Positions 1 through 39,711 of a DNA stretch of 39,711 bases are shown one piece after another. Under the pieces are notes generated by a model. It was given only the letters and a program-made list of their open reading frames with translations, did no database searches and was not told the DNA's origin. The stretch covers positions 1 to 39,711 of the forward strand of contig CALXUN010000016.1 in the NCBI GenBank assembly GCA_944391705.1, written 5' to 3'. A program made the position numbers and the translations under genes. Positions within the stretch are counted from its first letter, which is position 1, and each line of letters opens with the position of its first letter. Origin of the DNA: an uncultured Alphaproteobacteria bacterium (GTDB lineage: Bacteria > Pseudomonadota > Alphaproteobacteria > RF32 > CAG-239).

Positions 1-26
1 TTTTTTTTTGCAACTTTAAAGATTCT
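1..26. repeat. 26-bp dispersed repeat, copy 1
   Basis: A T-run followed by GCAACTTTAAAGATTCT. The same 26 bases recur exactly at 16557-16582, upstream of pyrH. In both places the repeat lies in intergenic DNA, so it looks like a dispersed noncoding element, not part of a gene. The left side may continue outside the window. Confidence 0.7.
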
Positions 27-62
27 CTGCGGAATAATCATATACATTGCCGCCGCCCACTT

Positions 63-227
63 TGTCACCCCTATGAGCCGACACCGTCGGCGAATATTAG
101 GGGTTCAGAAAAATTTGTGGATGCCTTATACTCAACAGCTGCGCTGTTTCGTAGGCATGACGGGTAGAGTGTCGGCACAGACACTGTCACCCCTATGAGG
201 GCACTATTGTGCCCGAATACCAGAGGT
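63..227. repeat. dispersed palindromic repeat, one full and one partial copy
   Basis: The 15-mer TGTCACCCCTATGAG occurs at 63-77 and 185-199. Each copy is followed by a perfect but different inner hairpin: GCCGAC/GTCGGC at 77-82 and 86-91, and GGGCAC/GTGCCC at 199-204 and 209-214. The shared CGAATA follows each hairpin. In copy 1 an outer stem CCCCTA/TAGGGG (68-73, 98-103) closes it. A second hairpin at 121-158 has outer arms ATGCCT/AGGCAT and inner arms AACAGC/GCTGTT. The order (TGTCACCCC, hairpin, AGGGGTTCAG, GGATGCC, hairpin, GGCATGACGGG) matches the two-hairpin dispersed repeats of many proteobacteria whose chance translations read like VIPAKAGIQ or WIPAFAGMT. The match to that family is from memory of the pattern. 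Confidence 0.75.
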
Positions 228-250
228 CCCAAAAACGGCCGATGGCATTA

Positions 251-284
251 ATAAAAAAACGGCTTTATCCAAAGAAAGCCGTTT
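251..284 (-). terminator. Rho-independent terminator of the cyclophilin operon
   Basis: Read on the minus strand, the 10-bp stem AAACGGCTTT / AAAGCCGTTT (275-284 and 257-266) is followed by a T-run at 251-259. It lies about 20 bases past the stop of the cyclophilin gene and ends the four-gene operon. Confidence 0.85.
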
Positions 285-305
285 GCATGTTTGAAAAAAT
301 GTTTT

Positions 306-911
306 TTATAAATCGGCAATAACCGCCATGCTGATAATTTCATCCGGCTCGGCAACCATACCATTGGCGCCGCTGCCTTTTTTAATGGCATCAACATATT
401 CCATACCGGAAGTTACTTCGCCCCACACCGTATATTGGCCGTTCAGCCACGGACAGTCGGCAAAACAGATAAAAAACTGGCTGTCGGCTGAATCAACATC
501 CATGGCACGCGCCATGGATACCGTGCCGCGTTTGTGCGGAATGCGGTTGAATTCGGCTTTAAGCTTTCTGCCGCTGCCGCCGGTACCCGTACCGAGCGGG
601 CAGCCTGTTTGCGCCATAAAACCTTCAATAACGCGGTGAAATTTCAAACCGTTGTAAAAACCGGCACGTACCAGCTCCTTAATCCGGCTGACATGGTTTG
701 GCGCTTCGCCGGGATACATTTCAATAATGACATCTCCGTCTTTAAGTTTTAACAATAAAGAGTTTTCGGGATCTTTAACCTGGTAAGAATGTTTGATTTT
801 TTTAGCTCTTGTTTCACTGATGCCGATTTTTTTCTTTTCTTCGGCGGCAATATTTTTTGTTTCGGATTTAGCTAAATTTTTTGTTTCGGATTTACCCAGC
901 AATTCTGACAT
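306..911 (-). CDS. peptidyl-prolyl cis-trans isomerase, cyclophilin type
   Basis: A 201-residue cyclophilin that catalyses proline cis-trans isomerisation in protein folding. The fold spans about residues 48-201, with the active-site run FHRVIEGFMAQTG (Arg and Gln of the catalytic pocket), then AEFN, GTVSMAR and SQFFI as in PpiA/PpiB proteins. No signal peptide is visible, so a cytoplasmic location is likely. The N-terminus is odd: about 45 lysine- and glutamate-rich residues containing the tandem octapeptide KSETKNLA / KSETKNIA, encoded by a 24-bp repeat at 852-870 and 876-894. It is the last gene of the minus-strand run from 4053 and is followed by a strong terminator. Family assignment is firm; the extension has no known role. 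Confidence 0.93.
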   Translation of the reverse strand: MSELLGKSETKNLAKSETKNIAAEEKKKIGISETRAKKIKHSYQVKDPENSLLLKLKDGDVIIEMYPGEAPNHVSRIKELVRAGFYNGLKFHRVIEGFMAQTGCPLGTGTGGSGRKLKAEFNRIPHKRGTVSMARAMDVDSADSQFFICFADCPWLNGQYTVWGEVTSGMEYVDAIKKGSGANGMVAEPDEIISMAVIADL

Positions 912-953
912 AATATAAATTCCTTTCGCAGATAGTAAAATTTTTCTATTACG

Positions 954-1922
954 TTATTTAGGTTCTGTTTCTGCCTGATTCAAGAGAAAGTCAACTCTTT
1001 CTTCCGGGGTCAGATTTTTGGGATAAGTTTTATCGATTTTTTTAATAACATCCATCAGACCGCGTCCGTTGGCAATCTGAATGGCAAGTCCCGGCCGGGC
1101 GTTAAGCTCAAGCATCATCGGGCCTTTGTTTTTATCTAAAACGATATCCGCGCCCAAATAACCCAGACCGGTCATTTCGTATGATTTTGCACCAATAATC
1201 AAATGTTCGCGCCAATACGGAACTTGTAGCTTTTTAAGTTCGGCATGTGTATCCGGATGCTCCGAAACGGGTTTATTATGCATAACGGCATTTAAGGTTT
1301 TGCCGGTGCATATATCCAGCCCGACACCGACCGCCCCTTGGTGCAGGTTTGCGCGGCCGCCGGATTCTGCCGTTGCCAGACGCATCATGGACATGGCCGG
1401 GTAGCCTTTATAAACGATAATCCGTACGTCCGGCACGCCCTGATAACTGAAATCTTTGAAAATATCGCTGAAATTGACCATTTCTTCAATAACCGCCACG
1501 TCATATTGTCCGCCCAGACTGAACAGGCCGCTTAAAGTATTGGAAATATGCTGGTAAACATCTTTAAAGGTCAAAACTTTTTCGGAAGCGGTAACAAAAC
1601 AGTCATCATCCCAGTGTTTAACAACCAAAACCCCCTTACCGCCGCTGCCGTGTGCCGGTTTAATGACAAACTGCGGGTAATCCTTAACAAGCCGGGTCAA
1701 ATCTTTAACCTGATACTGGTATTCAATAACCCCGATTAAGTGCGGCGTATTGATACCGGCTTTAGCGGCCAGAGTTTTAGTTTGAACTTTATCGTCTACC
1801 AACGGATATTGCCGGCGGTTGTTGTTTTTGGATATAATTTTATAATTCCGGGCATTCATACCCAAAACGCCTTGTTCTTTTAAAGCTCCGGGCAAACTGT
1901 AATCTTTAAGCCAATGCCACAT
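954..1922 (-). CDS. RimK-like ATP-grasp alpha-L-glutamate ligase-related protein
   Basis: 322 residues of the ATP-grasp fold, which joins a carboxylate to an amine with ATP. The nucleotide-binding lysine and glycine-rich loop are seen in VIKPAHGSGGKGVLVV, and the metal-binding end in LELNARPGLAIQIANG. It matches the RimK-related group that travels with a transglutaminase-like 7TM protein and a retropepsin-like protein. Both lie directly upstream here (1939-3471 and 3511-4053). From that neighbourhood one infers a peptide or amino-acid tagging step linked to the envelope; the substrate is unknown. The start ATG at 1922 is 17 bases after the 7TM gene stop. Confidence 0.88.
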   Translation of the reverse strand: MWHWLKDYSLPGALKEQGVLGMNARNYKIISKNNNRRQYPLVDDKVQTKTLAAKAGINTPHLIGVIEYQYQVKDLTRLVKDYPQFVIKPAHGSGGKGVLVVKHWDDDCFVTASEKVLTFKDVYQHISNTLSGLFSLGGQYDVAVIEEMVNFSDIFKDFSYQGVPDVRIIVYKGYPAMSMMRLATAESGGRANLHQGAVGVGLDICTGKTLNAVMHNKPVSEHPDTHAELKKLQVPYWREHLIIGAKSYEMTGLGYLGADIVLDKNKGPMMLELNARPGLAIQIANGRGLMDVIKKIDKTYPKNLTPEERVDFLLNQAETEPK

Positions 1923-1938
1923 TAGAAACTCTCCCGAA

Positions 1939-3471
1939 TTAAGATTTTTTTGCCAAAGGCGAAAAGCGTTTCAATTCTGTTAAGCGATAACCGGTATATG
2001 TACCTAAAAGCATGACCGTGAACAAGATGACCAGATTTATTTCATCAAAGGCAAACGTAATATGCCGGATATATTCGTTGCTGATGACAAAATAAGTGGC
2101 AACGGCGGTAATCATACTATATATAATTTCCCGGGTAGCGTTTGCCGCACCGTCTTCTTCCCAGGTAATGGAAGCACGTTCAATAATCCAGGCGGTAATG
2201 ATAATCGGGAAGAACACGGCCGATGAGGCAATCTCCCAGTTCATGCGATAACCGGTAATGGTCATAAACTGCATAATCAGAATAACAAAAATGACGACTG
2301 CCGAAATCCGCGGTACCAAAAGCAGATTGAGCTTTGAAAGAATGGCGCGTAACAAAAGTCCGATGGCAATAATAAGGGCAAAACAAATTAACCCCGGCCA
2401 AAAACCGGTTTTAACCAGCGACATGGCAATCAGCATCGGCGTAAATGTTCCCATGGTCGGAATGCCGATAACATTGCGCATCAACACAACGACCAAAATG
2501 CCGAGCGGAAAAACCATAAGCCATTTTAAGGTATTTTGCTCCAAAAGCGGCAGGCTGTAAATGGAATAGTCAAACATTTTGCCGAAATTATTAAGCTGAG
2601 CTCGGTGTCCGGCCAGTTTAAAAGAAGAAGTTACGGATTTCAAAACCGAAAAGCGGATTTTGGAATCCACCCCGCCCTGTACATCCAGAAGCGATTTGCC
2701 GCCGTGTTGGAAAACGATAAAATTTTTCGGCAGCCCGGCTTTCCCGGTACGGATATCATATAAACGCCATTTATGACCGTCATGGGCTTCAAGCATTAAA
2801 TCGGCTTCAGCCGCCTGCTTTCCTTCTTCCAACCGCACACCGCGAGCCATCCGGGCCGGAATTTGTTTGATGGCAAGCAAATCAATCATAATTTGAACAC
2901 GTTGTTTTTCCGTCATTTTAACCGGCAAAAAAGCATTTAAGGTCGGGTTCATCGGTTCTTGATTAAAAAGAGTAATGATTTTTTGCGGCCAAGCGCCGTC
3001 AAAAGCAACTGCGGCTGCCAGAATTTCTTCGGCCATTTGCATCTGCTGCTCGCCATAAACCGGTTTTCGCGGTATTTGCACACCGTTTTCTCTTAATTTG
3101 CCGCGCCCTTCTTCATTATCATAAACAGTCAGACGGTAATAAATATCCTGATCTTGTTTTTGCGGACCTGAAGTCAGGACAATCCGGCCATTGTCTGTGT
3201 TTTTTTCAATCCGGTAACCTTTGGCAACAATATCTTCATTTAAAATTTTGAATTTGGCGGCGCCGGTCGGGACGGCCATTGAAACTTTAACCGGTTCCCC
3301 GGTCGGTTTAAAAGAAATATGGGCATCAATACTCCAGACACTGGCTGTCCGGTTGGGACGAAAATCAAATCCCCAATAAGTAATTTTATAATAAACGCTG
3401 AAAACAGTAAAGATAATGGAAAGAAACAGACATAAAGTCAAAATTTTGCGAACGGTAAACAAATTTTTCAT
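1939..3471 (-). CDS. inactive transglutaminase-like protein fused to seven transmembrane helices
   Basis: 510 residues. One N-terminal anchor (about 10-28) is followed by a periplasmic region of about 270 residues containing a transglutaminase-like section (AIKQIPARMARGVRLEEG). There is no obvious Cys-His-Asp triad; in fact I see no cysteine near the expected site. About seven hydrophobic helices occupy residues 315-500. This architecture matches the family annotated as inactive transglutaminase fused to 7TM helices. The protein probably binds a peptide or protein in the periplasm and couples it to the cytoplasmic ATP-grasp ligase encoded next. It is in the same operon as the retropepsin-like lipoprotein, with a 39-base gap. 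Confidence 0.85.
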   Translation of the reverse strand: MKNLFTVRKILTLCLFLSIIFTVFSVYYKITYWGFDFRPNRTASVWSIDAHISFKPTGEPVKVSMAVPTGAAKFKILNEDIVAKGYRIEKNTDNGRIVLTSGPQKQDQDIYYRLTVYDNEEGRGKLRENGVQIPRKPVYGEQQMQMAEEILAAAVAFDGAWPQKIITLFNQEPMNPTLNAFLPVKMTEKQRVQIMIDLLAIKQIPARMARGVRLEEGKQAAEADLMLEAHDGHKWRLYDIRTGKAGLPKNFIVFQHGGKSLLDVQGGVDSKIRFSVLKSVTSSFKLAGHRAQLNNFGKMFDYSIYSLPLLEQNTLKWLMVFPLGILVVVLMRNVIGIPTMGTFTPMLIAMSLVKTGFWPGLICFALIIAIGLLLRAILSKLNLLLVPRISAVVIFVILIMQFMTITGYRMNWEIASSAVFFPIIITAWIIERASITWEEDGAANATREIIYSMITAVATYFVISNEYIRHITFAFDEINLVILFTVMLLGTYTGYRLTELKRFSPLAKKS

Positions 3472-3510
3472 GAATTCAGCCTTTCATATCCGGTAGTTAT
3501 TGTTCAGGCA

Positions 3511-4053
3511 TTATTTATAAGTATGGGAAAGGGATGTATCGACAATAGCCCGGCCGGTTAATATATTACGTCCGATAAGCGCCTGATACTCGAAGTTGTC
3601 ACGTTTGGCCAGCGTAAATTCGGAAGAAAATTTCTTTCCGCCGAAACGGACGTTCATTGAAACTTTTATCCGGTGTTCTTTATGGTCAATTCTTTTAATA
3701 ATTAAATTTTCCAAAATCGGACGTTCAAAAGTATGAGTTTCGCCGCTGCGCCGGTTGGTGATTTTAAAAGAAACCCACTTTTCACCGTCACGTTCAAATT
3801 CGGTAATTTCATCGGCATCCAGAGAAGAAGTTGTGGCGCCGGTATCAATCCGGGCCTCAAAAGCTGATTTCATCGGCAGAAGATAAATGGGCTCCACGGC
3901 ACCGATAATATCCAAATCGCTTTGTCTGACAACGGTTGCTTTCTGGGTGTTCGGAACAATGGCCGGAACGATTGCTGTTTCTTTAGAACTCTGGCAACAG
4001 CTTAAAAATAAAGATAAATTTAGTATTCCCAGCATTTTGAATATCTTTTTCAT
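3511..4053 (-). CDS. retropepsin-like ATP-grasp-associated protease, putative lipoprotein
   Basis: 180 residues with the aspartyl-protease motif RIDTGATTSSLDA (Asp70), then FERPILENLIIKRIDHKEHRIKVSM and the ALIGRNIL block that closes the single-domain retropepsin fold. The family is often labelled a putative ATP-dependent zinc protease, RimB-like; the DTGA motif argues for an aspartic peptidase. The N-terminus (KKIFKMLGILNLSLFLSCCQ) resembles a lipoprotein signal with Cys19 or Cys20 as the lipidated residue, which would place the enzyme in the periplasm. It is the first gene of the operon and divergent from the gene at 4215. It plausibly trims the product made with the ATP-grasp ligase. Confidence 0.86.
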   Translation of the reverse strand: MKKIFKMLGILNLSLFLSCCQSSKETAIVPAIVPNTQKATVVRQSDLDIIGAVEPIYLLPMKSAFEARIDTGATTSSLDADEITEFERDGEKWVSFKITNRRSGETHTFERPILENLIIKRIDHKEHRIKVSMNVRFGGKKFSSEFTLAKRDNFEYQALIGRNILTGRAIVDTSLSHTYK

Positions 4054-4147
4054 GCATAAATTCCCGTTATTTTAAATAGCTTATTATTTTTAAGCTGATT
4101 TTCTGTTGAATGTAAAGCAAAAAGATAAACTTAGACATAAAAAAATC

Positions 4148-4177
4148 TTGTATTTTTTAGAGAAAATATGTTATATT
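4148..4177 (+). promoter_or_regulatory. sigma-70-like promoter for the first CHAP-like paralogue
   Basis: A TTGTAT -35 box at 4148 and a TATATT -10 box at 4172 with an 18-base spacer. The surrounding bases closely match the promoter of the downstream paralogue at 5300-5329, which supports both calls. Confidence 0.6.
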
Positions 4178-4214
4178 ATGTCTAAAGAGGAAAATTTGTC
4201 ATAAGGGTTTAAAA

Positions 4215-5264
4215 ATGGTAAAAGAGAATTTACTGGAACGTATCAGAAAAATTAAATCCGGACAAACAGAACAAAAATCCGGAAAAGAAGTACGTCATTT
4301 AACACGTCAGTCGTTTTCCGATTCAATCCGGCAAAAATGTGCCCGCAGCCATTCGGCATTAAAACGGTTGCTTACATTTACAGCTATCGTTGTTCTGAGT
4401 TCTTCTCAGGCAAGAGAAGCTGTTCCTGCAACTTTGGATGGCTATGCCGATACAAGAAACAGAATAGAAATAACCGAAAGCTGCCGCCAACAGAGCATAC
4501 ACAAAATTGTCAATGCACAGACGACGCAGCTGCAAAACCAAATTTTGAGCAATATAAGCACATTGCAAGAAAATATTAAAGCTGCCAAAAGAAGCGGCAG
4601 GCGTAATCAAACAGTGAAAAAAATTTTTGATACGGTATATAAACGAGGCGGTTTGCTTGGAAGCATGAATTATTGCGTTGCCGGCGCCATGCTGGCACAA
4701 ATGCAATGTCAGGACAATGTGTTAAATGAAATACTTCCGGATCCTTCCAAAACGGCCAAAGATTATAAATTCAGCGGTCATCCGAATGTTTCATGTCCGT
4801 ATATGCGAGAGTTTTTTCGGCAGACCTTAGGCGATAATTATGCTGAGCGTGGCGATAAAAACTTTAAGGACTTTGTAAAAACGCTTGAAGCCGGTGATAT
4901 TATTACGGTTTCATCTTCTGCCAACACATCATCGGGCGAACACTGTGTTACTTGTGCAGGTCCGGTTGTTAACGGAAGAGTTCCGGTAAAAAGCTTAAAC
5001 GGTGAAAGCAATTATGAAGTGGCTGTAACCAGCATTGTCGGTGCTGCTAAAGTTATGGAACAATATCGTGATGTTTTGACCCAAAAACTGGAAAAAGAAA
5101 TGAGTGTTGACGATTATATGCTGCTGGCTGCAGAAGGGGAAATAACCTTAACAAATCGTACCGCGTCAAAGCATCCGGAACTGGCAAGCGGAGAAGTCGG
5201 TAAAAATACGATTAGCCCGTCACAATTAAACCTGATGCAAAAGCACTCTGTCGAAAATAGTTAA
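4215..5264 (+). CDS. secreted protein of unknown function, candidate CHAP/NlpC-like cysteine hydrolase (paralogue 1)
   Basis: 349 residues, not recognised by name. About 48 basic hydrophilic residues precede one hydrophobic segment (50-66, LKRLLTFTAIVVLSSSQA), resembling an extended signal peptide. A helical stretch (90-145) leads to the conserved core: NYCVAGAM (Cys154), GHPNVSCP, then LEAGDIITV, GEHCVTCAG (His243) and SLNGESNYEV (Asn262 or Asn266). The order Cys at a helix start, L-x-x-GD strand, Gly-x-His strand, polar Asn/Glu resembles CHAP and NlpC/P60 papain-fold amidases or peptidases. Assignment is by motif order only. A second copy follows at 5379. RBS AAGGG at 4203-4207. Confidence 0.7.
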   Translation: MVKENLLERIRKIKSGQTEQKSGKEVRHLTRQSFSDSIRQKCARSHSALKRLLTFTAIVVLSSSQAREAVPATLDGYADTRNRIEITESCRQQSIHKIVNAQTTQLQNQILSNISTLQENIKAAKRSGRRNQTVKKIFDTVYKRGGLLGSMNYCVAGAMLAQMQCQDNVLNEILPDPSKTAKDYKFSGHPNVSCPYMREFFRQTLGDNYAERGDKNFKDFVKTLEAGDIITVSSSANTSSGEHCVTCAGPVVNGRVPVKSLNGESNYEVAVTSIVGAAKVMEQYRDVLTQKLEKEMSVDDYMLLAAEGEITLTNRTASKHPELASGEVGKNTISPSQLNLMQKHSVENS

Positions 5265-5299
5265 TACAAAAAAATTGATAAATTTTTATAATAAATATC

Positions 5300-5329
5300 T
5301 TGCACATTTTTTTTAAAATGTGTTATATA
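5300..5329 (+). promoter_or_regulatory. sigma-70-like promoter for the second CHAP-like paralogue
   Basis: TTGCAC at 5300 and TATATA at 5324 with an 18-base spacer, in a context (ATCTTG, T-run, AAAAT, TGTTATAT) very similar to the promoter at 4148. The paralogues therefore seem to carry duplicated, independent promoters. Confidence 0.6.
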
Positions 5330-5378
5330 AAATTTGAAAAAATGACATAATATTAGAAAGATAGGGCGATGAAATCAG

Positions 5379-6395
5379 ATGAACAAAAACAAATTGGCAG
5401 AATTTATAAAAGCATTTAAAAAAAATGTTTTAAAAAACAAGAAAAAACAAAGCGTTGGGAGTAAGCTTCAACGCTGGTTTACTCTTTCCTTGGTTGGAGC
5501 GGCAACGGTTCTTCCTGCCAAAGAAGCCAATACCATGCCCGTGGATAAAAATTTTTTTCCGACAAATGTAACAACAAAACTTCCGATGCGCTTTGATAAC
5601 AAAGAGGATATGGCAACACTGGAAACATTGCGCAAAGAAACCATAAATCATGTCGTTGAAATCCAAAGTGCAAAATTACAAGAGCGGATTATCCATAATA
5701 TAGACAGTCTGCAGCAAGAAGTTCTTGCTGCTAAAAGAAGAGGCGGAAGAAGGCAGATGGTGCGGAGCATGTTTTACAAAGTTTACCCCAAAGGCGGTTT
5801 TTCCGGCATGGAGAACTATTGTGTTGCCGGTGCCATGCTGGCACAGATAGAATGCCGTGACAATATATTAAATAACATTTTACCGGATCCGTCTAAGAAG
5901 GCCGAAGAATATGAATTTGGCGGCCATCCGAATGTATCATGCCCGAGCATGCGCCGTTTTTTCAAAAAAACGCTTGGCAATAATTATTCTGACCGCCGGG
6001 ATAAAAATTTCAGAGAATTCATCAAAACTTTAGAACCGGGCGATATTATCACGGTACGTTCCCGTACCAACACCAGCAGCGGGGAACACTGTGTGACATG
6101 TGTCGGTAGTGTAAAAAACGGAAAAATACGCGTGAGCGGTTTTAATAATGAAAGAACTTATGAAGTTTCCATAAGCCAGATTGTCGGTGCGGCAAAAATT
6201 ATGAAACAATATCGTGAACAACTCGAAAAACAGTTGGAAAGCGATATGAGGCTTATGCCGATTATGGCACAGGGAAAGGTAAGTTTTTCTTTTGACAGCA
6301 TCAAACCGATGCCAAAATCAATACCGCTTGTCCATAATATACCGACGAATCCGCTTATTCCCAATATGTTAAAAACTTGGAATCGTGTTGATTAA
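5379..6395 (+). CDS. secreted protein of unknown function, candidate CHAP/NlpC-like cysteine hydrolase (paralogue 2)
   Basis: 338 residues, clearly paralogous to the preceding gene from about residue 85 to 290. The same landmarks are NYCVAGAM (Cys148), GHPNVSCP, LEPGDIITV, GEHCVTCVG (His237) and GFNNERTYEV (Asn257). The N-terminus again has about 30 basic residues before a hydrophobic signal-like segment (QRWFTLSLVGAATVLPA). The C-termini of the two copies diverge completely, so selection appears to act on the core. Retention of the Cys, His and Asn through divergence supports a catalytic role, but activity is an inference. It ends one base before the convergent porin gene stop. Confidence 0.7.
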   Translation: MNKNKLAEFIKAFKKNVLKNKKKQSVGSKLQRWFTLSLVGAATVLPAKEANTMPVDKNFFPTNVTTKLPMRFDNKEDMATLETLRKETINHVVEIQSAKLQERIIHNIDSLQQEVLAAKRRGGRRQMVRSMFYKVYPKGGFSGMENYCVAGAMLAQIECRDNILNNILPDPSKKAEEYEFGGHPNVSCPSMRRFFKKTLGNNYSDRRDKNFREFIKTLEPGDIITVRSRTNTSSGEHCVTCVGSVKNGKIRVSGFNNERTYEVSISQIVGAAKIMKQYREQLEKQLESDMRLMPIMAQGKVSFSFDSIKPMPKSIPLVHNIPTNPLIPNMLKTWNRVD

Positions 6396-6396
6396 G

Positions 6397-7536
6397 CTAT
6401 AAAAACAGCGTCAATCTGAGGGAAACGGCTGTGCCGTAATCTGACTTTTGATTAAGCGCCGGGTTAATATAAAACTGCACATCCGGCGTAATGGTTGCCC
6501 ATTTTGATATTCCCCAGGCCCAATATGCTTCCACGACCTGTTCGGCATCATGTGCCAAAGGTTCGCCGACGGCTTCTTCATTAATTTTATTATAGGCATA
6601 TGCCAGCCCGATTTGATCCAAGTCGTTCCTTTCCAGCGGGTTGAGCCAGACCACGCCTGCCGCCCAGGACTGCTCAATAGTGTCCATATGTCCGGAAACA
6701 CCGTTAACGCGCCCGAAAATATTCCATTTTTTACCGATATTTTGCGACAAATTGATTGACCAGCCGTTGGTTGTCTGCGGTTGGAGCTTGACCGCCGGCT
6801 GATTATAAACAAGTACCGAAAATTCGGCATCGCCCAGCTTATTGGTTGGCGCATATTGCGCTTGGGCAAAAGTTGTAAAATGCTTGTCATGCAAACGGTT
6901 AAGCTGGATACTGACCGCATCGACGTTTGAAGCATCTTGTGCACCGAAGGCAAAACTCCAATCGCTTTTTTCCGGCGCAATTTCAACAAATGCACCGACG
7001 CCGGCGGTGGCATAAGTTGATGAAGCGTTTTGGGATAAGGCATAGTTGATGAAATTGACTTGTTGGTTGGAATTATACGGCGAACCGTCAAAATTATAAA
7101 TCGGAAACTGACCGGCATTTAAGGTCAGCCAGCTCCATTTGCCGCCGAGCTGCCAGGAATAGTAAAATTCCACAAATTCATCGGCATTGTCGTTATAATC
7201 GTTGATATCCGTAACAACGCCCATGCGGTTGCCGATATCGGCAGCGTCATGATTACCGTAACGGATAATGTTATAAGCCATATTCAAAGCACCGGTACCA
7301 TATTCGTTTTTAAAATTTGTCCAGGTCAGATAAGGATAAATATATGTCTGCACGGCGTTATATTTGCCGCTTGGCGCGCCGCGCTGAGGCATGATGCTGA
7401 CATCAATACCGTAATCAATGCCGTAATTTTTATTAAGCCAGTACTTAAACATGGAATAATCCGTGCCAAGGCTTTTAGCCTCGGCCGTTACGCAAAACAA
7501 AGACAGGGCCGTGCCCAGAACAATATATTTTTTCAT
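6397..7536 (-). CDS. carbohydrate porin, OprB-like outer-membrane beta-barrel
   Basis: 379 residues with a clear signal peptide (about 1-20, ending AEA) and a C-terminal phenylalanine-leucine strand (SLRLTLFL), as expected for an outer-membrane barrel inserted by BamA. The body is made of alternating aromatic beta-strands, with features of the OprB family near the C-terminus (AYWAWGISKWATITPDVQFYINP). It would let sugars or other small solutes cross the outer membrane. It is a single gene, convergent with the CHAP-like paralogue and divergent from ruvA. Substrate specificity cannot be read from the sequence. Confidence 0.8.
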   Translation of the reverse strand: MKKYIVLGTALSLFCVTAEAKSLGTDYSMFKYWLNKNYGIDYGIDVSIMPQRGAPSGKYNAVQTYIYPYLTWTNFKNEYGTGALNMAYNIIRYGNHDAADIGNRMGVVTDINDYNDNADEFVEFYYSWQLGGKWSWLTLNAGQFPIYNFDGSPYNSNQQVNFINYALSQNASSTYATAGVGAFVEIAPEKSDWSFAFGAQDASNVDAVSIQLNRLHDKHFTTFAQAQYAPTNKLGDAEFSVLVYNQPAVKLQPQTTNGWSINLSQNIGKKWNIFGRVNGVSGHMDTIEQSWAAGVVWLNPLERNDLDQIGLAYAYNKINEEAVGEPLAHDAEQVVEAYWAWGISKWATITPDVQFYINPALNQKSDYGTAVSLRLTLFL

Positions 7537-7708
7537 TTCAAACTCCTTAAAAATCTAAAACAGATTTTTAAGATATAATCAGCAAACTTTATAAAAAAAG
7601 AGGAGCCGAAATTTTTAAACCGCCCTTTGCAAAGGTTGATAAAAAATCTTGATAGAAAAAGGATAATCGTATATCTTCGGATAAAAGAGTTAAACAAAGG
7701 AAAAAAGA

Positions 7709-8347
7709 ATGATAGCAAAATTACGCGGTCAGGTTGACAGCGTTTATGAAGACAGCTGCATTATTGATGTCGGCGGCGTCGGTTATCTGGTGTCGGCATC
7801 TTCCCGGACTTTGGGAAAGCTGGCAAAAGGAACGGAAGTTTCCCTCTTGATTGAAACGGTCGTGCGTGAAGACAGCATATCGCTTTACGGGTTTTATGAT
7901 GCCTGGGAAAAAGAATGGTTTAACACTTTAACCAAAGTTCAGGGTGTGGGTGCCAAGGTTTGTTTAAGCATTTTATCGGCGCTGTCTCCGGCACAGTTGG
8001 CGCAGGCCGTATCGGCTCAGGATAAAAATTCGTTTTTAAGGGCCTCGGGTGTCGGGCCGAAACTGGCAGCGCGTCTTGTGACCGAATTAAAAGACAAAAT
8101 TGTGGTTATCCCGGGCAGTGATGTTTCTTTGCAGGATATTTCCGTCGATAAAACGCCGGAGCAGCCGGTTTCTGTGCCTGTGGAAGATAATATAGCCGAA
8201 GATGTTATTTCGGCTTTGGTTAACCTCGGTTATCAACGGCTGGAGGCATACCGTGCGGTTTCCAAGGTTTATGCCGAAAATGCGGACAAACCGTTGTCCG
8301 AACTTATCAGATTGGCTTTAAAAGAATTTGCGGGGAGGGATTTTTAA
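7709..8347 (+). CDS. ruvA: Holliday junction branch migration protein RuvA
   Basis: 212 residues, the usual length. It has the N-terminal OB fold (MIAKLRGQVDSVYEDSCIIDVGGVGYLV), two helix-hairpin-helix motifs (VQGVGAKVCLSILSAL and SGVGPKLAARLVTELKDK), and the C-terminal domain (DVISALVNLGYQRLEAYRAV) that contacts RuvB. It binds four-way junctions and loads RuvB. RuvC, often the upstream neighbour, is not in this window. RBS AAAGGAAAAAAG precedes the ATG. It is three bases from ruvB, forming an operon. Confidence 0.97.
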   Translation: MIAKLRGQVDSVYEDSCIIDVGGVGYLVSASSRTLGKLAKGTEVSLLIETVVREDSISLYGFYDAWEKEWFNTLTKVQGVGAKVCLSILSALSPAQLAQAVSAQDKNSFLRASGVGPKLAARLVTELKDKIVVIPGSDVSLQDISVDKTPEQPVSVPVEDNIAEDVISALVNLGYQRLEAYRAVSKVYAENADKPLSELIRLALKEFAGRDF

Positions 8348-8350
8348 ACC

Positions 8351-9433
8351 ATGGAAAAAGAAAGAATAGTCAGCCCGCACCAACAACCGGAAGATGAAAG
8401 GAGCAATATCAATGCGCCGGTTAACATCCGTCCGGAATCTTTGGATGATTTTGTCGGCCAGACGGCGGTCTGTCAGAATTTGAAAGTTTTTATCGAGGCA
8501 GCCAAACAGCGCCATGAAGCTTTAGACCACGTTCTGCTTTTCGGGCCTCCGGGCTTGGGCAAAACCACGCTGGCTTCCATTATTGCCAAAGAACTGGGCG
8601 TAGGCTTTCGCGCTACCTCGGCACCGATGATTACCAAATCAGGCGACCTGGCGGCGATTTTGACTAACCTTGAGCCAAATGACGTGTTGTTTATTGATGA
8701 AATCCACCGTCTTAATCCGGCCATTGAAGAAGTGCTGTATTCGGCGATGGAAGATTTCCAGCTTGATTTGATTATCGGCGAGGGGCCGTCGGCCCGTTCG
8801 GTACGGATAGATTTGCAGCCCTTTACCCTGGTGGGTGCCACCACGCGTTCGGGGTTGTTATCCACACCTTTGCGCGAACGTTTCGGTATTCCGTTAAGGT
8901 TGGATTTTTATAATCATGACGAATTAAAACAGATTGTGCTGCGCGGTGCGCGCCTGCTTGATATGCCGATATCCGAAACCGGCGCCATGGAAATTGCCAA
9001 ACGCTCCCGCGGCACACCGCGCGTGGCCGGGCGTCTGCTGCGCCGTGTGCGCGATTTTGGGGCGGTTTCCGGCGGCCACGAGATTGACAACAAAATCGCC
9101 GATACGGCTTTACGCCGCTTAGATGTTGACAATTACGGACTGGACGCTTTTGACCGTCGGTATTTGAAATGCATTGCCGTTAATTACGGCGGCGGTCCGG
9201 TCGGTGCCGATACTTTGGCGGCGGCTTTGTCGGAAGAACGCGACACCATTGAGGAAGTGATTGAGCCGTTTTTGTTAAAACTGGGCTTTATTCAGCGTAC
9301 CCCGCGCGGCCGTGTGATTTCGGATTTGGGTTGCAAATACATGGGGATTTCCCGTTCTAAAATCAAACGTGACGACCAACAGTTTGATTTGTTGGCAAAC
9401 ATAGAAAATGAAAGTAACGAAAATGACTTATGA
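8351..9433 (+). CDS. ruvB: Holliday junction branch migration ATPase RuvB
   Basis: 360 residues of the RuvB AAA+ helicase: [11 protein letters not shown] near residue 30, Walker [10 protein letters not shown], Walker [10 protein letters not shown], the arginine-finger region and sensor 2 ([17 protein letters not shown]), and a winged helix at the C-terminus ([13 protein letters not shown]). With RuvA it drives branch migration in recombinational repair. The start at 8351 sits three bases after the ruvA stop. Its last 26 bases overlap the first possible ATG of ybgC. Confidence 0.98.
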
Positions 9434-9869
9434 CATTACCCCGCCGCTTGGCAAGATGTACGGTGATACGTTTGTATTTCCGGTGCGGATTTATTATGAA
9501 GATACCGATGCCGGCGGGATTGTGTATTACGCCAATTATTTAAAATTTGCCGAGCGAGCGCGTACCGAATTTTTACGCCATATCGGTGCGGCGCCGCAGC
9601 AAAATGCGCTTGAAGAAGAACGGTGCGGTTTTGTTGTCCGTCACTTGGAGATTGATTATCGGGCTTCGGCAAAGTTGGATGACTTTTTAACCGTCAGCTG
9701 CACATTAACCGAAGACAAAGGCGCCTCGGCGGTTATGCATCAGGAAATCTGCCGCGGTGATGAAGTTTTGGCTGTTGTTGATATTAAAGTTGTTTACGTC
9801 AGCCTGGCAAAAAAGCGTCCGATACGCATCCCTGAAGATATTCGCAGCAAGTTAAAAGGCCGGGCATAA
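9408..9869 (+). CDS. ybgC: YbgC-family acyl-CoA thioesterase
   Basis: 153 residues of the hot-dog fold with the family's catalytic stretch [19 protein letters not shown] (Asp in DTDAGG), then [11 protein letters not shown]. YbgC proteins hydrolyse short-chain acyl-CoA and usually stand first in the tol-pal cluster. Here no tol gene follows; a terminator and the GATACA cassette do. The ATG at 9408 overlaps ruvB by 26 bases; ATG 9423 is an equally possible start (MTYDITPP), since neither has a clear ribosome site. Confidence 0.92.
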
Positions 9870-9883
9870 TTGCCGGTTTTTTT
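9860..9883 (+). terminator. Rho-independent terminator of ruvA-ruvB-ybgC
   Basis: CCGGGCA (9860-9866), loop TAAT and TGCCGG (871-876 of this line of sequence, i.e. 9871-9876) form a stem with one bulged G, followed by seven T. The ybgC stop codon lies in the loop. Confidence 0.65.
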
Positions 9884-9949
9884 GATACAATTTGATACAA
9901 AATGAACGTCAATTGAGCAAAAAGATACATCATGATACAAGACAAAAGC
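9884..9949 (+). repeat. phased GATACA box array A
   Basis: Four GATACAA/T boxes start at 9884, 9894, 9924 and 9934, all on the plus strand, then GACAAAAGC. Spacings are 10, 30 and 10 bases, close to whole helical turns. A matching array in the same orientation lies at 11341-11396, just after the two genes that follow. The array is 60 bases upstream of the next start codon. It could be operator sites, iterons or recombination sites. Confidence 0.75.
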
Positions 9950-10008
9950 TAAAGTACTATGATATATTCTAACCTGTATTAAACAATTTTTAAGGGAGAA
10001 TATATACG

Positions 10009-10323
10009 ATGGTTAACAGTATTAAAAATAACAAGAAAACGAGCGTTGCAACAAAAAAACAAAACAAATCAACTTGCACGCCAAAAAATATTATTAAAGA
10101 TTTTAGACGATTAAATTATATGACTCAAAGCGTAGAACCGGTTTATACAGGTATTAAAACAGTAGATAAAATGATAGACAGAGGGCTTAATACCGTGATA
10201 GACAGAGTTCCCAATGTTGCAATTAAATATGGATTAAAAGCGGCAAAATTTGCACCTAAAGCAGGAGCCTATGCAGCCAGAGCCAAAATAGCAAAAGATA
10301 TAAACTGTAAAAAAAAGAAATGA
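10009..10323 (+). CDS. small basic hypothetical protein
   Basis: 104 residues, strongly basic, with no signal peptide or membrane helix and no motif I recognise. Both ends are lysine-rich (KNNKKTSVATKKQNK near the start, INCKKKK at the end) with an alanine-rich helical stretch at about 70-92 (LKAAKFAPKAGAYAARAKIAK). A good ribosome site (AAGGGAG at about 9992) precedes the ATG. It stops seven bases before the membrane-protein gene, so the two are probably co-transcribed. The pair lies between the two GATACA arrays. A nucleic-acid-binding or peptide role would be a guess. Confidence 0.65.
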   Translation: MVNSIKNNKKTSVATKKQNKSTCTPKNIIKDFRRLNYMTQSVEPVYTGIKTVDKMIDRGLNTVIDRVPNVAIKYGLKAAKFAPKAGAYAARAKIAKDINCKKKK

Positions 10324-10330
10324 GGTTAAT

Positions 10331-11332
10331 ATGAAACGGCAAATCCTGATAAAAATTAGTAATTTTTTATTGGTTCTGGGATTTTTGGAAATTTTTTCCT
10401 TAATCGGAAATTATGTTCAAAATGACACTTTATCGGCTTTTATGCTGCCGGCAGAAATTTTTATGATAATTGCAGGATTTGCTGTTTTATTTAAAAAGCA
10501 ATTTGTTTTTGGAAAAAATTTTTCAAAAACATTTCCGGCTTTCAGCCTTTGGCTTAAAGCGGCCGGGGCAAGGTTTTGTTTTACACTGCCTAACATTGTT
10601 TTTGCCGGAAAATGCGATAATACGGTTGCCGGCGGAGATTCTTTCAAAACAACTTTGATATATGGTTACCAATTAACAGCAGACATATGGAAATATACCC
10701 TTTATGTGTTTGCATTTTTAATCGGCGTAAAATTCTTGTATCATGCTGCACGAAAAGCAATTATTGAAAAAGAAAAAATCAACATTGATTTCGGATATAT
10801 TTTTAACAAAGAGCGATTTACAAATAAAATCCAAAACTTATTGCTTTTTGGCGGTATCATGCAAATTGTTTCGCTGCCGGTTTATTATGGCGATGTTTGG
10901 TTTGGTGAAAATATTGTAACCGATACATTATACGCTTTGTTTTATCCTTGCCTGCTGTGGGGTACGCTGATTATTTTGTTTATGAAAAAAATGGTTTGTT
11001 TTGATAATTTGCATAAACGGTATCCGAAAATTTCCGTCGGGTTAAAGTGGATAGGTATATTGCCGTATTTAGGTTTACTGCTTTATCTGGCGTTTGTTGA
11101 AATGGGTTATGAACAAGCTGCACTTATTTATGAAAACACGGATAACCGTATTATAGACCGGGTCAGTATTTATGCAGTGTTTCTGCAAATTTTGACATAT
11201 ATGTTGTATGTTTTGGCCATTATAGCATTTTTATATAAATTTTACCATGAAAAACGATCACAGAAAAAAACTAAAAAAACGCCTTCTTTATGGGAAAATC
11301 TGATTGATTTGATAATGGCTCTCATACCTTAA
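10331..11332 (+). CDS. hypothetical multi-pass membrane protein with an internal duplication
   Basis: 333 residues with about seven or eight membrane helices and no recognised family. The halves look duplicated. Residues about 7-80 (NFLLVLGFLEIFSLIGNYV, then ML PAEIF, F-KKQFVF, P-FSLWLKAAG) align with about 167-243 (NLLLFGGIMQIVSLPVYYG, then FYPCLLW, MKKMVCF, PKISVGLKWIG). Each half ends with a helix pair and a basic tail (ARKAIIEKEK; YHEKRSQKKTKK). Duplicated four-helix units are common in transporters and channels, but no function can be assigned. Its AT content is higher than that of the flanking housekeeping genes. The partner is the small basic protein at 10009. Confidence 0.75.
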   Translation: MKRQILIKISNFLLVLGFLEIFSLIGNYVQNDTLSAFMLPAEIFMIIAGFAVLFKKQFVFGKNFSKTFPAFSLWLKAAGARFCFTLPNIVFAGKCDNTVAGGDSFKTTLIYGYQLTADIWKYTLYVFAFLIGVKFLYHAARKAIIEKEKINIDFGYIFNKERFTNKIQNLLLFGGIMQIVSLPVYYGDVWFGENIVTDTLYALFYPCLLWGTLIILFMKKMVCFDNLHKRYPKISVGLKWIGILPYLGLLLYLAFVEMGYEQAALIYENTDNRIIDRVSIYAVFLQILTYMLYVLAIIAFLYKFYHEKRSQKKTKKTPSLWENLIDLIMALIP

Positions 11333-11340
11333 ATCGTTTT

Positions 11341-11396
11341 GATACAAAGCGATACAAAAGTTGGCAACGTGATACATCACGATACAAGACAAAAGC
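11341..11396 (+). repeat. phased GATACA box array B
   Basis: GATACAA/T boxes start at 11341, 11351, 11371 and 11381, then GACAAAAGC, the same order and orientation as array A. Spacings are 10, 20 and 10 bases. The last 25 bases (from GATACATCA to AAAAGC) differ from array A by one base. It begins nine bases after the membrane-protein gene. Confidence 0.75.
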
Positions 11397-11500
11397 ATAT
11401 AAAGCATGTTAACCTTAGGCTCTTTAAGTCGTGCAGATGTTTCATCACCCCAGTTCCAAGCCTGTTTAAGCATCTTTTTTGCAATTTGTTTTTCAACCAT

Positions 11501-11534
11501 ATAAAAACCCCGCTCTTGTTAAAAAAGCGGGGTT
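11501..11534 (-). terminator. Rho-independent terminator of topA
   Basis: On the minus strand a 9-bp stem AACCCCGCT / AGCGGGGTT (11526-11534 and 11506-11514) is followed by TTTTTAT. It starts a few bases after the topA stop. Confidence 0.85.
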
Positions 11535-11539
11535 AAAAT

Positions 11540-13999
11540 TTACTTTTTGGCGGCAATTACTTTTAGTGCATCTTCCAAAGTTATGTCTTTGTCGCGCAAA
11601 TCTTTCGGCAGGGCATAATTGGTTTTGCCGCACTTTAAATACGGTCCGTAACGGCCGGCGCTCAAATAAATTTCATTGCCGTCTTTGGGGTTTTTGCCTA
11701 AAGACTTGGCTTCCGGTTTGGCTGTCGCGTTTTGTAAGAGTTCCGCCGCACGCTCGGCGGTAATATTGAAAATATTATCCGCTCCCGTTAATGAGCGTGA
11801 TTTTGTACCTTGCTTGATATACGGGCCGAATTTACCGATATTAATCTCAATGCCGTTGCCCAAATCTTTCGGCAAACTGATTAACACAACCGCTTGCTCA
11901 AAAGTCAACTCTTCGGGTTTAAGATTTTTCGGCAGCGCCATGCGTTTGGGTTTTTCGGTGGTAGCGGTGGCGTCTTCACCCCATTGTACATACCAACCGT
12001 AAGGACCTTTTTTCAAATAAACATTTAAGGTTTTGTATTCGCCCAATTTTTTATCTTCGGGTTTTTCCGGCTTTGGCGCATCAAGGCTTTGCGCTTCTTC
12101 GTCCTTAACGTCGGTTAAGGGTTTGGTGTATTTGCACTCCGGATAATTGGAACAGCCCAAAAAGGCGCCGAACTTTCCGAGCTTGACACTCAAATGCCCT
12201 TTGCCGCATTCCGGACACAACCTTGGGTCGGAGCCGTCGGCTTTCGGCGGGAAAAGATGGTATGACAAAACTTCATCAATTTTACTGATAACGTCTTTAA
12301 CCTGCAACGGCTGAACGGAATCAACATTCTTAATAAATTTTGCCCAAAAACCGGACAACAACTTTTTCCAGTCCATTTCGCCGGCGGAAACATCATCCAA
12401 AAATTCTTCCAACTGCGCGGTAAAATCATATTCCACATATTTTTTGAAATAATTTTCCAAAAAGACCGTTACAATCCGCCCGCGGTCTTCCGGGATAAAC
12501 CGCAGTTTTTCCACCCGGACATATTTGCGCTCCTGCAAAACGGCAATAATCGTGGCATAAGTGGAAGGACGGCCGATTCCAAGCTCTTCCAGTTTTTTAA
12601 CCAGACTTGCTTCGGTAAAGCGCGGCGGCGGCGTGGTGAAATGCTGTTCGGGCTTAATCTCGCCCTTGTCGACATTGTCGCCTTCGTTGACATTGGGCAA
12701 AATCCGGTTGTCATCGTCTTCTTCACTGTCGTCCTTGCTTTCTTGATATAATTTCAAGAAACCGTCAAAGGCGATAACTTGCCCGTTGGCGCGCAGCAAA
12801 ATCTGTTTGTCGGCGGATTCCGAATCAATCGTTACACGGTCCAAAACTGCCGGATTCATCTGGCAGGCAACCGTGCGCTTCCAAATAAGTTCATAAAGTT
12901 TGTGTGCGTCCGCATCAAGTTTGATTTCCATTTTCTTGGGCGTGTTCATCACATCGGACGGACGAATCGCCTCATGCGCTTCTTGTGCGTTTTTGGATTT
13001 TGTTTTATATTCTTTGGCAACTTTGGGCAGATAAGCTTCGCCGAAATATTTCAAAATTGCCTCACGGCAGGCGGCAACCGCCTCTTTGGAAAGGTTAACC
13101 GCATCAGTACGCATATAAGTAATATAACCGTCTTCATAAAGTTTTTGTGCCACCTGCATGGTTTTTTTGGCTGAAAAACGCAGTTTGCGTGCCGCTTCCT
13201 GCTGCAAGGTGGAAGTGGTGAAAGGCGGTGCCGGGTAACGGTTGGCTTTTTTGCGTTCCACTAAGGCAATATGAAAGTTTTGTGCCTCAATTTTGGCTTT
13301 GGCTTCAAGGGCTTTGGCCTCATTGTTAAGGTCAAATTTTTCCAGCTTTTTGCCGTCCAGATTAATAAGATGTGACGGAATGAGCGCTTTTTCGGAGGTC
13401 AGCAAATCAACATCAACCGTCCAGTATTCTTCCGGTTTGAATTTCTCAATTTCGGTTTCCCGGTCACAGATAAGCCGCAACGCCACCGACTGCACCCGTC
13501 CGGCAGATTTTGAACCCGGCAGCTTGCGCCACAAGACAGGTGATAAAGTAAAACCCACCAGATAGTCAAGTGCGCGCCGCGCCATATAGGCCGAAACCAG
13601 ATTATCATCTATCTGCCGCGGGGTTTTAATAGCTTCGGTCACGGCCGATTTGGTAATTTCATGGAAAACCACCCGCTCGATTTTTTTGCCGGCAATTTTT
13701 TTGCGTGCCGTCAATTCTTCCAAAATATGCCAGGCAATGGCTTCTCCTTCTCTATCCGGGTCGGAGGCCAGAATAATGGTGTCGCAGTCTTTTAAAGCGG
13801 CAATAATGTCATTTAAGCGTTTTTTGCCGCCGGGGCTTAATTCCCAGGTCATGTCAAAATCATGATCGGGATTGACCGAACCGTCTTTGCTCGGCAAATC
13901 ACGGATATGGCCGAAACTGGCAAGCACTTTATAATCACTGCCCAGATATTTGTTGATGGTTTTGGCTTTGGCCGGAGATTCTACGATAACTAATTTCAT
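11540..13999 (-). CDS. topA: DNA topoisomerase I
   Basis: 819 residues of type IA topoisomerase, which relaxes negative supercoils. The TOPRIM domain is at the N-terminus (MKLVIVESPAKAKTINKYLG) with acidic metal residues in DPDREGE (80-86). The catalytic tyrosine is Tyr295 in GYITYMRTD. After the gate domains the C-terminus has one four-cysteine zinc finger (CPECGKGHLSVK...CSNYPEC, about residue 595) and several degenerate repeats (KFGPYIKQG, RYGPYLKCG). Its ATG overlaps the dprA stop by one base (TGATG), so translation is probably coupled. Confidence 0.98.
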   Translation of the reverse strand: MKLVIVESPAKAKTINKYLGSDYKVLASFGHIRDLPSKDGSVNPDHDFDMTWELSPGGKKRLNDIIAALKDCDTIILASDPDREGEAIAWHILEELTARKKIAGKKIERVVFHEITKSAVTEAIKTPRQIDDNLVSAYMARRALDYLVGFTLSPVLWRKLPGSKSAGRVQSVALRLICDRETEIEKFKPEEYWTVDVDLLTSEKALIPSHLINLDGKKLEKFDLNNEAKALEAKAKIEAQNFHIALVERKKANRYPAPPFTTSTLQQEAARKLRFSAKKTMQVAQKLYEDGYITYMRTDAVNLSKEAVAACREAILKYFGEAYLPKVAKEYKTKSKNAQEAHEAIRPSDVMNTPKKMEIKLDADAHKLYELIWKRTVACQMNPAVLDRVTIDSESADKQILLRANGQVIAFDGFLKLYQESKDDSEEDDDNRILPNVNEGDNVDKGEIKPEQHFTTPPPRFTEASLVKKLEELGIGRPSTYATIIAVLQERKYVRVEKLRFIPEDRGRIVTVFLENYFKKYVEYDFTAQLEEFLDDVSAGEMDWKKLLSGFWAKFIKNVDSVQPLQVKDVISKIDEVLSYHLFPPKADGSDPRLCPECGKGHLSVKLGKFGAFLGCSNYPECKYTKPLTDVKDEEAQSLDAPKPEKPEDKKLGEYKTLNVYLKKGPYGWYVQWGEDATATTEKPKRMALPKNLKPEELTFEQAVVLISLPKDLGNGIEINIGKFGPYIKQGTKSRSLTGADNIFNITAERAAELLQNATAKPEAKSLGKNPKDGNEIYLSAGRYGPYLKCGKTNYALPKDLRDKDITLEDALKVIAAKK

Positions 14000-15138
14000 C
14001 AGTTTTTCCTGCTCTTTTTATCTTTCAAAATTAAAACACTGCCGTTTATGCGTTCAATAAGGCCTTCAAGTTCCAGTTCCGTAATCTGCATCATCGTTTG
14101 AACGGTATCCTGCCGGGCAAGCCGGATAAGCTCGTCTGTTTCAATCCCGCCGGCAGGAATTAAATCCGTGAGGGGATGCTCTGAAAAGGCCTTGTCCGTT
14201 TTAATCTGAAAGGGAATATTGTCGTTTTTTTGCCCTTTGTCAAGAGGGTTTGCAAACAAATCGCCTTTCGGGTAAGCCTTTATCTGGCGGTTTTGTGTGA
14301 AAGCCAGTGTGTTTAAAATATCTTCGGCGGATTCGGTTAAATATGCGCCGTCGCGAATAAGTTGATTGCAACCGGCAGAACGCCCCTCCAGCGGAGATCC
14401 GGGGACGGCAAAAATATCTTTGCCTTGTTCAAGCGCCATCCGGGCCGTAATCAGAGAACCCGAATTAAGCGATGCTTCCACCACCAGTGTTCCGGCACTT
14501 AAAGCCGAAACCAGCCGGTTGCGGCGCGGAAAATTAGAGGCTTGGGGCTGTGTGCCGGGAAGATACTCGGATATAACGGCACCCCGGGCGCAAATCTGTT
14601 CATATAACTCTTGATTTTCTAAAGGGTACACCACATCAACGCCGGTGCCTAAAACGGCAATGGTCGTGCCGTGTTCCTGTTTGGCGTAAAGTGCGCCTTT
14701 ATGCGCTGCCGAATCAATGCCGCGTGCCATACCGGAAACGACAATAACTTCATTTTCGGTTAAATCATAAGCAATCCTGGAAGCAATTTTGCGTCCGCTG
14801 ACTGAAGCATTGCGTGCGCCGACAATAGAAACCATGGCCGGATAATTTAAAATATCCGTCCGCCCTTTGACATATAAAACCGGCGGAGCGTCATTAAGTT
14901 GGTTAAAGTTTTGGGGATAATCTTTATCATCCCGGGCAATAATCCGGATATTGAGCCGCCGGGCTTTTTCCAGTTCATACTCGGCGTCTTTTCTTAAAAA
15001 CAAAGCCTGTTTTGCCGACAAAACTTTAAGACTTTCTTTGGCTGAACCGTATTTTGCAAGCAATTTGTAAAAACGAACCGGACCGATGCCGTCGGTATTA
15101 ATCAGTTGAATCCAGTCAATCAGTTCGCTTTCGTTCAC
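13999..15138 (-). CDS. dprA: DNA processing protein DprA
   Basis: 379 residues. DprA (Smf) binds incoming single-stranded DNA and loads RecA in natural transformation. The Rossmann-like domain carries VSIVGARNASVSG, VSGMARGIDSAAHKGAL, VLGTGVDVVYPLEN and FPRRNRLVSALS, all in the family order. The first 80 residues form a helical SAM-like domain, and the C-terminal 60 residues resemble the winged-helix DML1 domain. It lies between plsY (two-base gap) and topA (one-base overlap), a common alphaproteobacterial order. Competence itself is not shown by this gene alone. Confidence 0.96.
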   Translation of the reverse strand: MNESELIDWIQLINTDGIGPVRFYKLLAKYGSAKESLKVLSAKQALFLRKDAEYELEKARRLNIRIIARDDKDYPQNFNQLNDAPPVLYVKGRTDILNYPAMVSIVGARNASVSGRKIASRIAYDLTENEVIVVSGMARGIDSAAHKGALYAKQEHGTTIAVLGTGVDVVYPLENQELYEQICARGAVISEYLPGTQPQASNFPRRNRLVSALSAGTLVVEASLNSGSLITARMALEQGKDIFAVPGSPLEGRSAGCNQLIRDGAYLTESAEDILNTLAFTQNRQIKAYPKGDLFANPLDKGQKNDNIPFQIKTDKAFSEHPLTDLIPAGGIETDELIRLARQDTVQTMMQITELELEGLIERINGSVLILKDKKSRKN

Positions 15139-15140
15139 GG

Positions 15141-15797
15141 CTATTCTTTCTTTTCGGATTTTTTAAATTTTATTTTTGTTTCTTCGCCTTTTAACAGTCT
15201 GATGATGTTTGAGCGGTGTTTAAAAATAACCAAAGCAACGATAATTGTATAAAACAGCGTATAAACCTGAGGCAGCATAAAAAAGGAAAGAAAAGGAATG
15301 GAAACGGCCGCCGTTAAAGCTGATAACGAAGAATAACGGAAAATAAAAGCCATGGCAATCCAGATAAACAAGGCAATCAGGGCAATCGGCCAATAGGTAA
15401 CAAGTAACAGTCCGAATGCCGAAGACACACCTTTACCGCCTTTAAATTTAAGCCATACCGGAAACATGTGGCCGATAACGCCGCATGAACCGGCAATCAG
15501 ACAACCGATTAGGCTTGTGGTTGCCGGCCAGCTATAAATAAAGCATAATTCATTCGGCACGGTTTTAAGCGCAATAAATGCGGCAATAGCTGCCTTAAAA
15601 GCGTCCAGCAAAATGGTAACGAGTGCCAAAGACTTACTGCCGGTAACCCGCAAAACATTGGTGGCGCCGATGTTGCCCGAGCCTGATTTGCGAATGTCGC
15701 CGTACCCGGCAAGCTTGGAAAGCACCAAACCAAAAGGGATTGACCCTAAAATATAACCGCCCAGGGCGCACAAAACAAACATTGCGGTAAAACTCAT
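15141..15797 (-). CDS. plsY: glycerol-3-phosphate acyltransferase PlsY
   Basis: 218 residues, an inner-membrane enzyme that moves the acyl chain from acyl-phosphate to glycerol 3-phosphate, the first step of phospholipid synthesis. About five membrane helices are visible. The three family motifs are present: SGSGNIGATNVLR, GHMFPVWLKFKGGKGVSS and the third loop near HRSNIIRLLKGEE. A ribosome site GGAGG lies just before the ATG. It is first in the plsY-dprA-topA operon. Confidence 0.97.
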   Translation of the reverse strand: MSFTAMFVLCALGGYILGSIPFGLVLSKLAGYGDIRKSGSGNIGATNVLRVTGSKSLALVTILLDAFKAAIAAFIALKTVPNELCFIYSWPATTSLIGCLIAGSCGVIGHMFPVWLKFKGGKGVSSAFGLLLVTYWPIALIALFIWIAMAFIFRYSSLSALTAAVSIPFLSFFMLPQVYTLFYTIIVALVIFKHRSNIIRLLKGEETKIKFKKSEKKE

Positions 15798-15891
15798 CTC
15801 AACCTCCTGCCATTTTTATCATTACCGCAACTATAAACACAAACTTTCTTTAATTTCAACTTTTTTATAAAATATTCCAATATTCCGGATT

Positions 15892-16500
15892 TTAAATTTT
15901 CCAGACAATAATAATGTTGGCCTGAGTTCCGTCGCCAAAATTTGTGCAGGCGGTATAAATGTCATTTAAGGATAAATCTTTTAAGCATTTTTTTGTACTT
16001 GTGCAGGTTGCATCGCCGACAAGGTTGTTGGAAACGGTTATGGGAAGATTTCTTGATGATAAATAATCAATGTTGTGGCTGTTTTCCTTGGCAACCAGTA
16101 AAATGTTACGACATATCTCCAGGTTTTGATTTGAATGCTTGATTAATTCCGGCCGGAGTTCAACAAGAATGGTAGGCTCGGGCGTAAAACCGGTTCGGAT
16201 ATAAAGCTGTGTTTTAAAAATATCATATAAATAGTCATCATTACTTCTGGTCATTTCTGTCGGGATTTCACCCATTTTAATAAAAACAGGCGTTAAATTC
16301 AGACCTTGGGCGGTGGATTTGCTAAATGAACCATGGTAACGTGCCACGGCATTAAAAACGGTGTTTAATTGTTCAGCCTGCTTATTAAGCCGGTATTTCA
16401 TCATGGCCTTGGAATAACCGCTCATAGCACCGACGCTTAAAACACCGATGATGGCCAAAACACCAAGCATTTCTACCATCGACCGTCCTTTTTCATTCAT
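15892..16500 (-). CDS. type IV pilin-like / pseudopilin protein
   Basis: About 202 residues from the ATG at 16500, chosen because GGAG lies eight bases before it; an ATG at 16521 adds seven residues but lacks a site. The N-terminus is a class III signal (NEKG, cleavage, RSMVEMLGVLAIIGVLSVGA): glycine at -1, glutamate at +5, then a hydrophobic helix. The prepilin peptidase would cleave and methylate it. The rest has cysteine pairs near the end (ATCTSTKKC and YTACTNFG), typical of a disulfide-closed pilin head. No assembly genes lie nearby, so it may be a minor or orphan pilin. Confidence 0.85.
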   Translation of the reverse strand: MNEKGRSMVEMLGVLAIIGVLSVGAMSGYSKAMMKYRLNKQAEQLNTVFNAVARYHGSFSKSTAQGLNLTPVFIKMGEIPTEMTRSNDDYLYDIFKTQLYIRTGFTPEPTILVELRPELIKHSNQNLEICRNILLVAKENSHNIDYLSSRNLPITVSNNLVGDATCTSTKKCLKDLSLNDIYTACTNFGDGTQANIIIVWKI

Positions 16501-16556
16501 GTGATTTCTCCAAAATTGCAAAATAAATACGATTTGCGCGTCATTCTAAACCGTTT

Positions 16557-16582
16557 TTTTTTTTTGCAACTTTAAAGATTCT
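16557..16582. repeat. 26-bp dispersed repeat, copy 2
   Basis: Exact match to bases 1-26. It is followed by GCCTCAGACAGGC (16585-16597), a short hairpin with GCCT/AGGC arms. It lies between the divergent pilin and pyrH genes. Confidence 0.7.
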
Positions 16583-16637
16583 GGCCTCAGACAGGCTTTG
16601 TTTTTCTTATAAATTGTTAACCTCTTGTAAAAATGTG

Positions 16638-16665
16638 ATGACAAAAGAGTTAAAGTCAGTAATAT
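16638..16665 (+). promoter_or_regulatory. possible sigma-70-like promoter of the pyrH operon
   Basis: ATGACA at 16638 and TAATAT at 16660 with a 16-base spacer; TATAAA at 16663 is an alternative -10. It lies about 30 bases before the pyrH start, and no better candidate is visible. Confidence 0.4.
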
Positions 16666-16694
16666 AAACGCAGAAACAAAAAAGAGGAGTATGT

Positions 16695-17405
16695 ATGCAG
16701 CCTGTATATAAACGAATTTTGTTAAAACTTTCCGGTGAAGGTCTGATGGGTGATCGTGAATTCGGTATGTCGCCGGAAGTTATTGCCCGCCTGGCAGAAC
16801 AGATTAAACACGTTAGGCAGCTTGGTGTGGAGATTTGTATTGTTGTCGGCGGCGGCAATATTTTCCGCGGTGCCAAAGAAGCCTCCAAAGGCATGAACCG
16901 CAGCGTTGCCGATCAGGTCGGCATGCTGGCAACAATTATGAATGCGCTTTATTTGCAGGACGCTTTAGAAAAAATAGGCGTCGAGGTTCGGGTTATGTCA
17001 GGGTTAAACGTTCCGCAGGTGTGTGAACCTTATATGTACCGCAAAGCCCTAAACCACCTGGAAAAAGGGCGGGTGATTATTTTTGCTGCCGGAACCGGCA
17101 ATCCGTATTTTACGACGGATACCGGCGCGGCACTTCGTGCTTCTGAAATGCAGTGCGATGCTTTATTTAAATCAACCCAGGTTGACGGTGTTTATGATTC
17201 GGATCCCAGACAAAATACGAAAGCGCAAAGGTATGATATCATCAGTTATAATGAAGTGATTGAAAAAAGATTGAAAATTATGGATACGGCTGCAGTCGTT
17301 TTGGCAAAAGAAAGCAAAGTACCGATTATTGTTTTCAGCCAAAAGGGGGAGGATTCCTTAATTAAAGCCGTATGCGGCGAAGGTAAGTTTACAACAATTA
17401 AATAA
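16695..17405 (+). CDS. pyrH: UMP kinase
   Basis: 236 residues of the amino-acid-kinase fold that phosphorylates UMP to UDP. The glycine-rich ATP site KLSGEGLMG opens the protein, VVGGGNIFRG binds phosphate, and AAGTGNPYFTTDTGAALRA and DGVYDSDPR complete the family signature. Length is normal. It is first in the envelope operon and followed by frr 15 bases on. GAGGAG lies just before the ATG. Confidence 0.98.
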   Translation: MQPVYKRILLKLSGEGLMGDREFGMSPEVIARLAEQIKHVRQLGVEICIVVGGGNIFRGAKEASKGMNRSVADQVGMLATIMNALYLQDALEKIGVEVRVMSGLNVPQVCEPYMYRKALNHLEKGRVIIFAAGTGNPYFTTDTGAALRASEMQCDALFKSTQVDGVYDSDPRQNTKAQRYDIISYNEVIEKRLKIMDTAAVVLAKESKVPIIVFSQKGEDSLIKAVCGEGKFTTIK

Positions 17406-17420
17406 TTACAAGAGGTAACC

Positions 17421-17984
17421 ATGTCAGATTTTAGTGAAATTAAAAATGATGCCAAAACAAGGATGGATAAAACCCTTGATTCTTTACGTGCTGATTTTGC
17501 CGGTTTACGTGCCGGCCGTGCGCACGCCAGTTTGCTTGACGGTATTATGGTGGAGGCATACGGCAGTTTAACGCCGATTTCCCAGGTTGGTACCGTTAAT
17601 GTGCCTGATCCGCGCACATTGTCGGTCAGTGTGTGGGATAAAAGCCTGGCAAAAAGCGTTGAGAAAGCTTTGCGCGAAAGTGATCTGGGCTTAAATCCCG
17701 TTTCGGACGGAACGCTTATCCGTATACCGATTCCGCCGTTAAGCGAAGAGCGGCGCAAAGAACTGGTAAAGGTCGCCGGAAAATATACCGAACAAAACAA
17801 GGTGGCGATTCGCAATATTCGTCGTGATGCCCTGGACGGAATTAAAAAGCTGAAAAAAGATAACCTGATTTCGGAAGATGAGGAAAAACGTTTTGAAAAC
17901 GAAATCCAGAAATTAACCGATGATGCCATCAAAAAAATTGATGAAATGCTGGAAAATAAAGAAAAAGACATTATGCAGGTTTAG
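17421..17984 (+). CDS. frr: ribosome recycling factor
   Basis: 187 residues, the usual size for RRF, which with EF-G splits the ribosome after termination. The tRNA-shaped three-helix bundle and small beta domain are recognisable from LRADFAGLRAGRAHASLLDGI, VPDPRTLSV and IPPLSEERRKELVKVAGKYTEQNKVAIRNIRRDA. RBS AGAGG before the ATG. The order pyrH-frr-uppS is standard. Confidence 0.98.
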   Translation: MSDFSEIKNDAKTRMDKTLDSLRADFAGLRAGRAHASLLDGIMVEAYGSLTPISQVGTVNVPDPRTLSVSVWDKSLAKSVEKALRESDLGLNPVSDGTLIRIPIPPLSEERRKELVKVAGKYTEQNKVAIRNIRRDALDGIKKLKKDNLISEDEEKRFENEIQKLTDDAIKKIDEMLENKEKDIMQV

Positions 17985-17993
17985 GACTTTAAC

Positions 17994-18695
17994 GTGACGA
18001 ATAAGTTAGAACATATTGCCGTCATTATGGACGGCAACGGCCGCTGGGCGGCAAAACGCGGTCTGCCGCGCAATGCAGGGCACAAAAAAGGCGCCGAGGT
18101 TGTTGTTGAAATTGCCAAAGCGGCGAAAGAGCTCGGTGTAAAATATATGACGCTGTACGCTTTTTCAACCGAGAACTGGAAGCGCAGCCGTGAAGAAGTT
18201 GACGGACTGATGAATTTGCTGCGGGAATATCTGGATAAAGATTTTAAAGAACTGAAAGAAAACGATGTTCGGATTCGCTTTATCGGTGAACGCCAAATGC
18301 TGGCAGATGATATTGTTAAAAAAATCGAAGAACTGGAGCGGTCGACGGCTGAAAATAAAAGCTTAGGGTTGCAGGTGGCTTTAAGCTACGGTTCCAGGCA
18401 GGAAATTTTACATGCCGTCAGGGAAATTGCCTTTCAGGTAAAATCTGGCGATATGTCGCTAAAAGATATTGATGAACAAAGTTTTTCTGATATGCTTTAT
18501 ACCACGGGCGTTCCTGATCCGGATTTGGTCATACGCACCAGCGGTGAACAGCGGGTCAGCAATTATTTGTTGTGGCAGATAGCCTATGCCGAGTTTTTCT
18601 TTACGAAAACTTTATGGCCGGACTTCACGAAAACCGAACTGCAGGAAATAATAGAAAATTATCAGACAAGGGAGAGAAGATATGGCAAAGCCTGA
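17994..18695 (+). CDS. uppS: isoprenyl transferase (undecaprenyl diphosphate synthase)
   Basis: 233 residues of cis-prenyltransferase. It makes the C55 lipid carrier for peptidoglycan and LPS. The catalytic aspartate lies in VIMDGNGRWA (Asp13), followed by GHKKGAE and the C-terminal substrate loop PDPDLVIRTSGEQRVSNYLLWQ. The start is GTG at 17994, with AGGA about seven bases upstream. The last 14 bases overlap cdsA, a sign of coupled translation. Confidence 0.97.
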   Translation: MTNKLEHIAVIMDGNGRWAAKRGLPRNAGHKKGAEVVVEIAKAAKELGVKYMTLYAFSTENWKRSREEVDGLMNLLREYLDKDFKELKENDVRIRFIGERQMLADDIVKKIEELERSTAENKSLGLQVALSYGSRQEILHAVREIAFQVKSGDMSLKDIDEQSFSDMLYTTGVPDPDLVIRTSGEQRVSNYLLWQIAYAEFFFTKTLWPDFTKTELQEIIENYQTRERRYGKA

Positions 18696-19698
18696 AGCTA
18701 AAAAAGCAACAAAAGCCGGAGCAGAGCTGAAAACCGGTACTAAAAACAGAAATAAAAACCGGGGACAAAAGCGGAAACAAGCATTGTCGCCGGTAAAAAA
18801 AGTAGAAAAAACGCAGGTGCGGTTTCAAAAACAAACGCCGGTAAAAGTACCCCCCTCTGTTGCACCTAAGCTTGCAGGCAAAAAATCAGGTTCGCTGGTA
18901 AAGCGTGTTCTGGCAGCCGTCGTAATGCTTCCGGTTGTTATCGGTGCTTTATGGGTCGGATATCCCTTCGTTGATGTTTTAACTTTAATTGTCGGGGTGC
19001 TGCTGGCTTGGGAATGGGGTAATATGATACCCAGCCGCAATGCTTCCACATATACGGCGGCTTATATTATATCTTTGGCCGTATCTTTACTTATATACGA
19101 TATGTCAATGGTTGCTACGGCCATCGTTTTGGTAAGTTTGTATGTATGGCTTAAAGCCAGAAACGAACAGCATCGTTATTTATTGACGCTGGGCGTACCG
19201 TATATTTCAATCGGTATCGGTGCGCTTCTGTGGTTATATCGCGATGTCTTTATTTATCATCCGTATAATTTTTACATGACGTTGTGGTTTTTTATTATGG
19301 TTTGGGCAATGGATATCGGCGGTTATGCTGTCGGCAGCACGGTCAAAGGTCCGAAGCTGGCACCCAAAATCAGTCCGAACAAAACCTGGGCCGGTTTAAT
19401 CGGCGGAATTTTATTTGCGATTGTGGCCAGTTTGAGTTATTTTGGCGTCATGTCAATGCTTAACGTTATGAATGTTAATGCTTCTGCCCAGACATTTTTT
19501 GCTGTTTTAGGCGGTATCATTGCTGCAGTTTCCCAAATCGGCGATTTGATTGAATCGGCCATTAAGCGTAAACTCGGGTTAAAAGATTCCAGCAATCTTA
19601 TTCCCGGACACGGCGGGGTTTTTGACCGCGTAGACGGGTTGATTTTTGCTGCGCCGTTTGTTTGCTGGCTGTTTGCATACGGTTTGTGGCTTTTCTAA
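18682..19698 (+). CDS. cdsA: phosphatidate cytidylyltransferase
   Basis: 338 residues. CdsA forms CDP-diacylglycerol from phosphatidate and CTP in the inner membrane. About eight membrane helices follow residue 72; the family signature is ESAIKRKLGLKDSSNLIPGHGG then DRVDG near residue 290. The first 70 residues are unusual: a soluble, very basic Lys/Gln-rich tail. If the ATG at 18682 is correct, it is a cytoplasmic extension beyond the family's usual start; the RBS (GGGAGAGAAG) favours this start. dxr, often between cdsA and rseP in alphaproteobacteria, is absent here. Confidence 0.95.
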   Translation: MAKPEAKKATKAGAELKTGTKNRNKNRGQKRKQALSPVKKVEKTQVRFQKQTPVKVPPSVAPKLAGKKSGSLVKRVLAAVVMLPVVIGALWVGYPFVDVLTLIVGVLLAWEWGNMIPSRNASTYTAAYIISLAVSLLIYDMSMVATAIVLVSLYVWLKARNEQHRYLLTLGVPYISIGIGALLWLYRDVFIYHPYNFYMTLWFFIMVWAMDIGGYAVGSTVKGPKLAPKISPNKTWAGLIGGILFAIVASLSYFGVMSMLNVMNVNASAQTFFAVLGGIIAAVSQIGDLIESAIKRKLGLKDSSNLIPGHGGVFDRVDGLIFAAPFVCWLFAYGLWLF

Positions 19699-19713
19699 GG
19701 CGGAGCGGCAAAA

Positions 19714-20850
19714 ATGGAGTGGTTGTTAAATATAATCTATTATGTTGTACCGTTTCTGTTTCTTTTGGGCGTGCTGGTATTCGTGCATGAGTTCGGGCAT
19801 TTTATCGTTGCGCGTCTGACCGGTGTGCAGGTCAGTGCTTTTTCCATAGGCTTTGGCAAAGAGCTTTGGGGCAGGGTGGATAAAAAAGGCACCCGCTGGA
19901 AAATTTCAGCTATTCCTTTGGGCGGATATTGCCAGTTTTTAGGCGATGCCGATGCATCTTCTTCCACAACGGACGAGCAAATATCCAGTCTTTCGGAAGA
20001 AGAAAAAAAACGGGCTTTTCCATATCAAAATCCATTTAAAAAACTGGCAATTGTTTTAGCAGGCCCCGGTTTTAATTACCTGTTTGCGATTTTGATTTAC
20101 ACATGTCTGTTTGCAGTACTTGGCACATTTACTTTTCCGCCGGTTGTCGGCGAAGCCGTGCCGGAAGGCTCAGCAGCACAAGCCGGCATTATGAAAGGCG
20201 ACCGCATTTTAACCATTAACGGACATGAGATTTCTGATTTTTCGGAAATCTCGCGCGAAGTTGCCATGGCTGCGGACCGGCAGGTAGATATTGATGTCCG
20301 CCGCGGTGATGAAGTGCTGAATTTTAAATTCCCTTTAACCGAAATCAGCATGGAACAAAGCGATGGCACGACCACAAAACAATATATGTTGGGCATCAAA
20401 TCCGTTACCACGATAGAAAGCGGGCATGAGCGCGTTTCTTTGCCGAAAGCTTTTGTTTTAGCCGTTGAGGAAACCTGGGATGTTACGACGACAACCTTGC
20501 GCGGCGTCGGTCAGATGCTGACCGGAAAACGCGGCGGTGAAGATGTCGGCGGCGTTATCCGCATTGCCGAAATGACCGGAGATATCAGCAAAAGCGAAGG
20601 TTGGCTTGATTTTATCGTGTTTATGGCATTGCTTTCCATTAACCTGGGTCTGATTAATTTATTCCCGATTCCGGTTTTGGACGGCGGCAGTGTCGTGATA
20701 TATGTTCTGGAAATCATCAGCGGCCGGGAAATGAATGACCGGGTAAAGGAATATTTGTTCCGTTTCGGTTTGTCATTATTGGCGGCTTTGATGATATTTG
20801 CGACCTGGAATGATGTTGTTCATTTGTTTGATCGTTGGTTTAACACTTAA
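19714..20850 (+). CDS. rseP: RIP metalloprotease RseP (site-2 protease)
   Basis: 378 residues. RseP cleaves transmembrane anti-sigma factors and leftover signal peptides inside the membrane. The zinc motif HEFGH is at 25-29 in the first helix; the second catalytic motif, PVLDGGSVV, lies near residue 327. Between them is a PDZ domain (about 130-210, VPEGSAAQAGIMKGDRILTING); family members often have one or two, and only one is evident here. RBS GGCGGAG precedes the ATG. It sits next to its functional partner bamA in envelope stress. Confidence 0.97.
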   Translation: MEWLLNIIYYVVPFLFLLGVLVFVHEFGHFIVARLTGVQVSAFSIGFGKELWGRVDKKGTRWKISAIPLGGYCQFLGDADASSSTTDEQISSLSEEEKKRAFPYQNPFKKLAIVLAGPGFNYLFAILIYTCLFAVLGTFTFPPVVGEAVPEGSAAQAGIMKGDRILTINGHEISDFSEISREVAMAADRQVDIDVRRGDEVLNFKFPLTEISMEQSDGTTTKQYMLGIKSVTTIESGHERVSLPKAFVLAVEETWDVTTTTLRGVGQMLTGKRGGEDVGGVIRIAEMTGDISKSEGWLDFIVFMALLSINLGLINLFPIPVLDGGSVVIYVLEIISGREMNDRVKEYLFRFGLSLLAALMIFATWNDVVHLFDRWFNT

Positions 20851-20862
20851 AGTAAGGGATTG

Positions 20863-23127
20863 ATGATGAAAAAAATACTTTTCGGGACTGTTGCTGCTTT
20901 CTGCATTTTTTGTACCGGCGTCAAGGCCGCTGACTTTTATGTTCAGAAAATTTCCGTTGACGGTCTGCAGCGGGTAGAAAAAGAAACAGTACTTGCTTAT
21001 TTGGGCATGAAAACCAATGAAAAAGTTTCAAGCGATAAACTGGATTCTGCTTTTAAGAATTTATATGCAACCGGTTTGTTTTCCGACATTAAAATGAATA
21101 CGCAAAATGACGGAACCCTAAAAATCACGGTGGTTGAAAGTCCGCTGATCGGCGAACGCGCTTTTGACGGCAACAAAAAGCTTGATGACAAGATTTTGGA
21201 AACGGAAGTCCAAAGCGGCCCGAACACGATATACAGCCGCGCTAAAGTCCAACAGGATGTTCAGCGTATTTTGGAAGTATATAAGCGCGCCGGACGATAT
21301 GCGGTTGAAGTTGAACCGAAAATTATTGAGCGTGACGAAAACCGCATTGATTTGATTTTTGAAATTGATGAAGGTCCGGAAGCCAAAATTGACAAGATTA
21401 ACTTCTTTGGCAACAAACATTACTCTTCGCCGGATTTGCAGGAAGTTTTAATGAGTAAAGAAAGCCGCTGGTATCGGATTTTTTCAAGTGCCGAAACTTA
21501 TGACGCTGAAAAAATGAATTATGATAAAGAATTGCTGCGCCGTTTTTACAATCAGCGCGGTTATGCTGATTTCCGGGTGGTTTCGGCCGTTGCGGAACTG
21601 GCCCCGAACAAAAAATCATTTATTTTGAATTTTACTTTGGAAGAAGGGCCACGCTATAAAATCGGCAAAATCAACATTGATTCGGCTATTGGCGAAGTCC
21701 CGGTTGAAAAGCTTTACCGGGAAGTAAGCTTTAAATCCGGAAGCTGGTATAATGCTGATGCTGTTGAGAAATCTGTCAGCGGCATTACCGAAGAGCTTGG
21801 CAAGAAAGGGTTTGTCTTTGTTGACGTTACGCCGGTTTTGGAAAGAAACGCCGAAAACAATGTCATGAACATAACCTTCAAAATTGAAGAAGGCGAGCGT
21901 ACCTTTGTCAACCGGATTAATATTTCCGGCAATACCCATACTTTGGATGAGGTTATCCGCCGGGAATTCCGTTTAGATGAGGGTGATGCGTTTAATGTAT
22001 CCAAAATCAGGGATTCGCGGCGCAATATTGAAAACTTAAATTACTTTAGCAAAGTTGACATCCAGTCGGTGCCGGTTGATTCAAGCAAGGCGGACATTAA
22101 TGTTGACGTAGAAGAAAAGTCAACCGGATATTTTAATATCGGTATCGGCTATTCAACCGTCAACGGTGCTTTGGTTCAGGGTGGCATCACCGAAAACAAT
22201 TTCCAGGGCAAAGGTCAGCAGTTAAGCGTTGACGGCAGTGTGTCCGAGCGCTCAAAAGATTATTCCATGAGTTTTACCGAACCCTATTTCTTAGACCGCC
22301 GCTTAAGTGCCGGTGCTGATATCTTTTATAGCGATGAAGACTATCAGGATGAGAGTTCTTATGACAGTTCATCGACCGGTGCGCGGATTCGTTTAGGCTG
22401 GAATTATACCGATGATTTATATCAGGTTGTCCGTTACACCCTGCGCCAGGATGAGATTAAAGATGTGAAAGATTATGCTTCCGTTTACATTAAAGATGAG
22501 GAAGGAAAATCAACCGGTTCGGTTATCGGCCAGACTTTGGTGTATGACAAGCGCGACAGCGCAATTCGTACCAAAGACGGATATTATTTATCCTTTGGCA
22601 ATGATATTGCCGGCATGGGCGGTGATGAAAAATATTTCAAATTTGACGTTAAGGCATATAAATTCTTTACGGTTTCCGATTATTGGACATTTAAGTTTTA
22701 TGCCAACGGCGGTTACATTGTCGGCTATGGTGGCGAAGATGTTCGTTTGTCGCAGCGTTATTATCTGGGCGGCAACACGCTCCGCGGTTTTGAATTCGGC
22801 GGCATCGGCGCCCGGGATAAAGAAACGGATGATGCTTTGGGCGGCAACTGGGTAGCCTATGGTGGGGCAGAAATGTCTTTCCCGATTGGTTTGGATGAAG
22901 TCGGCATCCGCGGGCGTACGTTCTTTGATATCGGTATGATCGGCAAGCCGGACAACATTGATACCAAGCTGGTTGATTATTCCTCCAAGCCCCGCGCTTC
23001 AATCGGTTTTGGTTTTGAATGGTTCTCACCGATGGGTAAAATCGATATTGACTTTGGCTTCCCGGTCATGAAAGAGGATTATGATGAAACAGAAGTCTTT
23101 CGTTTGAACTTTGGCACCAGCCTGTAA
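20863..23127 (+). CDS. bamA: outer membrane protein assembly factor BamA
   Basis: About 754 residues. BamA folds and inserts beta-barrels in the outer membrane. A signal peptide (1-20) is followed by five POTRA domains (about 24-425, for example [17 protein letters not shown] and [24 protein letters not shown]) and a 16-strand Omp85 barrel with conserved RGFEFGGIG and a terminal LNFGTSL strand. ATG 20863 and 20866 are both possible; an in-frame TTG at 20860 would add one residue. AAGGGA at about 20854 favours the ATGs. Normal length, full domains. Confidence 0.98.
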
Positions 23128-23147
23128 GTATGAGGAGTAAAAGCAGC

Positions 23148-24161
23148 ATGATTGACAAGACTTTTTATAAAAATAAAGGGCCGTTTACTTTAGCCCGTAT
23201 CGCCGAAATAACCGGCGCGGTTTTAACCGATGAAAGTAAGGCCGAAGAAAAGGTCTCTGAAATTGCAACAATGGAAAAGGCCGGTGCCGATGATATCTGT
23301 TTTTTCTATGACCGCAAGGCCAAAGAAAAAGCAGCCAATATCAAAGCCAAGGCCTGCATCACCAATGATGATTTGAAAACCTGGATTCCGTATGGCGTTA
23401 TAGTGTTGGTTTGTCCGGATCCCAAGCACGCATTTTTGAAATTAAACAAAGCCTTTTATGAGGAACATCAGCCTCAACCCGGAGTTGATGCAACGGCCAT
23501 AATTGATAAAACGGCCAAGATCGGGAAAAATTGTTTTATCGGTCCGAGAGTTGTTGTTGAAGAAAATGTGGTTATCGGCGACAACTGTCGTTTGGAAGCC
23601 GGCTGTGTGATAGCCCGTGGCTGCCAAATAGGCAACAACTGCCGGATAGGGGTTAACGCCTATGTTTCCTATTGTGTTATGGGTAATGATTGTTATATTT
23701 ACAGCGGCGCGCGGATAGGCTGCGACGGGTTTGGTTTCAATTTTGAAAACGGTTGCCATGTCCGGATTCCGCAAATCGGCCGGGTGATTATCGGTAACGA
23801 TGTTGAGGTTGGTGCCAACACCTGTATTGACCGCGGCGCATTGGAAGATACGGTAATCGGCGACGGCTGCCGGATAGATAATCTGGTACAGATTGCTCAC
23901 AACGATAAGTTAGGCAGAGGCTGCGTCATTGTTTCGCAAACCGGCATAGCCGGCAGCTGTACCTTCGGTGATTATGTGGTCTGCGGCGGCCAAAGCGGTT
24001 TTGCCGACCACCTGATGGTAGGAAGCGGCGCCCAGATTGCGGCACAGTCCGGTGTTATGCGTGATATTGAACCGGGTGCGGTGGTTATGGGTTCGCCGAC
24101 CGTTCCGTTTAAGGATTTTATGCGCCAGGTTGCTTTTTTACAGCGCAACAGCAAAAAATAA
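23148..24161 (+). CDS. lpxD: UDP-3-O-(3-hydroxyacyl)glucosamine N-acyltransferase
   Basis: 337 residues from ATG 23148, chosen because AGGAG lies ten bases before it; ATG 23130, two bases after the bamA stop, gives six more residues but has no site. LpxD adds the second acyl chain in lipid A synthesis. The N-terminal uridine-binding domain (1-105) is followed by a left-handed beta-helix of hexapeptide repeats ([17 protein letters not shown] onward) and the catalytic histidine in QIAHNDKLG. The C-terminal helix is present. Position after bamA is standard. Confidence 0.97.
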
Positions 24162-24221
24162 CTTGCCAATGTTTTGAAAATATGTTTTTGTTCAATTGAA
24201 TTGAAAAAAGAGGGATAAAAA

Positions 24222-24671
24222 ATGTCTGAAATAAAAGTTTACCGAATTGAAGATATCATGAAAATGCTGCCGCACCGCTATCCGTTTTTGCTGGTAGACC
24301 GCTTGGAAGTTGAAGTTCCGGGTGAAAAAGGTGTCGGCATTAAAAATGTCACGATGAATGAAGAATTTTTTCAAGGCCACTTTCCAGGCAATCCGGTTAT
24401 GCCGGGCGTGCTGCAGATTGAAGCCATGGCCCAGACTGCCGGTGCGGTTGTTATTTCCAAAGATGAAAACTATGCCGATCAAAAACGCAGTGTTCTGTTT
24501 ATGTCGATTGACGGCGTTAAATTCCGCAAACCGGTTAAACCCGGTGATCAGCTGCGGATGCATGTTGAGAAGATAAAAGAGCGCCGCAATATTTTTGTTT
24601 TTAAGGGACAAAGTATGGTCGACGGCCAGGTTGTTTCCGAAGCCGAATTTACGGCAATGATTGTTGAATAA
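24222..24671 (+). CDS. fabZ: 3-hydroxyacyl-[acyl-carrier-protein] dehydratase FabZ
   Basis: 149 residues of hot-dog dehydratase. It removes water from 3-hydroxyacyl-ACP in fatty acid elongation. The active-site helix FQGHFPGNPVMPGVLQIEAMAQ region contains His53 and Glu67. It is the last gene of the envelope operon; a terminator follows, so the lpxA-lpxI-lpxB genes that often come next must be elsewhere. Confidence 0.98.
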   Translation: MSEIKVYRIEDIMKMLPHRYPFLLVDRLEVEVPGEKGVGIKNVTMNEEFFQGHFPGNPVMPGVLQIEAMAQTAGAVVISKDENYADQKRSVLFMSIDGVKFRKPVKPGDQLRMHVEKIKERRNIFVFKGQSMVDGQVVSEAEFTAMIVE

Positions 24672-24698
24672 AAAGCTTAATATGAAAGGCAAATTTCC

Positions 24699-24728
24699 GC
24701 TTTCTTAAAAAGAAAGCGGTTTTTTTTA
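24699..24728 (+). terminator. Rho-independent terminator of the pyrH-fabZ operon
   Basis: CCGCTTTCTT and AAGAAAGCGG arms with a short A-rich loop are followed by eight T. It lies about 30 bases past the fabZ stop. Confidence 0.9.
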
Positions 24729-24877
24729 TTGTTTTTTAACGCAAATTCGCTTATAATTTATATTAGGTATTGCTCCGGCAATGCTTAAGGATAAGATAAA
24801 AGGGTGTTGAGTTTATGTTATCCGCTTGGGCTTTTAAGCTTAAGTTTGGTTATAAAATATTTCTTAAGGGTGTTGAA

Positions 24878-26122
24878 ATGAGCAAATTTTTAAATTTTAA
24901 AATTGCTCTGCCGGTTGCAATCCTGGTTATGGGCAGCGGCAGTGCTTCTGCTGCGTTAAATTGTACAACGCAGCCTACTTGTACTGAACTCGGTTATTCC
25001 AAAGACGATGTAGATAACTGCGAACACTATCTTTATTGTCCGTTTGATACAAATTATAAACTTTGTACAGACAAAGGCTGTAAAAAAGGTTATGCTCAAA
25101 CAATCAACGGCTGCAACACTACGGGAAGAAGTGGCGGGCTTGCGAACTCCGGAGGAACAACGATACTTCCCGGCGGCAGCGTTGTCGGAGGAGGTATAAC
25201 GGTCGGAGGGGTTAGCACGGTGTTTCATCCCGAGGGGTGGACGCTTGACTTAGCGGAGCCGGATGGCAACGGCTGTTATAAATGCACTCCGAAAGATTGT
25301 CCGGAAGGATACACAGCCGAAAGCAGCGGCACGATGACAGCGTGTTTTACCGGTCAGATCAAAGTATATAACGGATACTCCGGAAACAACCGTTGTTCTA
25401 AATGTCAAACTTGCCCGACGGATTACGCGACGAGCGCAAACAACTGCGGCACTGGCATTGGAAAATCAGCGGGTTGGAAAGTTGATACGAGTGATGTTGC
25501 CGAAGGTTATACGGGCTGCTACAAATGCGTCAAAAAGGACTGCCCGAGCGGCGCTACGACAAGTCCGTTTTGTACGGCACCGGCATCTGCGCAAGAAACC
25601 GGCAATTATTCAGGCGACGGTAAATGTTATAAATGTATTGTTGAACAATGCACGGACGGCTATGCCCGCAGTGCTGATGATTGCTATAGCACAGGTTCTG
25701 ATGGTTGGGAACTTAATAAAGAAGAACAAGACGCTTTCGGATGCTATAAGTGTAAGGCTAGACAATGTCCGTTTGGTACATATATAACACCTCGTTGTGT
25801 AATTGGTACACCTGAGGAAACGGATTCGTATTCAGGCGACAAGGTTTGCTACAAATGCGTCAACCACTGTTCTGAGGAAGGATATCGGGAAAATAAGAAC
25901 ATGATGTGTAGTGGTTATAGCGTTTTGGTAGAAAGCAAAAAGGAACCCGGTTGCTATAAGTGCGAAACCTGTTATTTTCAAGATCGTTGCTCTTGTTCGA
26001 ATGGGAATTCTGTTCAGACATTAACCAAACCTAATGGGGAAACGGTTGACTGTATATATTGCACAACTACAGGTGTTGGTGGAACAATGGTAGGCTCTCC
26101 AGAAACTCCGAAGTGTTATTAG
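24878..26122 (+). CDS. secreted cysteine-rich repeat protein, function unknown
   Basis: About 414 residues from ATG 24878, chosen because AAGGG precedes it and it yields a clean signal peptide (MSKFLNFKIALPVAILVMGS... ASA). A start at 24815 would add 21 residues and also follows AAGGGTGTTGA. The mature protein has about 39 cysteines. Seven copies of a C-(Y/S)-K-C motif (GCYKC, RCSKC, KCYKC, VCYKC) recur every 35-60 residues, usually followed by a second Cys and a glycine-tyrosine turn (DCPEGYT, QCTDGYA). A Gly/Val-rich linker lies near residues 92-112. The pattern suggests many disulfides and an extracellular or surface location. No enzyme motif is visible. Single gene with its own terminator. 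Confidence 0.8.
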   Translation: MSKFLNFKIALPVAILVMGSGSASAALNCTTQPTCTELGYSKDDVDNCEHYLYCPFDTNYKLCTDKGCKKGYAQTINGCNTTGRSGGLANSGGTTILPGGSVVGGGITVGGVSTVFHPEGWTLDLAEPDGNGCYKCTPKDCPEGYTAESSGTMTACFTGQIKVYNGYSGNNRCSKCQTCPTDYATSANNCGTGIGKSAGWKVDTSDVAEGYTGCYKCVKKDCPSGATTSPFCTAPASAQETGNYSGDGKCYKCIVEQCTDGYARSADDCYSTGSDGWELNKEEQDAFGCYKCKARQCPFGTYITPRCVIGTPEETDSYSGDKVCYKCVNHCSEEGYRENKNMMCSGYSVLVESKKEPGCYKCETCYFQDRCSCSNGNSVQTLTKPNGETVDCIYCTTTGVGGTMVGSPETPKCY

Positions 26123-26159
26123 AAAAAAGCCGCTTGTTTAATTGACAAGCGGCTTTTTT
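26123..26159 (+). terminator. Rho-independent terminator of the Cys-rich gene
   Basis: A perfect 15-bp stem, 26123-26137 and 26145-26159 (AAAAAAGCCGCTTGT with its complement), ending in six T. It starts directly after the stop codon. It is symmetrical enough to work on both strands. Confidence 0.92.
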
Positions 26160-26211
26160 GCGGATTTTAGCGCTAAACAAAATGTGAAAATAAGATAAGT
26201 TTTATAACGTC

Positions 26212-26248
26212 AATCATCCATCGAATCGTTGTTCGATGGATGATTTTT
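26212..26248. other. orphan 14-bp inverted repeat with T-run
   Basis: AATCATCCATCGAA (26212-26225) and its exact complement (26232-26245) enclose a six-base loop, then TTT. It looks like a plus-strand terminator, yet only about 50 bases separate it from the terminator of the Cys-rich gene and no gene is seen between. The rest of 26160-26426 shows no convincing gene. Confidence 0.6.
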
Positions 26249-26426
26249 GCGGTACCTTTATATCCTTTGAGAACATATTTATATAAGAGGAAGTATGTTA
26301 AAGGTAATGATGCGTCTATGCACATGACAAAGAAAGGAAAAGGACAGCTGAATGTGCCGACGTTGTAGGCTTGTGGGGTTGTGCAAGTCAAGAATTTTGG
26401 AAACAGAAAAAAGAGAACGACATTTG

Positions 26427-27647
26427 CTAATATGTAATCATATTGTTTTTAACGCTTAAAAACAGGGCATCATTTTTTAAGGCATTAAAAATTTGTGGTT
26501 CGGTTGAAGTTATCCAGGCCTGCAATCGTAAATCACGGATTTTGGCAAGCAGGGCGTCGCGCTTGGCATCGTCCAAGTGTGTGGTAACTTCATCTAACAA
26601 CAGCACCGGTGCAAACCCTTTATCCAGCATCTGGCACTTGGTCTGCGCCAAAATAATACTGACCAACAGCGATTTCTGTTCACCGGTGGAGCAAAGTTCC
26701 GCCGGCATATGTTTTTTCTTGTAATAAACCTTAAAATCGGTACGGTTGACCCCGTCGACATAATCGTTGGCAAAAACGCTGTGCCGCTGTTTTAACAGGC
26801 TGCTGCGATAATAATCTTCCACATCAACCGCAGCCATTTTATCAAGCATTTTTTCAATCGTGCCGTCAAGTTCCAGGGAAATGTCCGGAAACACGTCATC
26901 CGGCTCCTGCTCGATAAAAGTATTAAGCCGCGCCACCAATTCCCGCCGCGCCGCCGCAATGGCCACGCCCAAGCCTGCCATTTCTTCTTCCAAAGAAGAA
27001 AGCCAGGCATTGTCGCAACAGCCGGCTTTTAACAGCTGATACCATTGTTTGTATAAATGTTCAAAATTAGCCGTGCGCTTGGCATGTTCCAAATCAAACG
27101 CATAAACAATCCGGTCCAGAAAACTGCGCCGCGGCTGCGTGCCGCCTAAAAACAACCTGTCCATCTGCGGCGTGACCCAAATGGCGGAAAGATATTTTCC
27201 GAGTTCGGCTTGTGAGGAAACTTTCTGCCCGTCAATTTGCACGATTCGCCGTTCAAAACTTTTGGCCGATTCGTCATCTTCGCGCATGGTTTTTTGCACC
27301 ATTGTCCCAAGGTTGAATTCTTCGCCGTTTTTGTGTACAGCAGCCGAAACCGCCCAGCTGTTTGCCGTATTAAGAGGCGGTTCAAAATCAGGCGTTACCA
27401 AAGCAGGCCTCAGGCGTTTGATGTCGGCAAGCCGTGCGCCGCGCAAACCCCGTCCCGGCGTTAAAAAAGAAACAGCCTCTAAGATGTTGGTTTTGCCGCT
27501 GCCGTTTTCGCCGGTTAAGACAATCGGGCACAAGTCGACATTTAAACGCAAATGAGCATAGTTTCTGAAATCGGTTAAAGTCAGGCGCGTAACACCTGAC
27601 TTTTCCTTTAAGATTTCTGAAAATTTGACGGCTAAATTTTCCACCAC
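26427..27647 (-). CDS. recF: DNA replication and repair protein RecF
   Basis: 406 residues. RecF is an SMC-like ATPase that helps load RecA at gaps. Walker A is GENGSGKTN (46-54) after LTDFRNYAHLRL; the ABC signature is STGEQKSLLVSIILAQ and Walker B LLLDEVTTHLD. The length is slightly above the usual 360-380 because of about 18 extra N-terminal residues before SGVTRLTLTDFRNY. It lies 72 bases after dnaN in the same direction, and no gyrB follows in the window. Confidence 0.96.
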   Translation of the reverse strand: MVENLAVKFSEILKEKSGVTRLTLTDFRNYAHLRLNVDLCPIVLTGENGSGKTNILEAVSFLTPGRGLRGARLADIKRLRPALVTPDFEPPLNTANSWAVSAAVHKNGEEFNLGTMVQKTMREDDESAKSFERRIVQIDGQKVSSQAELGKYLSAIWVTPQMDRLFLGGTQPRRSFLDRIVYAFDLEHAKRTANFEHLYKQWYQLLKAGCCDNAWLSSLEEEMAGLGVAIAAARRELVARLNTFIEQEPDDVFPDISLELDGTIEKMLDKMAAVDVEDYYRSSLLKQRHSVFANDYVDGVNRTDFKVYYKKKHMPAELCSTGEQKSLLVSIILAQTKCQMLDKGFAPVLLLDEVTTHLDDAKRDALLAKIRDLRLQAWITSTEPQIFNALKNDALFLSVKNNMITY

Positions 27648-27719
27648 AACCTCGCTTAACCCCGATTATAATATACAGCCCCTTAACAGAGGGTAAAACA
27701 ACCGGATTTTTTTATGTTC

Positions 27720-28838
27720 CTAAACCCGCATCGGCATCAGGACATAAATAGCGCTGGCATCTGAGGTATCATGGATAACTGACGGCGATGCACCGTCTGA
27801 AAACGTAATCTGTACGTTCTCGCCCCGGATTTCGCTTAAAATATCCAACAGGTAACGGAAATTATAACCGACTTCCAGTGCCTCGCTTTCATATTTGGCT
27901 TCCAGCTCTTCTAAGGCACTGCCCAAATCCGGACTGGAAGTTGTTAAAACCACATGGTTTTTACCGGTAATAAGCTTAATGGCGCGGGTACGCTCAGCCA
28001 CAACCGAAACACGATCAACCGCGGAGGCCAGTTCTTTAACGCCAAGTTCCAGAACCTTGTCGTTGTCGGTCGGAATAACGCGTTCATAATCCGGATATGT
28101 ACCGTCAATCAGTTTGGAAGTCAAAGTAATATCCTCAAGCGTAAAGCGGATTTTGTTTTCAGACAATGAAACAGCAACGGTTTCTGAGTTGGTATCATCC
28201 AAAAGTTTACGGATTTCGGCAACGGTTTTGCGCGGCACGATAACGCCTGCCATTTTTTCAGCCCCTTCCGGCAGCGGCGATTCGACACATGCCAGACGAT
28301 GTCCGTCGGTTGCCACGATTCTTAAAACTTTGGTTTCGCCTTCGGTTTTGGCATGAATATATAAACCGTTTAAATAATACCGCGTTTCTTCGGTTGAAAC
28401 GGCAAACTGCGTGCGGTCAATCACGTCTTTCAATTCTTCTTTGCTCATGGCAAAATTAATCGGCAAACTGTCGCCGGAAATAACCGGAAAATCTTCCACG
28501 GCAATGGTAGAAAGTGAAAATTTCGAACGTCCGGAAGCAATGCTTAATTGCCCCTTTTCATCAGGGAAAGTAAGCTCAACTTCCGAGCCGTCGTTAAGTT
28601 TACGGACAATGTCATAAAGCATATGTGCCGGTGCGGTTGTTGCGCCGGTTTCTGCAATTTTGGCATCGGTAATTTCGGTAATTTCGGTATCCATATCCGT
28701 TGCTTTAAAGCTGATGCCGTCACCCATAGCTTCAATTCTGACATTGGATAAAACCGGAATGGTGTTTCTTTTCTCAACAATGCTCTGGACATGGCTGAGA
28801 GTTTTTAACAAAGTTGCTCTTTCAATTGTAAATTTCAT
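27720..28838 (-). CDS. dnaN: DNA polymerase III subunit beta (sliding clamp)
   Basis: 372 residues from the ATG at 28838 (MKFTIERATLLKTLSHVQSIVEKRNTIPVLSN), the usual clamp start. The ATG at 28889 would add 17 residues unlike the family. The ring clamp that tethers the polymerase has three similar domains; the C-terminus ends in the conserved YVLMPMRV. The upstream gap to 28960 holds no gene. It is separated from dnaA by three unknown genes on the same strand, an unusual break of the dnaA-dnaN order. Confidence 0.97.
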   Translation of the reverse strand: MKFTIERATLLKTLSHVQSIVEKRNTIPVLSNVRIEAMGDGISFKATDMDTEITEITDAKIAETGATTAPAHMLYDIVRKLNDGSEVELTFPDEKGQLSIASGRSKFSLSTIAVEDFPVISGDSLPINFAMSKEELKDVIDRTQFAVSTEETRYYLNGLYIHAKTEGETKVLRIVATDGHRLACVESPLPEGAEKMAGVIVPRKTVAEIRKLLDDTNSETVAVSLSENKIRFTLEDITLTSKLIDGTYPDYERVIPTDNDKVLELGVKELASAVDRVSVVAERTRAIKLITGKNHVVLTTSSPDLGSALEELEAKYESEALEVGYNFRYLLDILSEIRGENVQITFSDGASPSVIHDTSDASAIYVLMPMRV

Positions 28839-28959
28839 TTCTTTCGACCATAAAAAATTAAAAGTTTTAACTATGCAAAAGCATACCATAATCCGGCGAA
28901 AGCAAAAGGCAAAAAAAAGAGTCGTTCACAAGTTTTTTATAAATAAAAGAAGGCTTGCT

Positions 28960-29358
28960 TTATTGTTCTTTGCCCTGATTGCCGGCTGATTTCTTAACCA
29001 TTGCAATTTGGCTGTTTTTGACAGGCTGTTTATCTTTACCAGCCTCTTTAATCTCCTTTACTTCCCGTGTCATTCTTTCCACATTGACAATAAAATCATG
29101 ATATTCTTTGCGAATTTTAGTTGCCGATGTTATCAGCACATCTTCAAGCTCTAAACCCGGCCGTAAAAGATAACGCTCCATTGATAAATTTTCAATTTTG
29201 ACACCGATAGGCAGATATGTTCGGGCGCGATTTCCGTTGCCACGGGCATCCCATAAAATATTTAACCGCTTTTGCCCGAGTTCTGATGTGTTTGGTATAT
29301 AAGCCGCCCGATTATATTCAGCAAATGCCGAACCGCTTTCCCATGCTCTTGTATACAT
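28960..29358 (-). CDS. hypothetical protein (third gene of the dnaA-dnaN insert)
   Basis: 132 residues, not recognised. The first 70 residues include many aromatic and basic residues (NRAAYIPNTSELGQKRLNILW, RTYLPIGVKIENLSMERYLL); the rest is charged and helical, ending in a lysine-rich tail. No signal peptide or membrane helix is seen. The ATG begins four bases after the stop of the 50-residue gene upstream (TGATAAAATG), so translation may be coupled. It is the last of three unknown genes inserted between dnaA and dnaN. Confidence 0.65.
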   Translation of the reverse strand: MYTRAWESGSAFAEYNRAAYIPNTSELGQKRLNILWDARGNGNRARTYLPIGVKIENLSMERYLLRPGLELEDVLITSATKIRKEYHDFIVNVERMTREVKEIKEAGKDKQPVKNSQIAMVKKSAGNQGKEQ

Positions 29359-29362
29359 TTTA

Positions 29363-29515
29363 TCAATAAAATCTTTTGCTGCTTAAATTAACCAACTCGG
29401 TTTTGTTTTTCCGATAATAATCATACCGGTCGGCATCCACATAACTGAAAAACAAGGCTATCGGCTCATCTGGATCCTGCAAAGTCAGGTTATCCAGCAA
29501 ATCTTCCAGCGGCAT
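29363..29515 (-). CDS. small acidic hypothetical protein, 50 residues (second gene of the dnaA-dnaN insert)
   Basis: A 50-residue frame. The ATG (29513-29515) shares its A with the TAA of the preceding gene (TAATG), and GGAGG lies seven bases before it. The start (MPLEDLLDNLTLQDPDEPIA) is acidic and helical; the middle (FFSYVDADRYDYYRKNK) is aromatic. Stop at 29363, four bases before the next ATG. The one-base overlap, the ribosome site and the tight spacing on both sides support it as real. It is easily missed because of its length. No function can be stated. Confidence 0.7.
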   Translation of the reverse strand: MPLEDLLDNLTLQDPDEPIALFFSYVDADRYDYYRKNKTELVNLSSKRFY

Positions 29516-29976
29516 TAGCGTCCTCCGTCTTTTAACATCCTTTCCCGACTCGCTTTAAGCTCTGCCGCTATTTGTGATAATTCTTCTTCGGAGAAATGAT
29601 GATATTCCCGCATTAGTTTAAGTCTTTTTTCATCATTTTTTTCTATAATCTTAATCCGTTCTTCCAAAGTCAGTTCTTTTTCCTCATGGGGGTTCATTTC
29701 ATTCATCACAATAAATTGGTTTTTAAGCATCCGCAAATATGCCCGGGTTTCATCGTCCGTTAAGCCCTCACTCCTCATCTTCTCGCGCCACTCGTCATAC
29801 CCGCGGTATTCCATCTTTAATCCGTCGCCAAAGTATACTTTCCTTAAACCAATCCCCGTTTTGTGAATCCCGCTTTCGTCTTCCACGTTATAGCGCCATT
29901 CTTCCTTATAGCGCTCGTAATCCGCTTCCACTTCTTCTTTGCTGCCATAATTCCTGATTTCTTCTTTTAGGCTCAT
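29515..29976 (-). CDS. hypothetical charged helical protein (first gene of the dnaA-dnaN insert)
   Basis: 153 residues rich in Glu, Lys and Arg with predicted helices throughout and no signal peptide. No family is recognised. Two heptad-like stretches (EEKELTLEERIKIIEKNDEKRL and HHFSEEELSQIAAELKASRERM) could form coiled coils. AAGGAG lies ten bases before the ATG. Its stop overlaps the next gene by one base. The upstream gap to dnaA is about 200 bases and contains the dnaA terminator, so the trio is likely to have its own promoter. Confidence 0.7.
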   Translation of the reverse strand: MSLKEEIRNYGSKEEVEADYERYKEEWRYNVEDESGIHKTGIGLRKVYFGDGLKMEYRGYDEWREKMRSEGLTDDETRAYLRMLKNQFIVMNEMNPHEEKELTLEERIKIIEKNDEKRLKLMREYHHFSEEELSQIAAELKASRERMLKDGGR

Positions 29977-30130
29977 TTTACCGGCTCCTTATTTGTCAGT
30001 TTTTTAGATACCTTTAATTTAGACGATATAATACTTTTTGTCAAAGAAATAATCGGCGCGGGATATAATGTCAGATTTCAGATAAGTTCAAAATTGTAGG
30101 TTTAATTTCCCGATATGGAGAAAAGACATA

Positions 30131-30156
30131 AAAAAAACACCCTGATAAACAGGGTG
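30131..30156 (-). terminator. Rho-independent terminator of dnaA
   Basis: On the minus strand CACCCTG, loop TTTAT, CAGGGTG (30150-30156, 30138-30144) is followed by seven T (30131-30137). It separates dnaA transcription from the three-gene insert. Confidence 0.85.
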
Positions 30157-30179
30157 CCTTTTGGGTAAAAGAATAAGAT

Positions 30180-31616
30180 TTAGTTTTCCAACGAACGGCG
30201 CAAAGTATCGACATTTTCAGCCAGAGAGGCATCTTCGATAATCAGTTCTTCAACTTTGCGCACCGCGTGCATTACCGTGGTATGGTCGCGGTCGAACTTG
30301 CGCCCGATTTCCGGCAGACTGCGTGAGGTGAGCTGTTTAGCCAGATACATGGCAATTTGCCGCGGCCGGGCAACCGTGCGGGCACGCCGGGATGATTGCA
30401 GTTCTTTAACCGAAATATTAAAATATTCAGCCACTTTTTTCTGGATTTCATCAATCGTCGTTTTACGGTCAATGGAACGAAGCATGTCTTTTAACACATC
30501 CTGTGTCATATCCAGCGTAATTTCCCGGTCGGACAACAACTGCGAATGGGCAACAATCCGACGCAGAGAGCCTTCCAGTTCACGAATGTTAGACGTGATT
30601 TTCTGGGCTAAAAATTCGGCCACTTTTTCCGGCAGCTCAATGCCCATTTGCCGTGCTTTGTTTTTCAAAATTCCCATCCGTAAATCAAAATCCGTCGGAT
30701 GAATATCGGCAACCAGTCCGCTGTTTAAGCGCGATTTTAAGCGAGCCTCGATTCCTTCCAGGTCAGAAGGGGATTTGTCCGCCGAAATAATAATCTGCCG
30801 GCCTTCTTCAATCAAAGAATTAAAAGTATAGAAAAATTCTTCCTGAGTCGATTCTTTGTTGCTCATAAACTGAACATCATCAACCATCAAAACATCAACC
30901 GAACGGAACTGTTCTTTAAATGCTGCCGTATCTTTGTAACGCAGAGCCTTCACAAATTTATATAAAAACTGTTCGGCAGAAAGATATATGACATTGCGGC
31001 TTGGATCCTGCCGGCGGATATGCCAGGCAATGGCATGCATTAAATGTGTTTTGCCCAAACCCACGCCGGAATACAAAAACAGCGGATTAAACGAAACATT
31101 CTTGGATTCGGCCACTTTCCGTGCAGCGGCATAAGCAAATTCATTGGTCTTGCCCACCACAAACGTATCAAACGTATAGGCCGGATTTAAAGGCGCCGAA
31201 AGCTGCAATCCGGCATCGGCATGGGAATATTCGCTGACAGCAGAACTGTAATTGGAGGCATATAAATTTTGCGGTGTCGGCGTTGAAACAATTTTCTTTA
31301 ACAACGATGTGTCACCCGTATGAAGCTTGCTGTCGGCGTTCATCGTCTGAACAACAAAGTTGACCTGTTTGATTTCCGGATTTTTATGTTCCCAGATTTT
31401 GTGGATTCTATCCGAATAATGGGTGATAACCCAGTTTTTCATGAAAGCCGTTGGGACACAGATGTTCATCACACCATTGTTAAAAGAACCGATGCTTAAA
31501 GGTTTTAACCAGCTGTCGTAAGCGGTTTCCCCAAACTCCAGTTTCAGTTGGCTGCAAATCTGTCCCCATTCGTCCTGAACAGAACTGTCATTGTTTTTTA
31601 TTGCTTGTTCAGCCAT
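30180..31616 (-). CDS. dnaA: chromosomal replication initiator protein DnaA
   Basis: 478 residues. DnaA binds and melts the origin. Domain I is residues 1-90 (EWGQICSQLKLEFGETAYDSWLKPL), a variable linker follows to about 140, then the AAA+ core with Walker A GVGLGKTH (184-191) and Walker B DVLMVDDVQF (241-250). The C-terminal helix-turn-helix has the signature DHTTVMHA at 444-451. The ATG at 31616 follows weak ribosome-site sequence. rpsT lies upstream on the same strand, as in many alphaproteobacteria. Confidence 0.98.
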   Translation of the reverse strand: MAEQAIKNNDSSVQDEWGQICSQLKLEFGETAYDSWLKPLSIGSFNNGVMNICVPTAFMKNWVITHYSDRIHKIWEHKNPEIKQVNFVVQTMNADSKLHTGDTSLLKKIVSTPTPQNLYASNYSSAVSEYSHADAGLQLSAPLNPAYTFDTFVVGKTNEFAYAAARKVAESKNVSFNPLFLYSGVGLGKTHLMHAIAWHIRRQDPSRNVIYLSAEQFLYKFVKALRYKDTAAFKEQFRSVDVLMVDDVQFMSNKESTQEEFFYTFNSLIEEGRQIIISADKSPSDLEGIEARLKSRLNSGLVADIHPTDFDLRMGILKNKARQMGIELPEKVAEFLAQKITSNIRELEGSLRRIVAHSQLLSDREITLDMTQDVLKDMLRSIDRKTTIDEIQKKVAEYFNISVKELQSSRRARTVARPRQIAMYLAKQLTSRSLPEIGRKFDRDHTTVMHAVRKVEELIIEDASLAENVDTLRRSLEN

Positions 31617-32050
31617 TTCCGTTTTCCAATCTAAAAAGTTAATCCAGTCATTTTTTAAGAAAAGGTATTTAAAAAAAGCCTTGCTTGTTTTTTTATTTCA
31701 AAAAAGCCTTTTCGATTTTTTTAAAAAAGCCTTTTCGGTTTTTTTAATCCTTTTCCGTTTCAAGCCGTACCGGCTTCTTTTAATATCAAGCCGTAGCGGT
31801 TTAGTTAATAATATCTTCAATCCTTTTTATAATTCGCCACCTGAAAATTTCCTGGCTTGTATTTACGGCCTTTCGGATTTTTCCGGTCTTTGAATTTGTC
31901 TTTAGTGAGTTCATCAACTCATCAGGTAGGAAAATACTAAACACGAAAAAAACATAAAAACAATAGAACATTTAGCGAACATTTAAATTAATTTTCTTGA
32001 CATAGAGATTCTGCAGAGTCGGGCTTGTTTCCTTGATTTTAAGCAAAAAA
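31617..32050. other. AT-rich intergenic region upstream of dnaA with short tandem repeats
   Basis: No gene is supported in this roughly 430-base gap. AAAAAAGCCTT begins at 31672, 31700 and 31723; each copy ends in a T-run of seven or more, giving a period of 23-28 bases. Next, TCAAGCCGTA occurs twice (about 31759 and 31786) before CCGG or GCGG. GAACATTTA is repeated at about 31968-31987. This could be the dnaA leader or part of an origin, but no convincing TTATCCACA DnaA box is visible, so oriC is not called. Confidence 0.45.
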
Positions 32051-32090
32051 AGACACTAAACCATTGCCTTAAAGGCTGGTTTAAGTGTCT
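32044..32090 (-). terminator. Rho-independent terminator of rpsT
   Basis: On the minus strand AGACACTTAAACCA pairs with TGGTTTAGTGTCT (one bulge), around an inner GCC/GGC hairpin, and is followed by TTTTTTTG. It lies about 25 bases after the rpsT stop. Confidence 0.85.
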
Positions 32091-32113
32091 GAAACTGAAA
32101 TAAACAAAAAAGC

Positions 32114-32374
32114 TTACAGAGCTTTAATTTTCTGAGCTAAACGGGAAACTGTCCGGGAAGCTGTGTTTTTATGGAAAACACCTTTCTGGGCAGCACGCAT
32201 CATTTCACATTCGGCAACTTTTAAAGCGGTTGCGGCTTCATCCTTATTGCCGGCGGCAATCAGGGCGTCAACTTTCTTAACAAAAGTTCTGACGCGGCTT
32301 CTTCTCATGCCGTTAATCATGCTGCGTTTATCGTTTCTTCTGATTCTCGTTTTTGCCGATTTATGATTGGCCAT
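32114..32374 (-). CDS. rpsT: 30S ribosomal protein S20
   Basis: 86 residues of the helical S20 protein that binds 16S r[20 protein letters not shown] start, [14 protein letters not shown] and the conserved [23 protein letters not shown] end region. AGGAAG lies before the ATG. A promoter is visible upstream. Its place before dnaA is common in the class. Confidence 0.98.
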
Positions 32375-32423
32375 ATTTTTTCTTCCTTAATTAATTAAAT
32401 TACAAAATTCATTCTGGTATAGC

Positions 32424-32453
32424 TTTATAGCCGTTCCTTTAAGCGAAAGTCAA
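32424..32453 (-). promoter_or_regulatory. sigma-70-like promoter of rpsT
   Basis: On the minus strand TTGACT (32453-32448) and TATAAA (32429-32424), spacer 18 bases. The -10 box is about 50 bases upstream of the start codon. Confidence 0.65.
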
Positions 32454-32480
32454 TAATAATTTTAAAAAAAAGTAAAAATT

Positions 32481-32849
32481 TTAATGCTGACCGGTTAAAG
32501 TAACGCGCACAATCAACGGCATTTTGGAGACAAGGGCGATTTGCAGTTCTTCACCGCCGCGCACGAATGTCAGATATTCGGCATCCTGATCTTCAAGCTG
32601 CCAGCCGAGTTGGGGAAGTGTATCCGTATAAAAACCCTTAACGAAAGAAAACTTGCCGAAATTGGTTTGAAGGTAAGCTTCCACAAAACGTGTTTCTTCA
32701 TTACCGAAAGAAATGTTATCGGATTGTATTTGCATCATTTTGTCAGGGATTGGAATGTCTTCCATACCTTCAATAAAAGAATCCGCAGCTTGCGTGGTGA
32801 TGCTGAAAACAAGGCCTGAAGCCAAAATAAGGGCAAAAAGTTTTTTCAT
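32481..32849 (-). CDS. small secreted protein of unknown function
   Basis: 122 residues with a clear signal peptide (about 1-21, SITTQA-A), so probably periplasmic, mature size about 100. After the signal comes an acidic EGMEDIPIPDKM segment, then a compact alpha/beta domain with FYTDTLPQLGWQLE and YLTFVRGGEELQIALV. The FY-x-x-x-LPQLGW pattern recurs in small alphaproteobacterial periplasmic proteins; no function is established to my knowledge. It starts 11 bases after the mutM stop and is likely in its operon. Its end is 107 bases from rpsT. Confidence 0.75.
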   Translation of the reverse strand: MKKLFALILASGLVFSITTQAADSFIEGMEDIPIPDKMMQIQSDNISFGNEETRFVEAYLQTNFGKFSFVKGFYTDTLPQLGWQLEDQDAEYLTFVRGGEELQIALVSKMPLIVRVTLTGQH

Positions 32850-32859
32850 GTCTACTCCT

Positions 32860-33699
32860 TTACTTTTGCAAAGTTACACAATAAAAAGTTGAGCGTCCGC
32901 CCAAAACCGATTTTTGGATGCCGCCGGTTTTTTTAATATCGCAAACACAATCCGGGCAGCGTTTACCGGTTTTATTATAGACGCAGTGTTCGTTTTGAAA
33001 ATAACCCATGCTGCCGTCCGGCCGCCGGTAGTCTTTTAAAGTGGAACCGCCGGCATGGATGGCTTTACCTAAAACCTCAAGAACGGATTCGGCCAGGCGC
33101 CGGCATTCTTTTAAACTCAAATCTTTAGCCGGACGCATAGGCAGGATTTTGGCTTTATAAAGCGCCTCGGACGCGTAGATATTTCCAATTCCGCAAACCA
33201 CTTGCTGGTCAAGCAACACAATCTTGACGGCAGCTTTTTTGTTTTGAAATTTTTCATAAAGCCACTGTCCGTTAAACTCCTTATCAAACGGATCGATGCC
33301 GAGTTTTTCTAAAAGCGGATGGCTCTTAAGCTGAGTCGTCTGACAACAGGTTAACAATCCGAACCGCCGTGCATCGTTAAAAACCAGGCAACCCCGGCTG
33401 GTCGTTAAGATAATATGATCATGCTTATCCGGATTCTCAGGCCGTGTTTCACAAATTTTGATTTTGCCGCTCATGCCCAAATGCCAGATAAGGCTCAAAT
33501 CATTATCAAGATTGATAATGATGTATTTGGCGATTCGATTTAAAAAAACAATTCTGGCCCCGTTTATTTTTTGCGGCAAATCATCGGGAACCGGCACCCG
33601 GAACCGCCGGCAAAAAACTTCCGTTTTTTGTATGGTCGCACCGCAAACGGCTTTTTCCAAAGCGTTTTTAATTGTTTCAACTTCCGGCAGTTCCGGCAT
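32860..33699 (-). CDS. mutM: formamidopyrimidine-DNA glycosylase (Fpg)
   Basis: 279 residues from ATG 33699, chosen because Fpg must begin MPELPEVE to give the N-terminal catalytic proline; GGAG lies 11 bases upstream. MutM excises oxidised purines such as 8-oxoguanine and nicks the abasic site. The Glu in PELPEVE, the lysine in RIAKYIII and the helix-two-turn-helix VVCGIGNIYASEALY are present. The C-terminal zinc finger is odd: CPDC and FYC are seen, but the fourth ligand of the usual FYCxxC is replaced (FYCVTLQK). The Arg in GGRSTFYC is kept. Confidence 0.95.
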   Translation of the reverse strand: MPELPEVETIKNALEKAVCGATIQKTEVFCRRFRVPVPDDLPQKINGARIVFLNRIAKYIIINLDNDLSLIWHLGMSGKIKICETRPENPDKHDHIILTTSRGCLVFNDARRFGLLTCCQTTQLKSHPLLEKLGIDPFDKEFNGQWLYEKFQNKKAAVKIVLLDQQVVCGIGNIYASEALYKAKILPMRPAKDLSLKECRRLAESVLEVLGKAIHAGGSTLKDYRRPDGSMGYFQNEHCVYNKTGKRCPDCVCDIKKTGGIQKSVLGGRSTFYCVTLQK

Positions 33700-33807
33700 A
33701 AGACATCTCCGAATGGTTCTTTTGTTTTTATCATACTGACAGAAAAATATTACGCAATACTTAATTATTGTTGCCAATCCCGTCAATCAGAGGTACAAAG
33801 AAAAGTT

Positions 33808-34359
33808 ATGAAAGAAAAGAAGATACGCTCCAGAAAATATTTTGCACCGCAGAATGAGGGAAAAGAACACCGCTGCGACCACCCGGGCTGTCTTGAAAAA
33901 GGGGAATACCGCGCCCCGAAAGACCGGAATTTAAAAGAATATTACTGGTTTTGCTTAAAACACGTCCAGGAATATAATGCCCGCTGGAATTATTATGCCG
34001 GCATTGACGGTGAAGAAGAGGAAAAACTAAAATCCCGCATGCATTTTGGCGGCTTCCGTTCCAAAATCAAATACCAGTTCGGATATGATTTTATTGATGA
34101 GTTGGGCATAGAAGGTTCTTTTGCCGATTCTAAATGGAAAAACGATGTCTATTTTAACGCCCGTGACCGCGAGCACGCGGTTGTCATGGAAATGGAGCTG
34201 GAAGACATAACTGCCGATTCGCTTAAAAAACAATATAAGAAGCTGGTTAAAAAATATCATCCGGATGTTAATGCCGGTGATAAGACCTGTGAAGAAAAAT
34301 TCAAAAAAATTACGGTTGCCTATAAAGAGCTTTCTGCCAAACTGACGGACAAGAATTGA
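33808..34359 (+). CDS. J-domain protein with N-terminal zinc-binding-like motif
   Basis: 183 residues from ATG 33808. The J domain is at the C-terminus (about 130-183) with the DnaK-stimulating HPD at 151-153 in KKYHPDVNAGDK. The N-terminal part has Cys23, Cys28, Cys49 and His52 (CDHPGC, then WFCLKHVQEYNARW), a possible zinc site. It is a J-protein type seen in alphaproteobacteria, not DnaJ itself, which has its J domain first. It would recruit DnaK to particular clients. An upstream in-frame extension to 33571 overlaps mutM antisense and is not used. Confidence 0.88.
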   Translation: MKEKKIRSRKYFAPQNEGKEHRCDHPGCLEKGEYRAPKDRNLKEYYWFCLKHVQEYNARWNYYAGIDGEEEEKLKSRMHFGGFRSKIKYQFGYDFIDELGIEGSFADSKWKNDVYFNARDREHAVVMEMELEDITADSLKKQYKKLVKKYHPDVNAGDKTCEEKFKKITVAYKELSAKLTDKN

Positions 34360-34380
34360 TTTATTAACCGAACGGATTTA

Positions 34381-34575
34381 ATGAATTTGGTTGTATCCGA
34401 TGCTGAAAATGCCAGGCAGGCCAACCGTGAAATAAGAGAGTTTTTAAGACCTATTCAGCAGGCAGATAAAGACGGCGTCCGCACGTCGGAAGAACAAGAA
34501 AAAATAGATACTCATATTGCAAAAACACTGCTTGAAAAAACGGGAAGAGTACAGAAAAATCCGAAACGCCGGTAA
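34381..34575 (+). CDS. small hypothetical protein
   Basis: 64 residues, charged, all predicted helical, with no signal peptide (MNLVVSDAENARQANREIRE start; GRVQKNPKRR end). It begins 21 bases after the J-domain gene on the same strand, but no clear ribosome site precedes the ATG. I see no family match. It may be a real small gene or a chance frame; a coding start right after the J gene favours the first slightly. Confidence 0.4.
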   Translation: MNLVVSDAENARQANREIREFLRPIQQADKDGVRTSEEQEKIDTHIAKTLLEKTGRVQKNPKRR

Positions 34576-34645
34576 AACTAGCGGCCGTAGATGTCCAGAC
34601 AATGGTTCAAAACACCAATACCCTTTGAGTTATGTTTGAATACCT

Positions 34646-37600
34646 TTACATTTCACTTAAAAGTTTGACATACTTTTTGATGATGTCGATTCGTTTTTTA
34701 TAATCGCTCAAATTGCCTTCAATAAAGAGTTTCTGATCAGGGCGGATTTTAACCACGCCAAACGAACGGTTCATCAAATCAATCAGTTTGTCGACGGCTT
34801 TGAAAGTGTCATTATGGAAAGTAATCAAAATTCCTTTGGCACCGGCGTCAATTTTACCGATATTGGCGGCATAACACATCTGTTTAATTTCAATGGTGGT
34901 TAAAAGGTTATCAACCTCAACCGGTATCGGGCCGAAGCGGTCAATGAGTTCTTCTTTCATATCCAAAATATCATCAAATGTTTTAAGCGAACCGATTCGT
35001 TTGTATAATCCAAGGCGGACGCCTAAGTCTTTAACATAATTTTCCGGGATCATAATCGGGATTCCGGTTGTAATTTGCGGCGCCCAGTCATCGGCCGTAA
35101 ATACGGCAGCCGATTCGCTGGTCTCCTGATGATGCATGGCAGCTTTTTGCCGGATAATTTCTTCTTCCAGCATATGGTGGTAAAGTGCAATACCAACGTC
35201 TTTAATGTGGCCGGACTGTTCGGTACCCAACACGTTGCCGGAGCCGCGAATATCCATATCGTGGCTGGCAAGCGAGAAACCTGCGCCCAGCGTATCCAGG
35301 GCAGATAAAATCGTCAGTCTTTTTTCTGCCACGGGTTTTAATTTCTTTTGGGCCGGAATGGTAAAATAACAATAACCGCGCACTTTTGAACGGCCGATTC
35401 TGCCGCGCAGCTGATAAAGTTGTGCCAGCCCGAACATATCGGCGCGATGGATAATCATGGTATTAACCGTCGGCATATCAATACCCGATTCGATAATGGT
35501 AGTGGAAAGCAGCAAATCATATTTTCCGGCGGCAAAATCATTCATCACGTCTTCCAGATCTTTAACCGGCATTTGCCCGTGAGCAACCGCTATTTTGATA
35601 TCCGGTGCCAAAGCCTTTAATTCCTGTTCCATACCGGCAATATCCGAAACCCGGGGACAAACAAAAAAAGTCTGTCCGCCGCGGAATTTTTCGCGGTAAA
35701 TGGCTTCTTTAATCATAACCGAATCAAACGGCATAACAAACGTGCGCGCGGCCAGTCGGTCAACCGGCGGCGTGGCGATAATGCTTAACTGTTTAACCCC
35801 GGTTAACGAAAGCTGCAAAGTCCGCGGTATCGGCGTCGCACTTAAAGTCAGAACATGCACATCGGCTTTAAGCGCTTTAAGTTTTTCCTTATGGGCAACG
35901 CCGAAATGCTGCTCTTCATCAACGATTAAAAGCCCAAGATTACAGAACTTGACATTTTGCGATAAGAGCGCATGCGTGCCGATAACAATTTCTATTGCGC
36001 CGTTTTTAAGCCCTTCCTGCGTTTCGCGCATTTCTTTGGCCGAAACCAGCCGGGACAGCATCCGGACTTTAACCGGAAAGCCTTCCAGCCGTTGCTTGAA
36101 ATTTAAATAATGCTGCCGGGCCAACAAAGTTGTCGGAACAATAAGCGCTACCTGGGCGCCGCTTATGGCAACCGTAAACGCTGCCCGCAAAGCCACTTCG
36201 GTTTTACCAAACCCCACATCGCCGCACACCAGCCTGTCCATCGGCATACCGGCGTTTAAGTCTTTTAAAACATCGGCAATGGCGCGGCGTTGGTCGTCGG
36301 TTTCATTATAAGGAAAGCGGGCGCAGAAATCATCATAAAGCCCGGCCGGCGGTACAAATGTATCGGCGGTTTTAAGCTCGCGTTCGGCGGCAACTTTAAT
36401 CAGCTTTTCGGCAATGTCTTTGATTTTTTCTTTAACTTTTGCCTTTTTGGCCTGCCAGGCCAACCCGCCTAAAGTATCAAGCGTTACATTCTCATCATCG
36501 GAACCATAGCGGGAAATGACATCTATGTTTTCAACCGGGACGAACAGTTTGTCGTCATGAGCGTATAAAATTTTCAGGCAATCATGCGGTGCGCCGCCGG
36601 CCACAATGTTTTCAAGCCCCATAAACCGGCCGACGCCGTGCTCGATATGCACCACAAGTTCACCGACGGACAAAGAAGAAACATCGGCAATAAAATCTTC
36701 GGCGCTGACTTTCTTTTTTACTTTTCGGTTTTGTTTTTCACCTAAAATATCGGCTTCCGAAACAATACAAAATTCTTCATTTTTAAATCCGTGCGGCAAA
36801 CCTAAAACAATAAGCGCAATTTTTTTATGTGCGGCTTTGTTCAAAGCATCGGCAAACGTATCGGCAAAAGTGAGATTTTTAATGCCGTATTCGTTCATTA
36901 AGGTATAAAGCCGTTCGCGCGAGCCGTCGGAATAACAGCAGACGATTCGTTTTAGGCGTCCGTTTTCCTGAAGATAATCATTAACATCCTGATAGACGGC
37001 TGCGGTATTGATGTTTTTGGCATGGGCAAAATCGCGCCCCGGAATAACTTTTTGATTAACAACCGATTCGCTGTCCGGCAGGCTTAAAGAGGTTATTTTA
37101 ACGGCCTGTTTTTTACCGGCGATATCATTAAATTCCGCGGCATTTAAATATAAAAGTTCCGGCCTTAAAGGACGATAAACGGTTTCTTCGGCGGCCGTTT
37201 TCAGGTTAAGAGCTTCCAGCCGCGCGGTATAATAATCCAAAATGCTGTCTTCTTTAGCCTGCAAAGCATCTTCATAATTATGCCCTAAAACAAGGGTGGC
37301 AGCCGGGAGATAATCAAACAGCGTCGGCAAAGGCTCTTCATAGAAAAACGGCAGCCAGTTTTCCATACCGATATATTTACGTCCGCCGGAAACGGATTCG
37401 TAAATTTCATCTTTCAAACTGTCGGTGCCGAAAGCTTCACGATATTTTGAGCGAAAATTTTTAATGGTATTGGCGTCTATGATAACTTCATTGGCCACGC
37501 CGAAAGCATACTGTTTGATAACACCGGTCGTACGCTGGGAAAGCGGGTCAAACGTGCGGATTTTTTCAATATCTTCATCAAACAAATCGATTCGGATAGG

Positions 37601-38170
37601 TTGTTCGGCGCCGGTCGGAAAAATATCAATAATATCACCGCGCACGGCATATTCACCTGGCTCCATCACTTGTTCAACCCTGGTATAGCCATTAACGGCG
37701 GCATAATGCATAAAGTCATTAAAATTAAGTTTTCCGCCGGTTTTTAAAATCCGCCGCGCGTTCAGAAAAATTTTTTTAGGCGGCAGTTTCTGGATAACCG
37801 CACCAATGCTGGCAATAATCAGCCGCGGTTGTTTTGGGTTTGGTTCAAGGGCAATTTCGGTTAAAGTTTCAAGCCGTGTGGAAACAATATTAACATTCGG
37901 CGACACGCGGTCAAAAGGCACGGTATCCCATGCCGGAAAAGTCAGAACTTTCAAATCGGGGTTGAGGTAACGCGCGGTATCAGCCGTTTGTTCTAACGCC
38001 ACGCCGTTGCTGACGATATATAAAACATCGTGCTTTGCGGTTTTTAAGGCTTCCGTTAACAAAAAAGCGTCATAACCTTCAGCAACCGATGAAAGCGTTT
38101 TATTGCGCCAATGTTCAAATTTATCTTCCATGGCAGAATTTATAAACGTCTGCAAACAATAAGGCAACAT
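34646..38170 (-). CDS. mfd: transcription-repair coupling factor Mfd
   Basis: 1174 residues, full length. Mfd removes RNA polymerase stalled at lesions and recruits UvrA. The UvrB-like N-terminus (about 15-350) is followed by the polymerase-interacting domain (LVVHIEHGVGRFMGLENI), the helicase core with Walker A GDVGFGKTEVALRAAF and DEEQ in LLIVDEEQHFG, the RecG-like second lobe (QLYQLRGRIGRSKVRGYCYF), and the C-terminal TRCF domain. The start may be Met14 at 38131 (MEDKFEHWRN); neither ATG has a clear ribosome site. Confidence 0.97.
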   Translation of the reverse strand: MLPYCLQTFINSAMEDKFEHWRNKTLSSVAEGYDAFLLTEALKTAKHDVLYIVSNGVALEQTADTARYLNPDLKVLTFPAWDTVPFDRVSPNVNIVSTRLETLTEIALEPNPKQPRLIIASIGAVIQKLPPKKIFLNARRILKTGGKLNFNDFMHYAAVNGYTRVEQVMEPGEYAVRGDIIDIFPTGAEQPIRIDLFDEDIEKIRTFDPLSQRTTGVIKQYAFGVANEVIIDANTIKNFRSKYREAFGTDSLKDEIYESVSGGRKYIGMENWLPFFYEEPLPTLFDYLPAATLVLGHNYEDALQAKEDSILDYYTARLEALNLKTAAEETVYRPLRPELLYLNAAEFNDIAGKKQAVKITSLSLPDSESVVNQKVIPGRDFAHAKNINTAAVYQDVNDYLQENGRLKRIVCCYSDGSRERLYTLMNEYGIKNLTFADTFADALNKAAHKKIALIVLGLPHGFKNEEFCIVSEADILGEKQNRKVKKKVSAEDFIADVSSLSVGELVVHIEHGVGRFMGLENIVAGGAPHDCLKILYAHDDKLFVPVENIDVISRYGSDDENVTLDTLGGLAWQAKKAKVKEKIKDIAEKLIKVAAERELKTADTFVPPAGLYDDFCARFPYNETDDQRRAIADVLKDLNAGMPMDRLVCGDVGFGKTEVALRAAFTVAISGAQVALIVPTTLLARQHYLNFKQRLEGFPVKVRMLSRLVSAKEMRETQEGLKNGAIEIVIGTHALLSQNVKFCNLGLLIVDEEQHFGVAHKEKLKALKADVHVLTLSATPIPRTLQLSLTGVKQLSIIATPPVDRLAARTFVMPFDSVMIKEAIYREKFRGGQTFFVCPRVSDIAGMEQELKALAPDIKIAVAHGQMPVKDLEDVMNDFAAGKYDLLLSTTIIESGIDMPTVNTMIIHRADMFGLAQLYQLRGRIGRSKVRGYCYFTIPAQKKLKPVAEKRLTILSALDTLGAGFSLASHDMDIRGSGNVLGTEQSGHIKDVGIALYHHMLEEEIIRQKAAMHHQETSESAAVFTADDWAPQITTGIPIMIPENYVKDLGVRLGLYKRIGSLKTFDDILDMKEELIDRFGPIPVEVDNLLTTIEIKQMCYAANIGKIDAGAKGILITFHNDTFKAVDKLIDLMNRSFGVVKIRPDQKLFIEGNLSDYKKRIDIIKKYVKLLSEM

Positions 38171-38261
38171 AAAAAATTGTCATGAGAATTTTTTTCCATC
38201 GACTTTCATCTTGACATTGGAAGATAAATTTTCAAAATAACATTACTTAAATTTTATCATT

Positions 38262-38555
38262 ATGAAGAGTTTTTTAGAATTATTGGGTTTACTTGCCGGT
38301 TTGCTGGCAAAAGTTCTTTTAAGTTTAATCGGCGTAAGTGTTCTGGTTGTCGTGAACATGTTGTTTTTAAGCCTTGTCGGTGCGTTTGCCGGCTGGCTGC
38401 TGGATTTGATTTTTTCTTATCCGCTTACCGGTTTATTTAAGCTTATCGGTTGCCCGTCCGGCGGTTTCTGGCTTTTGGGCGCTGTGTTCGGCCTTATTAG
38501 TGGATTGTTTAAATTTCACATTCGTTTCAACCGGATACACAAAAAACAGGCATAA
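38262..38555 (+). CDS. small hydrophobic membrane protein
   Basis: 97 residues with two or three membrane helices (about 5-40 and 65-88) and a short basic tail (FNRIHKKQA). It is unrecognised. A TTGACA lies at 38211 upstream, but the -10 box is weak and no ribosome site precedes the ATG, so the start is not certain. It is divergent from mfd and convergent with the XRE gene, with a shared terminator between them. Confidence 0.6.
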   Translation: MKSFLELLGLLAGLLAKVLLSLIGVSVLVVVNMLFLSLVGAFAGWLLDLIFSYPLTGLFKLIGCPSGGFWLLGAVFGLISGLFKFHIRFNRIHKKQA

Positions 38556-38559
38556 CAAA

Positions 38560-38584
38560 ACCCCGCTCATAAAAGAGCGGGGTT
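38560..38584. terminator. bidirectional terminator
   Basis: AACCCCGCTC and GAGCGGGGTT form a 10-bp stem around ATAAAA, with T-runs on both sides when read on each strand. It lies between the convergent membrane-protein and XRE genes. Confidence 0.8.
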
Positions 38585-38591
38585 TATGCTT

Positions 38592-38840
38592 TTAAGCATC
38601 AATATCTTCAAAGCGGATAACCACACGTTTTTCAAATGCGGCGGCAATGAGATACAGATAATATATATCAAGAAATCCTTTGCCGATTTCCCAACGCTCA
38701 ACCAGTATAGGCGGAACATTGGCCTTGTGGCTTAAGATTTCCAGACTCATTTTATGCTGACGGCGCAGTTCGTATATTTGCTGCCCGACTTCCCGGATGG
38801 TTTGTTTGCGGTTTTTTACCGATGTTTTTTTATCAAACAT
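38592..38840 (-). CDS. XRE-family helix-turn-helix protein
   Basis: 82 residues from ATG 38840, chosen because AAAGGAG lies nine bases before it; ATGs at 38846 and 38867 are also in frame. The helix-turn-helix core reads VGQQIYELRRQHKMSLEILSHKANVPPILVERWEIGKGFLDIYYLYLIAAAF, similar to the Cro/CI type DNA-binding domain. The rest is a short tail (VVIRFEDIDA). It probably binds DNA as a small regulator; its target is unknown. Directly upstream, on the same strand, lies a candidate RNA leader with a terminator hairpin. Confidence 0.8.
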   Translation of the reverse strand: MFDKKTSVKNRKQTIREVGQQIYELRRQHKMSLEILSHKANVPPILVERWEIGKGFLDIYYLYLIAAAFEKRVVIRFEDIDA

Positions 38841-38881
38841 ATTCATAAGCTCCTTTCTTTTGTTCATATCAAAATTAAAAC

Positions 38882-39036
38882 AAAAACCGCTTTAGAAAAT
38901 TCCAAAGCGGAGGAGCCACAAAACTGTACAAACTCAGTCCCCGTTATTCGTACCCAAAGGTCTTATTTCCGGGACTCCTCCAAAGAAGGAGATTGTTTGT
39001 ATGATGTCTTGTGGACACCACCGTCAAACGACGGCA
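38882..39036 (-). ncRNA. candidate structured RNA or attenuator leader upstream of the XRE gene
   Basis: On the minus strand a promoter (TTGCAA at 39065-39070, TAATAT at 39043-39048, spacer 16) leads into about 155 bases with strong pairing. An 11-bp 5' hairpin covers about 39015-39040. A closing helix pairs CCACAAGAC with GTTTTGTGG and ACAAAC with GTTTGT. Inside are CTCC/GGAGG and GTCCC/GGGGAC hairpins. It ends in a terminator (CCGCTTT/AAAGCGG at 38887-38910, then T-run). GGAGGAG could instead pair with CTCCTCC just before the terminator. Size and layout also recall 6S RNA, but I cannot confirm a family. Confidence 0.55.
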
Positions 39037-39098
39037 GTGCCTATATTAAAGAAATTCCCCATTTTTGCAAGTGTTTTTATTTATCCGAAAGTACTATC

Positions 39099-39127
39099 TT
39101 GACCTTTCTCTTAAAAGTTGTTATATT
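39099..39127 (+). promoter_or_regulatory. sigma-70-like promoter of the tandem three-way-junction RNA
   Basis: TTGACC (39099-39104) and TATATT (39122-39127) with the optimal 17-base spacer. Transcription should start at about 39134, just at the first helix of the RNA. Confidence 0.75.
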
Positions 39128-39133
39128 TAATTT

Positions 39134-39324
39134 GTTTTCCAACAGGAATGAAATCGAAATCGCCTGTTTAGTATCTCTATCCGGCATGATAAACGGGATA
39201 GAGAATTGGAAAAAAGCTTTCACCAGCAGGAACGAAAGAATTTAATCGCCTGTCTGTGTATCTTTATACGGATTGCAACTTCGTATAGAGGATTGAAAGC
39301 GAGCCCCCTTCCGGGGGCTTTTTT
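39134..39324 (+). ncRNA. candidate small RNA with two tandem three-way-junction domains
   Basis: About 190 nt with its own promoter and terminator. Domain 1: outer helix TTTTCCAA/TTGGAAAA (39135-39142, 39206-39213), hairpin A CAGG/CCTG (39143, 39163), hairpin B TCTCTATCC/GGATAGAGA (39174, 39196). Domain 2: outer helix GCTTTCA/TGAAAGC (39216, 39294), hairpin A CAGG/CCTG (39227, 39249), hairpin B CTTTATACG/CGTATAGAG with one G-U (39262, 39282). The outer and B helices differ in sequence but keep pairing. CAGGAA, GAAA and ATCGCCTG are shared. No known RNA family is recognised. Confidence 0.7.
39302..39324 (+). terminator. Rho-independent terminator of the tandem-domain RNA
   Basis: AGCCCCC (39302-39308), loop TTCC, GGGGGCT (39313-39319), then six T in all. 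Only the plus strand has a T-run. Confidence 0.9.
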
Positions 39325-39711
39325 ACCTGTCAATTTTATACATGGAAGCTATTATTCTTTCTCCCTCTTGAGGAGAGGTTACCACTTTAATATCACCTTG
39401 CGGAGTTGAAGCAATATAGATATCTTGGTCATATTGTGAAACTTCTGTTGGCTTCCTTTTAATATACTTTGGAATTTGACTAACTTGTTGTTTTGTCATA
39501 TCATGCTTGTAAATAGCTTTATTTAAGCCGTAATTACTTCTTGTTCCTGTGATTTTCTTAAAGGTATTTCCGCCTGCCGCAATAATTTCTCCGTTTTCCC
39601 CTCGTATAGCCTCGCCACGCTGGAGAATAACCGTTTCACCATTATGGTTCTTCATCCTTGTAATAACATCTTTACCGCTACCTTGAAACGGGTTTTGTTT
39701 CAACCTGTCAT
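39323..39711 (-). CDS. C-terminal part of a gene leaving the window, possible toxin or phage-type domain
   Basis: The frame is open to the window edge, so the N-terminus is missing; the first in-frame TTG at 39703 is probably not the start. About 129 residues are visible, with no signal peptide or membrane helix. Features are FQGSGKDVITRMKNHNGETV, LQRGEAIRGENGEII, GTRSNYGLNKAIYKHDM and a final beta-rich stretch (DIYIASTPQGDIKVVTSPQ). The HDMTKQQVSQIPKYIKR segment loosely recalls C-terminal nuclease toxins of polymorphic or phage MuF-type proteins, but this is a weak analogy. It is convergent with the tandem-domain RNA; their 3' ends meet. Confidence 0.6.
   Translation of the reverse strand, partial: DRLKQNPFQGSGKDVITRMKNHNGETVILQRGEAIRGENGEIIAAGGNTFKKITGTRSNYGLNKAIYKHDMTKQQVSQIPKYIKRKPTEVSQYDQDIYIASTPQGDIKVVTSPQEGERIIASMYKIDR

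Follow-up and report, generated by a model that had tools for sequence, protein, structure and literature searches.

Computational analysis of a 39,711-nucleotide stretch of DNA from an uncultured alphaproteobacterium (the whole stretch is referred to below as the window) identifies a structured RNA, here named RNA1, whose gene converges with the 3' end of a toxin-like gene encoding a predicted RNase domain. The RNA domain almost certainly represents a family of structured RNAs, which is absent from Rfam 15 at the cut-offs of that database and recurs together with the toxin 3' end in related genomes. We propose, with a probability of roughly 0.6, that RNA1 is the immunity or antitoxin partner of a prophage-derived polymorphic RNase toxin, with a type III-like mode of action.

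Structure and distribution of RNA1

A preliminary description of the window had reported two tandem three-way junctions flanked by a promoter of 17-base spacing and a terminator, and both the coordinates and the predicted fold bear this out. One apparent transcription unit occupies positions 39099–39324 of the forward strand. The promoter-like sequence TTGACC-17-TATATT (39099–39127) is followed by the RNA domains D1 (39135–39213) and D2 (39216–39300) and by a terminator-like element (39301–39324), the U tract of which ends at 39324. In D1, the outer helix P1 is formed by TTTTCCAA (39135–39142) and TTGGAAAA (39206–39213), and encloses hairpin A (39143–39166, CAGG-AA-TGA...TCG-CCTG) and hairpin B (39174–39204). 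The P1 strands of D2 are GCTTTCA (39216–39222) and TGAAAGC (39294–39300), with hairpin A at 39227–39252 and hairpin B at 39262–39290. The folding energy of the 191-nt unit is -65.3 kcal/mol, compared with -44.7 kcal/mol (sd 4.25) for shuffled sequences (z -4.85), and none of 200 shuffles was as stable. A DNA search returned a second copy in the source genome (97% over 88 bases, covering the promoter and the first half of the unit), as well as copies in two genomes of the same genus, which are single domains with promoter-like and terminator-like flanks. On the reverse strand, the 3' part of a convergent gene (39323–39709), encoding a toxin-like C-terminal domain of predicted BECR fold, runs off the contig end; its open reading frame has 126 codons at 39323–39703, and the frame stays open up to the contig end. 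The stop codon overlaps the U tract of the RNA terminator, and the 3' ends of the two genes touch.

Comparison with Rfam 15, suggested in the preliminary description, gave no family at gathering score in the window and only a tRNA in 12 homologous regions. In a permissive scan, isrB, suhB, leader peptides, tracrRNA and the like were all far under their gathering scores for this unit. Regarding a tandem riboswitch of the glycine type, no same-strand gene lies downstream of the unit, where the terminator is followed by the convergent gene, and no Rfam match was obtained.

A covariance model of RNA1 was built from six sequences and covered hairpins A and B only, P1 being excluded. Run on the 153 genomes of the bacterial family, this model found 69 places, which lie in 31 genomes from 8 of 16 genera (E-values of models made in this way are approximate). 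A scan of the window together with 40 fetched regions gave 74 matches and 66 distinct alignment rows. In the six-sequence alignment, 19 cells were changed on both sides of a pair compared with 5.2 in shuffles. The 66-row alignment, which was fitted to the model and is biased in its favour, has 267 such cells compared with 80, and 93.3% paired cells compared with 69.9% in shuffles; the covariation signal was lost on sliding the helix partners. When 20 chosen sequences were aligned separately with MAFFT, RNAalifold recovered P1, A and B, with 25 pairs of which 19 carry compensatory changes. For P1, the longest helix between a unit's own flanks averaged 7.0 bp over 64 distinct units, compared with 5.3 bp for the flanks of other units, the highest of 200 shuffle means being 5.7 bp. 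All three helices covary, and since homologues show paired changes on both sides, the structure is not due to chance. Two of the three conditions which the preliminary description had named as refuting it, a lack of homologues with compensatory changes and a match to a known family, do not hold. Conservation in the 20-sequence alignment is strongest at GGAA.GAA, AATCGC and the linker GTATC. The length of the apical loop of hairpin A differs from member to member, and this speaks against a reading frame being conserved.

The proposal of a new RNA family is supported, although the tandem pair does not define it: 51 of 61 clusters have a single unit of roughly 82 nt, and there are 6 double, 2 triple and 2 quadruple clusters, some of the clusters being cut by contig ends. 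This set leaves aside G126:C33 (E 0.0009), G176:C18 (E 0.004) and L139 (G435). Promoter-like sites precede 30 of the 53 distinct clusters (8.1 expected from a simple scan with shuffles), and terminators follow 36 of them (1.2 expected from shuffles). Each unit would be an untranslated small RNA gene, made of a promoter, one or two to four tandem three-way junctions, and a terminator. Contigs of the RNA1-bearing genome bins often end close to repeats.

Searches were also extended beyond the bacterial family. In a sample of the class, 6 of 385 genomes were matched, two of them being the source genome and one from the same genus; of the four other matches, only that of G435 (L139) looked real when read, and L132, L133 and L134 were rejected by eye. 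The near-identity matches L005 and L006 were chance-like when read. A strict RNA pattern returned only the source genome among 398 genomes of the phylum. In viral contigs no toxin relative and no match to stricter RNA patterns was found; a loose pattern gave at least 120 stretches, 80 of which were scanned with an unconvincing best E of 0.014. A tblastn search of phage and plasmid records with one query returned no toxin relative.

Some further features of RNA1 loci can be mentioned. In many units (for instance in L050, L051 and L061) the stretch from the -10 box to the start of the RNA contains a palindrome centred on CCTTAAGG, a possible operator which was not seen ahead of the unit of the window. 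In three genomes of one genus, single RNA1 copies (L068 5747–5828, L070 5632–5711 and L076 6555–6637) adjoin tRNA-Lys and a gene resembling a CCA-adding enzyme (named by eye), and five copies with identical cores occur in the same genus (L066, two in L067, L069 and L071). RNA1 also lies antisense inside a long open frame in L127 (5408–6012) and in L139 (7744–7806); in the latter, from another family of the class, that frame has a THEAGHH metallopeptidase-like motif (by eye).

The convergent toxin-like gene

Not noticed in the preliminary description was the setting of the unit, which is usually single, convergent with a toxin-like gene and in an immunity-like position. At 40 of the 61 loci, RNA1 is directed towards the 3' end of a gene that converges with it. 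This gene, whether intact or broken, encodes a conserved C-terminal domain (the X domain, with the recurrent sequence NYGLNK.IYKH...P.E...GQ.VY...SSMY). A profile of this domain, first built from genes beside the RNA and later run on whole genomes, has 38 matches in 21 of the 153 family genomes. Among the 24 matches above 140 bits, 23 have a convergent RNA1 within 200 nt of the domain end; in the exception, G143:C31, the frame has 161 aa and its core is truncated, and the remnant that follows it folds poorly. The gap between an intact domain and RNA1 is 23–54 nt in 19 of 21 clusters, and 115 and 164 nt in the other two. A divergent relative, L127, whose domain is 40% identical to that of the window, has three RNA1 units in convergent position. 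Across 84,980 species, each represented by one genome, a pattern-based scan yielded 23 X-domain loci, all from metagenome-assembled genomes and several from deer rumen or gut; 18 are named Alphaproteobacteria, and the rest Azospirillum, Rhodospirillales, Pseudomonadota or proteobacterium.

The X domain is unnamed in Pfam, PHROGs and PDB sequences (best E 0.032, 0.05 and 0.74, respectively). The best AlphaFold model has a pLDDT of 90.7, two of the five models being at or below 65, and shows the order of the RelE/CdiA-CT BECR fold, with helices first and then a four-strand sheet. Foldseek ranked a CDI toxin and HigB2 at the top, with probabilities of 0.94 and 0.92 and no match at E 0.001. A second structure aligner listed mainly RelE, HigB, BrnT, ParE, YoeB and CDI toxins, a coherent list with moderate scores. 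The modelled domain is therefore likely a BECR-type RNase, similar to RelE and CdiA-CT. Concerning a relation to ToxN, CptN or TenpN, 18 X-domain members gave no credible Pfam match (best E 0.032), and ToxN-like folds are absent from the list of the second aligner, an absence which excludes nothing.

A profile of the core, the region that precedes the C-terminus, gave 47 matches, spread over 28 of the 153 genomes, and the 29 matches which lack the X domain carry several different C-termini. The layout of the toxin, as read from these sequences, is polymorphic, with a variable N-terminus, a common core and exchangeable C-terminal domains. Large core-bearing proteins adjoin genes for an endolysin (L302), a tail collar (L304) and a terminase (L308), which makes a prophage origin of the family likely. 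In none of 20 examined core-bearing paralogues with other C-termini is RNA1 found downstream, and the clear RNA1 matches in these regions are those of L308, on the upstream side of the toxin. An exact test of 23/24 against 0/20 gives 1e-11, with the reservation that related genomes are not independent. In a paralogue outside these 20, G000:C10, which has no X domain, RNA1 is 179 nt away, with a second structured RNA (RNA2, described below) in between.

Regarding their neighbours, 21 of the 61 RNA1 clusters lie beside an intact toxin domain, 19 beside a truncated or interrupted one, 17 have none and 4 are at a contig edge. The median RNA1 score is 63.2 bits beside broken toxins (n=17) and 54.3 bits beside intact ones (n=18), in a comparison which leaves out model members and L127 and is biased in that decayed RNAs would escape the model. 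That RNA1 is well formed beside broken toxins fits an RNA worth keeping by itself, like orphan immunity genes. The RNA and the toxin 3' end are also duplicated together. In Mantel tests on 18 pairs (of 20, L045 was dropped as interrupted and L072 for its excessive divergence; neither L075 nor L127 was included), RNA distances correlated with distances over the final 62 residues of the toxin (r 0.40, p 0.0002; 0.43 when partial on the core), compared with r -0.11 for the preceding 66 residues. The core was not clearly tracked (r 0.16, p 0.09, 17 pairs). This suggests a unit of exchange made up of the toxin end and the RNA, and linkage alone could give the same correlation.

Partners of other toxin classes

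Toxins with another C-terminus, Z, have a convergent protein gene at 44–60 nt in all four cases (L294, L296, L305 and L313). The encoded proteins of 189–214 aa (130 aa in the one cut by a contig end) are candidate immunity proteins, and the three complete ones align with each other. The X and Z C-termini were compared as possible homologues and rejected as such, with no alignment and an hhalign probability of 0.4%.

Downstream of Y-type toxins, a second covarying structured RNA, the multi-branched RNA2, was found (for instance L002 1710–1821, L297 1628–1739 and L042 4884–4992). A model built from three sequences matches 21 places in 17 of the 153 genomes, 10 of them above 40 bits; 14 places were read, and eight weak ones (L323–L330) were left unread. 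Among the 14, six have RNA2 directly at the stop codon of a Y- or W-type toxin or no more than 28 nt from it (L297, L002, L042, L306, L307 and L339), one (L303) and probably one of those in L336 are beside a toxin remnant, and six have no Y- or W-type toxin (L335, the second of L336, L044, L039, L337 and L338). A Y-like toxin recognised by eye in L309 (3301–4230) has no RNA2 match. In a separate alignment of 11 sequences, 13 of 19 pairs show compensatory changes, with the central hairpin missing, and the fitted alignment has 81 cells changed on both sides compared with 24.3. The best match of RNA2 in Rfam 15 is far under threshold.

The window contains one more structured, terminator-ended stretch at 38880–39060 on the reverse strand, divergent from RNA1 and upstream of a small HTH gene (38592–38867). 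Its segment 38884–39016 folds with a z of -4.93 (0 of 200 shuffles as stable), and the L002 copy with a z of -2.25. Relatives occur in 30 of the 153 family genomes, with up to 7 matches each; in the source genome the stretch adjoins three RNA1 loci (C16, C10 and C2), and two more copies are on C1. It is possibly a third RNA family.

Proposed role and relation to known systems

An immunity role is proposed for RNA1 because a convergent copy lies within 200 nt of 23 of the 24 strong X-domain matches and downstream of none of the 20 examined paralogues with other C-termini, and because the same position holds a protein gene for Z (4/4) and RNA2 for Y and W. The role is also suggested by the resemblance of the X-domain model to RelE, HigB, BrnT, ParE and CDI toxins, by the persistence of 19 of the 61 clusters beside toxin remnants with scores that are no worse, by RNA distances which follow the last 62 toxin residues, and by the occurrence of tandem units with one toxin, as in known RNA antitoxins. 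RNA1 would be transcribed from its own promoter, probably accumulating in excess, and would bind the RNase directly and so neutralise it, whether by obstructing the active site or as a decoy substrate. The likely binding element is the conserved hairpin A (GGAAYGAAA...AAUCGCC). The RNA would in this way protect the producer and its kin, and upon decay of the toxin it would linger as orphan immunity.

These data could also be read as an independent trans-acting small RNA which rides in the cassette and controls other genes of the host or prophage, its link to the toxin 3' end being incidental. Such an RNA could be expected to have its own promoters, as RNA1 does, and to occur without a toxin domain, as in 17 of the 61 clusters, or beside tRNA-Lys, as in three genomes of one genus. 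We nevertheless consider this unlikely, in view of the association of RNA1 with one C-terminal class (23/24 compared with 0/20 examined) and of the different RNA or protein found in that position in other toxin classes.

A convergent layout with touching 3' ends occurs in some type I modules. The same layout is seen here, which would fit a type I-like control in cis, the convergent transcript repressing the toxin through antisense pairing or transcriptional interference at its 3' end. Pairing of RNA1 is however no better with its own toxin than with others, averaging -19.0 compared with -19.0 kcal/mol for the start region and -42.5 compared with -41.5 kcal/mol for the open reading frame (11 pairs). 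These pairs thus show no excess of the complementarity to the toxin mRNA which defines a type I antitoxin, and in the window the RNA overlaps the toxin gene by its terminator only. Since antisense action moreover needs no covarying domains, this control is improbable. Least probable is that the hairpins act as DNA, as a structure which ends a mobile or recombining cassette: joint duplication with toxin 3' ends and a number of RNA1 matches near contig ends would suit this, but promoters and terminators recur, loop and linker sequences are partly conserved, and wobble pairs are frequent on the strand of the RNA (at one pair, 31 of the 66 rows have C-G and 26 have U-G).

With antisense action unsupported, direct neutralisation of the RNase by RNA1 would be the simplest remaining mode, by analogy with known RNA antitoxins. 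The preliminary description had mentioned type III antitoxin RNAs, which proved a good lead for function, although gene order and transcription do not follow the type III definition. According to PMC5086642, the RNA repeats of type III systems lie upstream of the toxin gene and share a transcript with it, a terminator separating the two, and the RNA neutralises the toxin directly. ToxIN, CptIN and TenpIN share with RNA1 a structured non-coding RNA beside an RNase toxin (a predicted one here), repeat units at some loci (10 of the 61 RNA1 clusters have 2–4 units, and 51 have one) and a terminator at the RNA 3' end. In contrast, RNA1 converges with its toxin, is preceded by promoter-like sites of its own and usually consists of one three-way junction of about 82 nt, and the toxin, which resembles RelE/CdiA-CT, forms the last part of a larger polymorphic protein. 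The RNA1 system is therefore not type III by definition. In the AbiF/RCd22 system of a Clostridioides difficile prophage, as presented in the available part of PMC12373285, a two-copy RNA motif likewise lies beside a toxin, in a prophage setting, and neutralisation occurs through RNA-protein contact; that toxin, however, is of the Abi_2/AbiD/F family, and RNA1 loci match no such motif in Rfam.

As regards the toxin itself, there is a likeness to polymorphic toxin and CDI systems with BECR-fold CdiA-CT domains, which also have a common core, interchangeable C-terminal toxins, orphan cassettes, a predicted RNase fold and a partner gene at the toxin 3' end. In the present family this recurrent 3'-end partner, of putative immunity function, is RNA1, RNA2 or a protein; it differs in being an RNA for two toxin classes and in the convergent orientation of the partner genes. 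To our knowledge, no immunity factor other than a protein is known in polymorphic toxin systems. None of the literature matches listed, with preprints and most subscription papers outside their scope, reports a polymorphic or BECR toxin with an RNA as its partner. The accessible portion of PMC9086364 likewise presents the immunity factors of polymorphic toxin systems as proteins, and as it also gives most of the studied BECR CdiA-CT toxins as tRNases, RNA1 might by analogy act as a tRNA-sized decoy.

Some gut bacteria may thus guard against such toxins by RNA instead of protein. A tentative extension, to which we give somewhat less than even odds, is that RNA1 for X-type and the unrelated RNA2 for Y- and W-type toxins replace an immunity protein apparently kept by Z, with arrays of orphan RNAs forming a protective repertoire. 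If these RNAs do serve as immunity, protein-only searches for immunity genes overlook a class, and RNA antitoxins would gain a counterpart directed at toxins with intercellular or phage delivery. A single toxin family in which some classes are partnered by RNA and others by protein would also allow the replacement of one kind of antidote by another to be studied directly. The PBECR domains of Iyer et al. 2017 are comparable as BECR-like RNase domains in phage-related multidomain proteins, and they differ in that the X domain has no Pfam PBECR match and that the available part of the paper describes no RNA partner (PMC5512222). One core paralogue has a sub-threshold match to PBECR2 (E 0.085).
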